Source of the DNA: Brevibacillus humidisoli
GTDB taxonomy: Bacteria; Bacillota; Bacilli; Brevibacillales; Brevibacillaceae
Reading direction: 5' to 3'
DNA length: 64,000 nt
NCBI RefSeq assembly: GCF_020923435.1
Contig: NZ_CP087263.1
Span: 2,871,970 to 2,935,969 of the forward strand
The notes under the pieces are model-generated. The model was not told the origin of the DNA. It worked only from the letters and a program-made list of their open reading frames with translations, and ran no database searches. Below are positions 1 through 64,000 of this stretch, in pieces; within the stretch, counting starts at the first letter, position 1; each line of letters begins with the position of its first letter. A program made the position numbers and the translations under genes.

Positions 1-294
1 CCTGGAACGGATCTTCAGCCATTGATTCTCATCACTAAGCGCATAGTCACCTGTCCGATTCAAGACCACACTGCGTCCCCTTTTTGCCAGTTCATCGTAC
101 AGCCGTTTCGCCACCTGCAGATTAATCTCCTTTTCGTACAGATCCTGATAAAACGCGCCACTGTCTACTCCACCGTGCCCGGCATCGATTAGCACATCGA
201 CGGACGGCAAGGGAGCGACGGCGTACCCAATTGATGGAAACAATAAAGAGCTTACGAAATAAATCCATATGGCTGCAAGTACACGGATCAGCAA
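1..294 (-). CDS. N-acetylmuramoyl-L-alanine amidase, partial (C-terminus beyond window)
   Basis: Amidase_3-type zinc amidase that would cleave the MurNAc-L-Ala bond of peptidoglycan. The 98 visible residues begin with a hydrophobic signal segment (about 1-26), followed by the family hallmark DAGHGGVDSG, whose His is the first zinc ligand, and a downstream Glu in YEKEIN matching the second ligand region. I chose a TTG start at 294 because an in-frame TGA lies directly upstream and AGGTGA precedes it by about 6 nt. It begins 15 nt after the L,D-transpeptidase stop, so the two are probably co-transcribed. CwlD-like identity is possible but the C-terminus is missing. Confidence 0.85.
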   Translation of the reverse strand, partial: MLIRVLAAIWIYFVSSLLFPSIGYAVAPLPSVDVLIDAGHGGVDSGAFYQDLYEKEINLQVAKRLYDELAKRGRSVVLNRTGDYALSDENQWLKIRSR

Positions 295-309
295 CCCTTC
301 TCACCTCGC

Positions 310-972
310 TCATTCGATAATGCCCAGATACCGGAGGTCGACCCAATGAATCTGGCCCGTTACATCCAACCCCTCCTCTTTTTGAAAACGAATGACGGCT
401 CGCTCCATCTGTCTATCGAAGATTCCGTGCGTTTTCCCTTCGTAGTAGCCTGCTGCACGCAGCCGGTTCTGAACCAACTGGACGAGGGCCCCTTTTGAAC
501 CTGGAACCAGTATGCGGTAAGTCAAATCTTCGTGACCCATAATGGGCCCATCAATGATCACAGTCGCTCCCAAAGGCACGTGTTCGTACAATTTCTCGAT
601 CTCCCTGTTGCGCATGCGAAAACAACCGTGGCTGGCGTAACGGCCGATCGACTCCGGACGATTGGTTCCATGAATTCCATACGTGCCCCACGACACGTTC
701 AGCCCCAGCCATCGGGAACCAAATCCGCCGCCCCAATCCCTTGACTTGTGAATCACGCGAAAAATGCCTACCGGAGATGGTGTATCCTTGGCTCCCGGTG
801 CAATTCGGTACGAGTATAAGATATTGTCCTCCTGATCTTTCAAGTAGATTCTGTTTTGCCATAAATTAATGTAGAGGTATACCTCGTCCGCCCCGTCATC
901 GGCTACGACTGGAGAGCTAAAACAGAGGAGAGCTGTGCATAGCAAGATGTGGACCAGCATGTGTTTGATCAT
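310..972 (-). CDS. L,D-transpeptidase (YkuD domain) with peptidoglycan-binding domain
   Basis: Exported enzyme expected to form or edit L,D cross-links in peptidoglycan. Signal peptide about residues 1-25, then a YkuD domain with the catalytic signature: HGT at 101-103 and SHGCFRM at 114-120, Cys117 being the nucleophile. A C-terminal peptidoglycan-binding_1 repeat spans about 160-215 (LVQNRLRAAGYYEGK onward). Length 220 aa is normal for a YkuD plus PGB arrangement. It is followed by a peptidoglycan amidase on the same strand, which supports a wall-remodelling pair. Sporulation or vegetative use cannot be decided from sequence. Confidence 0.9.
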   Translation of the reverse strand: MIKHMLVHILLCTALLCFSSPVVADDGADEVYLYINLWQNRIYLKDQEDNILYSYRIAPGAKDTPSPVGIFRVIHKSRDWGGGFGSRWLGLNVSWGTYGIHGTNRPESIGRYASHGCFRMRNREIEKLYEHVPLGATVIIDGPIMGHEDLTYRILVPGSKGALVQLVQNRLRAAGYYEGKTHGIFDRQMERAVIRFQKEEGLDVTGQIHWVDLRYLGIIE

Positions 973-1185
973 GTTTTGCGAACCCCACCCAGCGTGATAA
1001 TCTCAGCCCTATTATGAGTTGCATTCGATTTTTCATGCATGAAACGTCTATATCAGGTTAGTCGGCTGGGTGGGCTGCTTCCGTTTTGGGAACTGACTCG
1101 CTGCAAGCAAGCGACTAATCAGCAGGCTTCCGCACATAATAACAGACATTACTGTTTCACTTTCAAGATCAAGGAGGATTTGCTG

Positions 1186-2250
1186 GTGAGACAATCGATT
1201 CTGTTGCTGATCAGCCTGCTGCTTCTGATCACACCCGCACATGCAGCTCCAGCAGATAAAACGATTCGCATCATCGTAAAAACATCGCCGCAATCGTCTT
1301 TCTTCTCGGAACTAACGGTTCGCAGCAGTAATAAAGTAGCCAAGCAAATCTTGAAGAGCAAACCGGTGAGGTGGGAAACACAACCTGAATTGCCCCGAGC
1401 ATACATCCAGATCGGCAAGCAGGAGTTCACCTATGACGAGCTGTCCCGGCTATATGACCAATCCGGACGACAAAGGCTGATTTCTGCAGGCGTCAGCCGT
1501 ACCCTGGACCTCTGGGTTCGTTATGTCGAGCAGGCGCACTTCGGACAACCGCTGCATTGGAAAGACGTGAAAAAAAAGTTTCGCCGCATGTCTTATGCGT
1601 TTGTTACCGATCTGGAAACGGGAAAACAGTTTGCCATACAGCGGCGGGCGGGTAGCCGCCATGCCGATGTCCAGCCGCTGACTCGGAAGGACACAGCCAC
1701 ACTGAAGCAAATCTACGAGGGAAAGTGGAGTTGGCGACGTCGAGCGATCCTGGTATCTATCGACGGTCAGCACTACGCAGCTTCCATGCACGGTATGCCG
1801 CACGGAGCGGGTGCAATTGCCGACAACGGGTTTCCCGGCCACTTTTGCATCCATTTTCTCGGCAGTGCCACACACCGTAGGCGGGAGCCCGATCCCGGCC
1901 ATAGTCTGATGATCCTGAAAGCGAGCGGCCGGCTGTTGGAAACAGTGATGCAGTCCTCTCCAGAGCAGCTGGCTGACTACTTTCTGACCTCCCTGCATGA
2001 ACACGACCGGGTTACCCTTGAGATGCTGACAAACGGTGCGAGCTTGCCGTTTTCTCCTGAGAAGATCAGCTATGCGAGACGGGTCAAGGACAAAGAGCAT
2101 TCGCCAGAAGTGAATCTGTTCACGGCAGAGATTCCTCTCAAAGTCACGTTCATGGAAGATGGCCGCTTGCACAAAGAGGTCTGGAGCCTTATGTTCAGCA
2201 GAGGCTCACTGTTTGACAGATGGAAGATGGTGCAAATTCGCCGCTTGTAG
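1186..2250 (+). CDS. Secreted protein of unknown function with His/Cys-rich motif
   Basis: 354 aa. The frame is open back to an ATG at 1039, but AAGGAGG at 1171-1177 sits 8 nt before GTG 1186, and only this start gives a clean signal peptide (about 1-21, ending AHA-A). The middle domain carries a dense motif block: HADVQPLT about 159-166, HGMPHG 202-207, then GHFCIHF 218-224 and a further conserved-looking TH and PGH. The spacing of His and Cys recalls, but does not match, the HG...GC arrangement of L,D-transpeptidases. The neighbours on the other strand are peptidoglycan enzymes, so a cell-wall role is a reasonable guess only. I cannot name the family. Confidence 0.8.
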   Translation: MRQSILLLISLLLLITPAHAAPADKTIRIIVKTSPQSSFFSELTVRSSNKVAKQILKSKPVRWETQPELPRAYIQIGKQEFTYDELSRLYDQSGRQRLISAGVSRTLDLWVRYVEQAHFGQPLHWKDVKKKFRRMSYAFVTDLETGKQFAIQRRAGSRHADVQPLTRKDTATLKQIYEGKWSWRRRAILVSIDGQHYAASMHGMPHGAGAIADNGFPGHFCIHFLGSATHRRREPDPGHSLMILKASGRLLETVMQSSPEQLADYFLTSLHEHDRVTLEMLTNGASLPFSPEKISYARRVKDKEHSPEVNLFTAEIPLKVTFMEDGRLHKEVWSLMFSRGSLFDRWKMVQIRRL

Positions 2251-2355
2251 AGGCGAATTCATGGATGAGGGGCATGTCTGCGGGCGGGTATTGTTGCCAC
2301 GGTACGTCCTGTCCCTGGTGGGCATCCTAAAGCGGGGAAGGAGGTGTGTCTAACA

Positions 2356-2538
2356 GTGGCAGAGCAAAGAAACGCATTTAAGACAGGGGAACGAGTAACA
2401 AATGCTGGCGATTATGTATGCGGTACCGGAACGACAAAACGTTACGAGACTGATGAAACGTTTGCCGCTTGCCCAGTCTCTGGTCAAGAGACGACCTGGC
2501 AACCGGTTGACGACGATGAGGGCGGCTGCGGCTGCTAA
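2356..2538 (+). CDS. Small cysteine-containing protein, possibly YjzC-like
   Basis: 60 aa from GTG 2356, 11 nt after GGAGG (2340-2344). An upstream GTG at 2344 overlaps that ribosome site. The layout FKTGERVTNAGDYVCGTG, a central acidic/Thr stretch and a TTWQPV segment resembles YjzC-type small proteins (FKxGxxAPNxGxYVExG...W). Unlike them it carries extra cysteines, two internal and a C-terminal GCGC. Function unknown; a redox or metal-binding role is possible. Start and assignment are moderately certain. Confidence 0.6.
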   Translation: MAEQRNAFKTGERVTNAGDYVCGTGTTKRYETDETFAACPVSGQETTWQPVDDDEGGCGC

Positions 2539-2572
2539 TCGGAGCAGAGCAGCAAGATGCTTTGCATAGCAA

Positions 2573-2602
2573 AAGCTCATCCCACGTGATGGGATGAGCT
2601 CT
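2573..2602 (-). terminator. Terminator after rplT
   Basis: Inverted repeat AGCTCATCCCA / TGGGATGAGCT with a 5-nt loop; on the minus strand it is followed by TTTT. It lies 25 nt downstream of the rplT stop and ends the infC-rpmI-rplT transcript. It could also act for the small plus-strand gene ending at 2538. Confidence 0.8.
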
Positions 2603-2626
2603 CCGTAGTCAACTGAGCTTCTGTTT

Positions 2627-2986
2627 TTACGCGTTCAGCTTACCTTTGGCCAGAGCCGCCAGTTCGTTAAACGCCACTTTGTCGTTAACAGCCAGATCAG
2701 CCAGCATTTTGCGGTTTACTTCCACGCCAGCTACCTTCAGCCCGTGCATCAGACGGCTGTAAGAGAGGCCGTTCACACGTGCCTGCGCATTGATCCGCGT
2801 AATCCACAGCTTGCGGAAGTCGCGCTTTTTCTGGCGACGGTCGCGGTAGGCGTAGAGCAGGGATTTCATCACCTGAGCGTTAGCCGACTTAAACAAGCGG
2901 TGTTTGGACCCGAAGTATCCTTTCGCCAGCTTCAGTACTTTCTTATGACGACGGCGTGTTACAGCGCCACCTTTTACTCTTGGCAT
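2627..2986 (-). CDS. rplT: 50S ribosomal protein L20
   Basis: 119 aa, full length. It starts [23 protein letters not shown], the canonical L20 N-terminus, with AGGAGG 7-8 nt upstream of ATG 2986; the frame upstream is not part of the gene. L20 binds 23S rRNA early in large-subunit assembly and in Firmicutes also binds the leader of its own operon. It is the third gene of infC-rpmI-rplT. Confidence 0.99.
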
Positions 2987-3080
2987 AATCAATTCCTCCT
3001 GGTATATCAAGCATGGCGGTCCCACTGTGGGACACTTGCGGAGCACATGCTCAAATGATTGTTGTCAAAGAAGAAATGGT

Positions 3081-3278
3081 TTACAGATACGTGATCAACT
3101 GGGCAATCCGCTGTTGATCGCCTTTCGACACGTAGCCGCCTTTGCGCAGATGGCGCTTCGCTTTGGTCGATTTATTGGCGAACAGATGGCTGGTGTACGC
3201 AGAATCGCGCTTCAGTCTGCCGGTTCCCGTCTTTTTAAAACGTTTGGCTGCCCCGCGATGGGTTTTCATTTTTGGCAT
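3081..3278 (-). CDS. rpmI: 50S ribosomal protein L35
   Basis: 65 aa. Starts [20 protein letters not shown], the family signature, from ATG 3278 preceded by GGAGG. The MEDLL extension upstream is not supported by a ribosome site. Lies between infC and rplT with short gaps as in other Bacillales. Confidence 0.99.
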
Positions 3279-3294
3279 GAGTAGATCCTCCAAT

Positions 3295-3816
3295 CTATTT
3301 GTTGTCCGACTTCGGAGCCAAAATCATGATCATGCTGCGACCATCGATTTTCGGTCTGCGTTCAACGACGGCGATGTCTTCGCATAACGTTGCCAGGCGA
3401 TCCAGTACTTGCTGCCCAATCTCGGCGTGCGTAATCTCACGGCCGCGGAAGCGGATGCTGCACTTCACCTTGTCTTCGTCCTGCAAAAACTTCCGCACAT
3501 TGCGAAGTTTGGTTTGGAAATCGTGTTCTTCGATGTTGGATGAGAAGCGAACTTCTTTTAACTCGATGATCTTCTGGTTGCGTCGCGCTTCTTTCTCCTT
3601 CTTGGCCTGCTCGTACTTGTACTTGCCGTAGTCCATGATCCGACATACGGGAGGCTTCGCGGTCGGGGCCACGTTGACGAGATCCAGGTTGGCGTCTTGC
3701 GCAATGCGCAGTGCTTCCCTGATCGGCACAACACCCATTTGGTTGCCGTCTGGCCCAATCAGGCGGACTTCACGAGCTCGAATCGCCTCATTCACTAACA
3801 TCTGGTCCTTGCTAAT
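3295..3816 (-). CDS. infC: Translation initiation factor IF-3, ATT start codon
   Basis: IF-3 prevents premature subunit joining and discriminates against non-standard start codons. The first ATG (3801) has no ribosome site within 20 nt, whereas GGAGG at 3826-3830 is 9 nt upstream of ATT 3816 (a second ATT is at 3819). Starting at the ATT adds ISKDQ before [15 protein letters not shown], matching the N-terminus of other Bacillales IF-3 proteins. About 173 aa with both IF3-N and IF3-C domains intact (C-terminal [15 protein letters not shown]). A rare start codon lets IF-3 limit its own synthesis; this is known for infC and is inferred here from position. Confidence 0.95.
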
Positions 3817-3819
3817 AAT

Positions 3820-4012
3820 GTGCCACCTCCGTTATGTTTCGAGAGCAAATACGGAAATAAAGAAAAGTGCGGGCGCTAAACGCCCACACTGATCTCACCT
3901 AGCAATAGGAGTCAAGCTTTGACATCAGGAGACCCGTCAACTGTCCAAGTGGACGTCGATGCAGGTGAGAAGCTGGGCGCTTCTGCTTCGTTCTCGAACA
4001 TATGATACCTAT
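3820..4012 (-). ncRNA. L20-type leader of infC-rpmI-rplT
   Basis: About 190 nt of untranslated leader between the infC promoter and start. It ends in a strong hairpin (3867-3889, GTGGGCG / CGCCCGCAC type stem) followed on the minus strand by TTTTCTTTATTT, a typical intrinsic terminator about 40 nt before infC. Leaders in this position in Bacillus and Geobacillus bind L20 and cause transcription attenuation; I infer the same here from placement and the terminator without having folded the full structure. Confidence 0.75.
3867..3889 (-). terminator. Attenuator hairpin in infC leader
   Basis: GC-rich inverted repeat with a short loop and a run of T on the minus strand just after it, placed inside the leader before the infC ribosome site. 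Consistent with premature termination when L20 is in excess. Confidence 0.75.
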
Positions 4013-4015
4013 ACA

Positions 4016-4044
4016 ATCTTACATGTCATTCAATCGCTTGTCAA
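4016..4044 (-). promoter_or_regulatory. Sigma-A promoter of infC operon
   Basis: Minus strand TTGACA (4039-4044), 17-nt spacer, TAAGAT (4016-4021). The -35 box lies just outside the thrS stop codon (4048), so infC has its own promoter in addition to any read-through from thrS. Confidence 0.85.
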
Positions 4045-4047
4045 GGG

Positions 4048-5961
4048 TTATCGTTTTTCTTCGATTTCTTCACGAATCGCCGCGACAAACTCATCCACCG
4101 ATTGGGCGCCCAGGTCGCCTACTCCCCGCTTGCGGACAGACAGGGTTTGATCGGCCACTTCCTTTTCACCAATGACCAGCATGTACGGGATTTTCGCCAC
4201 CTGTGCTTCGCGTATCTTGTAGCCGATCTTCTCGTTGCGGATATCCAGTTCAACCCGGATACCAGCATGGAGCATCTTGTTGTATACGTCCTCGGCAAAT
4301 GGAGCGTGTACTTCGTTGATCGTCATCAGACGGGCCTGCACCGGTGCCAGCCAGGTAGGGAAAGCCCCTCCGTAGTGTTCGACCAGGATCCCGATAAACC
4401 GCTCCATGGAGCCGTACATGGCACGGTGCAGCACGACCGGGCGATGCTTTTCGTTGTCCTGCCCGATATAGGTGAGGTCAAACTTCTCCGGGAACTGGAA
4501 GTCCAACTGGATCGTTCCGCACTGATGACGCCGCTTCAGCGCATCGGTAATCTGGAAGTCGATCTTCGGCCCGTAAAACGCGCCGTCCCCTTCATTGATT
4601 TCGTACTCAATGCCTAGTTCGTCCAGCACGTTTTTCAGCGAGCTTTCTGCGATTTCCCACAGTTCATCCGAGCCCATCGAATCTTCCGGACGGGTGGACA
4701 GCTCCACAGAGTAAGGGAAGCCGAACACTTTGTAAATGCTGTCGATCAGATTGATCATCCGCTTGATCTCGTCTTCGATCTGGTCTGGGCGGACGAAGAC
4801 GTGGGCATCATCTTGACAGAACGTCCGTACCCGCAGCATGCCATTCAAGGCGCCGGAAAACTCGTGACGATGCACCTGACCGAACTCTGAATAACGGATC
4901 GGCAGATCACGGTAGGAGTGGATTTTATTCTTGTAGATCAGCATGTGTCCGGGGCAGTTCATGGGTTTCAGCGCAAACTTGGTATCGTCCACCTCGGAAA
5001 AGTACATGTTTTCATGATAGTGATCCCAGTGACCTGACTGTTCCCATAAGCGCTGATTCATCATAAACGGCGTGCGCACCTCGGTGTAGTGGGCCAGTTC
5101 CTGCAAACGGCGGGAGAACTGCTCCAGTTCGTTGCGAACGGTGAAGCCCTTGGGCAGGAAGAACGGCATGCCAGGCGCTTCTTCGGAAAACATGAACAGT
5201 TCCAGCTCTTTGCCCAGTTTACGGTGGTCCCGCTTCTTGGCCTCTTCGATAAAGTGCAGGTACTCGTCCAGGTCCGATTTTTTGGGCCATGCGGTGCCAT
5301 ACACCCGCTGCAGCATCTGGTTATCGGAGTCACCACGCCAGTACGCGCCAGCCACACTCATCAGCTTGAACGCTTTGATCAGGCCGGTGGATGGCAGGTG
5401 AGGCCCCCGGCAAAGATCGAAGAATTCGCCCTGTTCGTAAATGGTAATCTCCGCATCTTCCGGCAGATCGCGGATCAGTTCCAGCTTTAGATGATCGCCC
5501 AGCTCCTCATAAATCTGGAGAGCTTCCTCGCGGCCCACCACTTTACGGCGAATCTGCAGGTTTTCCTTGACGATCTTCTCCATCTCCGCTTCAATCTTGC
5601 CAAGATCGTCAGGAGTCAAGCTGGCCGGGATATCCATATCGTAATAAAAGCCATTTTCAATCACCGGACCAATCCCCAGCTTTACCTCCTTGCCATACAG
5701 CCGCTTGACAGCCTGAGCCAGCAAGTGTGCCGCGCTGTGTCGGTACACTTCGAGCCCTTCCGGTGAATCAAGCGTCACTACTTCCACCTGTGCATCCTCT
5801 GTAATCGGTGTGTATAGGTCGACTACTTTACCATTCAGTTTGCCTGCGATCGCCTTCTTCTTCAGCCCTGGGCTGATGGAAGCCGCCACATCCTCGATGG
5901 TAACCCCGGCATCGTATTCGCGTACAGCACCATCCGGCAGCGTTACATTTACTTTTGCCAC
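4048..5961 (-). CDS. thrS: Threonine--tRNA ligase
   Basis: 637 aa from GTG 5961 (AAAGGAGG upstream; the longer frame is inside the T-box leader). Domain order: TGS (about 1-62), editing domain with HSAAHLL and a downstream CRGPH, class II catalytic core with NCPGHM (zinc Cys), motif 2 around RVRTFCQDDAHVF, and motif 3 HRAMYGSMERFIG, then the anticodon-binding domain. Full length for bacterial ThrRS. Controlled by a T-box leader; the infC operon follows directly. Confidence 0.99.
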   Translation of the reverse strand: MAKVNVTLPDGAVREYDAGVTIEDVAASISPGLKKKAIAGKLNGKVVDLYTPITEDAQVEVVTLDSPEGLEVYRHSAAHLLAQAVKRLYGKEVKLGIGPVIENGFYYDMDIPASLTPDDLGKIEAEMEKIVKENLQIRRKVVGREEALQIYEELGDHLKLELIRDLPEDAEITIYEQGEFFDLCRGPHLPSTGLIKAFKLMSVAGAYWRGDSDNQMLQRVYGTAWPKKSDLDEYLHFIEEAKKRDHRKLGKELELFMFSEEAPGMPFFLPKGFTVRNELEQFSRRLQELAHYTEVRTPFMMNQRLWEQSGHWDHYHENMYFSEVDDTKFALKPMNCPGHMLIYKNKIHSYRDLPIRYSEFGQVHRHEFSGALNGMLRVRTFCQDDAHVFVRPDQIEDEIKRMINLIDSIYKVFGFPYSVELSTRPEDSMGSDELWEIAESSLKNVLDELGIEYEINEGDGAFYGPKIDFQITDALKRRHQCGTIQLDFQFPEKFDLTYIGQDNEKHRPVVLHRAMYGSMERFIGILVEHYGGAFPTWLAPVQARLMTINEVHAPFAEDVYNKMLHAGIRVELDIRNEKIGYKIREAQVAKIPYMLVIGEKEVADQTLSVRKRGVGDLGAQSVDEFVAAIREEIEEKR

Positions 5962-6292
5962 GTCTGGATTCCTCCTTTGGGAAAATAAAAAAGCGCACAT
6001 CCCCGGAAAGGGACGAGCGCATCGTTCTCGTGGTACCACCCTCATTCGGACAAACCTCTGGCGACAGTGAGGCAGAAGTTTATCCCTCGTTACGGATAAC
6101 GGGCAAAATGCCCGGCGAGCCGTTACTGCGTGCCCTGCACGGTTCCCAGCCGCTGCTCGAAGGGGGTAGATCGTTTCTCGCTCGTGGCAGGCTTCCAGCC
6201 AATGGCCTGCCTCTCTAGGACGGCGAAAGAAACGTCCATATCCTTCTCATCGCATGTATGTCTCTGACCGATAGGCCAACTCATTTCTTTAT
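5962..6292 (-). ncRNA. T-box leader (threonine) of thrS
   Basis: The minus strand carries the T-box core GGGTGGTACCACG (complement of 6029-6042) followed by a terminator hairpin (5993-6020) with a U-rich tail. Upstream is a long Stem I region with an AGAGAGG-like element. ACC, a Thr codon, at 6165-6167 is a plausible specifier in the 3' side of Stem I. Uncharged tRNA-Thr should stabilise the antiterminator and raise thrS expression. Confidence 0.92.
5993..6020 (-). terminator. T-box-controlled terminator
   Basis: GCGC-TCGTCCC / GGGGATG-TGCGC hairpin followed by TTTTTTATTT on the minus strand, directly after the T-box core and before the thrS ribosome site. Part of its 5' arm pairs with the T-box in the alternative fold. 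Confidence 0.85.
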
Positions 6293-7215
6293 GTATTATA
6301 GTGAGTCGGCTTGCGAAAGTCAAGGTTGGTTCGATTCCGACTGAGGCAATAGGCACAGGCCCCACAGTAGGAGAGCCGCTCGCCAAAAATGCTGCGCAGG
6401 GTTTCCGCCAGTGCCGGTTTTTCCTCCGATCGGTGCAGTACAATCTTGAGAGGTGCCAAGGTCACCAAGGCACTAACCAAGTAATCCTCATCGCGAAACT
6501 CCTGCTCCGAGTGGCTGATCATCGCATCCAACTGATCGAGTCGGATCACCTGCCCTTTCTCGTCAAACAGGCCGTATGGCTTCCCGTTGCGGGGCACGAC
6601 ATGAACGATTCTGTACCGAGCTTCCTGCAGGGAGATGAAGTAACGAAGCAGTTCGACGAATTCACGATACTCTTTTTCCCGCAAATACTCTTCGATGCCC
6701 CACTCCACGGCCTCAGCCAGTTCGTCCCAGTACTCCTTGAGCCGAAACCGAACAAACCCTTCCAGCACCAATTCATGGTTGTCCTGCAGGTAGGCATGAA
6801 TCTTGCGGTAGATCCTGGCTTTACGTGCCGTAGCGGCATCACGGGTTTGTCCCGCCTCTGCATCAAGCAGCACGTGCTGGATATGGGGCAGCACCGCTTC
6901 CCATTCCTGGGCCAGTTCAGGACCGTACTCTTTGGCCAATACGCCTTGAATCACATCCGGTTCCATCACCCGGACAATCCACTCGACCGCAACCAGTGCG
7001 ATAAAAGAGCGAACCACATCCCGTGTCTCCAGCGTGTATTCTTCAGACGACCAACTGACAAAGCGAAATACATGATATGTGCCACGCATCTCTTCTTTGT
7101 ACTCAATCGTCACGGAACCTGTCTCCACTTTGCTCTCGATCTTGCGAATCGCCGTCCGAAACATTTCGCTGTGCCAAGGCTTGTCTGCCTCGAGAAACAC
7201 GGACAGTGTCTGCAT
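6289..7215 (-). CDS. ytxC: Putative sporulation protein YtxC
   Basis: 308 aa, acidic and soluble, no signal peptide. The sequence (MQTLSVFLEAD..., C-terminal YCGACAYCLSRN-like Cys cluster) and its position immediately upstream of thrS match YtxC of Bacillus. Its molecular role is unknown. The last codons (Tyr-Asn of the C-terminal HYNT) encode the thrS -10 box, so coding and promoter sequence overlap. A sigma-E-like promoter lies upstream at 7245-7272. Confidence 0.85.
   Translation of the reverse strand: MQTLSVFLEADKPWHSEMFRTAIRKIESKVETGSVTIEYKEEMRGTYHVFRFVSWSSEEYTLETRDVVRSFIALVAVEWIVRVMEPDVIQGVLAKEYGPELAQEWEAVLPHIQHVLLDAEAGQTRDAATARKARIYRKIHAYLQDNHELVLEGFVRFRLKEYWDELAEAVEWGIEEYLREKEYREFVELLRYFISLQEARYRIVHVVPRNGKPYGLFDEKGQVIRLDQLDAMISHSEQEFRDEDYLVSALVTLAPLKIVLHRSEEKPALAETLRSIFGERLSYCGACAYCLSRNRTNLDFRKPTHYNT
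6295..6323 (-). promoter_or_regulatory. Sigma-A promoter of thrS, inside the 3' end of ytxC
   Basis: Minus strand TTGACT (6318-6323), 17-nt spacer, TATAAT (6295-6300). Both boxes lie in the ytxC coding sequence. Near-consensus spacing and boxes. The transcript would start about 6285 and contain the whole T-box leader. Confidence 0.9.
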
Positions 7216-7244
7216 GGTTCCACCCCCAACCGTCTTGTACTTTC

Positions 7245-7272
7245 AGTATATGACCTGTGAGTGGCGATATAC
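7245..7272 (-). promoter_or_regulatory. Candidate sigma-E promoter of ytxC
   Basis: Minus strand GTATAT (7267-7272), 14-nt spacer, CATATACT (7245-7252), which fits the mother-cell sigma-E pattern (kmATATT, N14-15, CATAnAnT). About 30-50 nt upstream of ytxC, compatible with a sporulation gene. Confidence 0.6.
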
Positions 7273-7297
7273 TTTTAAACGGTTGGTAAATGCCGAC

Positions 7298-8422
7298 TTA
7301 GTTCTGCATCACAAAATCGTTTTCGGCCATTTCCCCTTCGTGGAAGACACGCAGGATTTCGTACTTGGTATTGCGCTGCGCGGGGGTTTTGCCTGCCTCG
7401 CGAATCATCTGCAAAATCGTATTGGTGTTTACCTTGTAGGCGCACTTGGCAGCGGAGACGACGTTCTCTTCGATCATTGTCGAACCGAAGTCGTTGGCCC
7501 CGTAAGAGAGCGAAAGCTTGCCATACTCCGGTCCGACCGTCACCCACGAGGACTGAAAGTTAGGAATATTGTCCAGCATCAAACGGCTGATCGCCAGCGT
7601 CTTCAGATACTCTTCCGGCGTATTGTTGACTGCTTTCAGGTTGGTATTCTCCGGCTGAAAGGTCCAGGTGATGAACGCGGTGAAGCCCTTTGTCTCGTCT
7701 TGCAGCTCGCGAATCCGCATCAGGGAGAGAACCCGCTCCTCCAATTGCTCGCCAAAGCCAATCACCATCGTAGCTGTCCCAGGCAGCCCTACTAGGTGAG
7801 CGGCCCTTTGTACATCAATCCACTGCTTCCAGGAACCCTTCACACGGGAGATCTTCATACGGGTGCGGTCGTCGAGGATCTCTCCACCTGCTCCCGGCAG
7901 CGAATCCAATCCGGCTTCCTTCAATTGACGCAGTACTTCTTCGATCGACAGGCCGGATAACTCCGCCATCTTTTCCACTTCCGTCGTCGACAGGGAGTGC
8001 ATGGTGATCTGCGGAAACCGCCGCTTGATCGTCCGCAGCAGCTCCAGATAGTATTCCAACGGCAGATCAGGATTGGTCCCGCCTTGCATCAGAATCTCCG
8101 TTCCCCCGACGTCTACTGTCTCCTGAATCTTCTCCAGAATCGTCTCCGTCGGCAGCACATACCCTTCGGCAGAACCTGGGGGACGGTAAAAGGCGCAGAA
8201 TCGGCAGTATTTGTCACAGATATTGGTGTAGTTGATATTGCGTCCAATCACAAAGGTCGTGATCGGATCCGGATGCCACTTGAGCATCACCTGGTTGGCG
8301 GCATGCCCGATCTTTTCGATTTCGTCGCTCTCAAACAGGGCCAAGCCGTCTTCCAGGCCCAGCCGCTCTCCGGCAACCGCCCGCTTCAGGATTTCGTCTA
8401 TCACAAAGGAGCCCTCCTTCAT
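7298..8422 (-). CDS. mqnC: Cyclic dehypoxanthinyl futalosine synthase (MqnC), radical SAM
   Basis: 374 aa. Radical SAM enzyme that converts dehypoxanthine futalosine to the cyclic form in the futalosine pathway to menaquinone. The cluster-binding motif CDKYCRFC has Cys69, Cys73 and Cys76 (CxxxCxxC). Further family segments are YTNIC, LMQGGTNP, LPGAGGEIL, and ITWTFQPENT. ATG 8422 has AAGGAGG 9 nt upstream. No other mqn gene is in the window, so the pathway is split on this chromosome. The hydrophobic LSYGANDFGSTM segment near the C-terminus is typical of MqnC. Confidence 0.93.
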   Translation of the reverse strand: MKEGSFVIDEILKRAVAGERLGLEDGLALFESDEIEKIGHAANQVMLKWHPDPITTFVIGRNINYTNICDKYCRFCAFYRPPGSAEGYVLPTETILEKIQETVDVGGTEILMQGGTNPDLPLEYYLELLRTIKRRFPQITMHSLSTTEVEKMAELSGLSIEEVLRQLKEAGLDSLPGAGGEILDDRTRMKISRVKGSWKQWIDVQRAAHLVGLPGTATMVIGFGEQLEERVLSLMRIRELQDETKGFTAFITWTFQPENTNLKAVNNTPEEYLKTLAISRLMLDNIPNFQSSWVTVGPEYGKLSLSYGANDFGSTMIEENVVSAAKCAYKVNTNTILQMIREAGKTPAQRNTKYEILRVFHEGEMAENDFVMQN

Positions 8423-8454
8423 ACCTCATTTCCTCCTTCATCCTAACACAAAAA

Positions 8455-8482
8455 GCCGACCCTGCCTATTGGCAGAGGCGGC
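8455..8482 (-). terminator. Terminator after the CotF-like gene
   Basis: Minus strand stem GCCG-CC..TGCC / GGCA..GG-CGGC followed by TTTTTGTG, about 80 nt past the end of the coat gene and just before mqnC. Confidence 0.65.
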
Positions 8483-8560
8483 CGATGACGGGTACAAGCT
8501 GGGGAAACAAGCCGTTCAGAGTCCTCCTGAGAATACATGCGAAACATGCGTGGGCGTAGA

Positions 8561-9364
8561 TTAGTGGCGGGATGCAGGACCTTCTGATTCCTCATCCGTC
8601 TGCTGCATTTTCGTCTGGTGATCTACTGCTCCGGACAGGTACGGAAAGCCGAGACCGGAAACTGGTGATGTCCGTTCTCCTCCTGCATGGCTCCCGGCTA
8701 CGTCCTCACGGGCAGTACTGCTTGACGGAGCAGACGGCATGGTTGGATAAACAGGTCCTGGTGGCGCCTGTACCTGTTCGGTTGGCTGAAAGCGGGAAGC
8801 GTCTGCGGCAGACCGTTCAGTCGTTGGCTGATACCGACCCAAAACATGTGCAGAGGCGGTGGGCTGCAGCGTCGAGAGTTCGTAGAAACCACGTCTGTTC
8901 ATGTACCCCCATGTCTCGAAGGCCTGCATCGCACAGTTGTTGGCTGCTTGCAAGAGTGCGCTTCGTATCTGGGCATCGGCGCACTCCAGTGCGGCATCCA
9001 TGCGCAGTTTGGCACCTGCTTTGTGAGTGCCAAGCAGAGTGGATACCACATCGCGGTCATCAATCAGCTCGAAAGCCCGATTGGGCCGCTCAACCTGCTC
9101 TCCGCCCTGCATACCGGCTTGTTGCCCAGGGGCAGCAACCTTCTTGTAAGAACTGGCTGCCGGCATCCCCCGGCCGTGAATCAGGTGAATCAGGCTATTG
9201 TATTCATCCGTCATAAACGAAAGCTGGTGACTTACGATCTGTTCAAGCTCTGGATCCTGCACGTATGACAGATAGACCCGAAACAGATTTAGGGCGTCGA
9301 CCGAAGCGGCAAGAACCTCATGGAGTTCGATCACTTCATGTGCTCCGTACTGGTGGTGTTGCAT
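8561..9364 (-). CDS. Spore coat protein, CotF family
   Basis: 267 aa. The N-terminal about 160 residues form two helical CotF-type repeats (AHEVIELHEVLAASVDALN..., later ALLQAANNCAMQAFETWGYMNRRGFYE), the latter being the common ferritin-like coat signature. The last 100 residues are low-complexity, rich in Pro, Ser, Gln and Thr, as in other coat proteins that extend from a structured core. No signal peptide, as expected for assembly from the mother cell. GAGG-type ribosome site before ATG 9364. Isolated gene with its own terminator. Confidence 0.82.
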   Translation of the reverse strand: MQHHQYGAHEVIELHEVLAASVDALNLFRVYLSYVQDPELEQIVSHQLSFMTDEYNSLIHLIHGRGMPAASSYKKVAAPGQQAGMQGGEQVERPNRAFELIDDRDVVSTLLGTHKAGAKLRMDAALECADAQIRSALLQAANNCAMQAFETWGYMNRRGFYELSTLQPTASAHVLGRYQPTTERSAADASRFQPTEQVQAPPGPVYPTMPSAPSSSTAREDVAGSHAGGERTSPVSGLGFPYLSGAVDHQTKMQQTDEESEGPASRH

Positions 9365-9674
9365 CGCATTCGCCTCGCTTTCGAATTGATTTTAGGCATC
9401 ACCTACCAGTATGTCCCAAAGTGATCGACATTTTCCGGGTTTTTGAAGAATAATAGGCAGAGAGACCAGGCGTTCGCCGTTCCAGCCGAATGTCCTATTT
9501 TGTTACTTAAAATCATAAACATGTACGGTATAATAGAGTGGAGTTCACGCATCAAACGGAGGAAACTGCTTGCACCTGAAACGCCCTTCGGCCACTTTTT
9601 GCTCTGGTTGCCAGGCAGGATCTCAAAGGTAGTGATAGGAATGATTGCCATCTGGTACAAAGAAGGAGATCACG
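9365..9674. other. Intergenic region between divergent coat gene and DedA gene
   Basis: 310 nt without a credible gene. TATAAT at 9530-9535 on the plus strand is a candidate -10 box for the DedA gene, without a good -35 box. No repeats or structured RNA seen. Confidence 0.4.
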
Positions 9675-10235
9675 ATGTTTGATACCATTTCCGAGATTTT
9701 CATGCAGTACGGGCAATTCGGTTTATTTGCCCTTTCCTTTCTTGACTCATTTATTTTGCCTGTGCCGCCATTTTTTCTGCAGATCGCGATGAGCCTTGTC
9801 TCACCAGCGGACGCGTTGTATTACGCAACGGTAGCCTTCTTTGGCTCGGTGCTGGGCGCCCCGATGGGGTACCTGCTCGGCAAGGCATTGGGCAAACCGC
9901 TGATGCATAAAGTGGTTCCCGCCCGCTGGGTTGAGGTGGCGACGGATAAGTTTACAAAGGACGGCGATGCCGCCGTCCTGATCGGATCGTTTACCCCGAT
10001 CCCGTACAAGGTATTTACGATCCTCTCCGGCGTATTCGGATTTTCGCTGTTTCGGCTGATCGTGTATTCGATCCTCGGACGAGGGATCAAGTTTTACCTG
10101 ATCGGTGTCTTGTTCTTTCTCTACGGCAAGCATGCGAAAGAGCTGCTGGATCAATATCTGGAGGTTTCGCTGCTTGCGGTGGCTGTCATCCTTACCTTAG
10201 GATGGTTCCTCCTGAAGCGTCGAAAAAAGAGATAA
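9675..10235 (+). CDS. DedA / VTT-domain membrane protein (YqaA-like)
   Basis: 186 aa from ATG 9675, with AAGGAG 8 nt upstream; the in-frame ATG at 9645 has none. DedA-family proteins are polytopic membrane proteins linked to lipid (undecaprenyl phosphate or phospholipid) scrambling. Seen here: FLDSFILPVPPFFLQ at about 17-31, the re-entrant Gly-rich FGSVLGAPMGYLLGK segment, and FTPIPYKVFTILSG, with a C-terminal TM helix and RKKR tail. Its last 39 nt overlap the 3' end of the convergent acyl-CoA dehydrogenase gene. Confidence 0.85.
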   Translation: MFDTISEIFMQYGQFGLFALSFLDSFILPVPPFFLQIAMSLVSPADALYYATVAFFGSVLGAPMGYLLGKALGKPLMHKVVPARWVEVATDKFTKDGDAAVLIGSFTPIPYKVFTILSGVFGFSLFRLIVYSILGRGIKFYLIGVLFFLYGKHAKELLDQYLEVSLLAVAVILTLGWFLLKRRKKR

Positions 10236-12026
10236 AGCAGCTTGCAGTTCCGACTCGCCAACCTGCTGATACTCGACCAGCGCTGTGAAGAACCGAACAT
10301 CCAGCAGAGGATCTTGTTTGACACCTCGATCCTGACTGACGGCAAAATGTTGCTTCCAGTAGAGGTGTGCCAGTACATACTTGCGGGCGTTTGCCTGTTG
10401 TTCTACCTGCTGCTCTGCATCCAGCACGATGTTGCTGAGACAGAACAGATCAATCATATGATTGGCCACAGTCTTCAGCTTGTAGTTTACGTACTCGTCG
10501 GACTGTTGGAGCAAATAGGCGAGGTTTTGCTCCAGCAGTTCCAGCTCTTCGGCGATGCGCATCGCAAACACCTTGGATAGCGGATGGGTCATTTTTATGA
10601 TGCGCTCTCGCATCACCTGGCAAAATACCTCGTGGGCCTGCTCTTTTTGCATGACCCGCAGCAGATCGAGGGCTAAAATATTGGACGTGCCCTCCCAGAC
10701 TGTAGTCACTTGCGCATCCCGCAGCAGACGCGGAGTGACGTACTCCTCAATGTAGCCGTTGCCGCCGTGGATCTCAATCGCGGTATGGCTCGCCTGGACA
10801 GCTTCGTCACCGGTACGGTACTTCAGCAGCGGAATCAACAGACGGGCTATCACACGTTCTGCTTGGTCCGCATCACCGTAAGTGTTTGCCTTGTCAAAGT
10901 AATGAATCATCTCAAACACCGCACCTGTGCTTACCTCCAGATCGACCAGCAGCGAAACCAGCATCTCCCGTACCATGGGATATCGGTCAATCGATGAGCC
11001 AAAAGCGCTCCGCCGCGCCGCATAATCCTTGGCCTCATAAAACGCCCTGCGCATGATCCCGATGGAGGCGACGGCATTGCAGATGCGGGAGATGTTCAGC
11101 GCCTCCGCCATGTAAGCGAAACCCCGTTCCGGCCGCCCGATCAGATACCCCTCTGCTCCCTCCAGCAATACTTCGGCGGACGGGACCGCATTTACGCCCA
11201 ACTTCTCTTTCAACCGCCTGATCGAGATGCGATTCCGCTGTCCGTCGGGTGTGGTCCACGGCACCAGGAATAATCCCAACCCTTTGGTACCTGGCTTGTC
11301 GGGATCAATCCGCGCCATCACAGTGGCTACCATCGCACCTGCATTGCTGGCAAAAAATTTTTCCCCTGTGAGTCGATAGGTGCCAGGTCGATCCGCCACC
11401 GGTTCGGCCACTGTCAGGTTGGCCCCTACGTCTGATCCCCCCTGCCGCTCCGTCAACCAGGTGGCTCCCTCGTACAAGGTCTCATAGTCGCGAGAAGTGA
11501 GACCGACCAGGTAGCGCTGCTTCAACTCCTCGCTGCCGTAACGATCCACCAGGTGAGCAGCAGCCATCGTCAGTGTCACCGGACAGTAAAAGCCCGGTTC
11601 CGACTGACTGAGCAGATAGCCCATCATATAGGAATAGAGATAAGGAACCCTCTCACCCAATTCGGGAACCGGATGGTAGAGGTAGCTGACAATCCCCGCT
11701 CCATATACATCGGCAACCGTCTTCCGATATCCTTCATTGGTGATGATCTCTGACACATCTTCCCCCAGCCTGTTGTACTTGCGCAGACGCGGTCTGCCCT
11801 CGCCGTCGGTATACGCAGCCCGTTCGTCGACTGGTCCGGCGACGTAGGCTCCGAACCGGGATAGCTGCTCTCTGGCCCAGGGTTGCATCGACTGCGGCAG
11901 ATAGCGTCCGATCAGGTAGTCGAGATTGGGATCAGCCGTATAAAAATTATCGTGCCACCGACTGCGGGGATGGGGAATGTTGTTAGAGTACCCCCGACTG
12001 TCGATCAGCTTTTGCAGATTGCTCAT
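10197..12026 (-). CDS. Acyl-CoA dehydrogenase family protein (AidB/long-chain type)
   Basis: 609 aa FAD enzyme expected to oxidise acyl-CoA at the alpha-beta bond. The ATG at 12044 sits on the ribosome site, so ATG 12026 (after AGGAGGAG) is the start. Motifs: WLTERQGGSDVGAN and TGEKFFASNAGA in the FAD/substrate domain, IRRLKEKLG, RICNAVASIG, and the C-terminal IHGGNGYIEEY and TTVWEGTSNILALD. About 130 extra residues follow the dehydrogenase core, as in the AidB-like and long forms. Follows the acyl-CoA ligase by 14 nt in one operon. Substrate unknown. Confidence 0.9.
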   Translation of the reverse strand: MSNLQKLIDSRGYSNNIPHPRSRWHDNFYTADPNLDYLIGRYLPQSMQPWAREQLSRFGAYVAGPVDERAAYTDGEGRPRLRKYNRLGEDVSEIITNEGYRKTVADVYGAGIVSYLYHPVPELGERVPYLYSYMMGYLLSQSEPGFYCPVTLTMAAAHLVDRYGSEELKQRYLVGLTSRDYETLYEGATWLTERQGGSDVGANLTVAEPVADRPGTYRLTGEKFFASNAGAMVATVMARIDPDKPGTKGLGLFLVPWTTPDGQRNRISIRRLKEKLGVNAVPSAEVLLEGAEGYLIGRPERGFAYMAEALNISRICNAVASIGIMRRAFYEAKDYAARRSAFGSSIDRYPMVREMLVSLLVDLEVSTGAVFEMIHYFDKANTYGDADQAERVIARLLIPLLKYRTGDEAVQASHTAIEIHGGNGYIEEYVTPRLLRDAQVTTVWEGTSNILALDLLRVMQKEQAHEVFCQVMRERIIKMTHPLSKVFAMRIAEELELLEQNLAYLLQQSDEYVNYKLKTVANHMIDLFCLSNIVLDAEQQVEQQANARKYVLAHLYWKQHFAVSQDRGVKQDPLLDVRFFTALVEYQQVGESELQAALSLFSTLQEEPS

Positions 12027-12040
12027 CCGTTTTCTCCTCC

Positions 12041-13597
12041 TCATGCTTCTGTTTGTTCACGCAAGACGTGCTTCAGCACTTTTCCGCTTGCATTGCGAGG
12101 CAAGGCAGTCAAGCACTCTACCAACCGAGGCAGCTTATAATCAGCTACTTTTCCACTCAGGAAACGGCGAACTTCCGCCAGCCAGTCGGTCGGCCCGGCA
12201 TCGGCTGCCGCCTGCTCCCGCAGCACCAGGCAAGCTTTTACCGTCTCACCCCATTCAGGGTGGGGAACCCCGACCACTGCCACTTCTTGGATAGCAGGGT
12301 GACGCTCTAACTCTTGCTCGATTTCTTTCGGGTAAACATTGACACCACCGCTGATAATCACATCTTTTTTTCGGTCGATCACCCAGAGAAAGCCCTCTTC
12401 ATCGACACGGGCAATGTCGCCGCTATACACCCAGCCGTCGCGCACCACCTCGGCAGTGGCTTCCGGATTATGGATGTACCCTTTCATCGTTCCTTCACTG
12501 CGGATGCGGATTTCCCCCGGCTCGCCTGCAGGTACGGGCTCACCCCGTTCGTTGACTACTTCTACTTCGGTGTAAAGCACCGCTCTCCCGATGCTGCCCG
12601 CCTTGTCGGGGTACTCGGCATGACGCAGAGCGGTTCCGGTCGGCCCCGCCTCCGTCAATCCATAGACACATACGACCTTGTCTTGGCCAAATGCCCGCTC
12701 GATCTGCTCTGCCATCTCTTTGGAAAGCGGTGCCCCACCGTAGACCCAGCAATGTGCAGAGGAGAGATCACAATGAAGGAAATCCGGATGCTTCATGGTC
12801 AGCAAGTAGGCGACGGGAGCACCGAAGAAATGGGTGATCCGCTCCCTCTGGGCAAGCGCGAGCAGCAGCTCCGGTGAAAAAGTAGGAGCCAACACCTGGG
12901 TCGCTGCTACCATGATCCCCGTATGGAAGAACAGATGAAGCGGAGCTGAGTGACTGAGCGGCATCATTTGCAGAATCCGGCTGCGATGATCGATCTGCAT
13001 CTCGATCGCCATCATCTTGGCAACCGTCAACACGTTGCGATGAGTGAACAGCACCCCTTTGGGACGGCCGGTCGTACCGGAGGTGAACAGCATACTTACT
13101 TCGTCATCTTCGCTAAACTCGGGTACTTCCGCATCACAAGGAAGCGCTTTCCATTCTCTGTTAGATGGATCAGAATGACCGTCATCCATTCCGAGCCATC
13201 CATCCCGTCCCTCCCCGGTCTTGATCAGGGCTCTCAGTTGTCGGCCGGCAGGAAGCTGTGCAACCACAGCGAAAAGCTGATCGTGCACAATCATCCCTTT
13301 ACACTCTGCTTCCTCACAAACGTAGGAGACGTCCTCTGGTGCAGAACGGGCACTGATCGGAACCACGATCGCTCCGCTGCGCATGATCGCCATGTACATG
13401 ATCGCAAACTCAAGACAGTTGGGCATCATGATCGCTACCCGATCTGCTCTCTCGATCCCCATCTGCCGCAGTCGTGCCGCCCAGTAATCGGCATGCTGAT
13501 TCCACTCCCGGTAGCTGATCCGTCTCTCTCCATCGATCAACGCTTCCTTGTCACCGTGCTTTCGACCATTTGTCGCCAATAATGCAGATAGATTCAC
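12041..13597 (-). CDS. Acyl-CoA synthetase (AMP-dependent ligase)
   Basis: 518 aa. Adenylate-forming enzyme expected to activate a fatty or other carboxylic acid to its CoA thioester. Motif A3 LFTSGTTGRPKGVLFTH, A5-like YGLTEAGPTG, YSGDIA with VDEEGFLWVIDRKKDVI, and the C-terminal GKVLKHVLR lysine used in the adenylation half reaction. Upstream of an acyl-CoA dehydrogenase and downstream of a MerR regulator, suggesting induction by an acyl compound. Exact chain length or branched nature cannot be read from sequence. Confidence 0.92.
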   Translation of the reverse strand: MNLSALLATNGRKHGDKEALIDGERRISYREWNQHADYWAARLRQMGIERADRVAIMMPNCLEFAIMYMAIMRSGAIVVPISARSAPEDVSYVCEEAECKGMIVHDQLFAVVAQLPAGRQLRALIKTGEGRDGWLGMDDGHSDPSNREWKALPCDAEVPEFSEDDEVSMLFTSGTTGRPKGVLFTHRNVLTVAKMMAIEMQIDHRSRILQMMPLSHSAPLHLFFHTGIMVAATQVLAPTFSPELLLALAQRERITHFFGAPVAYLLTMKHPDFLHCDLSSAHCWVYGGAPLSKEMAEQIERAFGQDKVVCVYGLTEAGPTGTALRHAEYPDKAGSIGRAVLYTEVEVVNERGEPVPAGEPGEIRIRSEGTMKGYIHNPEATAEVVRDGWVYSGDIARVDEEGFLWVIDRKKDVIISGGVNVYPKEIEQELERHPAIQEVAVVGVPHPEWGETVKACLVLREQAAADAGPTDWLAEVRRFLSGKVADYKLPRLVECLTALPRNASGKVLKHVLREQTEA

Positions 13598-13618
13598 GCT
13601 TCCACCTCTTCCGTCTGC

Positions 13619-14014
13619 TCAATGTTTGCTTGTCTCGCGCAAGCGCTGCTCGAACTTCTCCATGTACGTGACGATTTCCTCACGCAGCAGCAGCAATTCA
13701 TTGATCCGCTGATCAATCTCCTGCAGCTTCTCGCTCCCGTAAGCAATTGTCCGTTCCAACTGCTTGCGCCCAGTTCGGTCCTCCTGGAACAATTGGATCA
13801 TCTCCCTGATCTGCTCGAGGGTAAAACCAAACCGCTTCCCTCGCAATATCAGGCGCAGTCTCGCCCGGTCACTCCGTGTGTAGAGGCGTATCCCCCTCTC
13901 GGAGCGCGCGGGTTGAATCAATCCCACTTCTTCGTAGTAACGAATCGTGCGCGTACTAATGTCCAGTTCAGTTGCTAATTCTGAGATCGAAAATAACTCC
14001 TTGCGATCACTCAT
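13619..14014 (-). CDS. MerR-family regulator of the acyl-CoA operon
   Basis: 131 aa from ATG 14014, 10 nt after AAAGGAGG; the upstream ATG overlaps the ribosome site. Winged helix ISELATELDISTRTIRYYEEVGLI followed by the long dimerisation helix. It has no Cys residues in the C-terminal part, so metal sensing is unlikely. First gene of an operon with acyl-CoA ligase and dehydrogenase, comparable in layout to LiuR/GnyR-type regulators of acyl-CoA catabolism. The promoter spacer holds a perfect 16-bp palindrome. Confidence 0.88.
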   Translation of the reverse strand: MSDRKELFSISELATELDISTRTIRYYEEVGLIQPARSERGIRLYTRSDRARLRLILRGKRFGFTLEQIREMIQLFQEDRTGRKQLERTIAYGSEKLQEIDQRINELLLLREEIVTYMEKFEQRLRETSKH

Positions 14015-14071
14015 CGATATATGTCCTCCTTTGGACAATCCCTCCTGTCGGAAACATCAGAATTTACAAAT

Positions 14072-14100
14072 AGTTTACTTTACGTTAACGTTAACGTCAA
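14072..14100 (-). promoter_or_regulatory. Promoter with MerR-type operator in the spacer
   Basis: Minus strand TTGACG (14095-14100), 17-nt spacer, TAAACT (14072-14077). ACGTTAACGTTAACGT at 14082-14097 is a perfect 16-bp palindrome filling the spacer, the usual location for MerR-family operators. Probably autoregulates the three-gene operon. Confidence 0.8.
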
Positions 14101-14253
14101 TGAGGTAGGTTCCTTCCTTTTTACATCGATGGCCGGGCGTACTACCCCAATCCTTTCTCCTTCGTGAGACGATCAGCAGGAATTGACAAAGACGCGGTGA
14201 AATAATAATCCTTATTCTGATACGCCAGTTGCCCAAGGAGGCTTCTCTACGTC

Positions 14254-14862
14254 ATGAAAAAAAGACATACCCTCATCATCCTGCTCCTCCTCTTGATTAC
14301 CGGATGCAGCCTGACCGCCCAGCAGCCAGACACTGCCGCGAGTGAAAGCCATTCTAACGTCGAGGCAGGAAGCACCGAGCATTCCGACGTGGAGGATAGC
14401 GGCCAGCATTCCAGCCCTCTTGAAGGTGAGAGCTCCCAACACTCCAGCCCCGCGGAGGACGATAGCACCCAAACTGACTCCTCTGCTCAGCAAGCAAATC
14501 AACAGCCTGGCGAAGGAGGCCTTTATCAAAACGATGCCGGATACTCGCTAACCATTCCCAGTGACTGGGCAGGCAAGTATCGGATCGAAACGCGTCATCA
14601 AGTCACCTATTTTCTCTATCATGCAGAAGATCCCCAAGTCTGGCAGCAGCTCTTCCATATTCGCGTTCTCCCTGCTGCGGAATGGGAGAAAGAGAAAGAC
14701 GGGCCTAATCCGGGTACGATCATTACCACTCACGGAGATCAGGTCTACCTGTACGGCAGACCGCTTGACATGGGTCTGGAAGGGGAGGAAGCCCGTGATT
14801 ACAGCGCACTATCTGAACAGATCCCGCAGATCATCGAGAGCTTCCAATTGACGGCGAAGTAG
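14254..14862 (+). CDS. Lipoprotein with Ser/His-rich linker, unknown function
   Basis: 202 aa. Lipobox LLITGC with lipidated Cys at about residue 19. Residues 20-90 are a low-complexity linker rich in Ser, His, Glu, Asp and Gln with repeated QHSSP-type units. The C-terminal about 110 residues (YSLTIPSDWAGKYRIE... to the end) resemble a small beta-rich surface domain of the PsbP/SCP type seen in Bacillales lipoproteins; that match is impressionistic. AAGGAGG upstream of ATG. Monocistronic with its own terminator. Confidence 0.85.
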   Translation: MKKRHTLIILLLLLITGCSLTAQQPDTAASESHSNVEAGSTEHSDVEDSGQHSSPLEGESSQHSSPAEDDSTQTDSSAQQANQQPGEGGLYQNDAGYSLTIPSDWAGKYRIETRHQVTYFLYHAEDPQVWQQLFHIRVLPAAEWEKEKDGPNPGTIITTHGDQVYLYGRPLDMGLEGEEARDYSALSEQIPQIIESFQLTAK

Positions 14863-14896
14863 AAAGATCCATCGTATCCATCGTGCACAGCAAAGC

Positions 14897-14935
14897 ACCG
14901 CACGCACTCTAAAAATAGAGGACGTGCGGTTTTTT
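14897..14935 (+). terminator. Terminator after lipoprotein gene
   Basis: ACCGCACG (14897-14904) pairs with CGTGCGGT (14923-14930) and is followed by TTTTT; an inner CTCT / AGAG pair extends the hairpin. Confidence 0.9.
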
Positions 14936-15036
14936 CATTGCCCGGCGGTCAGTTTCATACCCCCTCCCAGCCGGCTTCATCGTCGTGACCGGATAACCGC
15001 CAGCCGCGTCATGATCTAGGAGGAAAGGAAACAATC

Positions 15037-15052
15037 CTTACGATCTTGTAAG
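15037..15052. promoter_or_regulatory. Inverted repeat upstream of BceB-type permease
   Basis: CTTAC-N6-GTAAG, about 110 nt upstream of the permease start. It may be a response-regulator operator, but no regulator gene lies nearby, so this is only a candidate. Confidence 0.3.
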
Positions 15053-15161
15053 AAAAATGAAAGTTAATTCAATGGGAGAGGCAATATCTGGTCCTTTACA
15101 ATAAAAGCACGCTCTACAGTGGGTGTTGTCATATGATCATTATGTGGGAAGGAGTACCTCG

Positions 15162-17091
15162 ATGACTTTTCGCCAGTTCGCCTTTTACAACGTAATCCGG
15201 AACAAGCGTCTGTATGCCGCCTATTTTCTGAGCAGCGCCTTTTCCGTGATGATTTTTTTCATCTACGCGATGTTTATCTTTCACCCAGATGTCAAGGAAG
15301 GGGTATTCAGAGAAATCGCCATCAGAGGGATGGAAGCGGCTGAATACGTGATATATGTATTTTCCTTCTTTTTCATCTTCTATTCTGTCCGTGCATTTCT
15401 AAAGTCGCGCAAGCGGGAATTCGGAATTCTGATGATGCACGGGATGACTCGTTCACAACTCAACAAGCTGATCTTTCTGGAAAACATCCTGATCGGCCTA
15501 GCCGCAACTGTAACAGGGATGATCGCAGGGATGTTGTTTGCAAAACTCTTTCTGATGATCGGGGCGAAAGCCATCATCATGGAGTCGCTGCCGTTTCATC
15601 TGTCATGGAAAGCACTACTGCTGACCTTCGGAGCCTTCACTGTACTCTTCGTTTACGGCACTGCTCACCCGTGTCAACAAACTGATCGACCTGTTTCAAG
15701 CGAGCGCAAAGCCAAAACGGGAACCGAAGACATCGCCGCTTCTCTCCCTATTGTCCGCCGTGCTGCTCACCGTTGGCTATTATCTGGCGGTAACGACTAC
15801 GAATGATACGATCATAGAACGCCTGCTGCCCGTCACGGGTATGGTCATCGTGGGCACGTATTTCCTGTTTACGCAGCTGAGTGTATTCGCGATCCGGATC
15901 TTGCAGCGAAATCGAGCTCTTTACTGGAAGCAGACCAACCTCATCACCTTGTCGACGCTTGCTTATCGCCTCAAAGACAACGCTCACATGTTCTTCTTGG
16001 TCACGATTGTGTCTACTGTCGCCTTTTGTGCGGTGGGAGCGTTGGCCGCAACCGGTACGATGAGCAAAAAATACGAGCTGAACTTTCCCTTTGCCGTCAG
16101 CTATGCGTCGTACGGGGAAAACCCGTCGGAAGCGAAACATCTGGCCATGATCGAAGCTGACCTGCAAAGGCAGCAAGTCCTGATTGAAAAGGTTAGTGTA
16201 ACAGTAAAGTCTCAGACCAGCAAAACCAACGGAAACAAAGTGGTGCTGGTGAGCGAAACGGACTACAACCGGTTGGCAAACAGCTTGGGGTACCCTGCCC
16301 AATCGATTGCAGAAACAGAAGCCAAATTGATCCCGGGCAACATCAGTCAGATCGAAAAAGTGGCCAATCAACGAAAACCGGTGACGTTTCAAGAGAGCGG
16401 GATTACCCTCAAGATCAATGGAGCCGTTGAAAAACCAATCTTCTCTCGTGCGCTGATGGGGATGAATCTGCTGCTGATCTCTGACCAGGTATATGATTCG
16501 ATCCAGGTATCGGAAGAGATGAACCGAGAGAACTGGAGCTGGGAGAAGGCCACTTATGTTGGCTACACCGTGAAGGATTGGCAAGAGACAACGCAGATCG
16601 GCGAACAAGTGAACCAGGAACTGTTGGCGTTTTATCAACAGTCAGAGGGGCCGTTCACACTCCCCAGGTTTGGTTTTATTACAAGCGGTGCTGCTTATCT
16701 GCATGCTCTACAAGTAAACAGTGTCATGCTGTTTGTCGGACTATTGGTGGGGGCGGTATTTTTCATCGCCGCCGGCAGCTTTCTCTATTTCCGCTTGTAT
16801 ATGGACCTGGATCATGATCGTCGTCAGTATCAGGCGATCACCAAAATCGGGTTGTCTGAAAAAGAGTTGACGAAAATTGTAACGACGCAGTTGTTGTTGC
16901 TCTTTTTTGTCCCCCTCGTGGTAGCTGTGATTCACAGTTCGTTTGCTTTTGTCGCCTTGCAAAGCATGTTCCAGCTGTCAATCGCGTTCCATACGATCAG
17001 CGTTTTGCTTGGTTTCATCGCGGCCCAGATTGCCTATTTCCTGCTGATCCGCGCCCGTTATACACGTCACGTAAAAGAAGCTGTCCTGTAA
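15162..17091 (+). pseudogene. BceB-type ABC transporter permease, single-base frameshift
   Basis: Large permease of the BceB/YtsD/VraG type (peptide-antibiotic detoxification or sensing). Start ATG 15162 after GGAAGGAG. The first part (TFRQFAFYNVIRNKRLYAAYFLSS..., about 165 residues) runs in one frame to about 15656. An extra G at 15657/15658 then moves the frame, and translation continues in +1 as ALLTRVNKLIDLFQ... to 17091. Without the extra base the protein would be about 642 aa, the normal BceB length, with ten TM helices and a large extracellular domain. No cognate ATPase or two-component system adjoins it. Either a real frameshift mutation or an assembly error. Confidence 0.82.
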
Positions 17092-17166
17092 GTGTGAATT
17101 CCGCTTTTCCATCGGAGCATCCTTCGGTAAAATAGAAACCTAGGCTGTCTACCCAGGAGGTTCCAC

Positions 17167-18981
17167 ATGGAAGGTAATCACTCTGTACTCTCTTTAACGA
17201 TCGTCGTCACCTTGTCGTTTCTGATCCCGATCATCCTCCATCGGCTGCGCTGGCGCTTTCTGCCGGTCGTCGTAGTAGAGATTATCGCAGGTCTGCTGTT
17301 GGGCAAGAGCGGCCTGGGACTGATTCATGACGATCAGTGGCTCTCCCTGCTTTCTTCTCTTGGATTGATCTACCTGATGTTTTTGAGCGGGTTGGAGATT
17401 GATTTCGAATCGTTCCGGGTGAAAAGCAAAAAACCTTCACAAGCCAATCCGCTGGTGCTCTCAGCGGTGACGTTTGTGCTGATATTATTGATCTCTTGCG
17501 GCTTTGCCCTCTTGATGCAGTGGCTTGGTCTGGTCCGTGATCCATGGTTTATGACCCTTTTGATCTCAACGATCTCACTCAGCATCGTCGTACCGACGCT
17601 AAAGGACAAAGGGATTACCAACACGCCGTACGGACAGACGATTCTGCTGACGGCTGTCATATCCGATTTTGCGACGATGATTCTGCTGTCTCTGTACGTC
17701 GCCTTCTCGGCAAACAACCTGACCAAACCGTTTCTCTTGCTGATCCTGTTTGTTGTCGTCTTTTTCGTCTATCGGTTCAGCCTGCGGTTTGCCACCAACA
17801 AGTTGATCGAGAGAATCTCTCGAGAGAGTGTGCAGTTGGGAACTCGCGGCGTGTTTGCGCTGATCCTGTTCTTCGTCGTGCTGTCGGAAGAGGTAGGCGC
17901 GGAAAGCATTCTTGGTGCCTTCCTGGCCGGGGTGATCGTCTCCCTGCTGGCACCATCGAAAGAGTTTACCCATCAGTTAACGTCATTTGGCTTTGGCTTT
18001 TTGATTCCCATCTTTTTCTTCATGGTCGGCGCGACGATGGAACTGCACAATCTGTTCGGCGACGCGAACGTCCTGCTGCTGCTGCCGCTGATTATTATCA
18101 GTTACTATGTGTCCAAGCTGCTGCCTGTCCTAATCTGGCGCAAGTGGTTCAGTTGGAAGGAAACCCTGGGTGCAGGTTTTCTGCTTCCGTCTACCCTCAG
18201 CCTGATCATCGCCGGAACGGCTGTGGGATTGGAGTTGGGGGTGATCAGCGAAAATGTGCAAGCTGCGTTGATCGTAGGTGCCGTGCTCTCCTGTGTGATC
18301 TCGCCGATTCTGTTCCAGCGAACGGTTCCTGAACACGTGGAGACGTCCACCAGGAAAATCTCCCTGATCGGCGCCAACACGATCAACCTGGCGCTGGCCA
18401 AGCAGCTTCATCAGGATGGCTATGAAGTAGCCATCTATACGTCAGACCCTTCATCGGATCAGCAAGAGCGCAACTACCCGTTTCCTATGGTTACGCTCTC
18501 CGCACTGGAGCCAGAAGAGCTGAGCAACTATGATGTACTGAACAGTGATTACGTGGTAGCGCTCACCAGCGATGAACCTCTAAACGTACGCATAGCCAAC
18601 TGGGCCAAGTCAGGTGGAGTGGAAAATGTGATTTGCCGGATGGACAGCGAACAGCGAAGCGAGGAACTTACGGAAGGCGTACAGCTCTTCTCCACTTTTC
18701 TCTCCAATCGGCTGCTGCTGCAGGTACTGATCGAATATCCGTCCCTGTTGAAGATGTTGGAGAAAGATGACTGCATGTACGAGGTAACCGTGAACAACGA
18801 ACGGCTGCACAACCGGTTTATTCGCGATCTTTCCTTTCTCGACGATGCGCTGGTCATCCGCATCTTTCGCGGCAACGACCTGCTCATCCCGCACGGAAAC
18901 ACGCAGATCAGAGTGGGCGACATCCTGCTGATCAGCGGTGATAAAGAACTGGTTCGACAAATCGAACGGGCGATGGCATAG
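17167..18981 (+). CDS. CPA2-family cation:proton antiporter with TrkA-N and TrkA-C domains
   Basis: 604 aa. N-terminal about 380 residues are a Na+/H+ exchanger-type membrane domain of 11-12 TM helices (GLIYLMFLSGLEIDFE, AESILGAFLAGVIVS and FLIPIFFFMVGATMEL are typical). A TrkA-N/RCK-like domain follows (about 395-515), which begins ISLIGANTINLALAKQL, so the Rossmann glycine motif is degenerate. The last 70 residues form TrkA-C (LHNRFIRDLSFLDDALVI... GDILLISGDKE). A KefB/YjbQ-like K+ or Na+ efflux role is likely. AGGAGG upstream of ATG; own terminator. Confidence 0.9.
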   Translation: MEGNHSVLSLTIVVTLSFLIPIILHRLRWRFLPVVVVEIIAGLLLGKSGLGLIHDDQWLSLLSSLGLIYLMFLSGLEIDFESFRVKSKKPSQANPLVLSAVTFVLILLISCGFALLMQWLGLVRDPWFMTLLISTISLSIVVPTLKDKGITNTPYGQTILLTAVISDFATMILLSLYVAFSANNLTKPFLLLILFVVVFFVYRFSLRFATNKLIERISRESVQLGTRGVFALILFFVVLSEEVGAESILGAFLAGVIVSLLAPSKEFTHQLTSFGFGFLIPIFFFMVGATMELHNLFGDANVLLLLPLIIISYYVSKLLPVLIWRKWFSWKETLGAGFLLPSTLSLIIAGTAVGLELGVISENVQAALIVGAVLSCVISPILFQRTVPEHVETSTRKISLIGANTINLALAKQLHQDGYEVAIYTSDPSSDQQERNYPFPMVTLSALEPEELSNYDVLNSDYVVALTSDEPLNVRIANWAKSGGVENVICRMDSEQRSEELTEGVQLFSTFLSNRLLLQVLIEYPSLLKMLEKDDCMYEVTVNNERLHNRFIRDLSFLDDALVIRIFRGNDLLIPHGNTQIRVGDILLISGDKELVRQIERAMA

Positions 18982-19001
18982 GCCTTTCGCCCACTTTTTT
19001 T
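18968..19001 (+). terminator. Terminator at antiporter 3' end
   Basis: GGGCGA (18968-18973) pairs with TCGCCC (18987-18992), followed by a run of seven T. The 5' arm lies within the last codons of the antiporter gene. Confidence 0.75.
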
Positions 19002-19078
19002 CTTTTCCCCAGGTCAATCACCCATTGCAAATCCCTCCATATATTATGGGTGTAGAGACGATAAGTGAGGTGTTGTGA

Positions 19079-19510
19079 TTGGCTGTCATCAAAGCTACAG
19101 CGAACGGGGTAAAGATGCTGGCCCGTCTGATGCGGGCCGAAGCAGAGGGAGAGGGCAAGCTGGGTATGTTGATGGTTGGCAACGTCGGTGTCAACCGGGT
19201 CCGGTCCAACTGCCTCGACTTCGAAGGCATACGCTCGATTCGCGACATGGTGTTTCAGTCACCAGGCGGGTTCGAGGCAACACAGAAACCCTATTTTTAC
19301 CAGCGGGCACGAGAAAGGGAGATACGGCTGGCTCGCAAAGTGATCAATGGCAAGCGATATCATCCCGCTAGTTACTCGCTCTGGTTTTTCAGACCTACTG
19401 GAGGATGCCCTGCGGAATGGTACAACCAGCCGAATACGGGCCGCTACAAAGCCCACTGCTTCTTTGCCCCCACCAGCCAAAACTGCCCAAATGTTTATAA
19501 TACGTTTTGA
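19079..19510 (+). CDS. cwlJ: Spore cortex-lytic hydrolase CwlJ
   Basis: 142 aa. SleB/CwlJ-type lytic enzyme located in the spore coat, needed with GerQ for Ca-dipicolinate germination. Sequence closely follows CwlJ throughout: MARLMRAEAEGEGK-like N-terminus with the catalytic Glu region, PYFYQRARE, YSLWFFRPTGGCPAEWYNQP, and ending CPNVYNTF. TTG start at 19079, 9 nt after GAGGTG. No signal peptide, as expected for CwlJ. gerQ follows 47 nt downstream. Confidence 0.96.
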   Translation: MAVIKATANGVKMLARLMRAEAEGEGKLGMLMVGNVGVNRVRSNCLDFEGIRSIRDMVFQSPGGFEATQKPYFYQRAREREIRLARKVINGKRYHPASYSLWFFRPTGGCPAEWYNQPNTGRYKAHCFFAPTSQNCPNVYNTF

Positions 19511-19557
19511 CACCCCACATACCATGCAATTGTAAAAAAAGAGGAGTGAATCGCGCA

Positions 19558-20103
19558 ATGTACTGCAATCCAAATCAGGGTTTTCCGGGTTATCAGGCAT
19601 ATCAGGGTTATCAGGGATACGCGATGCCGAATCAGCCATATCAAGGACTCTCCTTGCCAAACCAGACATATCAGGGACTCGCGACGCCGAATCAACCCTA
19701 TCAGGGACTTGCGACACCCAACCAACCCTTTTACTACGACCCGGGACAAATGGTTTCACCACAAATGGAAACACAGAAGCTGACACCGCAGGCGATACCG
19801 ATGCTGCCGCCGAGCGGTGCCCCGATTCCTGGCACAAGAGATTTCGTGGAGCAATCGTATGTAGAAAACATCTTACGCTTAAATCGCGGCAAAATGGCAA
19901 CCGTGTACATGACGTTTGAGAACAATACAGAATGGAATGCAAAAGTGTTTCGCGGAATCATCGAAGCAGCAGGCCGCGACCACCTGATCATTAGCGATCC
20001 GGACACGGGCATACGCTATCTTTTGTTAATGGTCAACCTGGACTACATCACCTTTGACGAACCGATTGAATACGTCGCCCCGCCCATTCCGGGAGAATTT
20101 TAA
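19558..20103 (+). CDS. gerQ: Spore coat protein GerQ
   Basis: 181 aa. Coat protein that retains CwlJ in the spore. C-terminal about 100 residues (FVEQSYVENILRLNRGKMATVYMTFENN... YITFDEPIEYV) match the conserved GerQ core. The N-terminal 70 residues consist of Tyr/Gln/Gly/Pro-rich repeats, including three and a half 10-residue PNQPYQGLAT-type units. No Lys occurs before about residue 75, whereas B. subtilis GerQ is cross-linked by transglutaminase through N-terminal lysines. ATG 19558 with GAGGAG upstream; probably co-transcribed with cwlJ. Confidence 0.94.
   Translation: MYCNPNQGFPGYQAYQGYQGYAMPNQPYQGLSLPNQTYQGLATPNQPYQGLATPNQPFYYDPGQMVSPQMETQKLTPQAIPMLPPSGAPIPGTRDFVEQSYVENILRLNRGKMATVYMTFENNTEWNAKVFRGIIEAAGRDHLIISDPDTGIRYLLLMVNLDYITFDEPIEYVAPPIPGEF
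19624..19731 (+). repeat. 30-nt tandem repeat in gerQ
   Basis: Three and a half imperfect in-frame copies of a 30-nt unit encoding (M/L/T)PNQ(P/T)YQGL(A/S), inside the Gln/Tyr-rich N-terminal region of GerQ. Likely to vary in copy number between strains. Confidence 0.85.
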
Positions 20104-20157
20104 TCCCTCTCTTCGTCCCTCAGCTACCTATTACCGTTCATTTGAGTTGCATGGATC

Positions 20158-20181
20158 AGGGACCTCTCAACAGAGGTCCCT
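20158..20181. terminator. Perfect inverted repeat downstream of gerQ
   Basis: AGGGACCTCT-CAAC-AGAGGTCCCT, 55 nt after the gerQ stop. No T-run follows, so it may stabilise the mRNA end or act as a weak terminator. The rest of the 260-nt gap to the next gene shows nothing clear. Confidence 0.5.
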
Positions 20182-20363
20182 GCATGCTGTTGTCCAGAGG
20201 AGAGAAGTCATTGACTGACTGCTTCGCCACAAGATGATAACCTCCCCTACCCCTCCACGCCCCCGTATAGTACTTCCAACTGAGTATCGGTCGCTCGAAT
20301 GACCTCGCGGCAGAATGGGCACACTCTAACTGATTTTTTCCAGTGAATGGGAGTGATGTTCGC

Positions 20364-21449
20364 TTGCCACACATCCTGTCCGTCGGCAAGGCTGTTCCGC
20401 CATACGAAATATCGCAGGAAGAATCGATGCGGTTGGTTTATCACTTGTTTCGCGACCGCTTTCCCCAGATTGATCGGCTGATGAAGATCTTCCCCAACAC
20501 GGAAATCCGCACGCGGCGTTTTTGCATGCCACCTGAGTGGTTTCTACGTGATCATCGGTTTGCTGAAAAAAACAAGCAGTATGTGGACAACGCCTGTCGA
20601 TTGGGCTCGGAGGCCATCAACCAGTGTCTCGAAACAAACGGATTGGCTCCTGAAGAGATTGACTGCCTGATCTATGTCTCCAGTACCGGCATCGCGACGC
20701 CGAGCATCGATGCCCGCATCCTGAACCTGCTAGGGATGAGAGAAGATATCGCCCGCATCCCGATCTGGGGGCTGGGCTGTGTCGCTGGAGCGATGGGCAT
20801 CTCGCGGGCCTGCGACTACGCCAAGGCTCATCCCGATCAGCTGGTGCTGCTGCTATCGGTGGAACTGTGCGGACTCACCTTTGTGAAACGTGACGTTTCC
20901 AAAAGCAACTTCATCGCCACTTCGCTATTTGCCGACGGAGCTGCCGCTGTACTGGTAGCCGGTGACGAATACGTGCGCAGCCATCCCACTTTCCACTCTA
21001 CTCCAATGATTGTAGGCAGCGCCACGACGACTTGGCGTGATTCGCTCGACGTGATGGGCTGGGATGTCACCGACGACGGGCTGAGGGTGATCTTTTCCCG
21101 CGACATCCCCACACTGGTGAAGCAGCGCATGCGGCAGACGGTTGATCAGGCCTTGCAACGTTATGGGCTCACCCTGTCGCAGATCAGCCGCTACATCCCG
21201 CATCCTGGAGGCGCAAAAGTAGTCGCTGCCTACCGAGAAACGCTTGAGCTGACCGACGAGTCGACGCGGGATGCAGAGGAGGTGCTGTCCTCCTGCGGCA
21301 ACATGTCCTCGGCGACCGTACTGTACGTGTTGGAACGAAGTCTCAAGCAGCCGTGGGCGGCGGGAGAATACGGGCTGCTGACAGCGCTGGGACCAGGATT
21401 TAGCTCGGAAGTGGTGATTTTGCAGGCAGGAGGTTGTATGCATCGGTGA
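20364..21449 (+). CDS. bpsA: Type III polyketide synthase (chalcone synthase-like)
   Basis: 361 aa from TTG 20364, 7 nt after GGGAGTGA; this gives an N-terminus (M)PHILSVG like B. subtilis BpsA (MAFILSIG). The GTG at 20343 lacks a ribosome site. Catalytic triad visible: Cys139 in WGLGCVAGAMG, His in PHPGG, Asn in SCGNMSSAT. C-terminal GPGFSSE loop is standard. BpsA makes alkylpyrones from fatty acyl-CoA and malonyl-CoA; the next gene encodes the methyltransferase partner, with a 4-nt GTGA overlap. Confidence 0.93.
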   Translation: MPHILSVGKAVPPYEISQEESMRLVYHLFRDRFPQIDRLMKIFPNTEIRTRRFCMPPEWFLRDHRFAEKNKQYVDNACRLGSEAINQCLETNGLAPEEIDCLIYVSSTGIATPSIDARILNLLGMREDIARIPIWGLGCVAGAMGISRACDYAKAHPDQLVLLLSVELCGLTFVKRDVSKSNFIATSLFADGAAAVLVAGDEYVRSHPTFHSTPMIVGSATTTWRDSLDVMGWDVTDDGLRVIFSRDIPTLVKQRMRQTVDQALQRYGLTLSQISRYIPHPGGAKVVAAYRETLELTDESTRDAEEVLSSCGNMSSATVLYVLERSLKQPWAAGEYGLLTALGPGFSSEVVILQAGGCMHR

Positions 21450-21994
21450 ACCTGTTTTTCCTGATCGTGATCGGAGCCGTATTGCTGCAGCGGCTGGCAG
21501 AGCTATGGATTGCACAGCGCAATGCCGCCTACATCAGAGAGCATGGGGGGTATGAGGCAGGAGCGGAACACTACAAGTACATCGTCTCCCTCCATGCAGC
21601 TTTTTTTCTCAGCCTGCTGCTGGAAGTCCTGTGGGGACAGCGTCCTTTGGCTGCTTACTGGTATCTGCCGTTTGGCTTGTTTCTGCTGGCGCAGGCGGGA
21701 CGCTACTGGTGCATCAGCAGCCTCGGACGGTTTTGGAACACGCGAATCATGATCCTCCCCGATGCTGGCCGCATCTCACGCGGACCGTACCGCTATCTGC
21801 GTCACCCCAACTACTGGATCGTCGGGATTGAGCTGTTGACGCTGCCGCTCACCTTTTCTGCGTATGCTACAGCTGTGCTGTTTTCACTGGCCAACCTCTG
21901 GCTGTTGGTGCGAGTACGCATACCGGCCGAAGAGCAGGCCTTGACTCAGCTGCGCGAAACAGTACCGCAGCCGGAAAAAGAAGTGACGGAATGA
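21446..21994 (+). CDS. bpsB: Isoprenylcysteine carboxyl methyltransferase family protein (BpsB-like)
   Basis: 182 aa. Membrane methyltransferase of the ICMT family. GTG 21446 overlaps the TGA of the PKS gene (GTGA) and follows AGGAGG by 12 nt; an earlier TTG directly abuts the ribosome site. Several TM helices, then the SAM-binding signature GPYRYLRHPNYW and a conserved Glu in VGIELLTLP. In B. subtilis BpsB methylates the alkylpyrones made by BpsA; gene order here supports the same role. Confidence 0.88.
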   Translation: MNLFFLIVIGAVLLQRLAELWIAQRNAAYIREHGGYEAGAEHYKYIVSLHAAFFLSLLLEVLWGQRPLAAYWYLPFGLFLLAQAGRYWCISSLGRFWNTRIMILPDAGRISRGPYRYLRHPNYWIVGIELLTLPLTFSAYATAVLFSLANLWLLVRVRIPAEEQALTQLRETVPQPEKEVTE

Positions 21995-22058
21995 ATGGAT
22001 TGGTGACTGCAAAGCAAACACTGTAGAGGACACGTTATACGCAAGGAGCTGATCCACG

Positions 22059-22637
22059 ATGGTCGTGATGGAAAAAACGCCGACTGAGACGGAGACTGAG
22101 ACGTTTGCTTACGAACGGAGCTATACGGCAAAAAACGGCAAGCAGATCACACTGCGCCCCGCCCAATCCGATGATGCCTCTGCCATCATCAAGCGGATCA
22201 AGCGTGTGGTCAATGAGGGTGGGTACTTGGAAGAAGAACCGGATTCGATCGCTACAACACGGGAAGAGGCTGAGACTATCCGGGAGATGAAAGAACAAGG
22301 CAGCATGTACACCGTAGCGGTCTTGGATGGTGAAGTGGTCGGAGTAGCGCAGTTGAAGCGAGGGCAGCTAAACATGAATGCGCACGTCGCCGATTTTCGG
22401 ATCTGGGTGGGTCCCAACTACCGCGGGCTTGGGATCGGCAAGCAGTTGATGCAGTATTCGATCGACTGGGCAGAAGCGCACGGGCTGGAGAAGATCTCGC
22501 TCGATGTGTTTTCCAACAATCAACTGGCTGTTGAGATGTACAAGCGGTACGGGTTTGAGGTGGAAGGGACGCGGGTGAGGCATTTTGTGATTGATGGGGA
22601 GTATGTGGATGAGATATTTATGAGTAAGTTTTTGTGA
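22059..22637 (+). CDS. GNAT family N-acetyltransferase
   Basis: 192 aa. Acetyl-CoA binding motif A is clear: VGPNYRGLGIGKQLMQ, followed by motif B LDVFSNNQLAVEMYKRYGFEVEG. The N-terminal 25 residues are a Thr/Glu-rich extension before the fold begins at ITLRPAQSDDA. AAGGAG lies 12 nt before ATG 22059. Resembles RimI-like/YkkB-type acetyltransferases; substrate unknown. Confidence 0.9.
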   Translation: MVVMEKTPTETETETFAYERSYTAKNGKQITLRPAQSDDASAIIKRIKRVVNEGGYLEEEPDSIATTREEAETIREMKEQGSMYTVAVLDGEVVGVAQLKRGQLNMNAHVADFRIWVGPNYRGLGIGKQLMQYSIDWAEAHGLEKISLDVFSNNQLAVEMYKRYGFEVEGTRVRHFVIDGEYVDEIFMSKFL

Positions 22638-22662
22638 GGGGTTGGGGTGAGGGGAAGGTCCG

Positions 22663-22693
22663 AGGCTGCCTTTGGAGGACAGCCTTGGTTTTT
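22663..22693 (+). terminator. Terminator after GNAT gene
   Basis: AGGCTG (22663-22668) pairs with CAGCCT (22680-22685); TGGTTTTT follows. The remaining intergenic stretch to 22845 shows nothing. Confidence 0.6.
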
Positions 22694-22845
22694 GCCACTA
22701 CGATTCCTGTGAGGCATTGCTTTTTCTGCTTTTCATGGGATTAATCAGGAGGGGTAGTTTCCTCATCTCATTGCTTGCCGGACTTCGAGCGGCTTTGTTA
22801 TTTCTCTGAGGTCTGTGGAGGGGTAAGCAGTAACGGATCAGATTT

Positions 22846-23052
22846 TTAACCGACTGGTTCGGAATTTTTCTTTCTAATCTGTTTCAGATGATTAGAGCGC
22901 ATATACGGAATCCCGATCGCAAGAATCAGCAGATCAAGAGGGAATTCCCACCGGTAGAATGACAAGATTATACCTGCCGGGGTAATGAGTACATAAAAAT
23001 AGATCATCATAAACTTCCAAAACCGCTGCCAGTTTCGTTCCTGCTTGGACAC
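22846..23052 (-). CDS. Small two-helix membrane protein, intact copy of a tandem pair
   Basis: 68 aa from GTG 23052, 9 nt after GGAGGT. Begins MSKQERNWQRFWKF, then two hydrophobic segments (about 14-33 and 38-51) and a basic tail. Function unknown. The gene directly upstream on the same strand (23098-23304) is exactly the same length and similar in layout but is interrupted by a stop codon. It lies at the distal end of the Tad locus; whether it belongs to it is uncertain. Confidence 0.65.
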   Translation of the reverse strand: MSKQERNWQRFWKFMMIYFYVLITPAGIILSFYRWEFPLDLLILAIGIPYMRSNHLKQIRKKNSEPVG

Positions 23053-23097
23053 AATGATCAGACCTCCAAACGAATAGTAGGGCTAGAAAAGTTTATC

Positions 23098-23304
23098 CTA
23101 TTCTGATCGTTTCGCTTCCTGTCGGCGCAACTGCTCCATTGACATATCTTCGATAAACGGCAAGGAGAACCAAAAAGCGATAATCGCGTAGGGAATTGGT
23201 TCTCCAATTAAAATCAAAAGAGAAGTGAACGGCAACAAAACTCCATATGTAAGAACACCTAGGATGTTCTAGAATCGTTGATATCTTCTTTCTCTTGTGC
23301 TCAC
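23098..23304 (-). pseudogene. Paralogue of the 68-aa membrane protein with in-frame TAG
   Basis: Reading from GTG 23304 (AAAGGAG about 11 nt upstream) gives MSTRERRYQRF, then TAG at 23269-23271, then an open frame of 56 residues (NILGVLTYGVLLPF... ending QLRRQEAKRSE) to TAG 23098. Total 69 codons, identical in length to the neighbour. The stop sits where the neighbour has Trp12 (QRFW), so a TGG to TAG change explains it. Probably a dead duplicate; read-through is not excluded. Confidence 0.65.
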
Positions 23305-23360
23305 GGGGAGGATCACTCCTTTACGAAGATCTTCGGGAAATAACCGGCCTTAATCCCTTC

Positions 23361-24692
23361 TCAACCCACTGACTCATCTCCAGTCCCGCTATACTTCTGA
23401 TCAATCTCCTCCTTCATCTCTTCGTAGGACTTCTCCGTAAGCGTCAGCAGATACTCGATCAGTTCCTCTTTCGAACGGGTCACAAACGCTTCCCGCGCTT
23501 CCCGTTGTTCGGTAAAATACGCCTTTGCCTCGCTACCGATCTTTCGCGCAGCGTACAGATAATCAATCGCAGCGCCCAGATTGAGGCTTTCCCGCCAGTT
23601 TTTCTCGTACCAGTCTTTGTCATATCGCTCGATCCACTTGTGCCGATCGATACGGACCGCCTCCGCCTCCGAGAGGGCGTTCTGCTTCCACTTCTCCCAT
23701 CTCTCGGCGATTTCTTTTGCCCTCTCCAACTCCTGCTTAAACTGCTCCTGGTTGGTCACGTTGGCGTATAATCCTTCAGCAGCTTGGGCAATCGCCTTTA
23801 GCTGCTTCTGGCCATCGGCATTCACATCGAACCCGATGACATTAAGCAGCGGCATGATCTCAGACTGGGACAGCTCTTTGGCCACGGCAATGGGATCACC
23901 GTCACAGGTCTCAATCCCGTCGCTGACCAGATAGATCACATTGGTATTCTTGTCCGCATCCAACCCTGCCATATCGTTTTGAGCGAGCCTCAAGGAACCG
24001 GCAATTGGCGTCCAACCAGTCGGTTCAAACCGCTCCAGCGCTGCCTTGATCTCCTCTGCATCGTAAGGCTGCAGCGGATAGACCAGCTCACTGCTGCTGC
24101 AGGAGAGTTCTTTGTGCTCATCGGCATTGCTGCCCTTATGCCCGTAGACGCGCAGCGAGACATTGGCCCCCTCCGGCAGCGATTGGGCAAACTCCTGAAT
24201 TGCTTCTTTGGCCAACTGCATCTTCCTCTTTTCTCCAATCTTCCCTGCCATGCTGCCGCTGGCATCGAGGATGATCTCCACGTTGAAATGCTCTTTAAAA
24301 TGAAAACGGGCATCCTCCAGGTCAGGACTGCCGAATGACGCCATTCTCCAGCGATCGACTACCGACTGTGGACTGAGGTAGTCTTCTGTAAATAGCGAGT
24401 TCAGTTTGACCCAATACATCGGCAGCATCTCGGGATTCAAGCCGTCCGGCAGGTTAGGCAGCTGGTCGAGCACCTGTTGGATCGTCTGGTTATGCGGGTA
24501 ATCGGACAGATAAAAATGGGTACCGGCAAACGGTCCCGGTTGGACGACGACCAACTCTTGGGTTGTTTGGGGCAGTTGAGGCTTCTCAGCAGAGGAACCC
24601 GGGGGGGATGCACTGGGTGAACAGCCACTAAGCAGGCCCAGAAGCAAGCTACTGGTCATCAGTAGAAACAGCAATCGTTGTACGCAGCTCAT
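23361..24692 (-). CDS. VWA-domain lipoprotein 1 of the Tad locus
   Basis: 443 aa from ATG 24692 (AAGGCGG 8 nt upstream). Lipobox LLSGCS. A Pro/Ser linker leads to an about 80-residue N-terminal region (PGPFAGTHFYLSDYP...), then a von Willebrand A domain with a complete MIDAS: DASGSMAG, T in PTGWTPIAG, D in LVSDGIETCDGD. Cys residues in KELSCSSSEL and IETCDG are shared with the second VWA protein and could pair. The C-terminus is a charged helical region. Closest in type to YfbK/BatA-like Ca-binding VWA proteins. Likely extracellular, membrane-anchored; last core gene of the Tad cluster. Confidence 0.85.
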   Translation of the reverse strand: MSCVQRLLFLLMTSSLLLGLLSGCSPSASPPGSSAEKPQLPQTTQELVVVQPGPFAGTHFYLSDYPHNQTIQQVLDQLPNLPDGLNPEMLPMYWVKLNSLFTEDYLSPQSVVDRWRMASFGSPDLEDARFHFKEHFNVEIILDASGSMAGKIGEKRKMQLAKEAIQEFAQSLPEGANVSLRVYGHKGSNADEHKELSCSSSELVYPLQPYDAEEIKAALERFEPTGWTPIAGSLRLAQNDMAGLDADKNTNVIYLVSDGIETCDGDPIAVAKELSQSEIMPLLNVIGFDVNADGQKQLKAIAQAAEGLYANVTNQEQFKQELERAKEIAERWEKWKQNALSEAEAVRIDRHKWIERYDKDWYEKNWRESLNLGAAIDYLYAARKIGSEAKAYFTEQREAREAFVTRSKEELIEYLLTLTEKSYEEMKEEIDQKYSGTGDESVG

Positions 24693-24786
24693 CTGTCTCA
24701 CCGCCTTGTTACGATGGTATGGATCGGTAAATGTGTCTGGGCTGTTTTTTTAAAGGTCGATGCACGCGTGTGAGAAATAGGCATGG

Positions 24787-25455
24787 TTACGGAAAGAAGG
24801 CAGCCGTGCTGAAGCCGACGGCATCCAAGAAACCCACTTGTCTGCTTTGCGCAGTCTGATACACCTGCTCTTCATAGGAAGGCATGAACTCCAAGCCGAA
24901 CGTAACTGACTCATACTCAACCGCAGCTTTTACTTCGATTCGATCATCACTGGTAAACATCTTGATTGTATAGTCGGACTGTGAAGCTCCATTCTCAGCT
25001 AAGATGGTATGCACCGCCTGTTTCACCTTTGCACGAGACGCTAGCAGACCTGCAGATACATATGCTTGCAGTTCGAGATTACCGGGCAGCATAGAGGACA
25101 ATACATTATCGATGGCCGCATAATGAATCTCACTATCCGCCCAACCTGTATGGCGAGACCGCAGTTGGGCCTTCTCCTTTTGGACCAAGGGCCAAATAAA
25201 TACCGGGTCTTCCAATCGGGCTATCGATCGATCATACCGATCAATCGCATCTTCAATCTCTTCATACACCGCTTTGGTCGCAGCAAAGGTGGCTTGCTGG
25301 GCAGTGTTGGCCGCCTGCTGCTTATCCACGAAAACCGTTGAAAAATTAAAAAGCGCAACAAACAGGGTGAAGATCATGAAGTAGAAAATCGTCATGGAAA
25401 AGATCGTGATATTCCCACGTTCTTCGCGCAACAGAACAAACAATTGCTTTCCCAT
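24787..25455 (-). CDS. TadG-like pseudopilin without VWA domain
   Basis: 222 aa from ATG 25455 (AGGTGA upstream). N-terminal REERGNITIFSMTIFYFMIFTLFVALFNF is the type IVb-like hydrophobic segment typical of TadE/TadG proteins (putative Flp pilus-assembly TadG-like). The rest is soluble and extracellular: helical linker DKQQAANTAQQATFAATKAVY and a beta-rich C-terminus. Proteobacterial TadG carries a VWA domain; here it is missing and two VWA lipoproteins sit nearby instead. Next to tadE. Confidence 0.75.
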   Translation of the reverse strand: MGKQLFVLLREERGNITIFSMTIFYFMIFTLFVALFNFSTVFVDKQQAANTAQQATFAATKAVYEEIEDAIDRYDRSIARLEDPVFIWPLVQKEKAQLRSRHTGWADSEIHYAAIDNVLSSMLPGNLELQAYVSAGLLASRAKVKQAVHTILAENGASQSDYTIKMFTSDDRIEVKAAVEYESVTFGLEFMPSYEEQVYQTAQSRQVGFLDAVGFSTAAFFP

Positions 25456-25513
25456 ATCCATCACCTGATTTCTCGGTTCCCAGGCACCCGGGTTCGTGTC
25501 GTGGTCGGGAGGT

Positions 25514-25936
25514 TTAGTGGATCTTCCGGCTGCGCAGCTCCTGCTCGATCGGAATGGCTAGGTATTGCTCATCTTCGTCCACTACATTTTTTGTGATGAT
25601 GTCCGGTAGAAAGGTAAGGTTAAAGGAAACATCCACATTCACCGTGAAATACCCGTCAGATGTTGTGTTTGAGATGGAGAGGCTATCAAAGGTTAATGTT
25701 TCGCCTACGGTTTCCACGATCTTCTCCGCCGCCTGCTCCGCCTCACTCTCGTTTTCGGTTATCGAATATACCTTAGCCGCCTCATTGGCTGCCGATTGGG
25801 TGACAATCACCGCATAGACGCCCATCAGAAACTGCCATAACACCAGCATGCCGATAAATACGGCGGGCAGGATACCGATGAATTCAACGGTGACCGAACC
25901 TTTTTGGTTGTTGAAATAACCCTGTTTTGAAGCCAT
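25514..25936 (-). CDS. TadE-like pseudopilin
   Basis: 140 aa. N-terminal NNQKGSVTVEFIGILPAVFIGMLVLWQF has the G/S-x4-E pattern of a prepilin cleavage site with Glu5 and a hydrophobic helix, as in TadE. Acidic extracellular part of about 95 residues. Minor pilin or tether of the Tad pilus. The maturing prepilin peptidase is not encoded in the window. Confidence 0.8.
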   Translation of the reverse strand: MASKQGYFNNQKGSVTVEFIGILPAVFIGMLVLWQFLMGVYAVIVTQSAANEAAKVYSITENESEAEQAAEKIVETVGETLTFDSLSISNTTSDGYFTVNVDVSFNLTFLPDIITKNVVDEDEQYLAIPIEQELRSRKIH

Positions 25937-25968
25937 TTCCTATTCATCTCCCGCAAGGACATCTCTTA

Positions 25969-26676
25969 TTAGTCTGCCAACGGTTCGGGGCTACGCTCCC
26001 CGTGCATATCATTCCGCCATTTTCGAACGTAAAACGTGATCAAAACAACCATAAACGGGTAGATGATCATATTTAACATAATTTGACTAAACAGAAAGGC
26101 GGCATAATTGCTTGTAACCATAGATATTCCGAATAAACCAGTGAAGCCAATCAGCCACTCTACGACACTCATTACCAACAGCAGACCAAAAAGCGGTAGA
26201 AAATTCCTCTTCCCCAGTTGAAAAGCTACTTGCCAACTTTTCCACGCAGACTGGTCTTTCATTACGACCAAGAATGGTGTGAGGAAAAAAAGCGTTAGTA
26301 CTATCAGACCTGGAACAATAAACAGGAGCGACCCCATCAGTACCAGCAAAACGTACAGCAGACCAAACAAAAAGACGGAGAACCCATGTACAAAAAATGT
26401 GCGGAACGCTCTACGCAGCCCCTTCTCTTCTCCTTCAACCTCACTTTGCACATATTGAACAAACGGTAGTTGGCCTACGAAGAAAAACAATAACATGTAA
26501 AACGTATTAACAACATCGCCAAAGGCATTTGTATCTGTTAACACCGTCCAGAAGTAAACGTAATTTGTCACAAAGGTGTGAAGCAGAGAAAAGGGCAACA
26601 CGATGGCGAACGCCAACAACAGCAGATATTCAATATTTCTCGCGTAAAATATTACACTTTGTTTAAAAGGATGCAT
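25969..26676 (-). CDS. Polytopic membrane protein of unknown function in Tad locus
   Basis: 235 aa from ATG 26676 (AGGTGA upstream; GTG 26685 overlaps it). About six TM helices with a central conserved-looking loop FFLTPFLVVMKDQSAWKSWQ, similar in style to the glycerophosphodiesterase membrane-domain/UPF0259 class. Lies between the 289-aa protein and tadE, so it could be an inner-membrane accessory of the pilus. AT-rich relative to the tad core. Confidence 0.7.
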   Translation of the reverse strand: MHPFKQSVIFYARNIEYLLLLAFAIVLPFSLLHTFVTNYVYFWTVLTDTNAFGDVVNTFYMLLFFFVGQLPFVQYVQSEVEGEEKGLRRAFRTFFVHGFSVFLFGLLYVLLVLMGSLLFIVPGLIVLTLFFLTPFLVVMKDQSAWKSWQVAFQLGKRNFLPLFGLLLVMSVVEWLIGFTGLFGISMVTSNYAAFLFSQIMLNMIIYPFMVVLITFYVRKWRNDMHGERSPEPLAD

Positions 26677-26796
26677 GACCGTCACCTGTTTTCAATCTTG
26701 ATTTTACCGAGTGAGTAAATGTTGAGTAAGCATCGTAGTGTTTACGTTAATCTGATTAGATATAGCACCGGTCAAAACAAAGTTGAAGGGAATTTA

Positions 26797-27666
26797 TTAC
26801 TCGTTTCTCAAACCATCTATAAACACTCGTTTTAAATCAAACTCCGCCCTTCGCTCATACATTTTCATCATTTGTTCAATTCCGCGTTCGCCCGGTGCAA
26901 AGGTTACGGGTTGACCATGTTCATCTTTTTCAAACCCACTAAGTGACCGACGTAACTTTTTCAAAGAATCTGGATCAAGGTACTTTTTAATGAGTTGCAG
27001 CAGTTGACCTACAGTAGACCTTACCTGAAGATCTACCTGATTGTGATGCTGATTTAAGAACGTTCTGATTCGTCGAACCAAGGGAAGAGACTCCAACTGC
27101 TTACGTCCTTCTGCATACATGGTTCGCTGCCACTCTCTCATCAGTTTGCGCATTTGCTCAACATCTTCGGGTGTCAAGGTATAATTTCTTTTCTCATGCA
27201 CAGTATCATCTACTTGCTGCATTTCATCGTAGATTTCCTGTAACCGTTGTTGACCGGTGTAGATAGTTTGCAAGGATTGTCGGAAACTATGCCAATCCTC
27301 CTGAATCTCTAGAAAACTAGGGAAAGATGAACACTCGGGTTCCAGTTGATCAAGTAATGCCATCATGTTTTGAATGGGCCAAATCGGTCGAGCTTTGTCA
27401 CGACTTAACTTGTCAGTCCCTTCCGCCACTATACTGTTATAATTTCCAACCATTACGGCAATTTTCTCTGCTTCATCACGCGATACCACCTGGGCATATA
27501 GATCCAAAATTAAAATCCCGGCTCTACTTCCTGTCCGTTTGTAATAGACATAATAGTATTCGCTATCGTTCCACTTAAACGTGTAAGGAAACAGCGTGGC
27601 ACTTTCCAACCATTTTTTGTATTTTTTTATTTGTGCCTTAATTTCTGGTGTCTCTACCGCTTTCAT
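26797..27666 (-). CDS. Unknown cytoplasmic protein linked to the pentad-repeat protein
   Basis: 289 aa, no signal peptide or TM. The first about 85 residues form a compact alpha/beta-looking domain (FPYTFKWNDSEYYYVYYKR... GILILDLYAQVVSRDEAEKIA); the remainder is helical, with charged coiled-coil-like segments about 130-205. Starts 24 nt after the stop of the secreted repeat protein, GGGGGATATCAG before ATG, so it is translationally close to it. It may be a chaperone, inhibitor or assembly partner; I recognise no family. AT-rich. Confidence 0.7.
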   Translation of the reverse strand: MKAVETPEIKAQIKKYKKWLESATLFPYTFKWNDSEYYYVYYKRTGSRAGILILDLYAQVVSRDEAEKIAVMVGNYNSIVAEGTDKLSRDKARPIWPIQNMMALLDQLEPECSSFPSFLEIQEDWHSFRQSLQTIYTGQQRLQEIYDEMQQVDDTVHEKRNYTLTPEDVEQMRKLMREWQRTMYAEGRKQLESLPLVRRIRTFLNQHHNQVDLQVRSTVGQLLQLIKKYLDPDSLKKLRRSLSGFEKDEHGQPVTFAPGERGIEQMMKMYERRAEFDLKRVFIDGLRNE

Positions 27667-27690
27667 CTGATATCCCCCGTCTGCACCACA

Positions 27691-28893
27691 TTAAAATCCG
27701 AACCAGGATTTAACCTTATTGAAACCTTTCTTGACTGCATCCACGGTTCCTTTGATTACTTTTCTGCCCGTTTTCGAATTAGCCCATTTAGCGACCATGC
27801 TACCTACGCTTAACACCGTTCCAACTACGATTAATCCTCCCGCTACTGCTTGGACTGCGGGAATCGGAACGCGTGAAATCATCATTCCTACGTTGGTCAT
27901 GGAATCTCCCACATTACCCACCATACCAATCACTGCATCGGTTTTTTCCTGGTCATTTTTTGCATTTTCGTAAGCAAGTTTATTATTAGCGAATTCGGAT
28001 AGAGACAGTCCCAATCCTACAGCACCCAAATATGGGTTTGCTTTGGGTACATCCAGATTGAGGTTGCTACTTTTCGAAAACCATGGTTTTAAGTTGTTTG
28101 TCCCCTGTCCAAAACGTCGGTAATTCGTTTCAACGGCATTTCTTGCGTCTTGAAAATACCTACGCGCATCAAAAGCGTCATAAACTTTCAACCCCGCATC
28201 AGCAAGATCGGCTGAGAATTCAAAAGCTTCGTTTCCTTTTGAACCTAGCTTGTAGATCTCCAAAAACTGGCGGCCTTTCAGGTTCAACACTTTGCCTTTT
28301 AAAGTACTTTGATCAAAGTCAGGTGCACTCAACTCTTCAACAAATACAACGGTATGATTTAAAATCCCTGTCGTCGATTTTAACGCATCCAGAGCTGTTG
28401 GACCCTTTCGCTCCGATGCGTTTGGTTGATCCAAGCCTGGTTGGTTCAACTCTGGAACAAGGGATTCTGGTTGCTGTGGATTTGGATTCCCTAGGGTTGG
28501 AATACCAGTTTGAGGAATCTCCAGATCTGGTGACTGTGCATTTGGAACTTCCAAACCGGGTATTTGTGACCCCGGCGCCTCGAGCCCTGGTACATCCAAG
28601 TCTGGTACTTGTAACTGTGGTACATCTGACTTAGGAACATTTAGTTCCGGTCTATCCCACTCAGGAGCTTGTAGATCAGGAGCATCCCACTCAGGAGCTT
28701 GTAAGTCTGGAGTATCCCAATTGGGTGGTTCCATCTCCGGTACTTCCCATTCCGGGTTATTCAATTCAGGAACCTGGTATTTCGGTGCTTCAAGATTTAC
28801 TTCTGCGAACGCAACGAGGGGTAAAAAGTTCATGAAAAGAATCAGAAACGCAAACATTCCGGCCCATATCGGGCCTCTTACTAATTTCCTCAC
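27691..28893 (-). CDS. Secreted protein with 24 proline pentad repeats and hydrophobic C-terminal domain
   Basis: 400 aa from GTG 28893 (GGGAGGG upstream). Signal peptide about 1-30 (ends VAFA-E). Residues 37-157 show Pro at every fifth position without a break, as P-(E/D)-(L/W)-x-x units, which would make an extended stalk. A helical region (about 165-300) follows, then Gly-rich hydrophobic stretches (AVAGGLIVVGTVLSVGSMVA) and a basic amphipathic tail KKGFNKVKSWFGF. The C-terminus resembles membrane-active or toxin-like tails in general character only. Located between VWA lipoprotein 2 and the 289-aa protein, so likely exported or displayed with the Tad system. Confidence 0.75.
   Translation of the reverse strand: MRKLVRGPIWAGMFAFLILFMNFLPLVAFAEVNLEAPKYQVPELNNPEWEVPEMEPPNWDTPDLQAPEWDAPDLQAPEWDRPELNVPKSDVPQLQVPDLDVPGLEAPGSQIPGLEVPNAQSPDLEIPQTGIPTLGNPNPQQPESLVPELNQPGLDQPNASERKGPTALDALKSTTGILNHTVVFVEELSAPDFDQSTLKGKVLNLKGRQFLEIYKLGSKGNEAFEFSADLADAGLKVYDAFDARRYFQDARNAVETNYRRFGQGTNNLKPWFSKSSNLNLDVPKANPYLGAVGLGLSLSEFANNKLAYENAKNDQEKTDAVIGMVGNVGDSMTNVGMMISRVPIPAVQAVAGGLIVVGTVLSVGSMVAKWANSKTGRKVIKGTVDAVKKGFNKVKSWFGF
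28420..28785 (-). repeat. 15-nt-period repeat encoding proline pentads
   Basis: Coding repeat with an exact 15-nt period through about 24 units. Neighbouring units share longer 30-nt blocks (the DLQAPEWDAP-type pair occurs twice), which points to recent expansion by duplication. Confidence 0.85.
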
Positions 28894-28938
28894 ATTTTAC
28901 CCTCCCATTTTTTACACAGCTAGAATATTTTTACGACT

Positions 28939-30369
28939 CTATTGCTTGGTCTCATTGCTTTTTGTATTCTCGTTATACTTTTGATGGATGGCTTCAATGG
29001 TTTCTTTGTAGGTTTTGTTATTCAGTGAGTTCAGAAATTTTTTCTGTTCATCTCCCAAACTCTTAGCCCTTTTGTAATGTTCTTTTCTTAACTTAACAAT
29101 TTCATCAATTATATCTTTGGAAACATAGTCCTCTAAATCAGATTCTGCTAGTCGTAAATGATGATTCTCATCACCTGCTGAAAAAACCCATTCAAGAGCA
29201 AATGCGCCGATATCCAGCATACGCCTTACTCGGGTTGAATTAGCATCTTGAGATGCCTCAAACCTCCACTTTCGCCATTTTTGCGCCACTTCTTCCGCTT
29301 TCTCAAATTCTTCCCGTAGTTCCTTTTGATTCTGGATCAACACGTAACGACCATTCGCGGCCTTTGCTACCTCTTTTAGCTGCTGCTGTCCTTCCCCATC
29401 CACACCAAATCCAATCACATTGACCAGCGGAGTAATCTCAGAGTCGGCCAGCTGTTTTGCCACTTCTACTGGATTTCCATCGCACGTCTCAATTCCGTCA
29501 CTGACCAGATAGATGATGTTGGTATTCTTCTCCCCAGACAGGCCCTTTAAATCGTTTTGCGCTTCTTGTAAGGAGCGGGCAATGGGCGTATACCCGGTGG
29601 GCTGGAATTGATTGAGGGCAGTCTGCAACTTTTCCGCGTCGTAGGGTTGCAGATCATACACCAATTCACTGCTACCGCATGACAGTTCTTTATCCGATTC
29701 TTGACTACTACCTTTATGTCCATATACGCGAAGGGCGACATGGGCTTCTTCCGGCAAAGACTCCGCAAAGGACTTGATCGCTTCTTTCGCTGCTTCCATT
29801 TTTGTCTTGCCTCCCACTTTGCCCGCCATGCTTCCACTAGCGTCCAGAATGATCTCTACGTTGTACTGTTCTTTAAACTGATATCGGGGATCGTCTATCT
29901 CTGGGTTCCCGAATGAAGCCATTTTGATCTCATCAATGAGCTGCTGGGGATCAGGATAATCCTCTGCAAACAAGCCCAATAGAGCAAGGAAGTACATCTC
30001 GATGATCTCGTCATCGGGGTTATCGATGTTGGGAAACTGCCGTAGAATTGATTCTATTTCCTCTCGATGTTCTGAATAAGAAACACCGGCAAAGCGTCCT
30101 GGAGCAAAGGCGGCAAACTCTTCTGCTGTTTCTGGGATCTTTTCAATCCCTTCAGGAATCATCGCTTGTAAATCCTTTATTTTTTCTTCACGGCTTGTTG
30201 TTTGATCCGTCTTGTCATCAGATTGACTGGGATATTCCGCCTTTTCTTTATCAGTTGTTTTGGTTACGGTTTCTGGAGAAGGTTCGTTTTGTTTTCCCTC
30301 ATCTGGAGAACAAGCGCTCAACATGGTAAAGAGGAGGATAGTTACCCCTAATAGCTTGATATTTCTCAT
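28939..30369 (-). CDS. VWA-domain lipoprotein 2 of the Tad locus
   Basis: 476 aa from ATG 30369 (GGGGGG 9 nt upstream; the in-frame TTG 30375 is too close). Lipobox MLSACS, then a Glu/Lys/Thr/Ser-rich linker of about 60 residues. Same architecture as VWA lipoprotein 1: PGRFAGVSYSEH-type pre-domain, MIDAS DASGSMAG, TGYTPIAR and SDGIETCDGN, shared cysteines, charged helical C-terminus with predicted coiled coil. Clearly a paralogue. It sits directly after the pilin gene. Role in pilus tip, adhesion or assembly is inferred from VWA domains in TadG-type proteins. Confidence 0.85.
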   Translation of the reverse strand: MRNIKLLGVTILLFTMLSACSPDEGKQNEPSPETVTKTTDKEKAEYPSQSDDKTDQTTSREEKIKDLQAMIPEGIEKIPETAEEFAAFAPGRFAGVSYSEHREEIESILRQFPNIDNPDDEIIEMYFLALLGLFAEDYPDPQQLIDEIKMASFGNPEIDDPRYQFKEQYNVEIILDASGSMAGKVGGKTKMEAAKEAIKSFAESLPEEAHVALRVYGHKGSSQESDKELSCGSSELVYDLQPYDAEKLQTALNQFQPTGYTPIARSLQEAQNDLKGLSGEKNTNIIYLVSDGIETCDGNPVEVAKQLADSEITPLVNVIGFGVDGEGQQQLKEVAKAANGRYVLIQNQKELREEFEKAEEVAQKWRKWRFEASQDANSTRVRRMLDIGAFALEWVFSAGDENHHLRLAESDLEDYVSKDIIDEIVKLRKEHYKRAKSLGDEQKKFLNSLNNKTYKETIEAIHQKYNENTKSNETKQ

Positions 30370-30453
30370 TTCCAAATACCCCCCTACTTACTGGAAAACA
30401 ACTTCAGTGCTAAAAGCAAATCCTTCTAATTTATCGCTGTGTGAATGTATAAT

Positions 30454-30493
30454 CGTGTTGGTGGAGAGTTTTAAAGTTCTAACCACCAACACG
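30454..30493 (-). terminator. Hairpin after flp pilin gene
   Basis: CGTGTTGGTGG and CCACCAACACG form an 11-bp perfect stem with an 18-nt loop, 44 nt after the pilin stop. No T-run follows. Probably a processing or stabilising hairpin that raises pilin mRNA relative to downstream genes. Confidence 0.65.
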
Positions 30494-30536
30494 CATTATC
30501 TTCAACTTATAAGGAGAACCCCAAAAGCTGGATGTA

Positions 30537-30758
30537 TTATTTTCCGGCTATACCATTGATAATATCTGAAAGAGTCTGAGATACCGCTTCTCCTACGGAT
30601 TGCTCACCGTCCTTAAAGTAAGCAGCAATCGCAGTAAATATCGCCAATACCACACCAGCCAACGCAATCCACTCAATCGCCTGTGCACCTTTCTGATTTT
30701 GCAGTGTTTGCAACGCACCCATTGCCTTCACATAAGTCTTTTGCATGAAACGTTTCAT
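30537..30758 (-). CDS. flp: Flp-type major pilin
   Basis: 73 aa. Type IVb pilin precursor: basic leader of about 23 residues, then KGAQAIEWIALAGVVLAIF, in which G precedes the mature N-terminus and Glu occupies position 5 of the hydrophobic helix. The short C-terminal part (DGEQSVGEAVSQTLSDIINGIAGK) is typical of Flp subunits. Encoded after tadC rather than at the head of the cluster. GGGAGAAATGAAAG before ATG 30758. Confidence 0.88.
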   Translation of the reverse strand: MKRFMQKTYVKAMGALQTLQNQKGAQAIEWIALAGVVLAIFTAIAAYFKDGEQSVGEAVSQTLSDIINGIAGK

Positions 30759-30879
30759 CTTTCATTTCTCCCTTCAAATGTATTCTTTTGGATAAATCCT
30801 GATGATACCGCTGTTACCATCTGCTATACCTCCCACACCGTCCGAACTCAACACCACCTCCCCAAAAGTACTTATTATT

Positions 30880-31815
30880 TCAGCGGAACAGCTCCTTAAA
30901 AATGCTGGCATTCTCCAAGATGTTCAGAACCATCAACCCGCCGATCAACATAATCGCAGTCGGCGCCACGACGAAGGTCGTAATCAAGGTCACTTTCGGC
31001 GATGCCTTGGCCGCCTTTTCCTTCACCAGTTCCTTCCGTATCCGCCGCATGTTCTCCGACTGTGCCTTAAACGTGACCGCGATGGGTACTCCCAACCTCA
31101 TGCCCTGCACCAGCGCCTTGATCAGCATCTGAAATTCCGGGTTGTCATTGCGCCGCAGCAGCTGCTCATACGCCTTTTCCCGCGGTACGCCGAGGTCCAG
31201 CTCCTGGTTGAAGCGGGAGAACTCCTCACGGATCGGTCCCTCAAAAAACTTGATCACTTCCCGCAGCGACTGATCTAGGCTTACCCCCGCCTGCAGGGTG
31301 ACGCTGACCGTATCCAAAAACTCAGGCAGGTCGTAACGCAGCTGATTCTGCCGCTCTGTTGCCTTCCTCTTGATCCAGATAATCGGCAAAAAATAGCCAA
31401 TCATCGGCCAGATCACCAAGCCAAACTGGGCAAAGGGAAAGCCCAGCAGGAAGAAGAAAAGTCCCACGATCAAGCCGAGCAGGGCAAGTACGATCTTGAT
31501 TCCCTGAAAACGAGCGACCGTCAGATCAAGCGGTCGGCCCGCTTTCAGCAACCAGTCCTCCACCTCGTGTGACTCGCTGAAAAAGTTAAAGCGCTGGCCC
31601 AATGCGGCGTAATCATCTCCGTAGCGGAGCAGGCGCTTCACCATACGCTCTGAAGAGGTTTCCGGCTTGCGGATGTTGTACGTTCTGTATCCGGTGACGT
31701 CATGCACATGGTCAATCAGCTTTTGTCGCTCAATTGTGTACCGGTACCATTCTTTAAGAAAGATGGCGAAGAAGAGCATGCACAAAAACAAGCTGGTGAT
31801 GATAAAGGCATCCAT
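30880..31815 (-). CDS. tadC: Tad pilus inner-membrane protein TadC
   Basis: 311 aa. Type II secretion F-domain protein: N-terminal TM, cytoplasmic region, a TM pair (about 105-150), the T2SF core YDLPEFLDTVSVTLQAGVSLDQSLREV, and C-terminal TM helices. Forms the platform with TadB. Starts 4 nt after the tadB stop. Confidence 0.92.
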   Translation of the reverse strand: MDAFIITSLFLCMLFFAIFLKEWYRYTIERQKLIDHVHDVTGYRTYNIRKPETSSERMVKRLLRYGDDYAALGQRFNFFSESHEVEDWLLKAGRPLDLTVARFQGIKIVLALLGLIVGLFFFLLGFPFAQFGLVIWPMIGYFLPIIWIKRKATERQNQLRYDLPEFLDTVSVTLQAGVSLDQSLREVIKFFEGPIREEFSRFNQELDLGVPREKAYEQLLRRNDNPEFQMLIKALVQGMRLGVPIAVTFKAQSENMRRIRKELVKEKAAKASPKVTLITTFVVAPTAIMLIGGLMVLNILENASIFKELFR

Positions 31816-31819
31816 AATT

Positions 31820-32746
31820 TCACACCTTTATGTTGGTTACTTTCTTAACCAGGATGTAAGAGAGAATCGTACCGATCGCGAATAATACCAGCAAGACCAA
31901 GCCCACTCCTTTAAACAACGGATCGATAAAGCCCTTGTTCATCATGTTCATCATCAAGACGAGGGCGATCGGCATGATTGGTACAAGGATCGAGACGTAG
32001 CGCTGTTCGGCGGTCATCGTCTTGATCTCCTGGTTGACGATCCTCCGGTCCTCCATCGTCTCCGCCATCTCCTGCAGCACCTGGCTGAGGTTGCCGCCGG
32101 CCCGCCGCTGGATCAGTAGCGTGGCGGCGAAGATGCGGAAGTCACGGGACGGAATGCGCTTCTCCATGTCAATGAGGGCTCGTTCAAAACTGACGCCGAG
32201 CTGCAGTTCACGGTTCATCCGGCTGAATTCGTCCCCTGCCGGATAACTCAACTCCCGGGCCACCAGCGCGACCCCCTGCTGCAGGGTCATGCCGGCGCGT
32301 AGCGAGTTGGCCAGCAGGCGGCAGATCTCGGGCAATTGATCATTGAGCCGTTGCTGATACTTGTTGCGCCGCACGAAAAACATGATGCTTTGGATCACGT
32401 ACATGGCGGCCACTCCGCCTAGAACATTGTAGGGAAACGAGAGACCAACTACATTGTTGAGGAAAAAAGCGATGCCCATCGAACCGACCAGTAATATCCC
32501 GTAAAACTCAGAGGGGGCAAGCGGCAGGTTGGCTTTCTTCAACTTCTTCTCTATCTCTTTGGCATGAGCAGTTTGGTCAAACCTGTCGCCCCAGACGATG
32601 ATGAAGCTCTTGCGGGTTGACTTGACGTCATACCACTCTTCCGCTTTCTTTTTCCACTCGCTTTTTTTCGACCGGTAGCTGAGGTAGTCATAGATCCCCC
32701 AGATACCCAGCAGTACCGCGAGACTAAACAGGATAGAGATGGTCAC
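31820..32746 (-). CDS. tadB: Tad pilus inner-membrane protein TadB
   Basis: 308 aa from GTG 32746, overlapping the 3' end of tadA by 23 nt. T2SF domain with DQLPEICRLLANSLRAGMTLQQGVALV and the following RMNRELQLGVSFERAL. TM helices near the N-terminus, about 85-125 and at the C-terminus. Partner of TadC in the assembly platform. Confidence 0.92.
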   Translation of the reverse strand: MTISILFSLAVLLGIWGIYDYLSYRSKKSEWKKKAEEWYDVKSTRKSFIIVWGDRFDQTAHAKEIEKKLKKANLPLAPSEFYGILLVGSMGIAFFLNNVVGLSFPYNVLGGVAAMYVIQSIMFFVRRNKYQQRLNDQLPEICRLLANSLRAGMTLQQGVALVARELSYPAGDEFSRMNRELQLGVSFERALIDMEKRIPSRDFRIFAATLLIQRRAGGNLSQVLQEMAETMEDRRIVNQEIKTMTAEQRYVSILVPIMPIALVLMMNMMNKGFIDPLFKGVGLVLLVLFAIGTILSYILVKKVTNIKV

Positions 32747-34100
32747 CTGTTTTCACCTCTTCCACTTGAAAAATCGATTCATCGATCTCGATGCCAAATA
32801 CCCTCAGCCGTTCCAGACAGTGCGGGATCACCCCTGTGGGCGTAAAGTAGCCGAGCACTTCTCCTTTTTTGCCGATCCCGATCCGATGAAAGCGAAAGAT
32901 CTCGTTTACCTCCACTTGTTTGTTCGGTCTGGTCACCACTTCCGAGATGGAGACGATTTTCCTCGTCCCGTCGGAGAGACGCATCACCTGGACGATGAAA
33001 TCGAGGGCACTGACGATATATTCGCGGATGACGGAGGCGGGCAGATCCATCCCGGCCATAATCACCATCCCCTCCAGCCGGTTAAAAGCATCCTGCGGCG
33101 AGTTGGCGTGGACGGTGGTCAGCGAGCCTTCGTGACCGGTGTTCATCGCCTGCAGCATGTCGAACGCTTCCGCACCGCGCACCTCCCCGACGATGATCCG
33201 GTCTGGGCGCATCCGGAGCGAGTTTTTCACCAGATGACGGATGGTGATCTCCCCTTTTCCCTCCATGTTGGGCGGGCGTGCTTCCATGCCGACACAGTTG
33301 GGCCGCTCCAGCTTCAACTCCGCGGAGTCCTCGATCGTGATGACCCGCTCGTAGTGCGGGATCGCCCGGGCGACTGCATTGAGCAGGGTAGTCTTTCCGC
33401 TGCCGGTACCGCCGGAGATCAGGACGTTTAGCTTGGCTTCCACGATCCCCTGCAGGAAGCGGGACATCGCTTCGTTAAAGGATTGAAATCCTTGCAGATC
33501 GTCCATTGTGTACGGTTCTTTGCGGAATTTACGGATGGAGATCAAAGTGCCATTAAGGCTGATCGGCGGGATCACCACGTTGACGCGGCTGCCGTCTTTG
33601 AGCCTGGCATCGACCATGGGGGAGCTTTCGTCAATCCGCCGACCGAGCGGAGCGACAATCCTATCTACGATGTGCCGCAGATGCTCCTCGTCGCGAAACT
33701 TCAGATCGGTTCGCTCCAGACGTCCGTTTTTCTCGATGTAGACTTCTTTGTGCCCATTGATCGAGATCTCTGTAATCTCAGGGTCACCCAGCAGTGGTTC
33801 CAGCGGTCCAAAGCCGACAGACTCGTTGATCAGCCGGGTGAGCAGGAGTTCTTTCTCATTCCTGGGAATGACGACTTTCTCTTCAGACATGTACTGGGAG
33901 ACCAGCCGTTCGATAGCCAACCGCATCTCACCGGCGGAGAGACTGGTCAGCCGTTCCAGATTGGTCTCACGCAACAGCCGGGCCTTGTAGTGTTCAGCCA
34001 GTTCATCAATATAAGGGTTATGGTAGGAGGAAGCCACCTGGGTACGTGGTGCTTGCTCGCTCTCTGCTGGTTTGTCTCGTTTTCGTTGAAATAAGGCCAC
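32724..34100 (-). CDS. tadA: Tad pilus assembly ATPase TadA/CpaF
   Basis: 458 aa from GTG 34100. Type II/IV secretion ATPase that powers pilus assembly. Walker [16 protein letters not shown], Asp box region [11 protein letters not shown], Walker [14 protein letters not shown], and the His box [21 protein letters not shown]-terminal about 90 residues form the CpaF-type helical domain. Full length for the family. Confidence 0.96.
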
Positions 34101-34114
34101 CCTGCCTCACCCTC

Positions 34115-35272
34115 CTACGACAGCTTCTTTAGCACCCATTTGCGAATGTCTTTTGCTGCCGGTATCAGCTTTTTCTCGTTTGCCTCTTTTTGCAGCGGCA
34201 GCCCCTGGTTGACTGCTGCCTGGACGCCGCGATGGTCTCGCCGAACTTCGGCGGCAATCGGGGCATTGATCAGTCCCTTCAGGTCGGAGATGGTCAGTTC
34301 GTTATCCCTACCTATCTGATTCACTACCACTTCCATTCTCCCAGCCGTATCGATCCGCAGCCGTCTGAACAAATCCTCGACCAACCGGAAGATCTGCACC
34401 GAAGGAGTGTCCAGGTTCATCACATAGTAGATAAAGTCTGATTCTTCCAGCGCTGTATAGGTCAACTCGTTCATGTTGGCCGGCAGATCGATGATCACAA
34501 AGTCGTAGCTGCGTCGGCTGGCCCGGATCAAACGGCTCACAAACTCTTCGGTCATGTTCTCTGCCGTCTCCGCATCGCGGGGACTGAGCAGGACCTCCAG
34601 TTTGGAATGGTTCTCCCGCTGCGACACATTGCGGATGTGATTCTCGTTCATCTCGTGCATGACCGGGATCAGATCTGCCAACGTGCGGTTGCTGTCCAAC
34701 GACAAAAAGGTCTCTGCTCCTCCGTACTGCAAGTTCAGGTCGATCAGCAGCACGCGGGCGGTGGACTCCAGCTTGAGCGACTGGGCAAAGCCGGTCGCCA
34801 GCTGTGTCCGGCCGCTCCCCCCTTTGCCGCTGTAAAAGGAGTATACTTTTCCACGCCCCCGGACAAACGCCTGTCCCGAGACAGACGTTCCTCTCTTTCT
34901 CTGCTGCTGCTGCATCAGTTCGGAAATTTTATCCAAGCGATCGGTCAGCAGAGAGAGTTCATCCGGCATCAGGATATATTCAACCGCACCTGCGCGGACG
35001 ATGTCCCGCAGCAGCACAAAATCCTGCTTCTCGGTGAGAAAGATGATGATTCCTTCTGGCAGTTCACTCTGTATGTATTGCACCAGTTCCACGCCGGAAC
35101 CGTCCTCTGGCTGCACCAGCAGTACAACCTGCGGACCGATCCGGTCAATCTCTTTTTTTACTTCGCGTGACGTGGTGTACTCTACCTGTTGATAAGAGGC
35201 GAGTGCTTCCTGCAGCAGATCTTTTACTGAATCGTAATCAGCGACGACGAGTAGTTTGATCCCTGTATTCAT
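34115..35272 (-). CDS. tadZ: Pilus localisation protein TadZ/CpaE (receiver-like plus ParA/MinD-like ATPase)
   Basis: 385 aa. N-terminal receiver-like domain (about 1-125) followed by a MinD/ParA-type ATPase beginning YSFYSGKGGSGRTQLATGF. The signature Lys of the deviant Walker A is present, but the Lys of GKT is Arg; CpaE/TadZ proteins often have a degenerate P-loop. Walker B-like VLLIDLNLQYGG and FVIIDLPANMNE. ATGA overlap with the upstream cpaB gene. Likely positions the pilus machinery. Confidence 0.88.
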   Translation of the reverse strand: MNTGIKLLVVADYDSVKDLLQEALASYQQVEYTTSREVKKEIDRIGPQVVLLVQPEDGSGVELVQYIQSELPEGIIIFLTEKQDFVLLRDIVRAGAVEYILMPDELSLLTDRLDKISELMQQQQRKRGTSVSGQAFVRGRGKVYSFYSGKGGSGRTQLATGFAQSLKLESTARVLLIDLNLQYGGAETFLSLDSNRTLADLIPVMHEMNENHIRNVSQRENHSKLEVLLSPRDAETAENMTEEFVSRLIRASRRSYDFVIIDLPANMNELTYTALEESDFIYYVMNLDTPSVQIFRLVEDLFRRLRIDTAGRMEVVVNQIGRDNELTISDLKGLINAPIAAEVRRDHRGVQAAVNQGLPLQKEANEKKLIPAAKDIRKWVLKKLS

Positions 35273-36075
35273 GGCTGCCCCTCCGGTTTCGCGTCTGGAT
35301 TGGCGGGCGGCTGCTGATCTGTGACCGGCACATTGACGGATGGATTGGCTTGATCTCCAACCGGTGTGACCGCCTGGTCGCCAGTCCCGCTCTGAGGTTG
35401 CTGCTCGGACGTCTCCTCACCCTGCTGAGGGGGCTGATCAAAGGGCTGCGGGATGCCCAATTCACCTTTCCCGACGTTTGCCTTCAAGATTCGGATGAGA
35501 TCTGCGTAATGCTGTTGATGGATAAAAGACGGTACTTGCTCAAACGGCAGTTCTAGAGCCACACCTTTAAACTGATCATCCACTTTGGCTACCATCGCCA
35601 CCGGGACATCCTTCATAAACACTTCTGTGACCTGTTTTCCATTCACCTCGTGGGAGACGATGATGTCTACGCGATCCAGCGCTTCCAACTGCTGATCAAA
35701 AATCACCCTCCCCGATGCGTACACGGTAATGAGACGATTGTTCTGGTCCCGTACGATGGTAGCAGGCTTGATGATGTTCGTGGTAATAATGTCACCTTCG
35801 GACAACGGCACAACGGTTACTTTGTTCTTTAGACTCGCTTTGTCCGTAATGTACGAATCATCTGCGTACTTCTTGGGCAGCTGCCTGGTCGTCACTTGGT
35901 CTGGCTGGATCAGCGAACGGGATGCAACATCGGTTGAGGCAACGTAAATCTCAACCATTTCTCCCAGCTCTGCATTGATCTGCTGGATCTTTTTCAAAAA
36001 CAGGAACCCGGCCAGCAGGGCTAGCAAAAACGATAACGTTAAAAAAATGATGGCTCTTCGCTTTGACTCCAGCAT
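35269..36075 (-). CDS. cpaB: Flp pilus assembly protein CpaB/RcpC (SAF domain)
   Basis: 268 aa. N-terminal TM helix (about 8-27), SAF domain (about 40-110, including LIQPDQVTTRQLP and VVPLSEGDIITTN), RcpC-type beta domain to about 210. The last 50 residues are a Pro/Gln/Glu-rich tail. GAGGTAATCACCAC before ATG 36075. In Gram-negatives CpaB works with the secretin; here no secretin exists, so it may span or bind the cell wall. First gene of the tad operon. Confidence 0.87.
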   Translation of the reverse strand: MLESKRRAIIFLTLSFLLALLAGFLFLKKIQQINAELGEMVEIYVASTDVASRSLIQPDQVTTRQLPKKYADDSYITDKASLKNKVTVVPLSEGDIITTNIIKPATIVRDQNNRLITVYASGRVIFDQQLEALDRVDIIVSHEVNGKQVTEVFMKDVPVAMVAKVDDQFKGVALELPFEQVPSFIHQQHYADLIRILKANVGKGELGIPQPFDQPPQQGEETSEQQPQSGTGDQAVTPVGDQANPSVNVPVTDQQPPANPDAKPEGQP

Positions 36076-36259
36076 GTGGTGATTACCTCTTTCTCCTCTG
36101 TAAAAATCATGTTCCTACCAAAAAACGTGATCCATCTCCAGCCATTTGTCGAACACACCTCTTGTTTTAATTTTCCAGCGTCCTCAGAGCGATTGTACTG
36201 AATCTCCAGCAAGAAATCTGTCGAATTATGACAAATAAGCGGTAGTTTTCCAAAATAAA
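36076..36259 (-). other. Upstream region of tad operon
   Basis: About 185 nt. The operon promoter must lie here or further upstream, but I find no convincing -35/-10 pair. The only feature noted is TGTC-N7-GACA (inside TTGTCATAATTCGACA). Confidence 0.3.
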
Positions 36260-36292
36260 GAAAAAGGCCTACAACCGAAGCAGGCCTTTTTC
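36260..36292. terminator. Bidirectional terminator upstream of the tad operon
   Basis: AAAAAGGCCT (36261-36270) and AGGCCTTTTT (36282-36291) with an 11-nt loop; A/T tracts on both sides allow function on both strands. It would insulate the tad operon from transcription from bdbCD. Confidence 0.8.
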
Positions 36293-36417
36293 TGAACTTG
36301 AAATGAATCTGTTCCAAGTTTAGGGCTTTCAATCCTAGTTCTTTTTACCCTTTACTTTAGTTACTCTGAATTGAAGTATTTCAAAACCAAAGTATTTTGT
36401 CGTAAAAATTATATTTA

Positions 36418-36615
36418 TTAAAACGAGTATTGATTAAATACCAGGAGATGTATCAAAACGAATAACTTTTTGATTCTACTAGCTTCAACCTTCTCTTTGA
36501 GATCGCCTGATTCTAGAGACGATATGATTCGTCTTGTTTGTGTGCCTACAGCTGATCTGTATGCGAACAAGGCATCACTATCAATACGTTGACTTATGGC
36601 TGCATGGTTTTCCAT
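36418..36615 (-). pseudogene. Remnant of a DinB-superfamily protein
   Basis: From ATG 36615 the frame gives MENHAAISQRIDSDALFAYRS and then QTRRIISSLESGDLKEKVEASRIKK, which matches the N-terminal helix region of DinB-like proteins of about 150-170 aa. After residue 50 the similarity stops and the frame ends at 36418. It has no promoter space, since the bdb terminator lies immediately upstream. AT-rich decayed fragment. Confidence 0.55.
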
Positions 36616-36655
36616 TTCATTACCATTACCGCAAGAGCAAATAGAGTAGCAAAGC

Positions 36656-36698
36656 AAAAAAACTGGAGCGCATTTTCCATGTAGGAAAACGGCTCCAG
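36656..36698 (-). terminator. Terminator of bdbC-bdbD operon
   Basis: CTGGAG..GTTTTCC / GGAAAA..CTCCAG stem (36663-36698) followed on the minus strand by seven T. Strong intrinsic terminator right after the thioredoxin-like gene. Confidence 0.9.
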
Positions 36699-36706
36699 AC
36701 TGACCG

Positions 36707-37171
36707 TTACTGCTGCTCTTCAAACCAGCTCTTGAGCGAAGCTTCCTCCTGACCGCCTGCCAGTCGGCCCACTTCCTTCCCGTCTTTGAAGTGAATCAAC
36801 GTCGGGGTTCCGGTGAGCTGGAACTTCTGCCATGCCTCTTGGAATTCCAGGACATTGTGCTTCTTCACATCGATCTTCAGTTCATCGGCCAATGGAACGA
36901 GGATCGGTGTGGTTTCTTTACAGTGCGGGCAGGTCGGATCGTAGAAGTAGACATACAGTTCTTCTTTGTTATCCAGTTTTTCCTGCAGTTCGTCTGGCGT
37001 GATCTGGTTGCCGTACAGTGGATCGTCTAACTGCTCAATGGTTGCCGCATGCAGCGTCTCTTTGCCGTACGGGTTTCCCTGCGCCGCCTGTTTGTTGGAA
37101 TAGAAGGTGACGACACCCAACGCGGCAAACAATGCGATCACGACCACAAGAAAAATAATGATTTTTTTCAT
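36707..37171 (-). CDS. Thioredoxin-like membrane-anchored protein (BdbD/A-like)
   Basis: 154 aa from ATG 37171; the longer frame overlaps the upstream gene. N-terminal TM helix (about 4-24), then a thioredoxin fold with CPHC in YFYDPTCPHCKETTP and cis-Pro in LTGTPTLIHF. The CPHC centre is DsbA-like, i.e. oxidising. Paired with the DsbB-like gene 8 nt upstream, forming a disulfide-generating couple on the outer face of the membrane. Confidence 0.88.
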   Translation of the reverse strand: MKKIIIFLVVVIALFAALGVVTFYSNKQAAQGNPYGKETLHAATIEQLDDPLYGNQITPDELQEKLDNKEELYVYFYDPTCPHCKETTPILVPLADELKIDVKKHNVLEFQEAWQKFQLTGTPTLIHFKDGKEVGRLAGGQEEASLKSWFEEQQ

Positions 37172-37179
37172 AAGCTGAT

Positions 37180-37608
37180 CTATCCTTTCCGCTTTTGCCA
37201 AATGTAATACTGAAGCAGGGCAATCGATAGAAATGCAACCAAAGCCAAGAACGGAATGGTCACAAACCCAAGCCAGTTGATATATTGGGTCGTACAAGGG
37301 ATCACACCGCAGGAGGCACCCAACTCACTTAAGGTCGTCATCTTTTGGATCAGGTAATGATAGGTGGATACGGCAGCCCCGATGACCGCCAAGACCCCGG
37401 TATAGAGAGATTGGTTGTAATCCTTGCGCACGACGGCAATCCCGAGATGGATCGTCAGCGGGTACATCAGGATTCGCTGGTACCAGCACAACTCGCACGG
37501 GATAAACATCAGCACTTCAGAGAAATAGAGGCTGCCCAGCGTGGCAACAACCGATATAGCCCAAGATACAAATAAGGCCTGTTCCAACCATGTTTGGCGA
37601 TTTCCCAT
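37180..37608 (-). CDS. bdbC: Disulfide oxidoreductase BdbC (DsbB family)
   Basis: 142 aa from ATG 37608 (AAAGGAG 6 nt upstream). Four TM helices; first periplasmic-side pair CELC after FIP, second pair CGVIPC. This arrangement is typical of BdbC, which reoxidises its thioredoxin-like partner using quinone. Menaquinone is the expected acceptor. Operon with the thioredoxin-like gene. Confidence 0.93.
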   Translation of the reverse strand: MGNRQTWLEQALFVSWAISVVATLGSLYFSEVLMFIPCELCWYQRILMYPLTIHLGIAVVRKDYNQSLYTGVLAVIGAAVSTYHYLIQKMTTLSELGASCGVIPCTTQYINWLGFVTIPFLALVAFLSIALLQYYIWQKRKG

Positions 37609-37792
37609 ACGAACTCCTTTAGATACCCGCGTAAGAGCCAAGGACTACCCGCAGGTATATTGATTCAGATTTGTCCCTCAAGACAACATCTTACCACAAA
37701 TCCGACTTTACTTATATAAAATAAGTTGACAAAAAATGTACAAACCTGCCTAGCTTCTGTCAGGTGCAGGCAAAGGCCGGTATGCCGTGTTT

Positions 37793-38512
37793 TTACTGAC
37801 GTAGTGCCTGGTCCATTCTCTGCAGCCAGTCACCAATCTTGCAATCATGTACGACCTGATCGGCGAGATCGTCCAGTTCGGTCGGTTCCATGTTAACGAT
37901 TACCAATCTGGCACCATTCTGTTTGGCGATTTGTGGATACAGGTTGGCCGGGCTGACCTGCAGCGAAGAGCCGAGGACAATGCATAGATCCGCGTTAGCC
38001 ATCTCTCGTTCCGCTGCCTGCAAGGCCTGCTCCGGCAGCATTTCGCCAAACAGGACCACCTCCGGCCGCAGGAAACCGCCGCAGGTGCATCGTGTCCCGT
38101 CCTCCTGCAGGTATCTTTCCGCCGGATAGCGCCGCCCACAGGCCAGACAGCGTACGGTGCGCAAACTGCCGTGCAGTTCGATCACATCCTGGCTGCCCGC
38201 CTGCTGGTGGTACCCGTCGACGTTCTGGGTGATAATCGCCGATACTAGGCCGCGCTGCTGCCAGTCAGCGATGATCCGGTGTCCGATGTGCGGCTGGCAG
38301 GCCAGCAGTCCCTCGATGCGCATGCGGTAAAAGTCGACAAACAGCGCGCGATTGTACTCTAGTGCATGGGTACTGGCATACATCGCAGGGTCTTTTCCTC
38401 TCCAGAGTCCCTGCCGTGCGGAACGGAAGTCAGGAAGACCGCTCTCGGTCGACATCCCCGCTCCGGTAAAGATGACGGTTTGTTTGGACTGGCGCAGCCA
38501 TCGTTCGATCAC
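37793..38512 (-). CDS. NAD-dependent protein deacylase (sirtuin)
   Basis: 239 aa from GTG 38512 (GAGGAGG 7 nt upstream). Class U/III-like sirtuin: GAGMSTESGLPDFRS NAD site, TQNVDGYHQQAG, catalytic His in ELHGSL, zinc site CLACGRRY ... CTCGG with four Cys. It lies 28 nt after the CDF exporter gene, with no terminator seen between, so it is probably in the zinc-responsive operon. Confidence 0.94.
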   Translation of the reverse strand: MIERWLRQSKQTVIFTGAGMSTESGLPDFRSARQGLWRGKDPAMYASTHALEYNRALFVDFYRMRIEGLLACQPHIGHRIIADWQQRGLVSAIITQNVDGYHQQAGSQDVIELHGSLRTVRCLACGRRYPAERYLQEDGTRCTCGGFLRPEVVLFGEMLPEQALQAAEREMANADLCIVLGSSLQVSPANLYPQIAKQNGARLVIVNMEPTELDDLADQVVHDCKIGDWLQRMDQALRQ

Positions 38513-38540
38513 GGTGTAACCTCCTCAAGTCTTGATCCGC

Positions 38541-39488
38541 TCACACTCTCGTCTCCGCATGCTGCAACTGCGACTTTTCCACCTGGATTGTCGTGTGCTC
38601 GATCTGAAATCGCTGTTTGATTCTGTCAATCGCTTGCTGCAGGATTTCCTGACTGTCTGCCTTATCTTCGATCAGCAGATGGCAGCTAAGGGAATCAAGC
38701 CCAGATGTAATGGTCCAGATGTGCAAATCATGTACATTGACCACACCGTCGATTGCTTCAAGCGTCGCTTTTACCTCATCCTGATCTACCGTGATCGGGG
38801 TCCCCTCCATCAGGATGTGTACCGTATGTTTGATGACTCCCCAAGCTCCCTTCAGGATCAGCAAAGCGACCAGCACGCTGATCAACGGGTCCGCCCAATA
38901 CCAAGCGAACAGATACATGAGCAGACCGGCGAGCAGTGCACCGACGGAACCGAGAGCGTCCCCGATCACGTGCAGATAGGCGCTGCGCAGATTCACATTG
39001 TGCTTGACGTCTCCTTTTTTCATGAGAGCAAATGCGCTGATCAGATTGGCGATCAAGCCAACACTCGCGATGAGCATCATCGTACCGCCGGCCACCTCCG
39101 GCGGCTCCAGAAATCGTTCGTACGCTTCCCAGACGATAAAACCGGCAATCAGAAACAAGGTGACCCCGTTAAACAGCGCGGCCAATATCTCGAAGCGGTA
39201 AAACCCGTATGTCTTGCGGGGAGAGGGAGGCCTGGCAGCAAACCAGATTGCCACCAGACTAAGCGCCAGGGAACTAGTGTCACTTAACATGTGTCCGGAA
39301 TCGGAGAGCAGCGCCAAACTGTTGGTCAGCAAGCCACCTACAAACTCAAGCAACATGATGCCGGCTGTAATGAGCAACGCGATAGTAAGACCCTTTTTAT
39401 TGCCCTCTCTGGAACCGTGATCATGATGATGCGAATGATTATGATCGTGATGATGATGGTGATGGGAATGGCCATGGTGGTGATGCAT
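38541..39488 (-). CDS. czcD: Cation diffusion facilitator (zinc/cobalt exporter, CzcD-like)
   Basis: 315 aa from ATG 39488 (GAGGAGG upstream). Cytoplasmic His-rich N-terminus (about 18 His in the first 25 residues) that can bind metal, six TM helices, metal sites HxxxD in SDSGHMLSDTSSL (TM2) and HVIGDALGSVG (TM5), C-terminal cytoplasmic domain. Starts 11 nt after czrA; repressor and exporter are in one operon. Confidence 0.95.
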   Translation of the reverse strand: MHHHHGHSHHHHHHDHNHSHHHDHGSREGNKKGLTIALLITAGIMLLEFVGGLLTNSLALLSDSGHMLSDTSSLALSLVAIWFAARPPSPRKTYGFYRFEILAALFNGVTLFLIAGFIVWEAYERFLEPPEVAGGTMMLIASVGLIANLISAFALMKKGDVKHNVNLRSAYLHVIGDALGSVGALLAGLLMYLFAWYWADPLISVLVALLILKGAWGVIKHTVHILMEGTPITVDQDEVKATLEAIDGVVNVHDLHIWTITSGLDSLSCHLLIEDKADSQEILQQAIDRIKQRFQIEHTTIQVEKSQLQHAETRV

Positions 39489-39499
39489 AGGGTTCCTCC

Positions 39500-39808
39500 T
39501 CACTGATGCTGCACGTGATCAATCGCCTGTTTCAACAGAGCGATCACATGCTCATCATCATAGGTATACAAAAAGGTGTTCCCGCTCCGTCGATAGGTGA
39601 CAAGCCGGAGGTTGCGCAAATAAGCAAGCTGATGGGAGACAGCTGACTGCGACATCCCCAGCACTTCTGCGATATGATTGACGGAGCACTCTTCCTGTGA
39701 GAGCAGGTAGAGAATCTTGATCCGGGTCGGATCGGCCAAGGCCTTGAAGATGAGGGAGACATCCTGAACTGTTTTTGCCGTCAGGAAATCGTGTTCGTTT
39801 GCATTCAT
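39500..39808 (-). CDS. czrA: ArsR-family zinc-responsive repressor CzrA
   Basis: 102 aa from ATG 39808 (GGAGGAAG upstream). HTH VNHIAEVLGMSQSAVSHQLAYLR. The C-terminal helix has the exact alpha-5 metal site spacing of CzrA: Asp-x-His ... His-x-x-His (DEH, then DHVQH), sensing Zn or Co. Controls its own operon with the CDF exporter through the operator at 39849-39868. Confidence 0.94.
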   Translation of the reverse strand: MNANEHDFLTAKTVQDVSLIFKALADPTRIKILYLLSQEECSVNHIAEVLGMSQSAVSHQLAYLRNLRLVTYRRSGNTFLYTYDDEHVIALLKQAIDHVQHQ

Positions 39809-39848
39809 GAGACTTCCTCCAAAGTGAGCCATAGACAGAAAACACAGC

Positions 39849-39868
39849 ATATGAGCATATGCTCATAT
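39849..39868. promoter_or_regulatory. CzrA operator
   Basis: ATATGAGCATATGCTCATAT is a perfect 20-bp palindrome fitting the ArsR/SmtB (TGA-N-TCA) operator type. It sits just downstream of the -10 box, about the transcription start of czrA. Confidence 0.85.
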
Positions 39869-39876
39869 ACAATGCA

Positions 39877-39906
39877 ATAATACCCGCCTTGTTTATCCTT
39901 TGTCAA
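39877..39906 (-). promoter_or_regulatory. Sigma-A promoter of czrA operon
   Basis: Minus strand TTGACA (39901-39906), 18-nt spacer, TATTAT (39877-39882). The -35 box lies 16 nt from the end of the truncated VWA gene. Confidence 0.85.
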
Positions 39907-39921
39907 GCTCTGTGAAGAATC

Positions 39922-40593
39922 CTAAACCACATTTTTTTCCGCATCGGAACCGGTGCCTTTATGCCCATATACGCGAAGTCCGACATTCGCTTCCTTGGGA
40001 AGAGAAGATAGATAATCGGCAATCGCTCCTTTGGCCAGTTCCATGCGCGTCTTGCCGTCCATCTTATTCGCCATGCTGCCGCTCGCATCGAGCACAATCT
40101 CGACGTTGTACGTTTCCTTTTGCAATTCTGCCGGTACCGCGCCGGAGCCGTCCGGCATCGACTGGCTGTAATTCATGCTGATGCTGCGCGGGTTCGGGAA
40201 ATCCGGCTTCACCAAACTGTAAATATAAGTAAAATACTGCTCGATTTCCGCATCGCTTGCATTTTCGGACGGGACGGGAAGCTTTGCATAGAATGCTTTC
40301 GCCTCTGGATCCGCTTCGATCTTTGTCACCCCATGAAACCGCCCCACCGGATACTCGATCGTTTCCATCATCGACGTTGGCAGCGGGGGCGCTTCTCCCC
40401 AGCCTTCGGGAACCGCCTGCTGGTTAAGATCTTCGCCGCTTTGTTCTCCGCCGCCGGATGAGGGATCCTGTTCGGCCTGCTCCGGTACGGGCGTCTCCGA
40501 ACCGACCTGTTCCAAGGGTGACTGTTGCGATGTTTCCGATCCCTTGGTGCATCCGGTGAGCAGCAATACGCATACAAGCGTCAGGTATGTCAA
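39922..40593 (-). pseudogene. Truncated VWA-domain lipoprotein (third paralogue)
   Basis: 223 codons. Lipobox LLLTGC, long Gln/Glu/Pro-rich linker, then PVGRFHGVTKIE, YNVEIVLDASGSMANK and VGLRVYGHKG, aligned with VWA lipoproteins 1 and 2. It stops (EKNVV) just after VYGHKG, losing the last two MIDAS motifs and the C-terminal half. The czrA promoter begins 16 nt later, so a deletion probably joined the two. TTG 40593 is the most likely start but lacks a strong ribosome site. Confidence 0.8.
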
Positions 40594-40674
40594 TCTCTGA
40601 AAAACTTGTAACGCGAAAACTCTTCTTCCTGATTTGCCTAATATTTCCGACTCATACAGGGTAACACAAGCCTG

Positions 40675-40905
40675 AATCCGTGATCAATTCCCAAATCCGG
40701 ACTGCGGGTATGAGAGACTCCATTTCTTGCAACTTCATTTAAATGAGACAGGAACCATCATTGGGCAATGCACGTTTATGATTATAGGAAATGATTGCGA
40801 GATGATTTCGTTAGATAGTACGGAAGAAAATAGAGGTATAGGCACTGCTTTGATGCAGCTAATAGAAAAAGAAGCGATAAGAAAGAACGAACCTAAAGTG
40901 AGAGG
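40675..40905 (+). pseudogene. Remnant of a GNAT acetyltransferase
   Basis: Plus-strand frame containing GQCTFMIIGNDCEMISLDSTEENRGIGTALMQLIEKEA, which is motif A of a GNAT enzyme. No good start upstream, and the fold stops before the NxxA..FYxKxGF motif B. A terminator hairpin for the opposite strand follows at once. AT-rich compared with the neighbours. Confidence 0.6.
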
Positions 40906-40932
40906 TTGTACATCCCGCATTCTATCATCAAA

Positions 40933-40970
40933 CAAAGCGCCCCCGTCTTTGAAGAAACGGAGGCGCTTTG
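40933..40970 (-). terminator. Terminator of the peptide-catabolic operon
   Basis: CAAAGCGCC..CCGT / ACGG..GGCGCTTTG stem; on the minus strand TTTGTTTG follows. About 100 nt past the stop of the last aminopeptidase gene. Confidence 0.75.
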
Positions 40971-41074
40971 TCGTATTTCGTACTCCTCAACCACCACTTG
41001 CCCAATAGCGATAGGGGAGATGATGCCATTGCAATTGATGTTCCTCTGCCGCCAGACAATAATCCGTGTCCGGC

Positions 41075-42025
41075 CTACACCATCATCCGCCCTTTATCCA
41101 GCAGCTTCACATCATCGATGTACACATCCGGCTGATTGACGACCAAGTCGATGTGCACACCTGCCTGTACGGTACCGCCAAACGTAACGTTGCTGCCAAA
41201 GGCGACGTGGATCGTACCGTACACCTTTTCGTCCTCCAGGACAACACCGGTGATCCGGGCCTTGTCGTTAGTCCCGATGCCAAACTCGCCCAAGAGGCGG
41301 CCATCCTGTTCACCGAGCATCGACAGCAGTTTCTCTCCTGCCGGCCCTTCGGCACTGACCAACCGTCCATCTTCTACCGTCAGCAGCAGAGGGGCATCGA
41401 TCTTGCCGATACCCGCAATGGAGCCATCTACCAGAATCTTCCCGGAAGCGGTTCCTTCCAGTGGCGCAATGTAGGCTTCCCCGGACGGGAGGTTGCCTGA
41501 CTCACCGGGATTCAGGTAGACGCCTGTGCTGGGAACGCCGGGACGTCCCTCGATGGAGAAGTTCAGTTCGCACCCGTCCTTGACGATCTTCACCTGTCTG
41601 CCGCGGGTCAGGTAGCCGGTTACCTTATCGGTCAGTTCTTTCACCTGCTGGTAATCGGCGGCTATCGCCCCCTCCAGGAACATGTCCGGAGTAATCCCCG
41701 GCATCGTCGCTACCCGTGTGCCGGCGGCTACCGCTTGCTTGCGAGCCTGTGTGTGAGTGAGGGAGTGCTCCGTCACACAGACAGCCACGTCAGCTTGTTT
41801 CATCGCTTCGCTGACAGTTTGCGGCGGTTCTTCACCCGATTTTTGACGCTCCTGCATCACCATCAGCAGTGCTTCTGCGCCAAGCTGTTTAGCCGCTTCG
41901 TACAATGCTTCGCCGATCTCTTTTTTCTTGTCGTCGGCCACGATCAATACCTGTTCGTTTTCTTTCAGACCGAGGCAGTTTTGCAGCACCCGGCAGCTGA
42001 TTGCCGTCCATTCCTTATTCGCCAT
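41075..42025 (-). CDS. Aminopeptidase (leucyl/M29-like), copy 2
   Basis: 316 aa from ATG 42025, which overlaps the end of the upstream paralogue by 11 nt. Same fold as that gene: N-terminal ENEQVLIVADD, central HTQARK (His candidate metal ligand), GTASGKILVDGSIAGIG, FGIGTNDKARITGVVLEDEKVYGTIHVAFGSN, and IDLVVNQPDVYIDD. Probably a metal-dependent leucyl-aminopeptidase-like hydrolase. Last gene of the operon. Confidence 0.8.
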   Translation of the reverse strand: MANKEWTAISCRVLQNCLGLKENEQVLIVADDKKKEIGEALYEAAKQLGAEALLMVMQERQKSGEEPPQTVSEAMKQADVAVCVTEHSLTHTQARKQAVAAGTRVATMPGITPDMFLEGAIAADYQQVKELTDKVTGYLTRGRQVKIVKDGCELNFSIEGRPGVPSTGVYLNPGESGNLPSGEAYIAPLEGTASGKILVDGSIAGIGKIDAPLLLTVEDGRLVSAEGPAGEKLLSMLGEQDGRLLGEFGIGTNDKARITGVVLEDEKVYGTIHVAFGSNVTFGGTVQAGVHIDLVVNQPDVYIDDVKLLDKGRMMV

Positions 42026-42983
42026 AGAGAATCTTCCCAGCCTCCACAACCAGTTTTCCGTCTACATAGACAGACGGTTTCATGATCATCCCGTCCGTGT
42101 GGAACGGCGCGTCCACTTCACCGCCGATGTTCAGGCTTTTGCCGATCCCGAAGTGAAACGCACCCAGGATGCGCTCATCCTCTATTAGTTTACCAGAAAG
42201 TTCGGCTTTTTCGTTCGTTCCGATTCCCATTTCTGCAATGTTGTACACATTGGGATCTTCGTACGATTGGAGCAGTTCTGCAAAGTCTGCGGCCGTCCGC
42301 CCTCCAGCGATCTCCCGGATCAGGCCGTCTTTCACCGTCAAGCGGACCGGCTCATCCACTACGCCAAAGGGAGCGAGACTTCCGTCAAACACGATCGTGC
42401 CGTTGGTTGTCCCCTCCAACGGAGCGGTGGCAGTGGTTCCGGCCGGCGCGAAGTTCCAGGCACCTGCTTCGGTACAAATCCCGTCTACAGCCATCGTGGC
42501 ACGCCCTCTCACCGAGAACGTGACATCCGTACCGTTGGGGCAGGTCACCCGTACCTGATCCGCCGCCTCAAACAACTGGACGAAGCGGTTGGTCAACTGA
42601 CTCATCTTCTGGTAATCAGCGTTGACGGCTCCTGTCATCATCCGTTCATCCAGGCCGCTGCAGACGAGAAAACGGGTCCCGTGCTTGCGGGCCTGACGGA
42701 TCGCTTCGACATGGGTGATCGATACCTTGGGCAGTACGACGGCCGCTTCCACCGCCTTGAGACTCTCCCCGACGAAGCCCATCGGTTCCTTGTTTTGCTG
42801 GGGTACGGCCGGATAAACCAGTTTGCCCACCTTGGCGCCCAAGAGCGATCCCGCCGTAACAAATGCGTCGACCAGGGAGGATTGCTGTTGATCGTCTGCT
42901 ACGATCAGTACTTGTTCGTTTTCTTTTACCTGCAGCCCGTTTTTCAGTACGTTAAAGGCGGATTGGATAAAAAACTGGTTCAT
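42015..42983 (-). CDS. Aminopeptidase (leucyl/M29-like), copy 1
   Basis: 322 aa. Paralogue of the following gene: ENEQVLIVADDQQ, THVEAIRQARKHGTRF, GTTNGTIVFDGSLAPFG, EMGIGTNEKAELSGKLIEDERILGAFHFGIGKS with the Glu and His pattern expected for metal binding, and HTDGMIMKPSVYVDGK. Peptide or amide hydrolysis is likely. GAGGGAAAATAG before ATG 42983. Confidence 0.82.
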   Translation of the reverse strand: MNQFFIQSAFNVLKNGLQVKENEQVLIVADDQQQSSLVDAFVTAGSLLGAKVGKLVYPAVPQQNKEPMGFVGESLKAVEAAVVLPKVSITHVEAIRQARKHGTRFLVCSGLDERMMTGAVNADYQKMSQLTNRFVQLFEAADQVRVTCPNGTDVTFSVRGRATMAVDGICTEAGAWNFAPAGTTATAPLEGTTNGTIVFDGSLAPFGVVDEPVRLTVKDGLIREIAGGRTAADFAELLQSYEDPNVYNIAEMGIGTNEKAELSGKLIEDERILGAFHFGIGKSLNIGGEVDAPFHTDGMIMKPSVYVDGKLVVEAGKILYGE

Positions 42984-44189
42984 CTATTTTCCCTCCTGCT
43001 CTACCAAGCTGATCATCAGTTCTACCGCCCGGTCAATCTCTTCTACGGTATTAAAGTAATGAGGTGAGAAGCGGGCCATCTTGTTGATGCCGTACTGCTG
43101 CAGCATGGTGTTGGCCATAAACGTGCCCGCTTCGATGATGATGTGATGTTCTTCCAGATACTCAGTGATCCGATCCGGCGTTAGTCCCGCGATGTTGAAC
43201 GGAATAATCGCCAGTCGGTTATTGATGTCCTCTGGACCGTATATCTCCATTCCTGGCACGGTGGACATTTTGTCCACCGTATAGCGCGTCAGCTTTTTCA
43301 CCCGTTCGTAGATCGCTTTGATCCCGATCTCGTCAGCGTATTCTATCGCGGCTCCCAAGCCTAAAATGGACGGGATGATCGGACAACCCGCCTCCACACG
43401 TTTGGCGATTGGCAGATACGAATATTCGTTGGTGTCAAAATCCCAGCTTGTCCCACCCCAGCCGATCAGGGTCGGAGTGATCGAGCCAATCCGCTCTTCT
43501 CGGATGTAGAGCACTCCAGAACCCTCGGGACCGCGCAGCCATTTGCGACCGCAGGCGGCGAGGAAATCGCACTCCAACTCACTCACATCCAGCGGCACCA
43601 AACCCAGTGTCTGAGAGGCGTTGATCAGGCTGAGCACGCCGCGACGCCTGGCCAACTGGCAGATCTCTTTGACTGGCTGCAGCGCGCCTGATGCGTTGGG
43701 CAGATGGGAAACGGTGATCAGTTTTGTGTTGGGCGTGATCGCCTGTTCTAATGCATCCAGGCGAATCACACCGCTTTTATCTGTCTTCAGGACAGTCAGT
43801 TTCACATTGCGATCATTCTGCAGCTTCAACCAGGGTACGTAGTTGCTGTGAAACTCCAGATCGGCGAGGATCACTTGATCGCCTTCATTCCAGTTGAGGC
43901 CGCTGGCCACAAAGTTGATCGCCTCCGTACCGTTTTTGGTAAAGGCGATTTCCGACGGCTTGGCCCCGATAAAAGCAGCTGTCTTGGCCCGAATCTCATC
44001 TACCTTGGCATACACTTCGCGGCGAAATGCAGGCAGATAAGGGCCGACACTGGTCGTCTTCTGCAGGTAACCGGTCATCGCGTCGATCACCTGCTGCGGC
44101 GGAGCCGAAGCAGCCGCTGTGTTGATGTAAGCATACTGCTGATGCAGCGGCGTATCTTGTCGTATCTTTTGTATGTCCACTTGTACCAC
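42984..44189 (-). CDS. Class V aminotransferase-fold PLP enzyme
   Basis: 401 aa, cysteine desulfurase / isopenicillin-N epimerase group. PLP Lys in CGRKWLRGPEGSG. FTKNGTEAINFVASG phosphate/substrate region and VSHLPNASGALQPV are typical. The position normally holding the pyridine-nitrogen Asp (VDGAQ) reads INASQTLG, i.e. Asn. This should weaken electron withdrawal by PLP and suggests a specialised reaction. GTG start at 44189. Tail of a peptide-catabolic operon; could be a beta-lyase or epimerase on a released amino acid. Confidence 0.85.
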   Translation of the reverse strand: MVQVDIQKIRQDTPLHQQYAYINTAAASAPPQQVIDAMTGYLQKTTSVGPYLPAFRREVYAKVDEIRAKTAAFIGAKPSEIAFTKNGTEAINFVASGLNWNEGDQVILADLEFHSNYVPWLKLQNDRNVKLTVLKTDKSGVIRLDALEQAITPNTKLITVSHLPNASGALQPVKEICQLARRRGVLSLINASQTLGLVPLDVSELECDFLAACGRKWLRGPEGSGVLYIREERIGSITPTLIGWGGTSWDFDTNEYSYLPIAKRVEAGCPIIPSILGLGAAIEYADEIGIKAIYERVKKLTRYTVDKMSTVPGMEIYGPEDINNRLAIIPFNIAGLTPDRITEYLEEHHIIIEAGTFMANTMLQQYGINKMARFSPHYFNTVEEIDRAVELMISLVEQEGK

Positions 44190-44199
44190 CTACCACCTT

Positions 44200-45291
44200 C
44201 TACAGTGTGATGAGTTCTTTGGTGTAAGACATCAGGTTGAGGAATCCGTCTTCGGTGATCACGATATTGTCCTCAATCCGTACCCCGCCCTTGTCCGGCA
44301 GGTAGATCCCAGGTTCCACGGTAAACGACATGCCGGGCTTCAATACGACCTGACTGTTTTGCATCATGTACGGTGCTTCATGGCCGCTCAGTCCGATGCC
44401 GTGACCGGTGCGATGCGTGAAATACTGACCGTACCCCCGCTCGCGGATGATCCGGCGGGCCGTCTCGTCTACCTCACGCGCAGTAATTCCCGGTTTGATC
44501 ACGTCAACCGCTGCCTGCTGCGCTTCGCGGACCACTTCGTAGATCGTTTTCAGTTCATCTGCGATCTCCCCAACGGCTACGGTACGGCAGATATCGGCAA
44601 CGTACCCGCCATAGGTGGAACCAAAGTCAAGCACGATCAAATCACCTGATTCAATCTTTTTATCGGCTGCCCGACCGTGCGGCAGTGCCCCGCGGTAGCC
44701 GGAAGCGACGATGGTGCCAAACGGCGTGCCCCCCGAGCCGCGTTTTCGCATCTCGTACTCCAACTGAGCGGCGATTTCCAGTTCCACCACGCCAGGCTTG
44801 ATATAAGGAAGCGTCGCCTGCAGGCTTTCCTCGACGATGGCGACCGCTTTTTTCATCAGCTCTACTTCCTGCGCGTCTTTTTGCATGCGCAGCGTGTCGA
44901 TGATCGGACAGACATCAGCCGTTTGCGCCGCACCCAGTGCTTCTGCCGCTTTTGCCTCCATTACCCGCATCTGGTTGTACTCGACACCGATCCGGGAAAG
45001 CGTGCCAAGTGCGGTCTTGGCTTGCGCCAGCGCCTGACTGGGCCCCTGCTCATCGGTATACCAGAAGATTTTGTTTGAGTCGGCGATCGACTCAGTCTTG
45101 CTCAATTCCACCTGCGGAACGAGGAATATCAGCTCCCCGCTCTTGGTCAGGATAGCCAGATTGAGGCGCTCACTCTGCTTGAGCTGCAGCCCGGTAAAAT
45201 AGTACATATTGGGCCCCGGCACCAGGACGGCTGCGTCCAGGTTGTTCTCGCCAAGCAGTTGGATCAGTTTTGCTCTGCGTGCTTCAAACAT
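44200..45291 (-). CDS. M24-family metallopeptidase (Xaa-Pro aminopeptidase-like)
   Basis: 363 aa. N-terminal creatinase-type domain (1-125), then the pita-bread fold with five metal ligands visible: Asp in VLDFGSTYGGYVAD and the Asp ending it, His in HRTGHGIGLSGHE, Glu in TVEPGIY and Glu in RIEDNIV. Releases N-terminal residues before proline or acts on related imides. Operon with an oligopeptide importer. Confidence 0.93.
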   Translation of the reverse strand: MFEARRAKLIQLLGENNLDAAVLVPGPNMYYFTGLQLKQSERLNLAILTKSGELIFLVPQVELSKTESIADSNKIFWYTDEQGPSQALAQAKTALGTLSRIGVEYNQMRVMEAKAAEALGAAQTADVCPIIDTLRMQKDAQEVELMKKAVAIVEESLQATLPYIKPGVVELEIAAQLEYEMRKRGSGGTPFGTIVASGYRGALPHGRAADKKIESGDLIVLDFGSTYGGYVADICRTVAVGEIADELKTIYEVVREAQQAAVDVIKPGITAREVDETARRIIRERGYGQYFTHRTGHGIGLSGHEAPYMMQNSQVVLKPGMSFTVEPGIYLPDKGGVRIEDNIVITEDGFLNLMSYTKELITL

Positions 45292-45302
45292 GATAATCCC
45301 TC

Positions 45303-45977
45303 CTACAGCATCTCAGATATGATTTTAGCCATGATCGCATTGGACAAGATGACAGGCAGTCCCGATGCTTCCCCTGCAATCTGGCGCATCTCCTCCACGT
45401 ATCCCATGCAGTCGAGCAGGATGATCTCAGCCCCTTGCTGTTGGAGCGAAACGGCGGCTGCCTCCAGGGTATCCCGCTGAAACTCGTAAGGGCTTGCTGC
45501 TGCATACAGCGGCTCTACTCCATGCGGCTGCCATTTATCCGCTAGCGAAGCCGCTTGATCCGGCAAGGGGACGATCACCCCGAAGCGACGTCCTTTGACC
45601 ATGGCTGCAACGGTTGGGGTAATGATTTGATCGGGTTCGATCAGGTAAGCCGACTTTGTCTTCAAGTTGTGGAATACCCCTGTGCAGAGGACCAGGATCT
45701 GCTCGCAGCCCTCTTTTTCCAGTCCGTCTATCTTTTCCTGCAGGATCGGCTCGATTTTTTCCCGCGCCATCACGACAGATACGCCGTTTGTCAGCCGGGA
45801 GGTAAGCGTGTATTGGCCTTTAGCAGGGGCGAGGCGTTCGTTTACCTCTGCTTCACTCATACCATCCAGCACGCCCACTTGAACCAGCTCTGCCTTACCA
45901 CCGAGGTGCTTCTCAAGGATCGGCCCCGCATCCGGACGGGGGGCTTGACCAATGGTCGCAACACCTAATTTTTTCAT
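45303..45977 (-). CDS. AroM family protein
   Basis: 224 aa from ATG 45977 (GAGGAG 10 nt upstream; the longer frame overlaps DUF917). MKKLGVATIGQAPRPD is the AroM N-terminal signature, with LVLCTGVFHNL and ILLDCMGYVEEMR, an Asp/Glu racemase-like fold including a conserved Cys pair in LCTG and LDCMGY. In other clusters AroM-like proteins occur with DUF917 and transporters; the reaction is unknown. Racemase or isomerase activity on the imported compound is possible. Confidence 0.85.
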   Translation of the reverse strand: MKKLGVATIGQAPRPDAGPILEKHLGGKAELVQVGVLDGMSEAEVNERLAPAKGQYTLTSRLTNGVSVVMAREKIEPILQEKIDGLEKEGCEQILVLCTGVFHNLKTKSAYLIEPDQIITPTVAAMVKGRRFGVIVPLPDQAASLADKWQPHGVEPLYAAASPYEFQRDTLEAAAVSLQQQGAEIILLDCMGYVEEMRQIAGEASGLPVILSNAIMAKIISEML

Positions 45978-46020
45978 GGCTACCCTACTCCTCACGTCTC
46001 GTGATCTGGTTGCTGCACAT

Positions 46021-47115
46021 CTACTGAAACAAAGGCTTGATAAACGGAATGATCGATTTGTCCAGCACCTTCTCGACGATCTGATAGTTGGATTCGACAA
46101 ACATGCCGCTTCCCAGCAGGATGTTCTGATACGGTGCGGCGATCACGAATACCCGGTCACCTTCACGAATCTCAGCCGACGTAACAGGGCTTCCTGTCTC
46201 GGCAGAAAACGTCATGATCAGATCCGGGAAGGTGGAAAGGCGCTGCTCTCCCAGTTCTACCGTCATATACTCGTTCCAGAAGGTGAGCTCCATATCCTGA
46301 CTGCCTGAGACAATACGCAATCCACCCAAGTCAAATCCGTTGATCGTGTTGAGCACCAGATTGCGGACTTCTCCCTCGATCAGAACGGATCCACCCAACA
46401 CCTTTGCCACATTTTCTACTTTGTCCAGCGGGGTTGCTCCGTCCAGATTAGCCTGTCCTACTTCGATGGCGTGGGAGATCGCTCCCACCGCCGCGTTTGC
46501 TTTAGCGTAGCTGCCGCTCACCGGATTTCTCGCGACTACGACCAGTCCCTCTGCTTGTACAGCTGCTTGTCTGACCATTGAGGAGCAGGCGTCAATGGTG
46601 CCGGCAACAGCCAGTTCGACACGTGAATGGGTGCCTGGTTTCCCTCCGATCGCCACCTGTACGGAGCGGTAATCGGACAGTTCGTTGAGACGGATGGAGC
46701 CCATCACGCCGGTCGGATGAGCCCGTCCGTTGCAGGCAGCATCCAGAACAGGTATACCCAAGACCGCCGATTGCAGCAAGCCGTTGGCGCTGGCTGAACC
46801 ACCGTTTTCGTTGGTCATCATGGCGCGTGGATGCTGACCGGTGTACTGGGTAAATGTCTGCACAGTGCGGGCGAAATCGATCGGCTCTACGTATTGATTA
46901 GGGGCCGCCGGTGCTCCCACTGCCGACACCGTCAACACCGTATCGGAATCGCCCAAATCTTCGATCGGCAAAAGAGTAGGGGAGCCGAGCGAGAACGCCA
47001 GCTCGGCCACTTTTTTCCCTTCCGCCATGGAACCGCCACCGCCACCGCCGAGAATGCAGCCGCCGGTAAGCAGTGGAGCGATCATCTCTCTAGTCAGTTT
47101 GTTCAGTTTGTTCAT
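46021..47115 (-). CDS. DUF917 protein (S-methyl thiohydantoin desulfurase-like / hydantoinase-like)
   Basis: 364 aa from ATG 47115; a GTG at 47124 overlaps the upstream stop. N-terminal ILGGGGGGSMAEG and DLGDSDTVLTVSAVGAPAAPNQYVE, MTNENGGSASANGL and DAACNGRAHPTGVMGS are DUF917 hallmarks. DUF917 forms part of hydantoinase-type families, so ring opening or desulfuration of hydantoin-like substrates is a family-based guess. Sits between the ABC transporter and AroM. Confidence 0.85.
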   Translation of the reverse strand: MNKLNKLTREMIAPLLTGGCILGGGGGGSMAEGKKVAELAFSLGSPTLLPIEDLGDSDTVLTVSAVGAPAAPNQYVEPIDFARTVQTFTQYTGQHPRAMMTNENGGSASANGLLQSAVLGIPVLDAACNGRAHPTGVMGSIRLNELSDYRSVQVAIGGKPGTHSRVELAVAGTIDACSSMVRQAAVQAEGLVVVARNPVSGSYAKANAAVGAISHAIEVGQANLDGATPLDKVENVAKVLGGSVLIEGEVRNLVLNTINGFDLGGLRIVSGSQDMELTFWNEYMTVELGEQRLSTFPDLIMTFSAETGSPVTSAEIREGDRVFVIAAPYQNILLGSGMFVESNYQIVEKVLDKSIIPFIKPLFQ

Positions 47116-47120
47116 CCCGT

Positions 47121-48119
47121 TCACACCCCTACTGCTTCTTTTGATTCGTTGACCAGATGACAGCGTACCAGCGAGCCCTCTTCCGTTTGGAACAAGTCAG
47201 GCGGTGTCATGCAGATCTCCTTTTTGTACGGACATCTGGTGTGGAAGCGACAGCCGCTGGGCATGTTGCTCGGGCTGGGGATTTCCCCTTTGAGCGGTAT
47301 TTTGGCCGGCAGCATCGACTGCTCTTCCTCACTGACCACTGGAATGGACGAGAGCAGCGACTGCGTGTACGGGTTTTGCGGCTTGGTATAGAGGGTCTCT
47401 ACCTCGGCATACTCGACGATGCTCCCCAGGTACATCACCGCTACGATGTCAGCGAAGTTGCGGACAAGACTCAAATCGTGCGTAATAAATAGATAGGTCA
47501 GATCGAACTCTTGCTGCAGTCGCTTCAATAGCGCGACAATCTTGGCCTGCACGGAAACGTCCAACGCCGAGGTGGGTTCGTCCAGACAGATGAATCGCGG
47601 ATTGAGCGCCAACGCGCGGGCGATGCCGATCCGCTGCTTCTGACCGCCGCTGAGGGAGTGCGGATAACGGTACAAAAAGTCCTGCGGCAGCTCTACAATC
47701 TCCAGCAGCTCTTTTACCCGCTTGATTCGCTCCACCTTTGTCCCTACCTTGTGGATGATCAGCGGCTCTTCCAGGATGTCTTTGATCCGCTTGCGGGGGT
47801 TGAGCGAAGAAGACGGGTCTTGATGCACCATCTGCATCTCCTGGCGCAATTTTTTCAGCTCCGACTCCCCGATATGGGTAATATCCCGCCCATCGTAGAT
47901 GATGCTGCCGGCTGTCGGCTCATGAAAGCGCATGATCGCCTTGGCCAGTGTCGTCTTACCGGAGCCGGATTCACCGACGACAGCAATCGTCTTGCCGCGG
48001 GGGATCTGCAAGCTGATGTCGTCCACCGCTTTTACTTCGCCCACCTGCTTCTTCAACAAACCTTTATAAATAGGAAAGTATTTTTTTAAGTTGTTCACTT
48101 CCAGCATATAGTCTGCCAT
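47121..48119 (-). CDS. Oligopeptide ABC transporter ATPase (DppF/OppF)
   Basis: 332 aa. Walker A VGESGSGKTT, signature LSGGQKQRIGIARAL, Walker B FICLDEPTSALD, H-loop ITHDLS. C-terminal oligopeptide-specific domain with GCRFHTRCPYKKEIC cysteines. Pairs with the DppD protein just upstream. Confidence 0.95.
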   Translation of the reverse strand: MADYMLEVNNLKKYFPIYKGLLKKQVGEVKAVDDISLQIPRGKTIAVVGESGSGKTTLAKAIMRFHEPTAGSIIYDGRDITHIGESELKKLRQEMQMVHQDPSSSLNPRKRIKDILEEPLIIHKVGTKVERIKRVKELLEIVELPQDFLYRYPHSLSGGQKQRIGIARALALNPRFICLDEPTSALDVSVQAKIVALLKRLQQEFDLTYLFITHDLSLVRNFADIVAVMYLGSIVEYAEVETLYTKPQNPYTQSLLSSIPVVSEEEQSMLPAKIPLKGEIPSPSNMPSGCRFHTRCPYKKEICMTPPDLFQTEEGSLVRCHLVNESKEAVGV

Positions 48120-48125
48120 CGCATA

Positions 48126-49121
48126 TCACCCTTTTTCGTTGAATAAATGACAGGCGACTTTGCGTCCGTCTTCGATCGGCTGCAGATGCGGCGGAACTGT
48201 CTTGCACTCCGTCAGTCGCTTCGGGCAGCGGTCATAGTATCGGCACCCCTGCGGCGGGTTGGTAAAGTCGGGGATTTTCCCGTCGATCCCGTCTCCCATC
48301 CGTCCGCTTAGCTTGGGGATAGAGCTTAACAGTCCCTGGGTGTACGGATGGTACTGCTCGGAAAAGAGCAAATCCGTTTTGGCCTCCTCCACTACCTCTC
48401 CTGCATACATGACATACGTCCGATCACTGATCATCCGGGCTACCCCCAGATTGTGAGTGATGAAAATCATCGAGATCCCTTCCATCTCCACCAGGCGCTT
48501 CAGCTCGATCAGGATCTGGTCCTGCACCGAGACATCCAGGGCGGTCCCCGGTTCGTCCGCGATCAGCAGCTTGGGATTGTGGATCAGTGCCAGGGCGATC
48601 AAGATCCGCTGCCGCATGCCGCCGCTCAGCTCTACTGGATAGCGATCCAGCATCGCTTCCGGGTCAGGGATGCGCATTTTTTCCAAAATCTCAATCGCTC
48701 TCGCTCTTGCCTTGGCTCGCAGTTCTTTCTTGGAGCCGAGCCAAAGGTTCTTGCGCCCCTGATACATGTACACATCCATCAGCTGCTGACCAATCGTGAA
48801 GACAGGATTGAGCGAGGTCATCGGGTCCTGGAAAATCATCGAAATCCCCCGGCCGCGCACCTGCTGCCATGCGTCCTCGGAGAGGTTAAGCAGGCTCTTG
48901 CCCTCAAACCGGATGTCTCCGTTTACGTAACGGGCCGGCGGAGTCGGGACCAATCCCAGCATGGAACGGACCGTGACCGACTTGCCGCAGCCAGATTCTC
49001 CGACCAGCGCGATGACCTCTCCTTTTTTCACTTCAATATTGACGCCGTTAATCACCTGAGCCGTTCCTTCGTAGGTGTTAAAGTTTATCTTCAAATCGCG
49101 TACTTCCAACAACGCACTCAT
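48126..49121 (-). CDS. Oligopeptide ABC transporter ATPase (DppD/OppD)
   Basis: 331 aa. Walker A VGESGCGKSV, signature LSGGMRQRILIALAL, Walker B LLIADEPGTALD, C-terminal GCRYYDRCPKRLTEC. First of two ATPase subunits; AGGGGTG before ATG. Confidence 0.95.
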   Translation of the reverse strand: MSALLEVRDLKINFNTYEGTAQVINGVNIEVKKGEVIALVGESGCGKSVTVRSMLGLVPTPPARYVNGDIRFEGKSLLNLSEDAWQQVRGRGISMIFQDPMTSLNPVFTIGQQLMDVYMYQGRKNLWLGSKKELRAKARARAIEILEKMRIPDPEAMLDRYPVELSGGMRQRILIALALIHNPKLLIADEPGTALDVSVQDQILIELKRLVEMEGISMIFITHNLGVARMISDRTYVMYAGEVVEEAKTDLLFSEQYHPYTQGLLSSIPKLSGRMGDGIDGKIPDFTNPPQGCRYYDRCPKRLTECKTVPPHLQPIEDGRKVACHLFNEKG

Positions 49122-49127
49122 CAGCTA

Positions 49128-50048
49128 TCACCCCTGTTGGTCGACTTGGACATCAAATACGTCGCGCAGTCCGTCTCCCAGTAGATTAAATCCAAGCACG
49201 GTGACAAAGATCATCAGCCCCGGGAAGGTAGCGGCCCACCAGATTTCCGGCAGATAGAGTCGGCCTTCGGAAATCATCGTCCCCCACTCCGGTATCGGTG
49301 GTTGGGCACCCAAGCCGAGGAAGCCCAAGCTGGCGCCCAGCAGGATGACAAAGCCCATGTCCAAGGTGGATTTGACAATGATCGGAGAAATACAGTTGGG
49401 CAAAATCTCTTTAAATGCGACTCGCCATTTGCTTGCGCCCATCCCCAGGCTGGCCTGGACGAACTGCTCGTTCTTAAGTGAGAGAACCTCCCCCTGAACC
49501 AGGCGGGTAAACCAGGGCCACCAGCCGAATGAGACGGCTATCATGGTATTGGTCAGGTTTGGTTCCATCACTGCAGCCACAGCCAGCGCCAACACGAGCG
49601 ATGGAATCGACAGAAAGATATCGGTGAGACGCATGATCACACTGTTTACTTTTCCTCCCCAGAAACCGGCGATCAGCCCCAATGGCACACCGATCAGAAT
49701 CGCCAGAATCATCACGGAAAAACCAAGCGACAGCGAGATCCGTGCGCCGAACAGCGCGCGGCTGAAGATATCGCGCCCAATCTCATCCGTACCGAACAGA
49801 TGCTCCATACTCGGCGGTTGATGCGCCCGGTCGAAGCAAACCACTTCCCCCGCATCTTCCGGATAGGGAGCGACCCACGGGGCAAAAACAGCGGAGAGGA
49901 TGACGAGCAGGACGATCCCGAGACCGATCATGCTCATCGTACTTCGGCGAAATCGACTCCACGCCCGTTTCCACTCCTCCAGCCGTACGTTTTCGGTTTT
50001 CTCCGGAGTTTTGACAACGTTGTTTTCCTTTTCGATACGAGCGTTCAT
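49128..50048 (-). CDS. Oligopeptide ABC transporter permease (DppC/OppC)
   Basis: 306 aa. N-terminal about 30 cytoplasmic residues, six TM helices, OppC_N segment (RRSTMSMIGLGIVLLVILSAVF) and EAA loop around GASKWRVAFKEILPNCISPI. Contains HLFGTDEIGRDIFSRALFGARISL, the family signature. Confidence 0.95.
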   Translation of the reverse strand: MNARIEKENNVVKTPEKTENVRLEEWKRAWSRFRRSTMSMIGLGIVLLVILSAVFAPWVAPYPEDAGEVVCFDRAHQPPSMEHLFGTDEIGRDIFSRALFGARISLSLGFSVMILAILIGVPLGLIAGFWGGKVNSVIMRLTDIFLSIPSLVLALAVAAVMEPNLTNTMIAVSFGWWPWFTRLVQGEVLSLKNEQFVQASLGMGASKWRVAFKEILPNCISPIIVKSTLDMGFVILLGASLGFLGLGAQPPIPEWGTMISEGRLYLPEIWWAATFPGLMIFVTVLGFNLLGDGLRDVFDVQVDQQG

Positions 50049-50059
50049 AACATCACCTG

Positions 50060-51058
50060 TTAGTTGTATTTGATCCGCGGATCAAGGTAGCCGTACAAAA
50101 TATCGACAATCAGGTTCCCGATGGCAAAGGCAATACCGACCACCATCGTCACCCCAACAATCGCGTTGAAGTCTTTGTAGATAACCGCCTGAATTCCGTA
50201 TTGCGCCATACCCGGCCAGGAGAAGACCGCCTCCACCAGAAAGGCGTTGCCCAGCAAAAAGCCGTAGGTCATCCCGATAATCGTCAGCGTCGAGGTGAAC
50301 GCATTTTTTAGCATGTACTTGTAGACGACCATCCGCTTGGGCAGTCCGTAAGCTTTGGAGGCCAGAATGTAGTCTTTTCTCACCTGGTCGATCATGTTGG
50401 AGCGGGTCAGACGCATGATCTGCGCCAGTGTTCCCAGTGAAAGAGAGATCGCCGGCAGGATGATATGCTGCAAGCTATCCCAAAACGCCGGGAAGTTGAA
50501 CGTAATCAAACTGTCAAACAGCCGCATTCCCGTAATGGTCGTCGGCACGATATCGCCCCTGCCCACCGTTGGCAGCATCGAGAACCAATACGCAAACACG
50601 ATCTGCAGCATAATCCCTAGCCAGAAGCGTGGGATTGCCACCCCGGAGAGTGCGACCAGCCTGGTAGCGTGGTCTTCCCACTTGTCCTTCCGTACAGCAG
50701 CGATTACGCCGAGGGGCACGCCGAGCAGGATCGACAAGGCCATCGCGACCGTGGTCAGCTCCAGTGTGGCGGGAAACTTGTCAACCAAATCTTCCATGAC
50801 ATTGCGGTTGGTGCGAAGCGAGATTCCAAGATCCCCCTGCAGCACCCCACCCATGTAATGGAGGTATTGAACCGGCAGAGATTCGTTTAGTCCAAGTTCC
50901 TCTCTCATCTTGGTGATCTGCTCCTGCGTCGCTTCCGGCCCCAGAGCAAGGCGGACCGGATCACCAGGCATGATCCGCGAGAGAGTAAATATGAGTATCG
51001 AAAGTCCAATCATGACAGGTATGATTTGCAGGACACGTTTGATGATAAATGCCTTCAT
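50060..51058 (-). CDS. Oligopeptide ABC transporter permease (DppB/OppB)
   Basis: 332 aa. DppB signature MPGDPVRLALGPEATQEQI, six TM helices, EAA loop ASKAYGLPKRMVVYKYMLKNAF. Ends PRIKYN as usual for OppB. An intercistronic hairpin (51083-51108) separates it from the binding-protein gene. Confidence 0.95.
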   Translation of the reverse strand: MKAFIIKRVLQIIPVMIGLSILIFTLSRIMPGDPVRLALGPEATQEQITKMREELGLNESLPVQYLHYMGGVLQGDLGISLRTNRNVMEDLVDKFPATLELTTVAMALSILLGVPLGVIAAVRKDKWEDHATRLVALSGVAIPRFWLGIMLQIVFAYWFSMLPTVGRGDIVPTTITGMRLFDSLITFNFPAFWDSLQHIILPAISLSLGTLAQIMRLTRSNMIDQVRKDYILASKAYGLPKRMVVYKYMLKNAFTSTLTIIGMTYGFLLGNAFLVEAVFSWPGMAQYGIQAVIYKDFNAIVGVTMVVGIAFAIGNLIVDILYGYLDPRIKYN

Positions 51059-51082
51059 AAACTCACCTTTCTCGCCTAGATT

Positions 51083-51108
51083 GACAGAAGGCCTTATGAA
51101 AAAGGCCT
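51083..51108 (-). terminator. Intercistronic hairpin between binding protein and permease genes
   Basis: AGAAGGCCT and AGGCCTTCT with an 8-nt loop and no T-run. Placement fits a stabilising or attenuating element that gives more binding protein than permease. Confidence 0.65.
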
Positions 51109-51128
51109 TCTATCTTTGTCAAACCGCC

Positions 51129-52781
51129 TTATTTTTTTAGCGTGAAGTAGTAGAAGCCGACGTCATACCCGAGAATCCCCAGGAATTTGTACCCTTGTAC
51201 GTAGTCGCGGTATGCGATGTAGTGCATCGGGTTGGCGATATAGAGGGAAACGGCATCATCGGTAATCAGTTTCTGCGCTTCCTTGTAGTACTTTTCCTGC
51301 TCTTGCGGATCGGTGGAGCTTCTCGCTTTGTCCAGCACCTCCGCCGTCTGCGGGTTGTCGTACCAGCTAGAGGAGCGGTAGCTTCCTTTGGAGCTCGGGT
51401 GGTAGATACCGTACGTATGGCTGTCTACGTGCGGATACTTCAGCGTGTCATAGATCGCAACAATGTGCGGCGTGGTCTCCGGCTGCACTGTCGCTTCCGT
51501 AATCTGTGCCCACGGCACACCGACCAGATTTACCTTGATGTTCAGAGGTTTCAAGCTGCTTTGCAGCAGTAATCCCGTTTTGCGCTCGGTGGCGTTGTCC
51601 GAGATGTACATATAGTCGATTTCTACTTCCTGACCGGCATACTTGGATTTGGCCAGGAATTCCTTAGCCTTGTCCATGTCTTTTTGGTAGACTGTTACAT
51701 CTGGATTGTGGCCAGGCACCAGTGAGGGAACAGGTCCTGCTGCTTGCTCGGCTCCGTTGAGGATCTGTTCGGTGGCTACCTTATAATCAAAGGCGTGCAA
51801 GACGGCTTTTCGGAAGTTGATATCGTCAAACGGCGGCTTTTGCGTATTGATCGGGAGATGGTAGAGCTGAACGCTCGGATCTTCCTCGACAACGATGCCT
51901 GGTTCTTTTTTCAACTGCTCAAAGCTTTCGATCGACATCCACTGGTTCACCATGTCGGCCTCACCCGACTTGATCATGGTCTTCAGGGTTGCTTCTTCCA
52001 GTACGATCTTGTACTGAATCTGCTCGATTTGCCCTTCTTTCCAACCCTTCCAATAGTCCGGGAACTTCTTGAGGACCATCTCCGAACCACGTTCCCACTT
52101 GTCGATCAGGTACGGGCCGGAACCGGCGTTATTGGTTTCCAGGTACTTTTGGCCGTAGTCCTTAAACTCGCCAAACTCCCCTTCCGCCAGGTTGGCCATC
52201 ACGGTCTTGCTGTCGATAATGAACAGCTGGGTGAGTGTGGAGATAAACGGGGCATACGGCTTGTCCAGTGTGAACTCCACCGTGTAATCCCCGGTCGCTT
52301 TCACATTCTCTTTCTCCAGGATGCCATTCCACAGCCAGGAGAAACCTTTTTTCAGGGAAAGCATGCGCTGCATCGAGAAGACTACGTCTTCCGCTTTCAA
52401 TTCGTTGCCGCTGTGGAACTTAACGCCCTCTCTCAGTTTGAAGGTGTAGGTTTTCCCGTCCTCCGACACCTGCCAGGATTCGGCGATATGCGGACCAGGC
52501 TCCATCGAGCCCTCCTCAATCTTCGGGTAGACTAATGGGTCGTAAGTATTGATCACAGCGTGCAGAGAGCTTTCATCGGTATGCTTGGCCGGGTCGATCG
52601 AGTTGATCACCTGTTGTTCCAGGTAGACAAAAGGCCTGTCTGGAGCTGTGCTAGGTGCTGCTGACTCAGCGGGCTTTTCCGCAGTCGGACTGCTGCTCCC
52701 CTCTGGTGTTGATGAGCAGCCCACCAAAGCGGTTGACAGGGCTAGCATCAACGTGATGAATGTCTTTACGCTCTTTCTCAT
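51129..52781 (-). CDS. Oligopeptide-binding lipoprotein (SBP family 5)
   Basis: 550 aa. Lipobox ALVGCS with Cys at about 22, Ser/Pro/Ala-rich linker, then family-5 solute-binding domain: YTFKLREGVKFHSGNELKAEDVVFSM is the diagnostic motif. Captures a peptide-like substrate for the DppBCDF-type transporter. AAAAGGGGG upstream of ATG. Confidence 0.95.
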   Translation of the reverse strand: MRKSVKTFITLMLALSTALVGCSSTPEGSSSPTAEKPAESAAPSTAPDRPFVYLEQQVINSIDPAKHTDESSLHAVINTYDPLVYPKIEEGSMEPGPHIAESWQVSEDGKTYTFKLREGVKFHSGNELKAEDVVFSMQRMLSLKKGFSWLWNGILEKENVKATGDYTVEFTLDKPYAPFISTLTQLFIIDSKTVMANLAEGEFGEFKDYGQKYLETNNAGSGPYLIDKWERGSEMVLKKFPDYWKGWKEGQIEQIQYKIVLEEATLKTMIKSGEADMVNQWMSIESFEQLKKEPGIVVEEDPSVQLYHLPINTQKPPFDDINFRKAVLHAFDYKVATEQILNGAEQAAGPVPSLVPGHNPDVTVYQKDMDKAKEFLAKSKYAGQEVEIDYMYISDNATERKTGLLLQSSLKPLNIKVNLVGVPWAQITEATVQPETTPHIVAIYDTLKYPHVDSHTYGIYHPSSKGSYRSSSWYDNPQTAEVLDKARSSTDPQEQEKYYKEAQKLITDDAVSLYIANPMHYIAYRDYVQGYKFLGILGYDVGFYYFTLKK

Positions 52782-52809
52782 GAAAATCCCCCTTTTCTTT
52801 GTTGCCTGA

Positions 52810-53634
52810 TCACTGTGGTTGCGTGAGTTCAGCGTAATCCAGCTTCAAGGTGCGAATGTAGTCCTGAATTTCCTGACAACCGACTTTCAGGATGTCCAGC
52901 AGCGGCATTACCTTTTCTTCCGGCATGCGGTACAAAGGTCCGGCGACGGTCAAGGAACCTGTTACCTTGCCCCTTCTGTCGAACAGCGGCATCGATATCC
53001 CTACCACATCGTCCGCGTACTCCCCGATCGAATAGCACCAACCCTGCCGACGAATCTCTTGCAGATTGGCCAAGAGTTCATTGGGGGAGACAATTGTCCT
53101 GTTCGTGCGGGGAACCAATCCTTTCTCAATAATCCGCATCTGCACTTCTTCAGGGAGAAACGCCATGATCGTCTTGTTCGAGGCCCCGGCGTAGAGCGGT
53201 GTGCGGCTCCCTTTGGAGACCGCATACTTGATTCTCTGGGAACTCTCGGCAATCTCCACATAGACTGCTTCCATCCCATCCAGCCAAGTCAAAAAAACGG
53301 ACTCTCCAGACTGTTCAGCGAGCCGTCTCATCACCGGCAGCATCATGTCGGAGATTCGCAGCTTGTCCTGCATGATCAGACCATACTCCAAAAACCGCAT
53401 ACCCAATTCGTACTTCTTCGTTTCTGCATCTTGAACCACAAAGCCATGCTTCTCAAAAGTAGTCAAAATTCTGTAAACAATGGAATGACTAATCCCCATC
53501 TCCTTAGCTAATTCACGTACTCCCCATGAGGGATTCTCCCGGGAGAAGTACTTCAATAATTCCAACGCATTATCTAATGTCTTTAGCGCCACAAAGGAAC
53601 TGACACCCCCTGACTGTCTCTCTATTAGAACCAT
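52810..53634 (-). CDS. IclR-family transcriptional regulator
   Basis: 274 aa. Winged HTH (WGVRELAKEMGISHSIVYRILTTFEKHGFV) followed by the IclR effector domain (YAVSKGSRTPLYAGASNKTIMAFL, GWCYSIGEYADDVVGISMPLFD). Encoded 28 nt before the binding-protein gene on the same strand, so it likely controls the whole peptide operon. ATG 53634 lacks a strong ribosome site; GTG at 53592 with GGGGGTG upstream is an alternative start. Confidence 0.9.
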   Translation of the reverse strand: MVLIERQSGGVSSFVALKTLDNALELLKYFSRENPSWGVRELAKEMGISHSIVYRILTTFEKHGFVVQDAETKKYELGMRFLEYGLIMQDKLRISDMMLPVMRRLAEQSGESVFLTWLDGMEAVYVEIAESSQRIKYAVSKGSRTPLYAGASNKTIMAFLPEEVQMRIIEKGLVPRTNRTIVSPNELLANLQEIRRQGWCYSIGEYADDVVGISMPLFDRRGKVTGSLTVAGPLYRMPEEKVMPLLDILKVGCQEIQDYIRTLKLDYAELTQPQ

Positions 53635-53740
53635 TGGTTCTTTTCTTTATTTTTTTACTATTCTACACGTTGACCTCTTTTCGTTGCAACCGTTTTTTAC
53701 GAAAGCTTTAAAATCTGCAGATGTTTCAGACATGAGAAAA

Positions 53741-53760
53741 CCCGGAGCGAAGCCCCGGGC
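53741..53760 (-). terminator. Terminator after flavodoxin gene
   Basis: Minus strand CCCGGGGCTTCGCTCCGGG followed by TTTTCT. Short GC stem 26 nt past the flavodoxin stop. Confidence 0.65.
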
Positions 53761-53785
53761 AGCGTGAAGATAAAGTGCCACCATC

Positions 53786-54238
53786 TTATTTGGCAATCTG
53801 TAGGGAGGAAACGAACTGGCGGCCAAATTGCCTGCACTGTTCTTTCTCCTCATTAGACGGAGCCAGCTCAATTTTTAAACCTTCACGAACGATGTCGCAG
53901 CCGCGTTCGCGGAGCTTCTCCGTCAAAATATCCACGGCTGCTCCGTAATGCGGATAACTGGAATCGCATGAGCCGAATACCGCTCCCTTTTTGTCGCTTA
54001 AATCAAGCTGGTCCAGATCGTCGTAAAAGTCGAGAAATTCATCAGGCAGTTCACCATCTCCCCATGTGTACGCCCCCAGCAGGATCGCTTCGTATTCAGC
54101 CAACTCGGCAGCGTTCACGTCCAGCACTTGCCTGATGTCAACGCTCACTCCCGTCTCTTGGATTCCCTCCGCAACGGCGTCTGCGATTTCTTCGGTGTTT
54201 CCGGTCATACTGGCATAAACCAGCACAATCTTTGCCAT
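53786..54238 (-). CDS. Flavodoxin
   Basis: 150 aa from ATG 54238 (GGAGGGGA upstream). FMN-binding loop SMTGNTEEIA, second loop LLGAYTWGDGELPDEFLDFY and third loop GSCDSSYPHYGAAVD, all typical of short-chain flavodoxins. Replaces ferredoxin as electron carrier; a Fur box in its upstream region indicates induction on iron limitation. Single gene with its own terminator. Confidence 0.96.
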   Translation of the reverse strand: MAKIVLVYASMTGNTEEIADAVAEGIQETGVSVDIRQVLDVNAAELAEYEAILLGAYTWGDGELPDEFLDFYDDLDQLDLSDKKGAVFGSCDSSYPHYGAAVDILTEKLRERGCDIVREGLKIELAPSNEEKEQCRQFGRQFVSSLQIAK

Positions 54239-54359
54239 TGGTATCCCCTCCGCATAGGAAACTGGCTTGTTGCTTCGAATCCGGCCAACTGCTTTGAACA
54301 GGATTCCCACCACGTCAACCTTCCTTCAGATTGAAAGTTCATGAGAACGTATTATTTGT

Positions 54360-54378
54360 GATAATGATTTTCATTATC
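54360..54378. promoter_or_regulatory. Fur box upstream of flavodoxin
   Basis: GATAATGATTTTCATTATC matches the 19-bp Fur consensus GATAATGATAATCATTATC at 17 of 19 positions. It lies about 122 nt upstream of the start codon, overlapping the probable promoter. Confidence 0.9.
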
Positions 54379-54494
54379 ATAATTTATTCTAAGCAAACTG
54401 GTTAATTCTTGCAACAGACATTTTTTTCACATACGGAGGTTTTTTTCCATAAATCGCACCCCAAAGCGTCTCCCGAAGGCGCATCATATGTAGA

Positions 54495-54520
54495 ACACGG
54501 TACCCGATACAGGTACCGTG
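54495..54520. terminator. Hairpin at the 3' side of DUF2935-like gene
   Basis: ACACGGTACC / GGTACCGTGT with a 6-7-nt loop, 13 nt past the stop at 54533. No T-run on either strand, so a terminator function is uncertain. Confidence 0.5.
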
Positions 54521-54532
54521 TTCACTGCCTGA

Positions 54533-54961
54533 TTACCCTTTGCTGGACAGCACCGCCAGCGCAATCCCGATGAAGTATTCCGACTCGCGCCGAATGTGAT
54601 TGAGTACGACGATGGCGGTTGGGTTTTGTTTCAGTGCTTCGCTCTCGCTCCCCAACTGGTTGAGCAGACTGATAAACTGCTCACTCTGCGTCAGAGCGAA
54701 CTGCACCAGTTCCATGATCTGGTGGTCAATCTCCGCTCCAACCCACTTTCCTGACCGAACGACCGTTTCAATATACCTGACAAACACAGCTTGTGTCCTG
54801 GCAAGCGCCTGTTCCCACGCTTCCAGCGCCTCGACAAACGGCTTTTCCAGATTGGAAACCAGCTCCCGTATCACGACAGTGTGCTCACTCTCCTGCTGCT
54901 TCCAGAACTCTCCTTCGTCGAGAATTCGCAGCGGCATCTTGTCCTCGTAACAAAACTGCAT
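54533..54961 (-). CDS. DUF2935-like protein, single-domain
   Basis: 142 aa, helical, no signal peptide. FWKQQESEHTVVIRELVSNLE and RYIETVVRSGKW resemble one half of the two-repeat DUF2935 proteins, normally about 260 aa, so this is a one-domain version. Ferritin-like four-helix arrangement with Glu and His (EHTVV, HQIMEL) that could bind metal. GGAGGAG before ATG 54961. Function unknown. Confidence 0.65.
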   Translation of the reverse strand: MQFCYEDKMPLRILDEGEFWKQQESEHTVVIRELVSNLEKPFVEALEAWEQALARTQAVFVRYIETVVRSGKWVGAEIDHQIMELVQFALTQSEQFISLLNQLGSESEALKQNPTAIVVLNHIRRESEYFIGIALAVLSSKG

Positions 54962-55154
54962 CTCTTCTCCTCCATACGGAATCAGTATTTCACTATAGTG
55001 TATGGCCTAAGGGAGGAAAGGTTCTTGATCCCGAGGGCTCATCAATCGGGGCAACTCATTGTGTATGGAAGCAGTTGGAATAGTAACGAGATAGGCTGCA
55101 ATTGGCTCTAGGCAACTGCCACCGACATGAGCCGCTGATGTTTGAATCTCTTTG

Positions 55155-55184
55155 TTGAAAGGGTATGAACATCTTTAGTATGAT
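55155..55184 (+). promoter_or_regulatory. Promoter of HemAT-like gene
   Basis: TTGAAA (55155-55160), 18-nt spacer, TATGAT (55179-55184), about 50 nt upstream of the start codon. Confidence 0.6.
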
Positions 55185-55235
55185 GAAATCAATTCATTTT
55201 CCATCATTTGCTCGATTGCAGAAAAGGAGACGGGG

Positions 55236-56573
55236 ATGCTGATGACAAAAAACCCTTTTCAAAAACTGACAGGACTCATTGGTTCCTCGAAGCAGCCAGG
55301 GGAATCTTCCAGTTGGATCAGCGCAGCTAGACACGAACAGATCACGCTGGATCTGGGAGAACATGAAGACATCTCCAAACAGATGACGATGATCGACCTG
55401 TCGGCAGCGGAAGTCCAGCTTTCCAAGAAGCTGCAGCCGTTGGTCGAGAGGCATATTGACGAGGTTGTGGATTATTTCTATCAAAAGGTGCTAGCAGTAG
55501 AGGCTCTTCGCGACATGATCGACGAACATAGCACCGTCGAACGTTTGAAACAGACCCTTCACACTCATCTGATCGAGATGTTTTCGGGCACGTTCGACCA
55601 ACAATACCTAGAGAAACGAATCAGGGTGGCACAGATCCACCTGCGCATCGGCCTGGAACCGAAATGGTACATGGGCGCCTTTCAAAACTTGCAGGTTGCG
55701 CTGTTGAAACTGCTAAGCAGCCACTTTTCCAGCAAGGAGGAGTGGCTCCAGTTGGCAACGACAATCTCCAAGATCCTCAACTTTGAACAGCAGATCGTGT
55801 TGGAAATCTACGAAAAAGAAAACATTCGGCAGAGAGAAGAGCAGTATCGGGCTCAGCAAGAACTGCAGGCAAAAATAGCTTCCTTTAGCGACGACCTGGC
55901 CGCGCTCACCGCACAGACCAGTGCCTCGGTGCAAGAACTGGTGGCGAGCAGCAACGAGGTGAACGAGGCGGTTCACAACAGCTCCCAGAAAACGGAGCAA
56001 ACCCAGGCACTGGCTGAATCAAGTCGCGCTCGCGTTGTCGAGTTGGAGAGACGAATCACTTCGATTCATCAAAAAATGATAAATATGGAAGAAACGGTTC
56101 AAAAACTGAACGAATCCGCCGATCAGATCAAGCAAGTGATCCACATCGTAAAGGAGATCGCTGAACAGACGAATCTACTAGCCCTTAACTCTGCCATCGA
56201 GGCGGCGCGAGCGGGTGAGCACGGTCGAGGGTTTGCCGTCGTCTCCGATGAAGTTCGCAAGCTATCAGAACAGACCAAAGATTCGGTGAAGCAAATCACG
56301 GAACTAATCTCTCATACCTCCCGCTTCACGACGGAAGTGGTAGAGTCGATATTCACTGTACAGGAGAACGTACAAGCGGCTCAAACCGAATCAGAAACCG
56401 CTCGCGGTGCCTTTGACCATATCTCCGCCTCGATGGGAGAGAGCCTCGATGTGATCAAAAGCGTGGAAAAACAGATGAATGAGCTGGTGCTCGTGATTGA
56501 AGAGATTGGAAGCGCTACCCAGAAAGTTTCCCAATCAGCGGAGACCCTTAACGATACGGCGCGAACCAGCTAG
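55236..56573 (+). CDS. hemAT: HemAT-type globin-coupled aerotaxis transducer
   Basis: 445 aa, soluble (no TM). N-terminal globin sensor domain (about 45-200): proximal heme His135 in [20 protein letters not shown], which matches the HemAT motif. Then a coiled-coil linker and a methyl-accepting domain with the conserved hairpin [20 protein letters not shown] and [16 protein letters not shown]. Signals oxygen to CheA/CheW. AAGGAG upstream of ATG 55236. Compare 432 aa in B. subtilis. Confidence 0.94.
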
Positions 56574-56616
56574 CAGAAATATCGCCGCACTAGCTGCTTG
56601 CAATAGAAATATAAAA

Positions 56617-56640
56617 ACCGGGAGCACAGCTCCCGGTCTT
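56617..56640 (+). terminator. Terminator after HemAT gene
   Basis: ACCGGGAGC-ACA-GCTCCCGGT followed by CTTTTC. Confidence 0.85.
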
Positions 56641-56691
56641 TTCTATGTCCATATTATCCGCAGTGATCAGAGTACTGGTTGAGCAATTCAT

Positions 56692-57228
56692 CTATTTTAT
56701 GTTCTCCTGTATGCGGATTGCCCCCCATTGACTGAGCACCACAGCTCCAAAGCCTTGCATCAGCACTTTCACCAGTACCTGACCCGCCACAGCCAATGGT
56801 ACTGCCTCCCAAGGAATGAACCCGGCCCCGATCGGCGAGATGCCCAGAATGACAAAGATGACGCTGTCCAGCGAACCACCAATCGTTCCGCTCCAAAAGA
56901 GGCGCTTGGCCAGCGACCGCTTCAGTCTGGAGTAGATCTCTGTATCCGTCGCCTCCGAGACGATAAACGAAACGGCTGAAGCAAAGGTGACCACCAGCGG
57001 ATCACCGAGCAGATAGGAACTTAACGCCGAAGTGAGCAAGGCGATGCCAATCGCCAGATAGGTTGTCTTTTTGCCGTAACGCATCTGAACCAGATCCCGC
57101 AGGATAAAGGTCGCCCCGATCAAAAAGGACCCCGTCGGCACGAGGAACCACCACAGTTGGATCGGTGGAAAAGCGGCGGTAATGATGTTGGCCGCTATAA
57201 TGACTAGCAAGTATAGGATGATTCGCAT
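56692..57228 (-). CDS. VUT-family transporter (queuosine precursor transporter-like)
   Basis: 178 aa from ATG 57228 (GAGAGGG upstream); the open frame extends 77 codons further but without a start or protein-like sequence. Five to six TM helices, with FILRDLVQMRYGKK, and FIVSEATDTEIYSRLKRSLAKR and SLDSVIFVIL, motifs of the YhhQ/VUT family that import preQ0/preQ1. I saw no preQ1 riboswitch in the upstream 200 nt. Confidence 0.75.
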   Translation of the reverse strand: MRIILYLLVIIAANIITAAFPPIQLWWFLVPTGSFLIGATFILRDLVQMRYGKKTTYLAIGIALLTSALSSYLLGDPLVVTFASAVSFIVSEATDTEIYSRLKRSLAKRLFWSGTIGGSLDSVIFVILGISPIGAGFIPWEAVPLAVAGQVLVKVLMQGFGAVVLSQWGAIRIQENIK

Positions 57229-57541
57229 CTGAGAAAACCCTCTCTTTATTCCACGCTTTGTTGTCGCGGGGCTCCGCCCCTTCCTGATTGTATCACGTTT
57301 TTGCAACAGGTTGGGAGGTACCTCGCCTAGTTCACCCCTGATCGAATCAAACAAAAACCCCCTCATGGCCCATCGTCCACAAAGGGGCTGCCTGATCGAG
57401 GCGAATATCCCGTTTCCCGTCTCCGCAAACAAACCTTGACAATAGATCTGCATCGCCAAAAAAGTTACGAATGTGAATATATGTAAGCGAATAAGATGTA
57501 CTGACGGGATACTGTGGGTCGGAAGCTAGGAGGTGAGTGTT

Positions 57542-57682
57542 TTGACACTCTATGAGTTTCTCATCATCCTCATCACGCTGCTGATTCATTATCCCGCTGT
57601 ACAGAAAAATGCGACCCAACTGTACAAACGGATAAGAAAGCGCCTGATGAAATATTGGACACGGGTAAGAAACGATTGGTAG
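57542..57682 (+). CDS. Putative small membrane peptide, holin-like toxin type
   Basis: 46 aa from TTG 57542 after AGGAGGTGAG (about 7 nt spacing). MTLYEFLIILITLLI opens a single hydrophobic helix; the remainder is strongly basic (YKRIRKRLMKYWTRVRND). The MTxYE...L start and size recall small type I toxins / putative holin-like toxins of Bacillales. A strong terminator follows at 57771-57798. Too short to prove; protein and function are predictions. Confidence 0.5.
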   Translation: MTLYEFLIILITLLIHYPAVQKNATQLYKRIRKRLMKYWTRVRNDW

Positions 57683-57770
57683 TCCAGTCCATCTGTCTGC
57701 CATCGCCGGAGAGCAGCCGGGCGGTGGAGTAAAGTGGATAAATCGCTTCCGACCCCACAGCGCCGTCCTC

Positions 57771-57798
57771 GGCAGACCCCAAAAGGGTCTGCCTTTTT
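57771..57798 (+). terminator. Strong terminator downstream of small ORF
   Basis: GGCAGACCC-CAAAA... pairs with GGGTCTGCC and is followed by TTTTT. About 90 nt after the small ORF's stop. Confidence 0.9.
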
Positions 57799-58048
57799 AT
57801 CATACGATATATCCATATTTTCGACCCAAGGCTTTCATGATAAAAAAAATCGTAAAATTCTCCAAACCAGTAATTGGTAGAATAATCAATAGACATGTAA
57901 GCCTTGTTCCTGTTATTTCAGGATTTCAGACTTCTATAATCTGGTATACTACAGGGCAAAAACGGTAAATCCCCTTTTCCGTTCAATCCTATTTGACCTA
58001 CAATAGAAGTGTACGATAGATGTAAAATATCCAAAAGGGGGAATATCT
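57799..58048. other. Intergenic region before the MDR oxidoreductase
   Basis: No gene supported. On the minus strand TATGAT (57799-57804) with TTGGGT 19 nt upstream could start an antisense transcript toward the small ORF. TATAAT and TATACT boxes before 58049 on the plus strand are candidate promoter elements for the oxidoreductase. Confidence 0.35.
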
Positions 58049-59050
58049 GTGAAAGCCCAGGTCATTCATTCGTTTGGAGATCCTTCTCTCTTTCAATCGG
58101 CGGATCTGCCCCGTCCTGCGGTTATCCCAGGTCATGTCTTGATCCGAGTAGCGGCCACAAGTGTAAACCCGGTGGACACCAAGATCCGAAAAGGAGTCCT
58201 CTCAGGGATCTCGCCGCAGCTACCTGCCGTATTGCACGGAGACGTGGCTGGAGTGGTGGAAGAGGTTGGCGAGGGGGTAACCGCTTTTCATCCTGGCGAT
58301 GAAGTGTATGCCTGCGCAGGTGGCGTGAAAGGCACACCAGGTGGCGCACTGGCTGACTATATGCTGGCTGATGCTGCGCTGGTCGCGTCCAAACCGAAGC
58401 AGCTCTCCATGCAGGAAGCGGCTGCTTTGCCGCTCGTCGCCATAACCGCTTGGGAAGGTCTGATCGACCGGGCTGGCGTCCAAGCCGATCAGCACGTCCT
58501 GGTCCATGCCGCAACCGGCGGCGTCGGTCATATTGCGGTGCAGTTGGCCAAGTGGGCAGGTGCGACGGTATCGGTTACCGGCTCCACAGAAGACAAACTG
58601 GCCGTGGCTCGTGACATGGGCGCGGACCATGTGATCAATTACCGCACACAGAGTGTGGCGGAGTACGTTGAGACGCTTACTGCAGGAGATGGATTCGACC
58701 TCGTCTTTGACACAGTAGGCGGTGACAATCTGGACCGCTCATTTGAAGCAGCCAAGCTGAACGGAACAGTGGTCACAATCGCGGCAAGGTCCACGCACGA
58801 TCTCAGCCCCCTTCACGGCAAAGGGCTTAACCTGCACGTCGTATTTATGCTGATCCCCCTGCTCCATCAAACCAACCGTGAACGGCACGGTCAGATCCTG
58901 ACCAAAGTGGCCCAGATCGCCGATGAAGGAAAACTTCGTCCGCTCCTTGATCCGCGAACTTTTACGTTTGAAGAAGTAGCTGAGGCCCACCGTCATCTGG
59001 AATCAGGACAGGCGGTTGGGAAAGTGACACTTGTCAATGAACGTTTTTGA
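58049..59050 (+). CDS. Zinc-independent MDR oxidoreductase (quinone oxidoreductase-like)
   Basis: 333 aa from GTG 58049 (AAGGGGGAATATCT upstream). Medium-chain dehydrogenase fold: VNPVDTKIRKG, GEVV-type GDVAGVVEEVGEGV, NADPH-binding HAATGGVGHIAVQLAKWAGA, and DTVGGDN. No structural or catalytic zinc Cys set is visible, so it belongs to the quinone reductase/YogA-like group. Followed by a bidirectional terminator. Confidence 0.9.
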   Translation: MKAQVIHSFGDPSLFQSADLPRPAVIPGHVLIRVAATSVNPVDTKIRKGVLSGISPQLPAVLHGDVAGVVEEVGEGVTAFHPGDEVYACAGGVKGTPGGALADYMLADAALVASKPKQLSMQEAAALPLVAITAWEGLIDRAGVQADQHVLVHAATGGVGHIAVQLAKWAGATVSVTGSTEDKLAVARDMGADHVINYRTQSVAEYVETLTAGDGFDLVFDTVGGDNLDRSFEAAKLNGTVVTIAARSTHDLSPLHGKGLNLHVVFMLIPLLHQTNRERHGQILTKVAQIADEGKLRPLLDPRTFTFEEVAEAHRHLESGQAVGKVTLVNERF

Positions 59051-59133
59051 CAAGATATGTACATGGTACGTTCTGCGATCAGCTTCTAGAACCATTCTCG
59101 ATACAAATAGATGTAGCAAGCGGTAAACAGATG

Positions 59134-59162
59134 AGCCGACTTTCCTTCTCGGAAAATCGGCT
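59134..59162. terminator. Bidirectional terminator
   Basis: AGCCGACTTTCC-TTCTC-GGAAAATCGGCT between the convergent oxidoreductase and GNAT genes, with A/T-rich flank. Confidence 0.7.
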
Positions 59163-59185
59163 CTTCGTTGATCATTATCATCCTA

Positions 59186-59719
59186 TCATGCGGTTCCGTA
59201 TTCCCCGCTTAATATCGACATGACAATCAACGATTCATAGTCATCAGAAGAGCCCTCCACCTTTATACATTCGCGAAGGGTCCCTTCTATGACAAATCCT
59301 TCTGAACGGTACAGATGCTGGGCTCTGCCGTTTCCTTCCTTCACGTCCAACCACAGCCGGTGGGCCCTGCACTCGGTAAACACCCAGTGTTTGATCAACT
59401 GCAGAGCCTCTCTTCCGTACCCCTTTCCTCTCTCCGCCAAGGCAATCCGCAACAATTCCACGCTTCTATTGGGGTTCTTCAGCCCGGCGATGATCACATA
59501 ACCAAGCGGCCTCCTCTCCGCCAACGCCTCGATCAGCAGATAAGCATAATCATTGTTCAGCATCGCCGTATGATGCTGCTCGCCCGACCATTGACTGACA
59601 TACTGCCGATTCTCCGTCTCTCCTTCTGTCCGCAAGATGAAGGGCAAGTCGTCACGTCCGGCATGGCGCAATCTGATACGTTCTGACTGGGCGATGCCGA
59701 TCCGATTTTGATCCTTCAA
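59186..59719 (-). CDS. GNAT family acetyltransferase
   Basis: 177 aa from TTG 59719 (GGGGAGG 9 nt upstream). RIRLRHAGRDDLPFILR beginning, motif A IALAERGKGYGREALQLIKHWVF, motif B LDVKEGNGRAQHLYRSEGFVIEG. RimJ/RimL-like; substrate unknown. Confidence 0.9.
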   Translation of the reverse strand: MKDQNRIGIAQSERIRLRHAGRDDLPFILRTEGETENRQYVSQWSGEQHHTAMLNNDYAYLLIEALAERRPLGYVIIAGLKNPNRSVELLRIALAERGKGYGREALQLIKHWVFTECRAHRLWLDVKEGNGRAQHLYRSEGFVIEGTLRECIKVEGSSDDYESLIVMSILSGEYGTA

Positions 59720-59752
59720 CCACGTTTTCCTCCCCTCTGAGTGCCGAGCTTC

Positions 59753-60181
59753 TTAATATGTACCTGACAACCCGGATGTGTTCATCAAAACAACTCGCCA
59801 ACCATCTGGATCTTCGATTGTGATCCCGCTTCGACGCCAGTATGGATTTTCCGGTTCAACCGGGGGACCGAAGCCCAGCTTCTCCAATCTGGTGACGATC
59901 GCATCCCTTGCCTCCTGATCCGGGATATAAAAGACGAGCAGATTATCCTTAGTCGGTGCGGGACATGGACTCCCCTCCACATGCTGGGTAAATTCCAGAT
60001 GATAGTCCACCCCCGGCAGCCCAAACATCACACCATCATAGCCATCATGTCCCTCAAAAGCGGCGACTTGCCTCAAGCCAAGCCCATCCCGATAAAACGT
60101 AATGATCTTGTCAAGCTGGTCCGTCGGCCGCGCTACCCGAAACTGTACCACCGGCAGCTGCGCTGACCATACTTTGCTCAT
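59753..60181 (-). CDS. VOC-superfamily protein (glyoxalase/bleomycin resistance-like, YycE-type)
   Basis: 142 aa. Paired beta-alpha-beta modules with FRVARPTDQLDKIITFYRDGLGL, HLEFTQHVEG, and ITIEDPDGWRVVLMN (metal Glu region). Sequence resembles YycE of Bacillus. AGGAGGTATAGGC before ATG. Separated by 33 nt from the GNAT gene; likely co-transcribed. Confidence 0.87.
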   Translation of the reverse strand: MSKVWSAQLPVVQFRVARPTDQLDKIITFYRDGLGLRQVAAFEGHDGYDGVMFGLPGVDYHLEFTQHVEGSPCPAPTKDNLLVFYIPDQEARDAIVTRLEKLGFGPPVEPENPYWRRSGITIEDPDGWRVVLMNTSGLSGTY

Positions 60182-60306
60182 GCCTATACCTCCTGTTTTC
60201 CGTTTCTGTTTCCCGCAATCATTCGCACCTGTTAAAGCAATTTCCTCCAGCGATTCCCATGTTTATCCGTGGTGGATAGGGGGTAAAAACATCGTGGTGA
60301 TGGCGG

Positions 60307-60669
60307 ATGACCAACAAAGCAGAAAAAAATCATTCCATGCTGCAAGACGAGCTGCTCCATCTACTCGCCCGGTACCGGAAAAAACCGTATATGCCAGTCT
60401 GGGGCGAGCTGTTTTATATGTTGCGTCAATTCAAGCAGTTGTCCATCAAGCAGAAAATGGATCTCGAAGTATATCCACTGCAGCCAACAGGACAGCTCAT
60501 CTACGAGTACCAAACGGGCAAATTTGTCGCTCAGGTCCCAGAGCTCAATCTCTACATTACACTAGAATTGGAAGAGTGTGTCGATTCCCTGATCAGTGGA
60601 AGGTTCCGACCGGCACCGCGCAACTCCCATCCTGCCGGAGTGCTGCAGGCTAACCGCGAACACGTGTAA
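60307..60669 (+). CDS. Hypothetical protein
   Basis: 120 aa from ATG 60307 with only a weak GGTGATGG ribosome site. Helical N-terminal half (ELLHLLARYRKKPYMPVWGELFYMLRQF) and beta-like C-terminus. I recognise no family. The convergent [2Fe-2S] gene ends 20 nt away. Confidence 0.55.
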   Translation: MTNKAEKNHSMLQDELLHLLARYRKKPYMPVWGELFYMLRQFKQLSIKQKMDLEVYPLQPTGQLIYEYQTGKFVAQVPELNLYITLELEECVDSLISGRFRPAPRNSHPAGVLQANREHV

Positions 60670-60688
60670 CAGATACGCTCCGTCTTGA

Positions 60689-61066
60689 CTACTGACTGGG
60701 TATAGACCGTTTAAACGTCCCTTTTGCCGCTCCCTCCATCCGTAAAAACGAACCATCGGCATACCGATGGGACAGCAAATGGTCGAGCGGCTTCCCGGCA
60801 AGCAAATGCTGGCCAACCAGTGCCGCAGCATCTGCCGGTTGCAGATTTCGGTACCATGTCCCTTCCGGGTACACGATTACCACACATGCGTCTTCACAGC
60901 GACCGTTGCACCTTGTTCGGGTGGTGTGGATCAAGTCATCAGCCTGTTGACGCTGAATCTCCTGACGAATGGCCAGGGTCACCTCTTCTCCTCCCATTTT
61001 CGAGCAGCTTCCGCCATTACAGATGAACACATGATGCTTTGTTTTCGTTAAATCCCATGTAGACAT
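60689..61066 (-). CDS. Thioredoxin-like [2Fe-2S] ferredoxin-domain protein
   Basis: 125 aa. CNGGSCSKMGG and CNGRCEDAC supply the four Cys of a thioredoxin-fold [2Fe-2S] cluster, with HHVFICNGG at the start and VIVYPEGTWYRNL typical of the (2Fe-2S) ferredoxin domain found near cobalamin or metal-handling genes. A Zur-like box lies 120 nt upstream, so metal-dependent expression is possible. ATG 61066. Confidence 0.85.
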   Translation of the reverse strand: MSTWDLTKTKHHVFICNGGSCSKMGGEEVTLAIRQEIQRQQADDLIHTTRTRCNGRCEDACVVIVYPEGTWYRNLQPADAAALVGQHLLAGKPLDHLLSHRYADGSFLRMEGAAKGTFKRSIPSQ

Positions 61067-61419
61067 GCCACATCTATCCTTTCAGCGTTCTGTTTTTCTG
61101 TTGCACTCCAGACGTTATCCATCTTTTCTACGTACGGCCCCCTCGTCTCCCCATCGCAATAGCCACAAATCGATTGGTGATATTGGCAATTCGTAATAAT
61201 TATGATTTACATCATACTATAGATTGAATCTCTTGCCTAGATTGAGGCGGCCTCTGTACGTGCTCCCTCCCCTCTGTCCGACCTGCGCAGATGGCAATCG
61301 AACACTCAGTCTTCCAATATTACCCGTAATATTATGACAATTATGAACTCCCGGTTTCCCATCTCGGCAACTCGGGAATAACTTCTGACGAGACTGGATT
61401 CAACAGGAGGGAAACATCT
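61067..61419. other. Divergent intergenic region with Zur-like box
   Basis: 353 nt without gene. It holds the Zur-like box at 61188-61208 and, just beside it, the inverted repeat TATGAT-N4-ATCATA. No clear sigma-D promoter for the chemoreceptor was found. Confidence 0.4.
61188..61208. promoter_or_regulatory. Candidate Zur (zinc uptake regulator) box
   Basis: The core TCGTAATAATTATGA differs from the Bacillus Zur consensus TCGTAATnATTACGA at one base, and the flanks AA and TTT also match. Located between the [2Fe-2S] protein and the chemoreceptor. Confidence 0.55.
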
Positions 61420-63486
61420 ATGAAAACCATCAACCTGTCCGTCAAGCAGAAGCTGTTGCATTCGTTTCTAATTTTGCTATTGCCTGTATTGGTGCTCGGG
61501 TTTTTCTCGTATCAAACGGCAAAAGACGTGATTCAAGATTTGTTGCTGCAAAACTCAAGGCAAAGCACGGCAATCGTTGATAACCTGATTACGGACATCA
61601 TCCAGCCTAAAATCAATGCCGCCAACTACTTCAGCCAAGTGATCAGAGTGACCGATGAAAACGACGAGGAAACGGAAGCGATCCATGAGATGTTCAAGCA
61701 GTACCACCAGCACAATCCGGACGCTATCCCCTACGTCGGATTGGACAGCGGCCGTTATATTGATTCAGCCGATAATTCACTCGACGTCGCCTCTTACGAC
61801 CCCAGAACCCGTCCGTGGTACAAGCTGGCAATGGAACACAAAGGAGAAGTAGTGATTACCGAACCATACCTCAGCAGCAATGGCGACCGGATGGATGTCA
61901 CCATAGCAAAGACGCTGGCCAATGGAAAGGGAGTATTCGCCTTTGACCTCAATCTCAGCGCGCTGGCAGCACGAACGCTGGAAGTGGAGATTGGTCGAGG
62001 CGGGTTCTCTTTTATCCTGGATAAAAACGGAAAAGTCATTTATCACCCGAAAGTAAAAGCGGGGACGCCTGCTTCCTCATATCTGAGCCAGATAATGGCG
62101 CAAAATGAGGGAACGTTTGACTATGTGGACCAGGGAGTAACGATCGGGGAAACCCTCCCGCAAGAGGGGGCTGAGCAAAATGAGGAAGGAGCGCAAACCA
62201 AGCTGCAGGAATTAACGCAGCAGATCCAGATTAATGACGGCAGATCAAAACAAATGGTCTTTTTGACCAACGAATTGACCGGTTGGAAAATAGGCGGCAC
62301 TTGGGTACCGTCAGAAAACGCTGCGGAATTGAATCAAATATTTATGATCACCGGGTTCGTCGTGATTGCTTCCTTGATCATCAGCGCAGGTATCATGTAT
62401 TACATCATTCGTTCCATTACCCGACCGCTTGCTGTTCTGGTCGAGGCCGCAGACGAGGTAAGCAAAGGCGACCTGACCCGTCAAATAATCCTCTCCTCCA
62501 AGGATGAATTCTCCAAACTGGCCGACAGTTTCAACAGGATGAGGACATCGCTGCGAGACGTCTTGCAGCAGGTCAAGCAGTCCTCCGCTCACATCGCAGT
62601 CTCCTCCGATGACTTGGGGCAGGTCGTCCAAACGGTCTCTGCCTCTTCTGGCCAAGTATTTGATTCGGTACGAGAGATGGTGCAAGGGACGGAGAAACAG
62701 GTCCAAGGTTCGCTGGAGACGAACAAAACAATGGAAGAGATGGCGATTGGTATCGGGCGAATTGCCGAATCGGCCAATACCGTGACCGAAACCGCCCATC
62801 AGGCAACAGAAGAAGCACACAAGGGGAATACAGCCCTGCAAGATTCGATTAACCAGATGGGCCTCATCTCCCGATCGGTCAACGACTCTGCCCAGGTCAT
62901 CAAAATGTTGGAAGACCGCTCCAAAGAGATCAATCAAATCATTGGTATCATCACGGATATTGCTTCCCAGACCAATCTGCTTGCCTTAAATGCGGCGATT
63001 GAAGCAGCGCGAGCAGGCGAACAAGGCAAAGGCTTCGCCGTGGTAGCCGACGAAGTGAGGAAACTGGCGGAGCAGTCCAGTACATCCGCTCACCAGATCG
63101 CAGACCTGATCCTGGAGATTCAGCAAGAGACAAACAGGGCAGGAGAGCTTGCCCGTGTCGGTACCCAAGAGGTGGAAAAAGGGCGCATCGTAGTGACAGA
63201 TGCTGGCGAGACGTTTGCCCGCATCCTGTCTGCTTCGCAAAAAGTCTCCGAAGAGATGGAGGACATCTCAGCAAGCGCTCAGCAGCTCTATGCCTCCTCA
63301 GAAGAGGTCACTTCCTCGGTGAACGAGATGAGCCATGTGGCAAAAGAAGTGGCGGCGGCTACAGAAGGGGTGACGCAAGTATCCACGGAGACCAAAGAAT
63401 TAGTGGAAAAAATGTCCCATTCGTTCCAGACGCTCACCGATATGGCGCAAAATCTGAATGAACTGGTTGGCCGATTTAAAATCTAA
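61420..63486 (+). CDS. Methyl-accepting chemotaxis protein with dCache sensor
   Basis: 688 aa. TM1 about 12-30; extracellular dCache-type ligand domain (about 35-300) with [11 protein letters not shown], the typical ligand-pocket motif; TM2 about 305-328; HAMP ([22 protein letters not shown]); signalling domain with [43 protein letters not shown]. Small-molecule ligand unknown. AGGAGGG before ATG 61420. Confidence 0.95.
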
Positions 63487-63499
63487 GCTGTGCAGATTG

Positions 63500-63525
63500 G
63501 GTCCCGCTTAAGCGGGGCCTTTTTT
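63500..63525 (+). terminator. Terminator after chemoreceptor
   Basis: GGTCCCGCTTAAGCGGGGCC followed by six T, 14 nt after the stop. Confidence 0.85.
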
Positions 63526-63623
63526 CCTTTCCAGAGGTCCTGCTGCTGGGAAGAATGGAATCGCATGCATTTCGCTCCCCTCTTGTTCGAATACTACAAG
63601 ATAATGGATAAGGAGGGATCATC

Positions 63624-64000
63624 TTGGCAGATCAACAGCGCTCCTCCGGGGCTCGCAATCCGCAACCGGATTTTATTCCGTACATCCCCCCGCACGAACG
63701 TCGACCGGAAATGACCTGGACAGCCTTTTTGTTGGGCGGCATCCTGGCGATCTTATTCGGTGCCGCCAATGCTTACCTGGGCTTGATCGTTGGGATGACC
63801 GTAAGTGCTTCTATTCCAGCCGCCGTTATTTCCATGGCGATTTTGCGAGGAATTCTACGCCGCAGCTCGATCCTGGAAAACAATATGGTGCAGACGATTA
63901 CCTCCGTCGGGGAGTCACTCGCAGCTGGTGTGATCTTTACACTGCCCGCCCTGTTTATCTGGAACCTGAATCCCAGTCTGTCGACCATCGCTGTCATCGC
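63624..64000 (+). CDS. OPT-family oligopeptide transporter, partial (C-terminus beyond window)
   Basis: First 125 residues from TTG 63624 (AAGGAGGG 7 nt upstream). Begins with a Pro/Gln-rich cytoplasmic leader ending PHERRPEMT, then TWTAFLLGGILAILFGAANAYLGLIVGMTVSASIPAAV, the signature opening of OPT proteins, and NNMVQTITSVGESLAAGVIFTLPAL. Uptake of small peptides or metal chelates is expected. Confidence 0.88.
   Translation, partial: MADQQRSSGARNPQPDFIPYIPPHERRPEMTWTAFLLGGILAILFGAANAYLGLIVGMTVSASIPAAVISMAILRGILRRSSILENNMVQTITSVGESLAAGVIFTLPALFIWNLNPSLSTIAVI

Follow-up and report, generated by a model that had tools for sequence, protein, structure and literature searches.

Tad operons have been described in Gram-positive bacteria, where the Tad/Flp (type IVc) pilus loci keep the TadZ, TadA, TadB, TadC, TadE, TadG and Flp-like genes together (PMC3244431). 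The matching passages of that article name no gene pair like the one reported here, and the word Brevibacillus is absent from its main text; going by titles and the openings of abstracts, the literature searches returned no paper about the pair. The pair consists of two small membrane protein genes, a and b, at the end of a Tad/Flp cluster, and one of them, b, has a stop codon near its start: the reading that we consider probable is that b is an early-stage pseudogene of the derived paralogue of an accessory Tad-pilus pair, of which a remains.

The window, namely the whole stretch of 64,000 nucleotides under analysis, holds the cluster on its minus strand, from 36075 to 22846 (Table 1), with TadZ, TadA, TadB/TadC, TadE/TadG and Flp found together; Pfam recognised TadE, Tad, VWA, AAA_31 and SAF, and the other names were assigned by reading the translations. 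The order of the genes is CpaB/RcpC-like, TadZ, TadA, TadB, TadC, Flp candidate, VWA1, 400-aa, 289-aa, 238-aa, TadE, TadG, VWA2, b and a, and a convergent acetyltransferase gene comes after a. Regarding the names, we take the translations to be those of TadA, TadB, TadC, TadZ and CpaB/RcpC, and the 73-aa frame is presumably an Flp-type pilin, given its Flp-like features; in the relatives, TadB also gives matches to the gene of TadC, and TadC to that of TadB. Compared with the Gram-positive Tad loci, this cluster has in addition the VWA lipoproteins, the proteins of 238, 289 and 400 aa, and the b-a pair. The same cluster occurs in the genus mate G002, where ~70 bases separate the lipoprotein gene from the acetyltransferase gene and the pair is missing between them.

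Other irregularities were observed for genes of this kind. A third VWA lipoprotein frame of 223 aa occurs in the window at 39922-40593, minus strand, and, compared by eye with the longer copies, it seems to stop in the middle of the VWA domain; three or more copies of the first VWA lipoprotein gene are present in the clusters of G005 (L043) and G037 (L108); and in G005 (L043, about 9193-9890) the match to the 238-aa gene is split into two pieces that overlap and lie in different frames, in a frameshift-like manner.

Table 1. Features of the Tad/Flp cluster and of the b-a pair, in window coordinates.
Feature	Coordinates	Strand	Evidence
Gene a, intact 68-aa two-helix membrane protein, ancestral-type paralogue	22846..23052	-	ORF; orthologues in 10 other family genomes; predicted hairpin
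Gene b, derived paralogue with internal stop, most likely early-stage pseudogene	23098..23304	-	10/10 orthologues without internal stop
Possible 46-aa restart frame of b from TTG, candidate only	23098..23238	-	Second TTG at 23235; GGAG 23244-23241
In-frame TAG, codon 12 of b	23269..23271	-	Trp column in 9/10 relatives, Leu in 1/10
VWA2, VWA-domain lipoprotein directly upstream of b	23361..24701	-	Pfam PF00092 1.7e-12; lipobox-like start by eye
TadG-like protein	24787..25464	-	Pfam PF13400 'Tad' 7.3e-5, barely over cut-off
TadE-like protein	25514..25936	-	Pfam PF07811 5.6e-7
TM238, 238-aa membrane protein	25969..26685	-	Matched in 22/22 relatives' clusters examined
289-aa cluster protein	26797..27666	-	No Pfam match at 0.01
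400-aa cluster protein, N-terminal part repeat-rich (by eye)	27691..28893	-	
VWA1, VWA-domain lipoprotein	28939..30375	-	Pfam PF13519 1.7e-13
Flp-type pilin candidate, 73 aa	30537..30758	-	ORF with KGAQAIEWIALAG stretch
TadC, TadB, TadA (three genes)	30880..34100	-	Names assigned from the translations
TadZ-like ATPase	34115..35272	-	AAA_31 6.2e-16
CpaB/RcpC-like protein, first cluster gene recognised	35269..36075	-	PF13144 ChapFlgA 4.5e-5 and PF08666 SAF 7.9e-5, both barely over cut-off

As for the two genes, they lie in tandem on the minus strand and have the same length in the window. Translation of a runs open from a GTG start to a TAA stop, giving 68 aa; b also starts with GTG and has 68 codons before its final TAG, open apart from one internal TAG, and SD-like GGAGG and AGGAG motifs precede the GTG starts of a and b by 10 and 11 bases, respectively. 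Thus, the coordinates, starts and SD-like sites agree with the two equal-length GTG frames with ribosome sites of the initial annotation, which had also placed an in-frame TAG in one copy and proposed that the two genes were alike. That the two are unrelated small ORFs, similar by chance, could be argued from their identity, which is just 14 of 68 positions, and from the hydrophobic character of most of both proteins; against this, the two-sequence BLASTP E value was 2e-8 with none of 1000 shuffles scoring as high, the a profile matched the b profile with an E value of 5.1e-12 across 65 columns, and both are conserved as proteins in 10 other genomes. Chance likeness is refuted by this conservation, and the probability left to it is negligible. 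Instead, the strict length conservation proposed initially did not hold outside the window: with starts chosen by the analyst, b had 66 aa in nine of the ten relatives and 59 aa in the other, and a had 66 aa in eight of ten, the other two having 64 and 74 aa.

The distribution of the pair was determined in a family sample of 39 genomes, searched first with b and afterwards with a profile of a. Strong matches to both came from the same 11 genomes, which are the window's own (G000) and ten of a second genus, with E values of 3.1e-15 or better for b and of 3.0e-37 or better for the a profile; the weak family matches, with E values of 0.01 and worse, were left out of this count (with thresholds of E 0.5 for b and 0.1 for the a profile, matches of any strength were obtained in 21 of 39 and 14 of 39 genomes, respectively). 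In all 11 genomes b is directly followed by a, and the pair invariably lies within this Tad/Flp pilus cluster; the two further genomes that belong to the genus of the window lack it. Among named genomes, a scan returned five loci, from Brevibacillus thermoruber, parabrevis, gelatini and formosus and from a record titled Anoxybacillus sediminis; these are probably the same records as five of the ten relatives. The relatives' b proteins are 44-61% identical to that of the window, reading its stop as W, and the a proteins are 53-71% identical. The a of G020 (L049, 9667-9891, minus strand) is peculiar in that its tail differs from all the others from residue 54 on, is frameshift-like, and brings the protein to 74 aa.

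When all the a and b sequences were placed in one tree along with two single-copy relatives, b and a formed separate clades (support 100/99 and 84/96, respectively), and each of them contained both genera; on the simplest reading, the duplication thus predates the split of the two genera. Accordingly, the designation as a tandem duplicate is apt for an old paralogue pair, kept in order in 10 other genomes, and not for a recent copy: a recent tandem duplication was rejected, as the tree along with the ten paired relatives favours an old one. The position of a from G000 is odd, being on a long branch within the G007/G008/G009/G014 group (86/87), whereas its b falls outside that group; the cluster tree puts G000 with G002, again outside the G007/G008/G009/G014 group (100/100). 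Long branches could account for this position, or else the lineage may have received a, or the whole pair, by transfer. With reference to a recent plasmid source, the DNA of 22700-23400 had no match in the plasmid collection at E 1e-5.

Outside the family, the a profile was searched against 398 genomes of the class, scoring at most 15 candidates per genome so that counts are lower bounds on presence: at least 13 genomes matched, namely the 11 of the family and two more, G385 and G393, from two other families. The search of the class with the b profile, under the same limit, found G393 again along with a doubtful match in G263, weak (7.3e-6) and sitting within a 302-codon frame. G385 and G393 each have a single a-type gene, clustered with homologues of Tad and VWA genes; like a, these genes carry W-R-R-[FV]-Y close to the beginning and [RK]-x-N-H-I close to the end, with 45% and 31% identity, respectively, to the best-matching a, and unlike the family pair, they have no second copy in the surrounding 20 kb. 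The simplest history suggested by these sequences would be that of a single Tad-linked a-type gene that was duplicated later in this family.

Within the family, the pair behaves as an optional part of the cluster. A close TadB (E below 1e-140) occurs in 23 of the 39 genomes, and 11 of these 23 have the pair, compared to none of the other 16. Twelve of the 23 cluster genomes miss the pair, four of them carrying deletion scars, which indicates that the pair is dispensable. Also its position varies: in five genomes it is flanked by the 238-aa gene and TadE (with a VWA gene intervening between a and TadE in G005), in four between TadG and the second VWA gene, and in two, including the window, after the second VWA gene. 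In G028 (L045, reverse-complement about 9316-9763), fragments of a TadE gene and of a VWA gene come after the b-a pair, a sign that the pair may be moved by the duplication of segments combined with partial loss. When presence and absence were placed on the tree of four cluster proteins, five changes were needed, four of which were forced by well-supported branches.

The losses are best seen among eight near relatives that form one clade (100/100), of which four have the pair and four lack it, the latter all with scars; each scar was defined by aligning these four genomes with the four nearest paired ones. In G026 the start of b is fused to the tail of a; in G015 (L110) and G021 (L111), between TadG and VWA2, the ribosome site and the first codons of b are in frame with the lipoprotein gene, so that the start of b now appears to serve this VWA lipoprotein gene; G004, the weakest of the four scars, retains just some four codons of an a-like tail. 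The partial genes left in these genomes point to deletion rather than to original absence. For the other eight genomes without the pair, a search for remnants at three positions gave nothing convincing, with matches of just 10-14 bases at E 0.03 or worse.

Regarding the state of b, this gene is free of internal stops in all ten relatives; the 'TAA' counted by the first search in b of G003 and G016 is the final stop. Past its stop, the window b keeps 12 of the 16 columns that do not vary among the other ten, and the window a keeps 13 of 15. The four departures of b are the most among the eleven b proteins, followed by G028 with two of 14, and G000 is the sole member of its genus among these eleven. 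The branch length of G000 is 0.33 for b versus 0.43 for a; the ratio of b to a distances averaged 1.60 over nine G000 pairs versus 1.32 over 29 other pairs (range 0.92-1.74), after dropping 17 of the 55 pairs, i.e., those with G020, whose a tail differs, or those whose a proteins were at a distance of 0.15 or less. Four of the nine G000 ratios were above that range, and in each of these the partner came from the G007/G008/G009/G014 group, whose a proteins are unusually close to that of G000. Relaxed selection on the window b is possible from these comparisons. In simulated neutral drift, assuming 10% indels and a kappa of 2, the frame after the stop was open in 28% of the runs at 0.05 substitutions per site, in 9% at 0.1, and in 2.6% at 0.15. 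Since this frame is open and its columns are mostly kept, the death of b, if b is dead, would be recent relative to the age of the pair. The proposal that selection acted until recently is then favoured by the open frame, the 12 of 16 columns and the shorter branch, and not by the equal length on which it had been based; the number of departures and the four high distance ratios are signs to the contrary.

The main competitor of the pseudogene reading is that sequencing or assembly introduced the stop by error, with b intact and working, and we consider it unlikely. It would explain why b looks maintained, with an open frame, most of its invariant columns, a GTG start and an SD-like site, and it would agree with the intact b of all ten relatives; opposed to it, twelve other cluster genes with long matches in the relatives have open frames in the window, indicating that errors are uncommon in this region, and the assembly is a single contig, 99.97% complete. 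Moreover, should the assembly come from long reads, their typical error would be an indel, and not a substitution. The other possibility is that b is expressed in spite of its stop, by read-through or by a restart at the TTG of codon 23 or 24, which is improbable on the whole. The restart finds some ground in the GGAG located 5 bases ahead of the second TTG and in the downstream frame being kept; nevertheless, its product would miss the N-terminal third, and with it roughly two thirds of the first helix in the model (residues 3-33), and the Gly codon that yields GGAG is, in the analyst's judgement, within ordinary synonymous choice.

Recoding of the TAG is unlikely as well: no stop occurs at the codon-12 column in any of the ten relatives, where a recoded stop would be conserved, RF1 is present in the genome with a score over the cut-off, and TAG ends 4 of the 18 other genes inspected (VWA1, TadA, TadZ and a Dsb-like gene). 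On the grounds of RF1 and these TAG-terminated genes, a reassignment of TAG in this genome was rejected. As for a suppressor, the window has no tRNA, and no RNA family reached the Rfam gathering scores in it. A further variant, to which we give very little credit, slightly less than to expression of b as such, is that a truncated b restarted at TTG 23 or 24, or a low-level read-through b, is still made and tunes its partner a; in that case, this lineage would have turned a regular Tad-pilus accessory into a weakly expressed or truncated form.

Both proteins are predicted to be helical hairpins: the AlphaFold2 model of a has two helices, 3-34 and 39-64 (mean pLDDT 87), and that of b, read through the stop, has helices at 3-33 and 39-66 (mean pLDDT 79). 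Both ends of both proteins are basic and, by the positive-inside rule for membrane proteins, this suggests that both termini are inside the cell. A Foldseek search of the a model against the PDB gave no match at E up to 10, and the Pfam and NCBIfam scans of the 11 a and 11 b members found no convincing family: Pfam returned SpoIIGA for one a member (0.04, under its cut-off) and nothing for the 11 b members, while with NCBIfam one a member matched a putative glycosyltransferase family (best 0.0047) and four b members, at E up to 0.1, matched F0F1 ATP synthase subunit A (best 0.011). Given their linkage, with the pair in 11 of the 23 cluster genomes and in none of the other 16, a and b are putative accessory membrane subunits of the pilus machine, and perhaps partners of each other.

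In conclusion, we favour early decay of b: a and b would be an old paralogue pair of about 66-68 aa, an optional unit in the Tad/Flp cluster of this family, of which the derived copy b was probably struck by a single nonsense codon near its start, as the first stage of decay, while a persists. Gene b would give no useful protein now, and its loss may be tolerated because the accessory function is dispensable. By itself, the stop in b would be one more accessory gene caught early in decay, and it matters little alone; the more useful part of the finding is the pair, recurrently lost and shifting in position, which offers natural variants where it is present, absent or half-broken for testing its role. 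With respect to the ordinary nonsense pseudogenes of bacterial accessory genes, b has the same traits, that is, an early stop in an otherwise open frame, intact orthologues, and losses in related species; nothing essential differs from them, and the stop of the window seems young when set against how far the orthologues have diverged.
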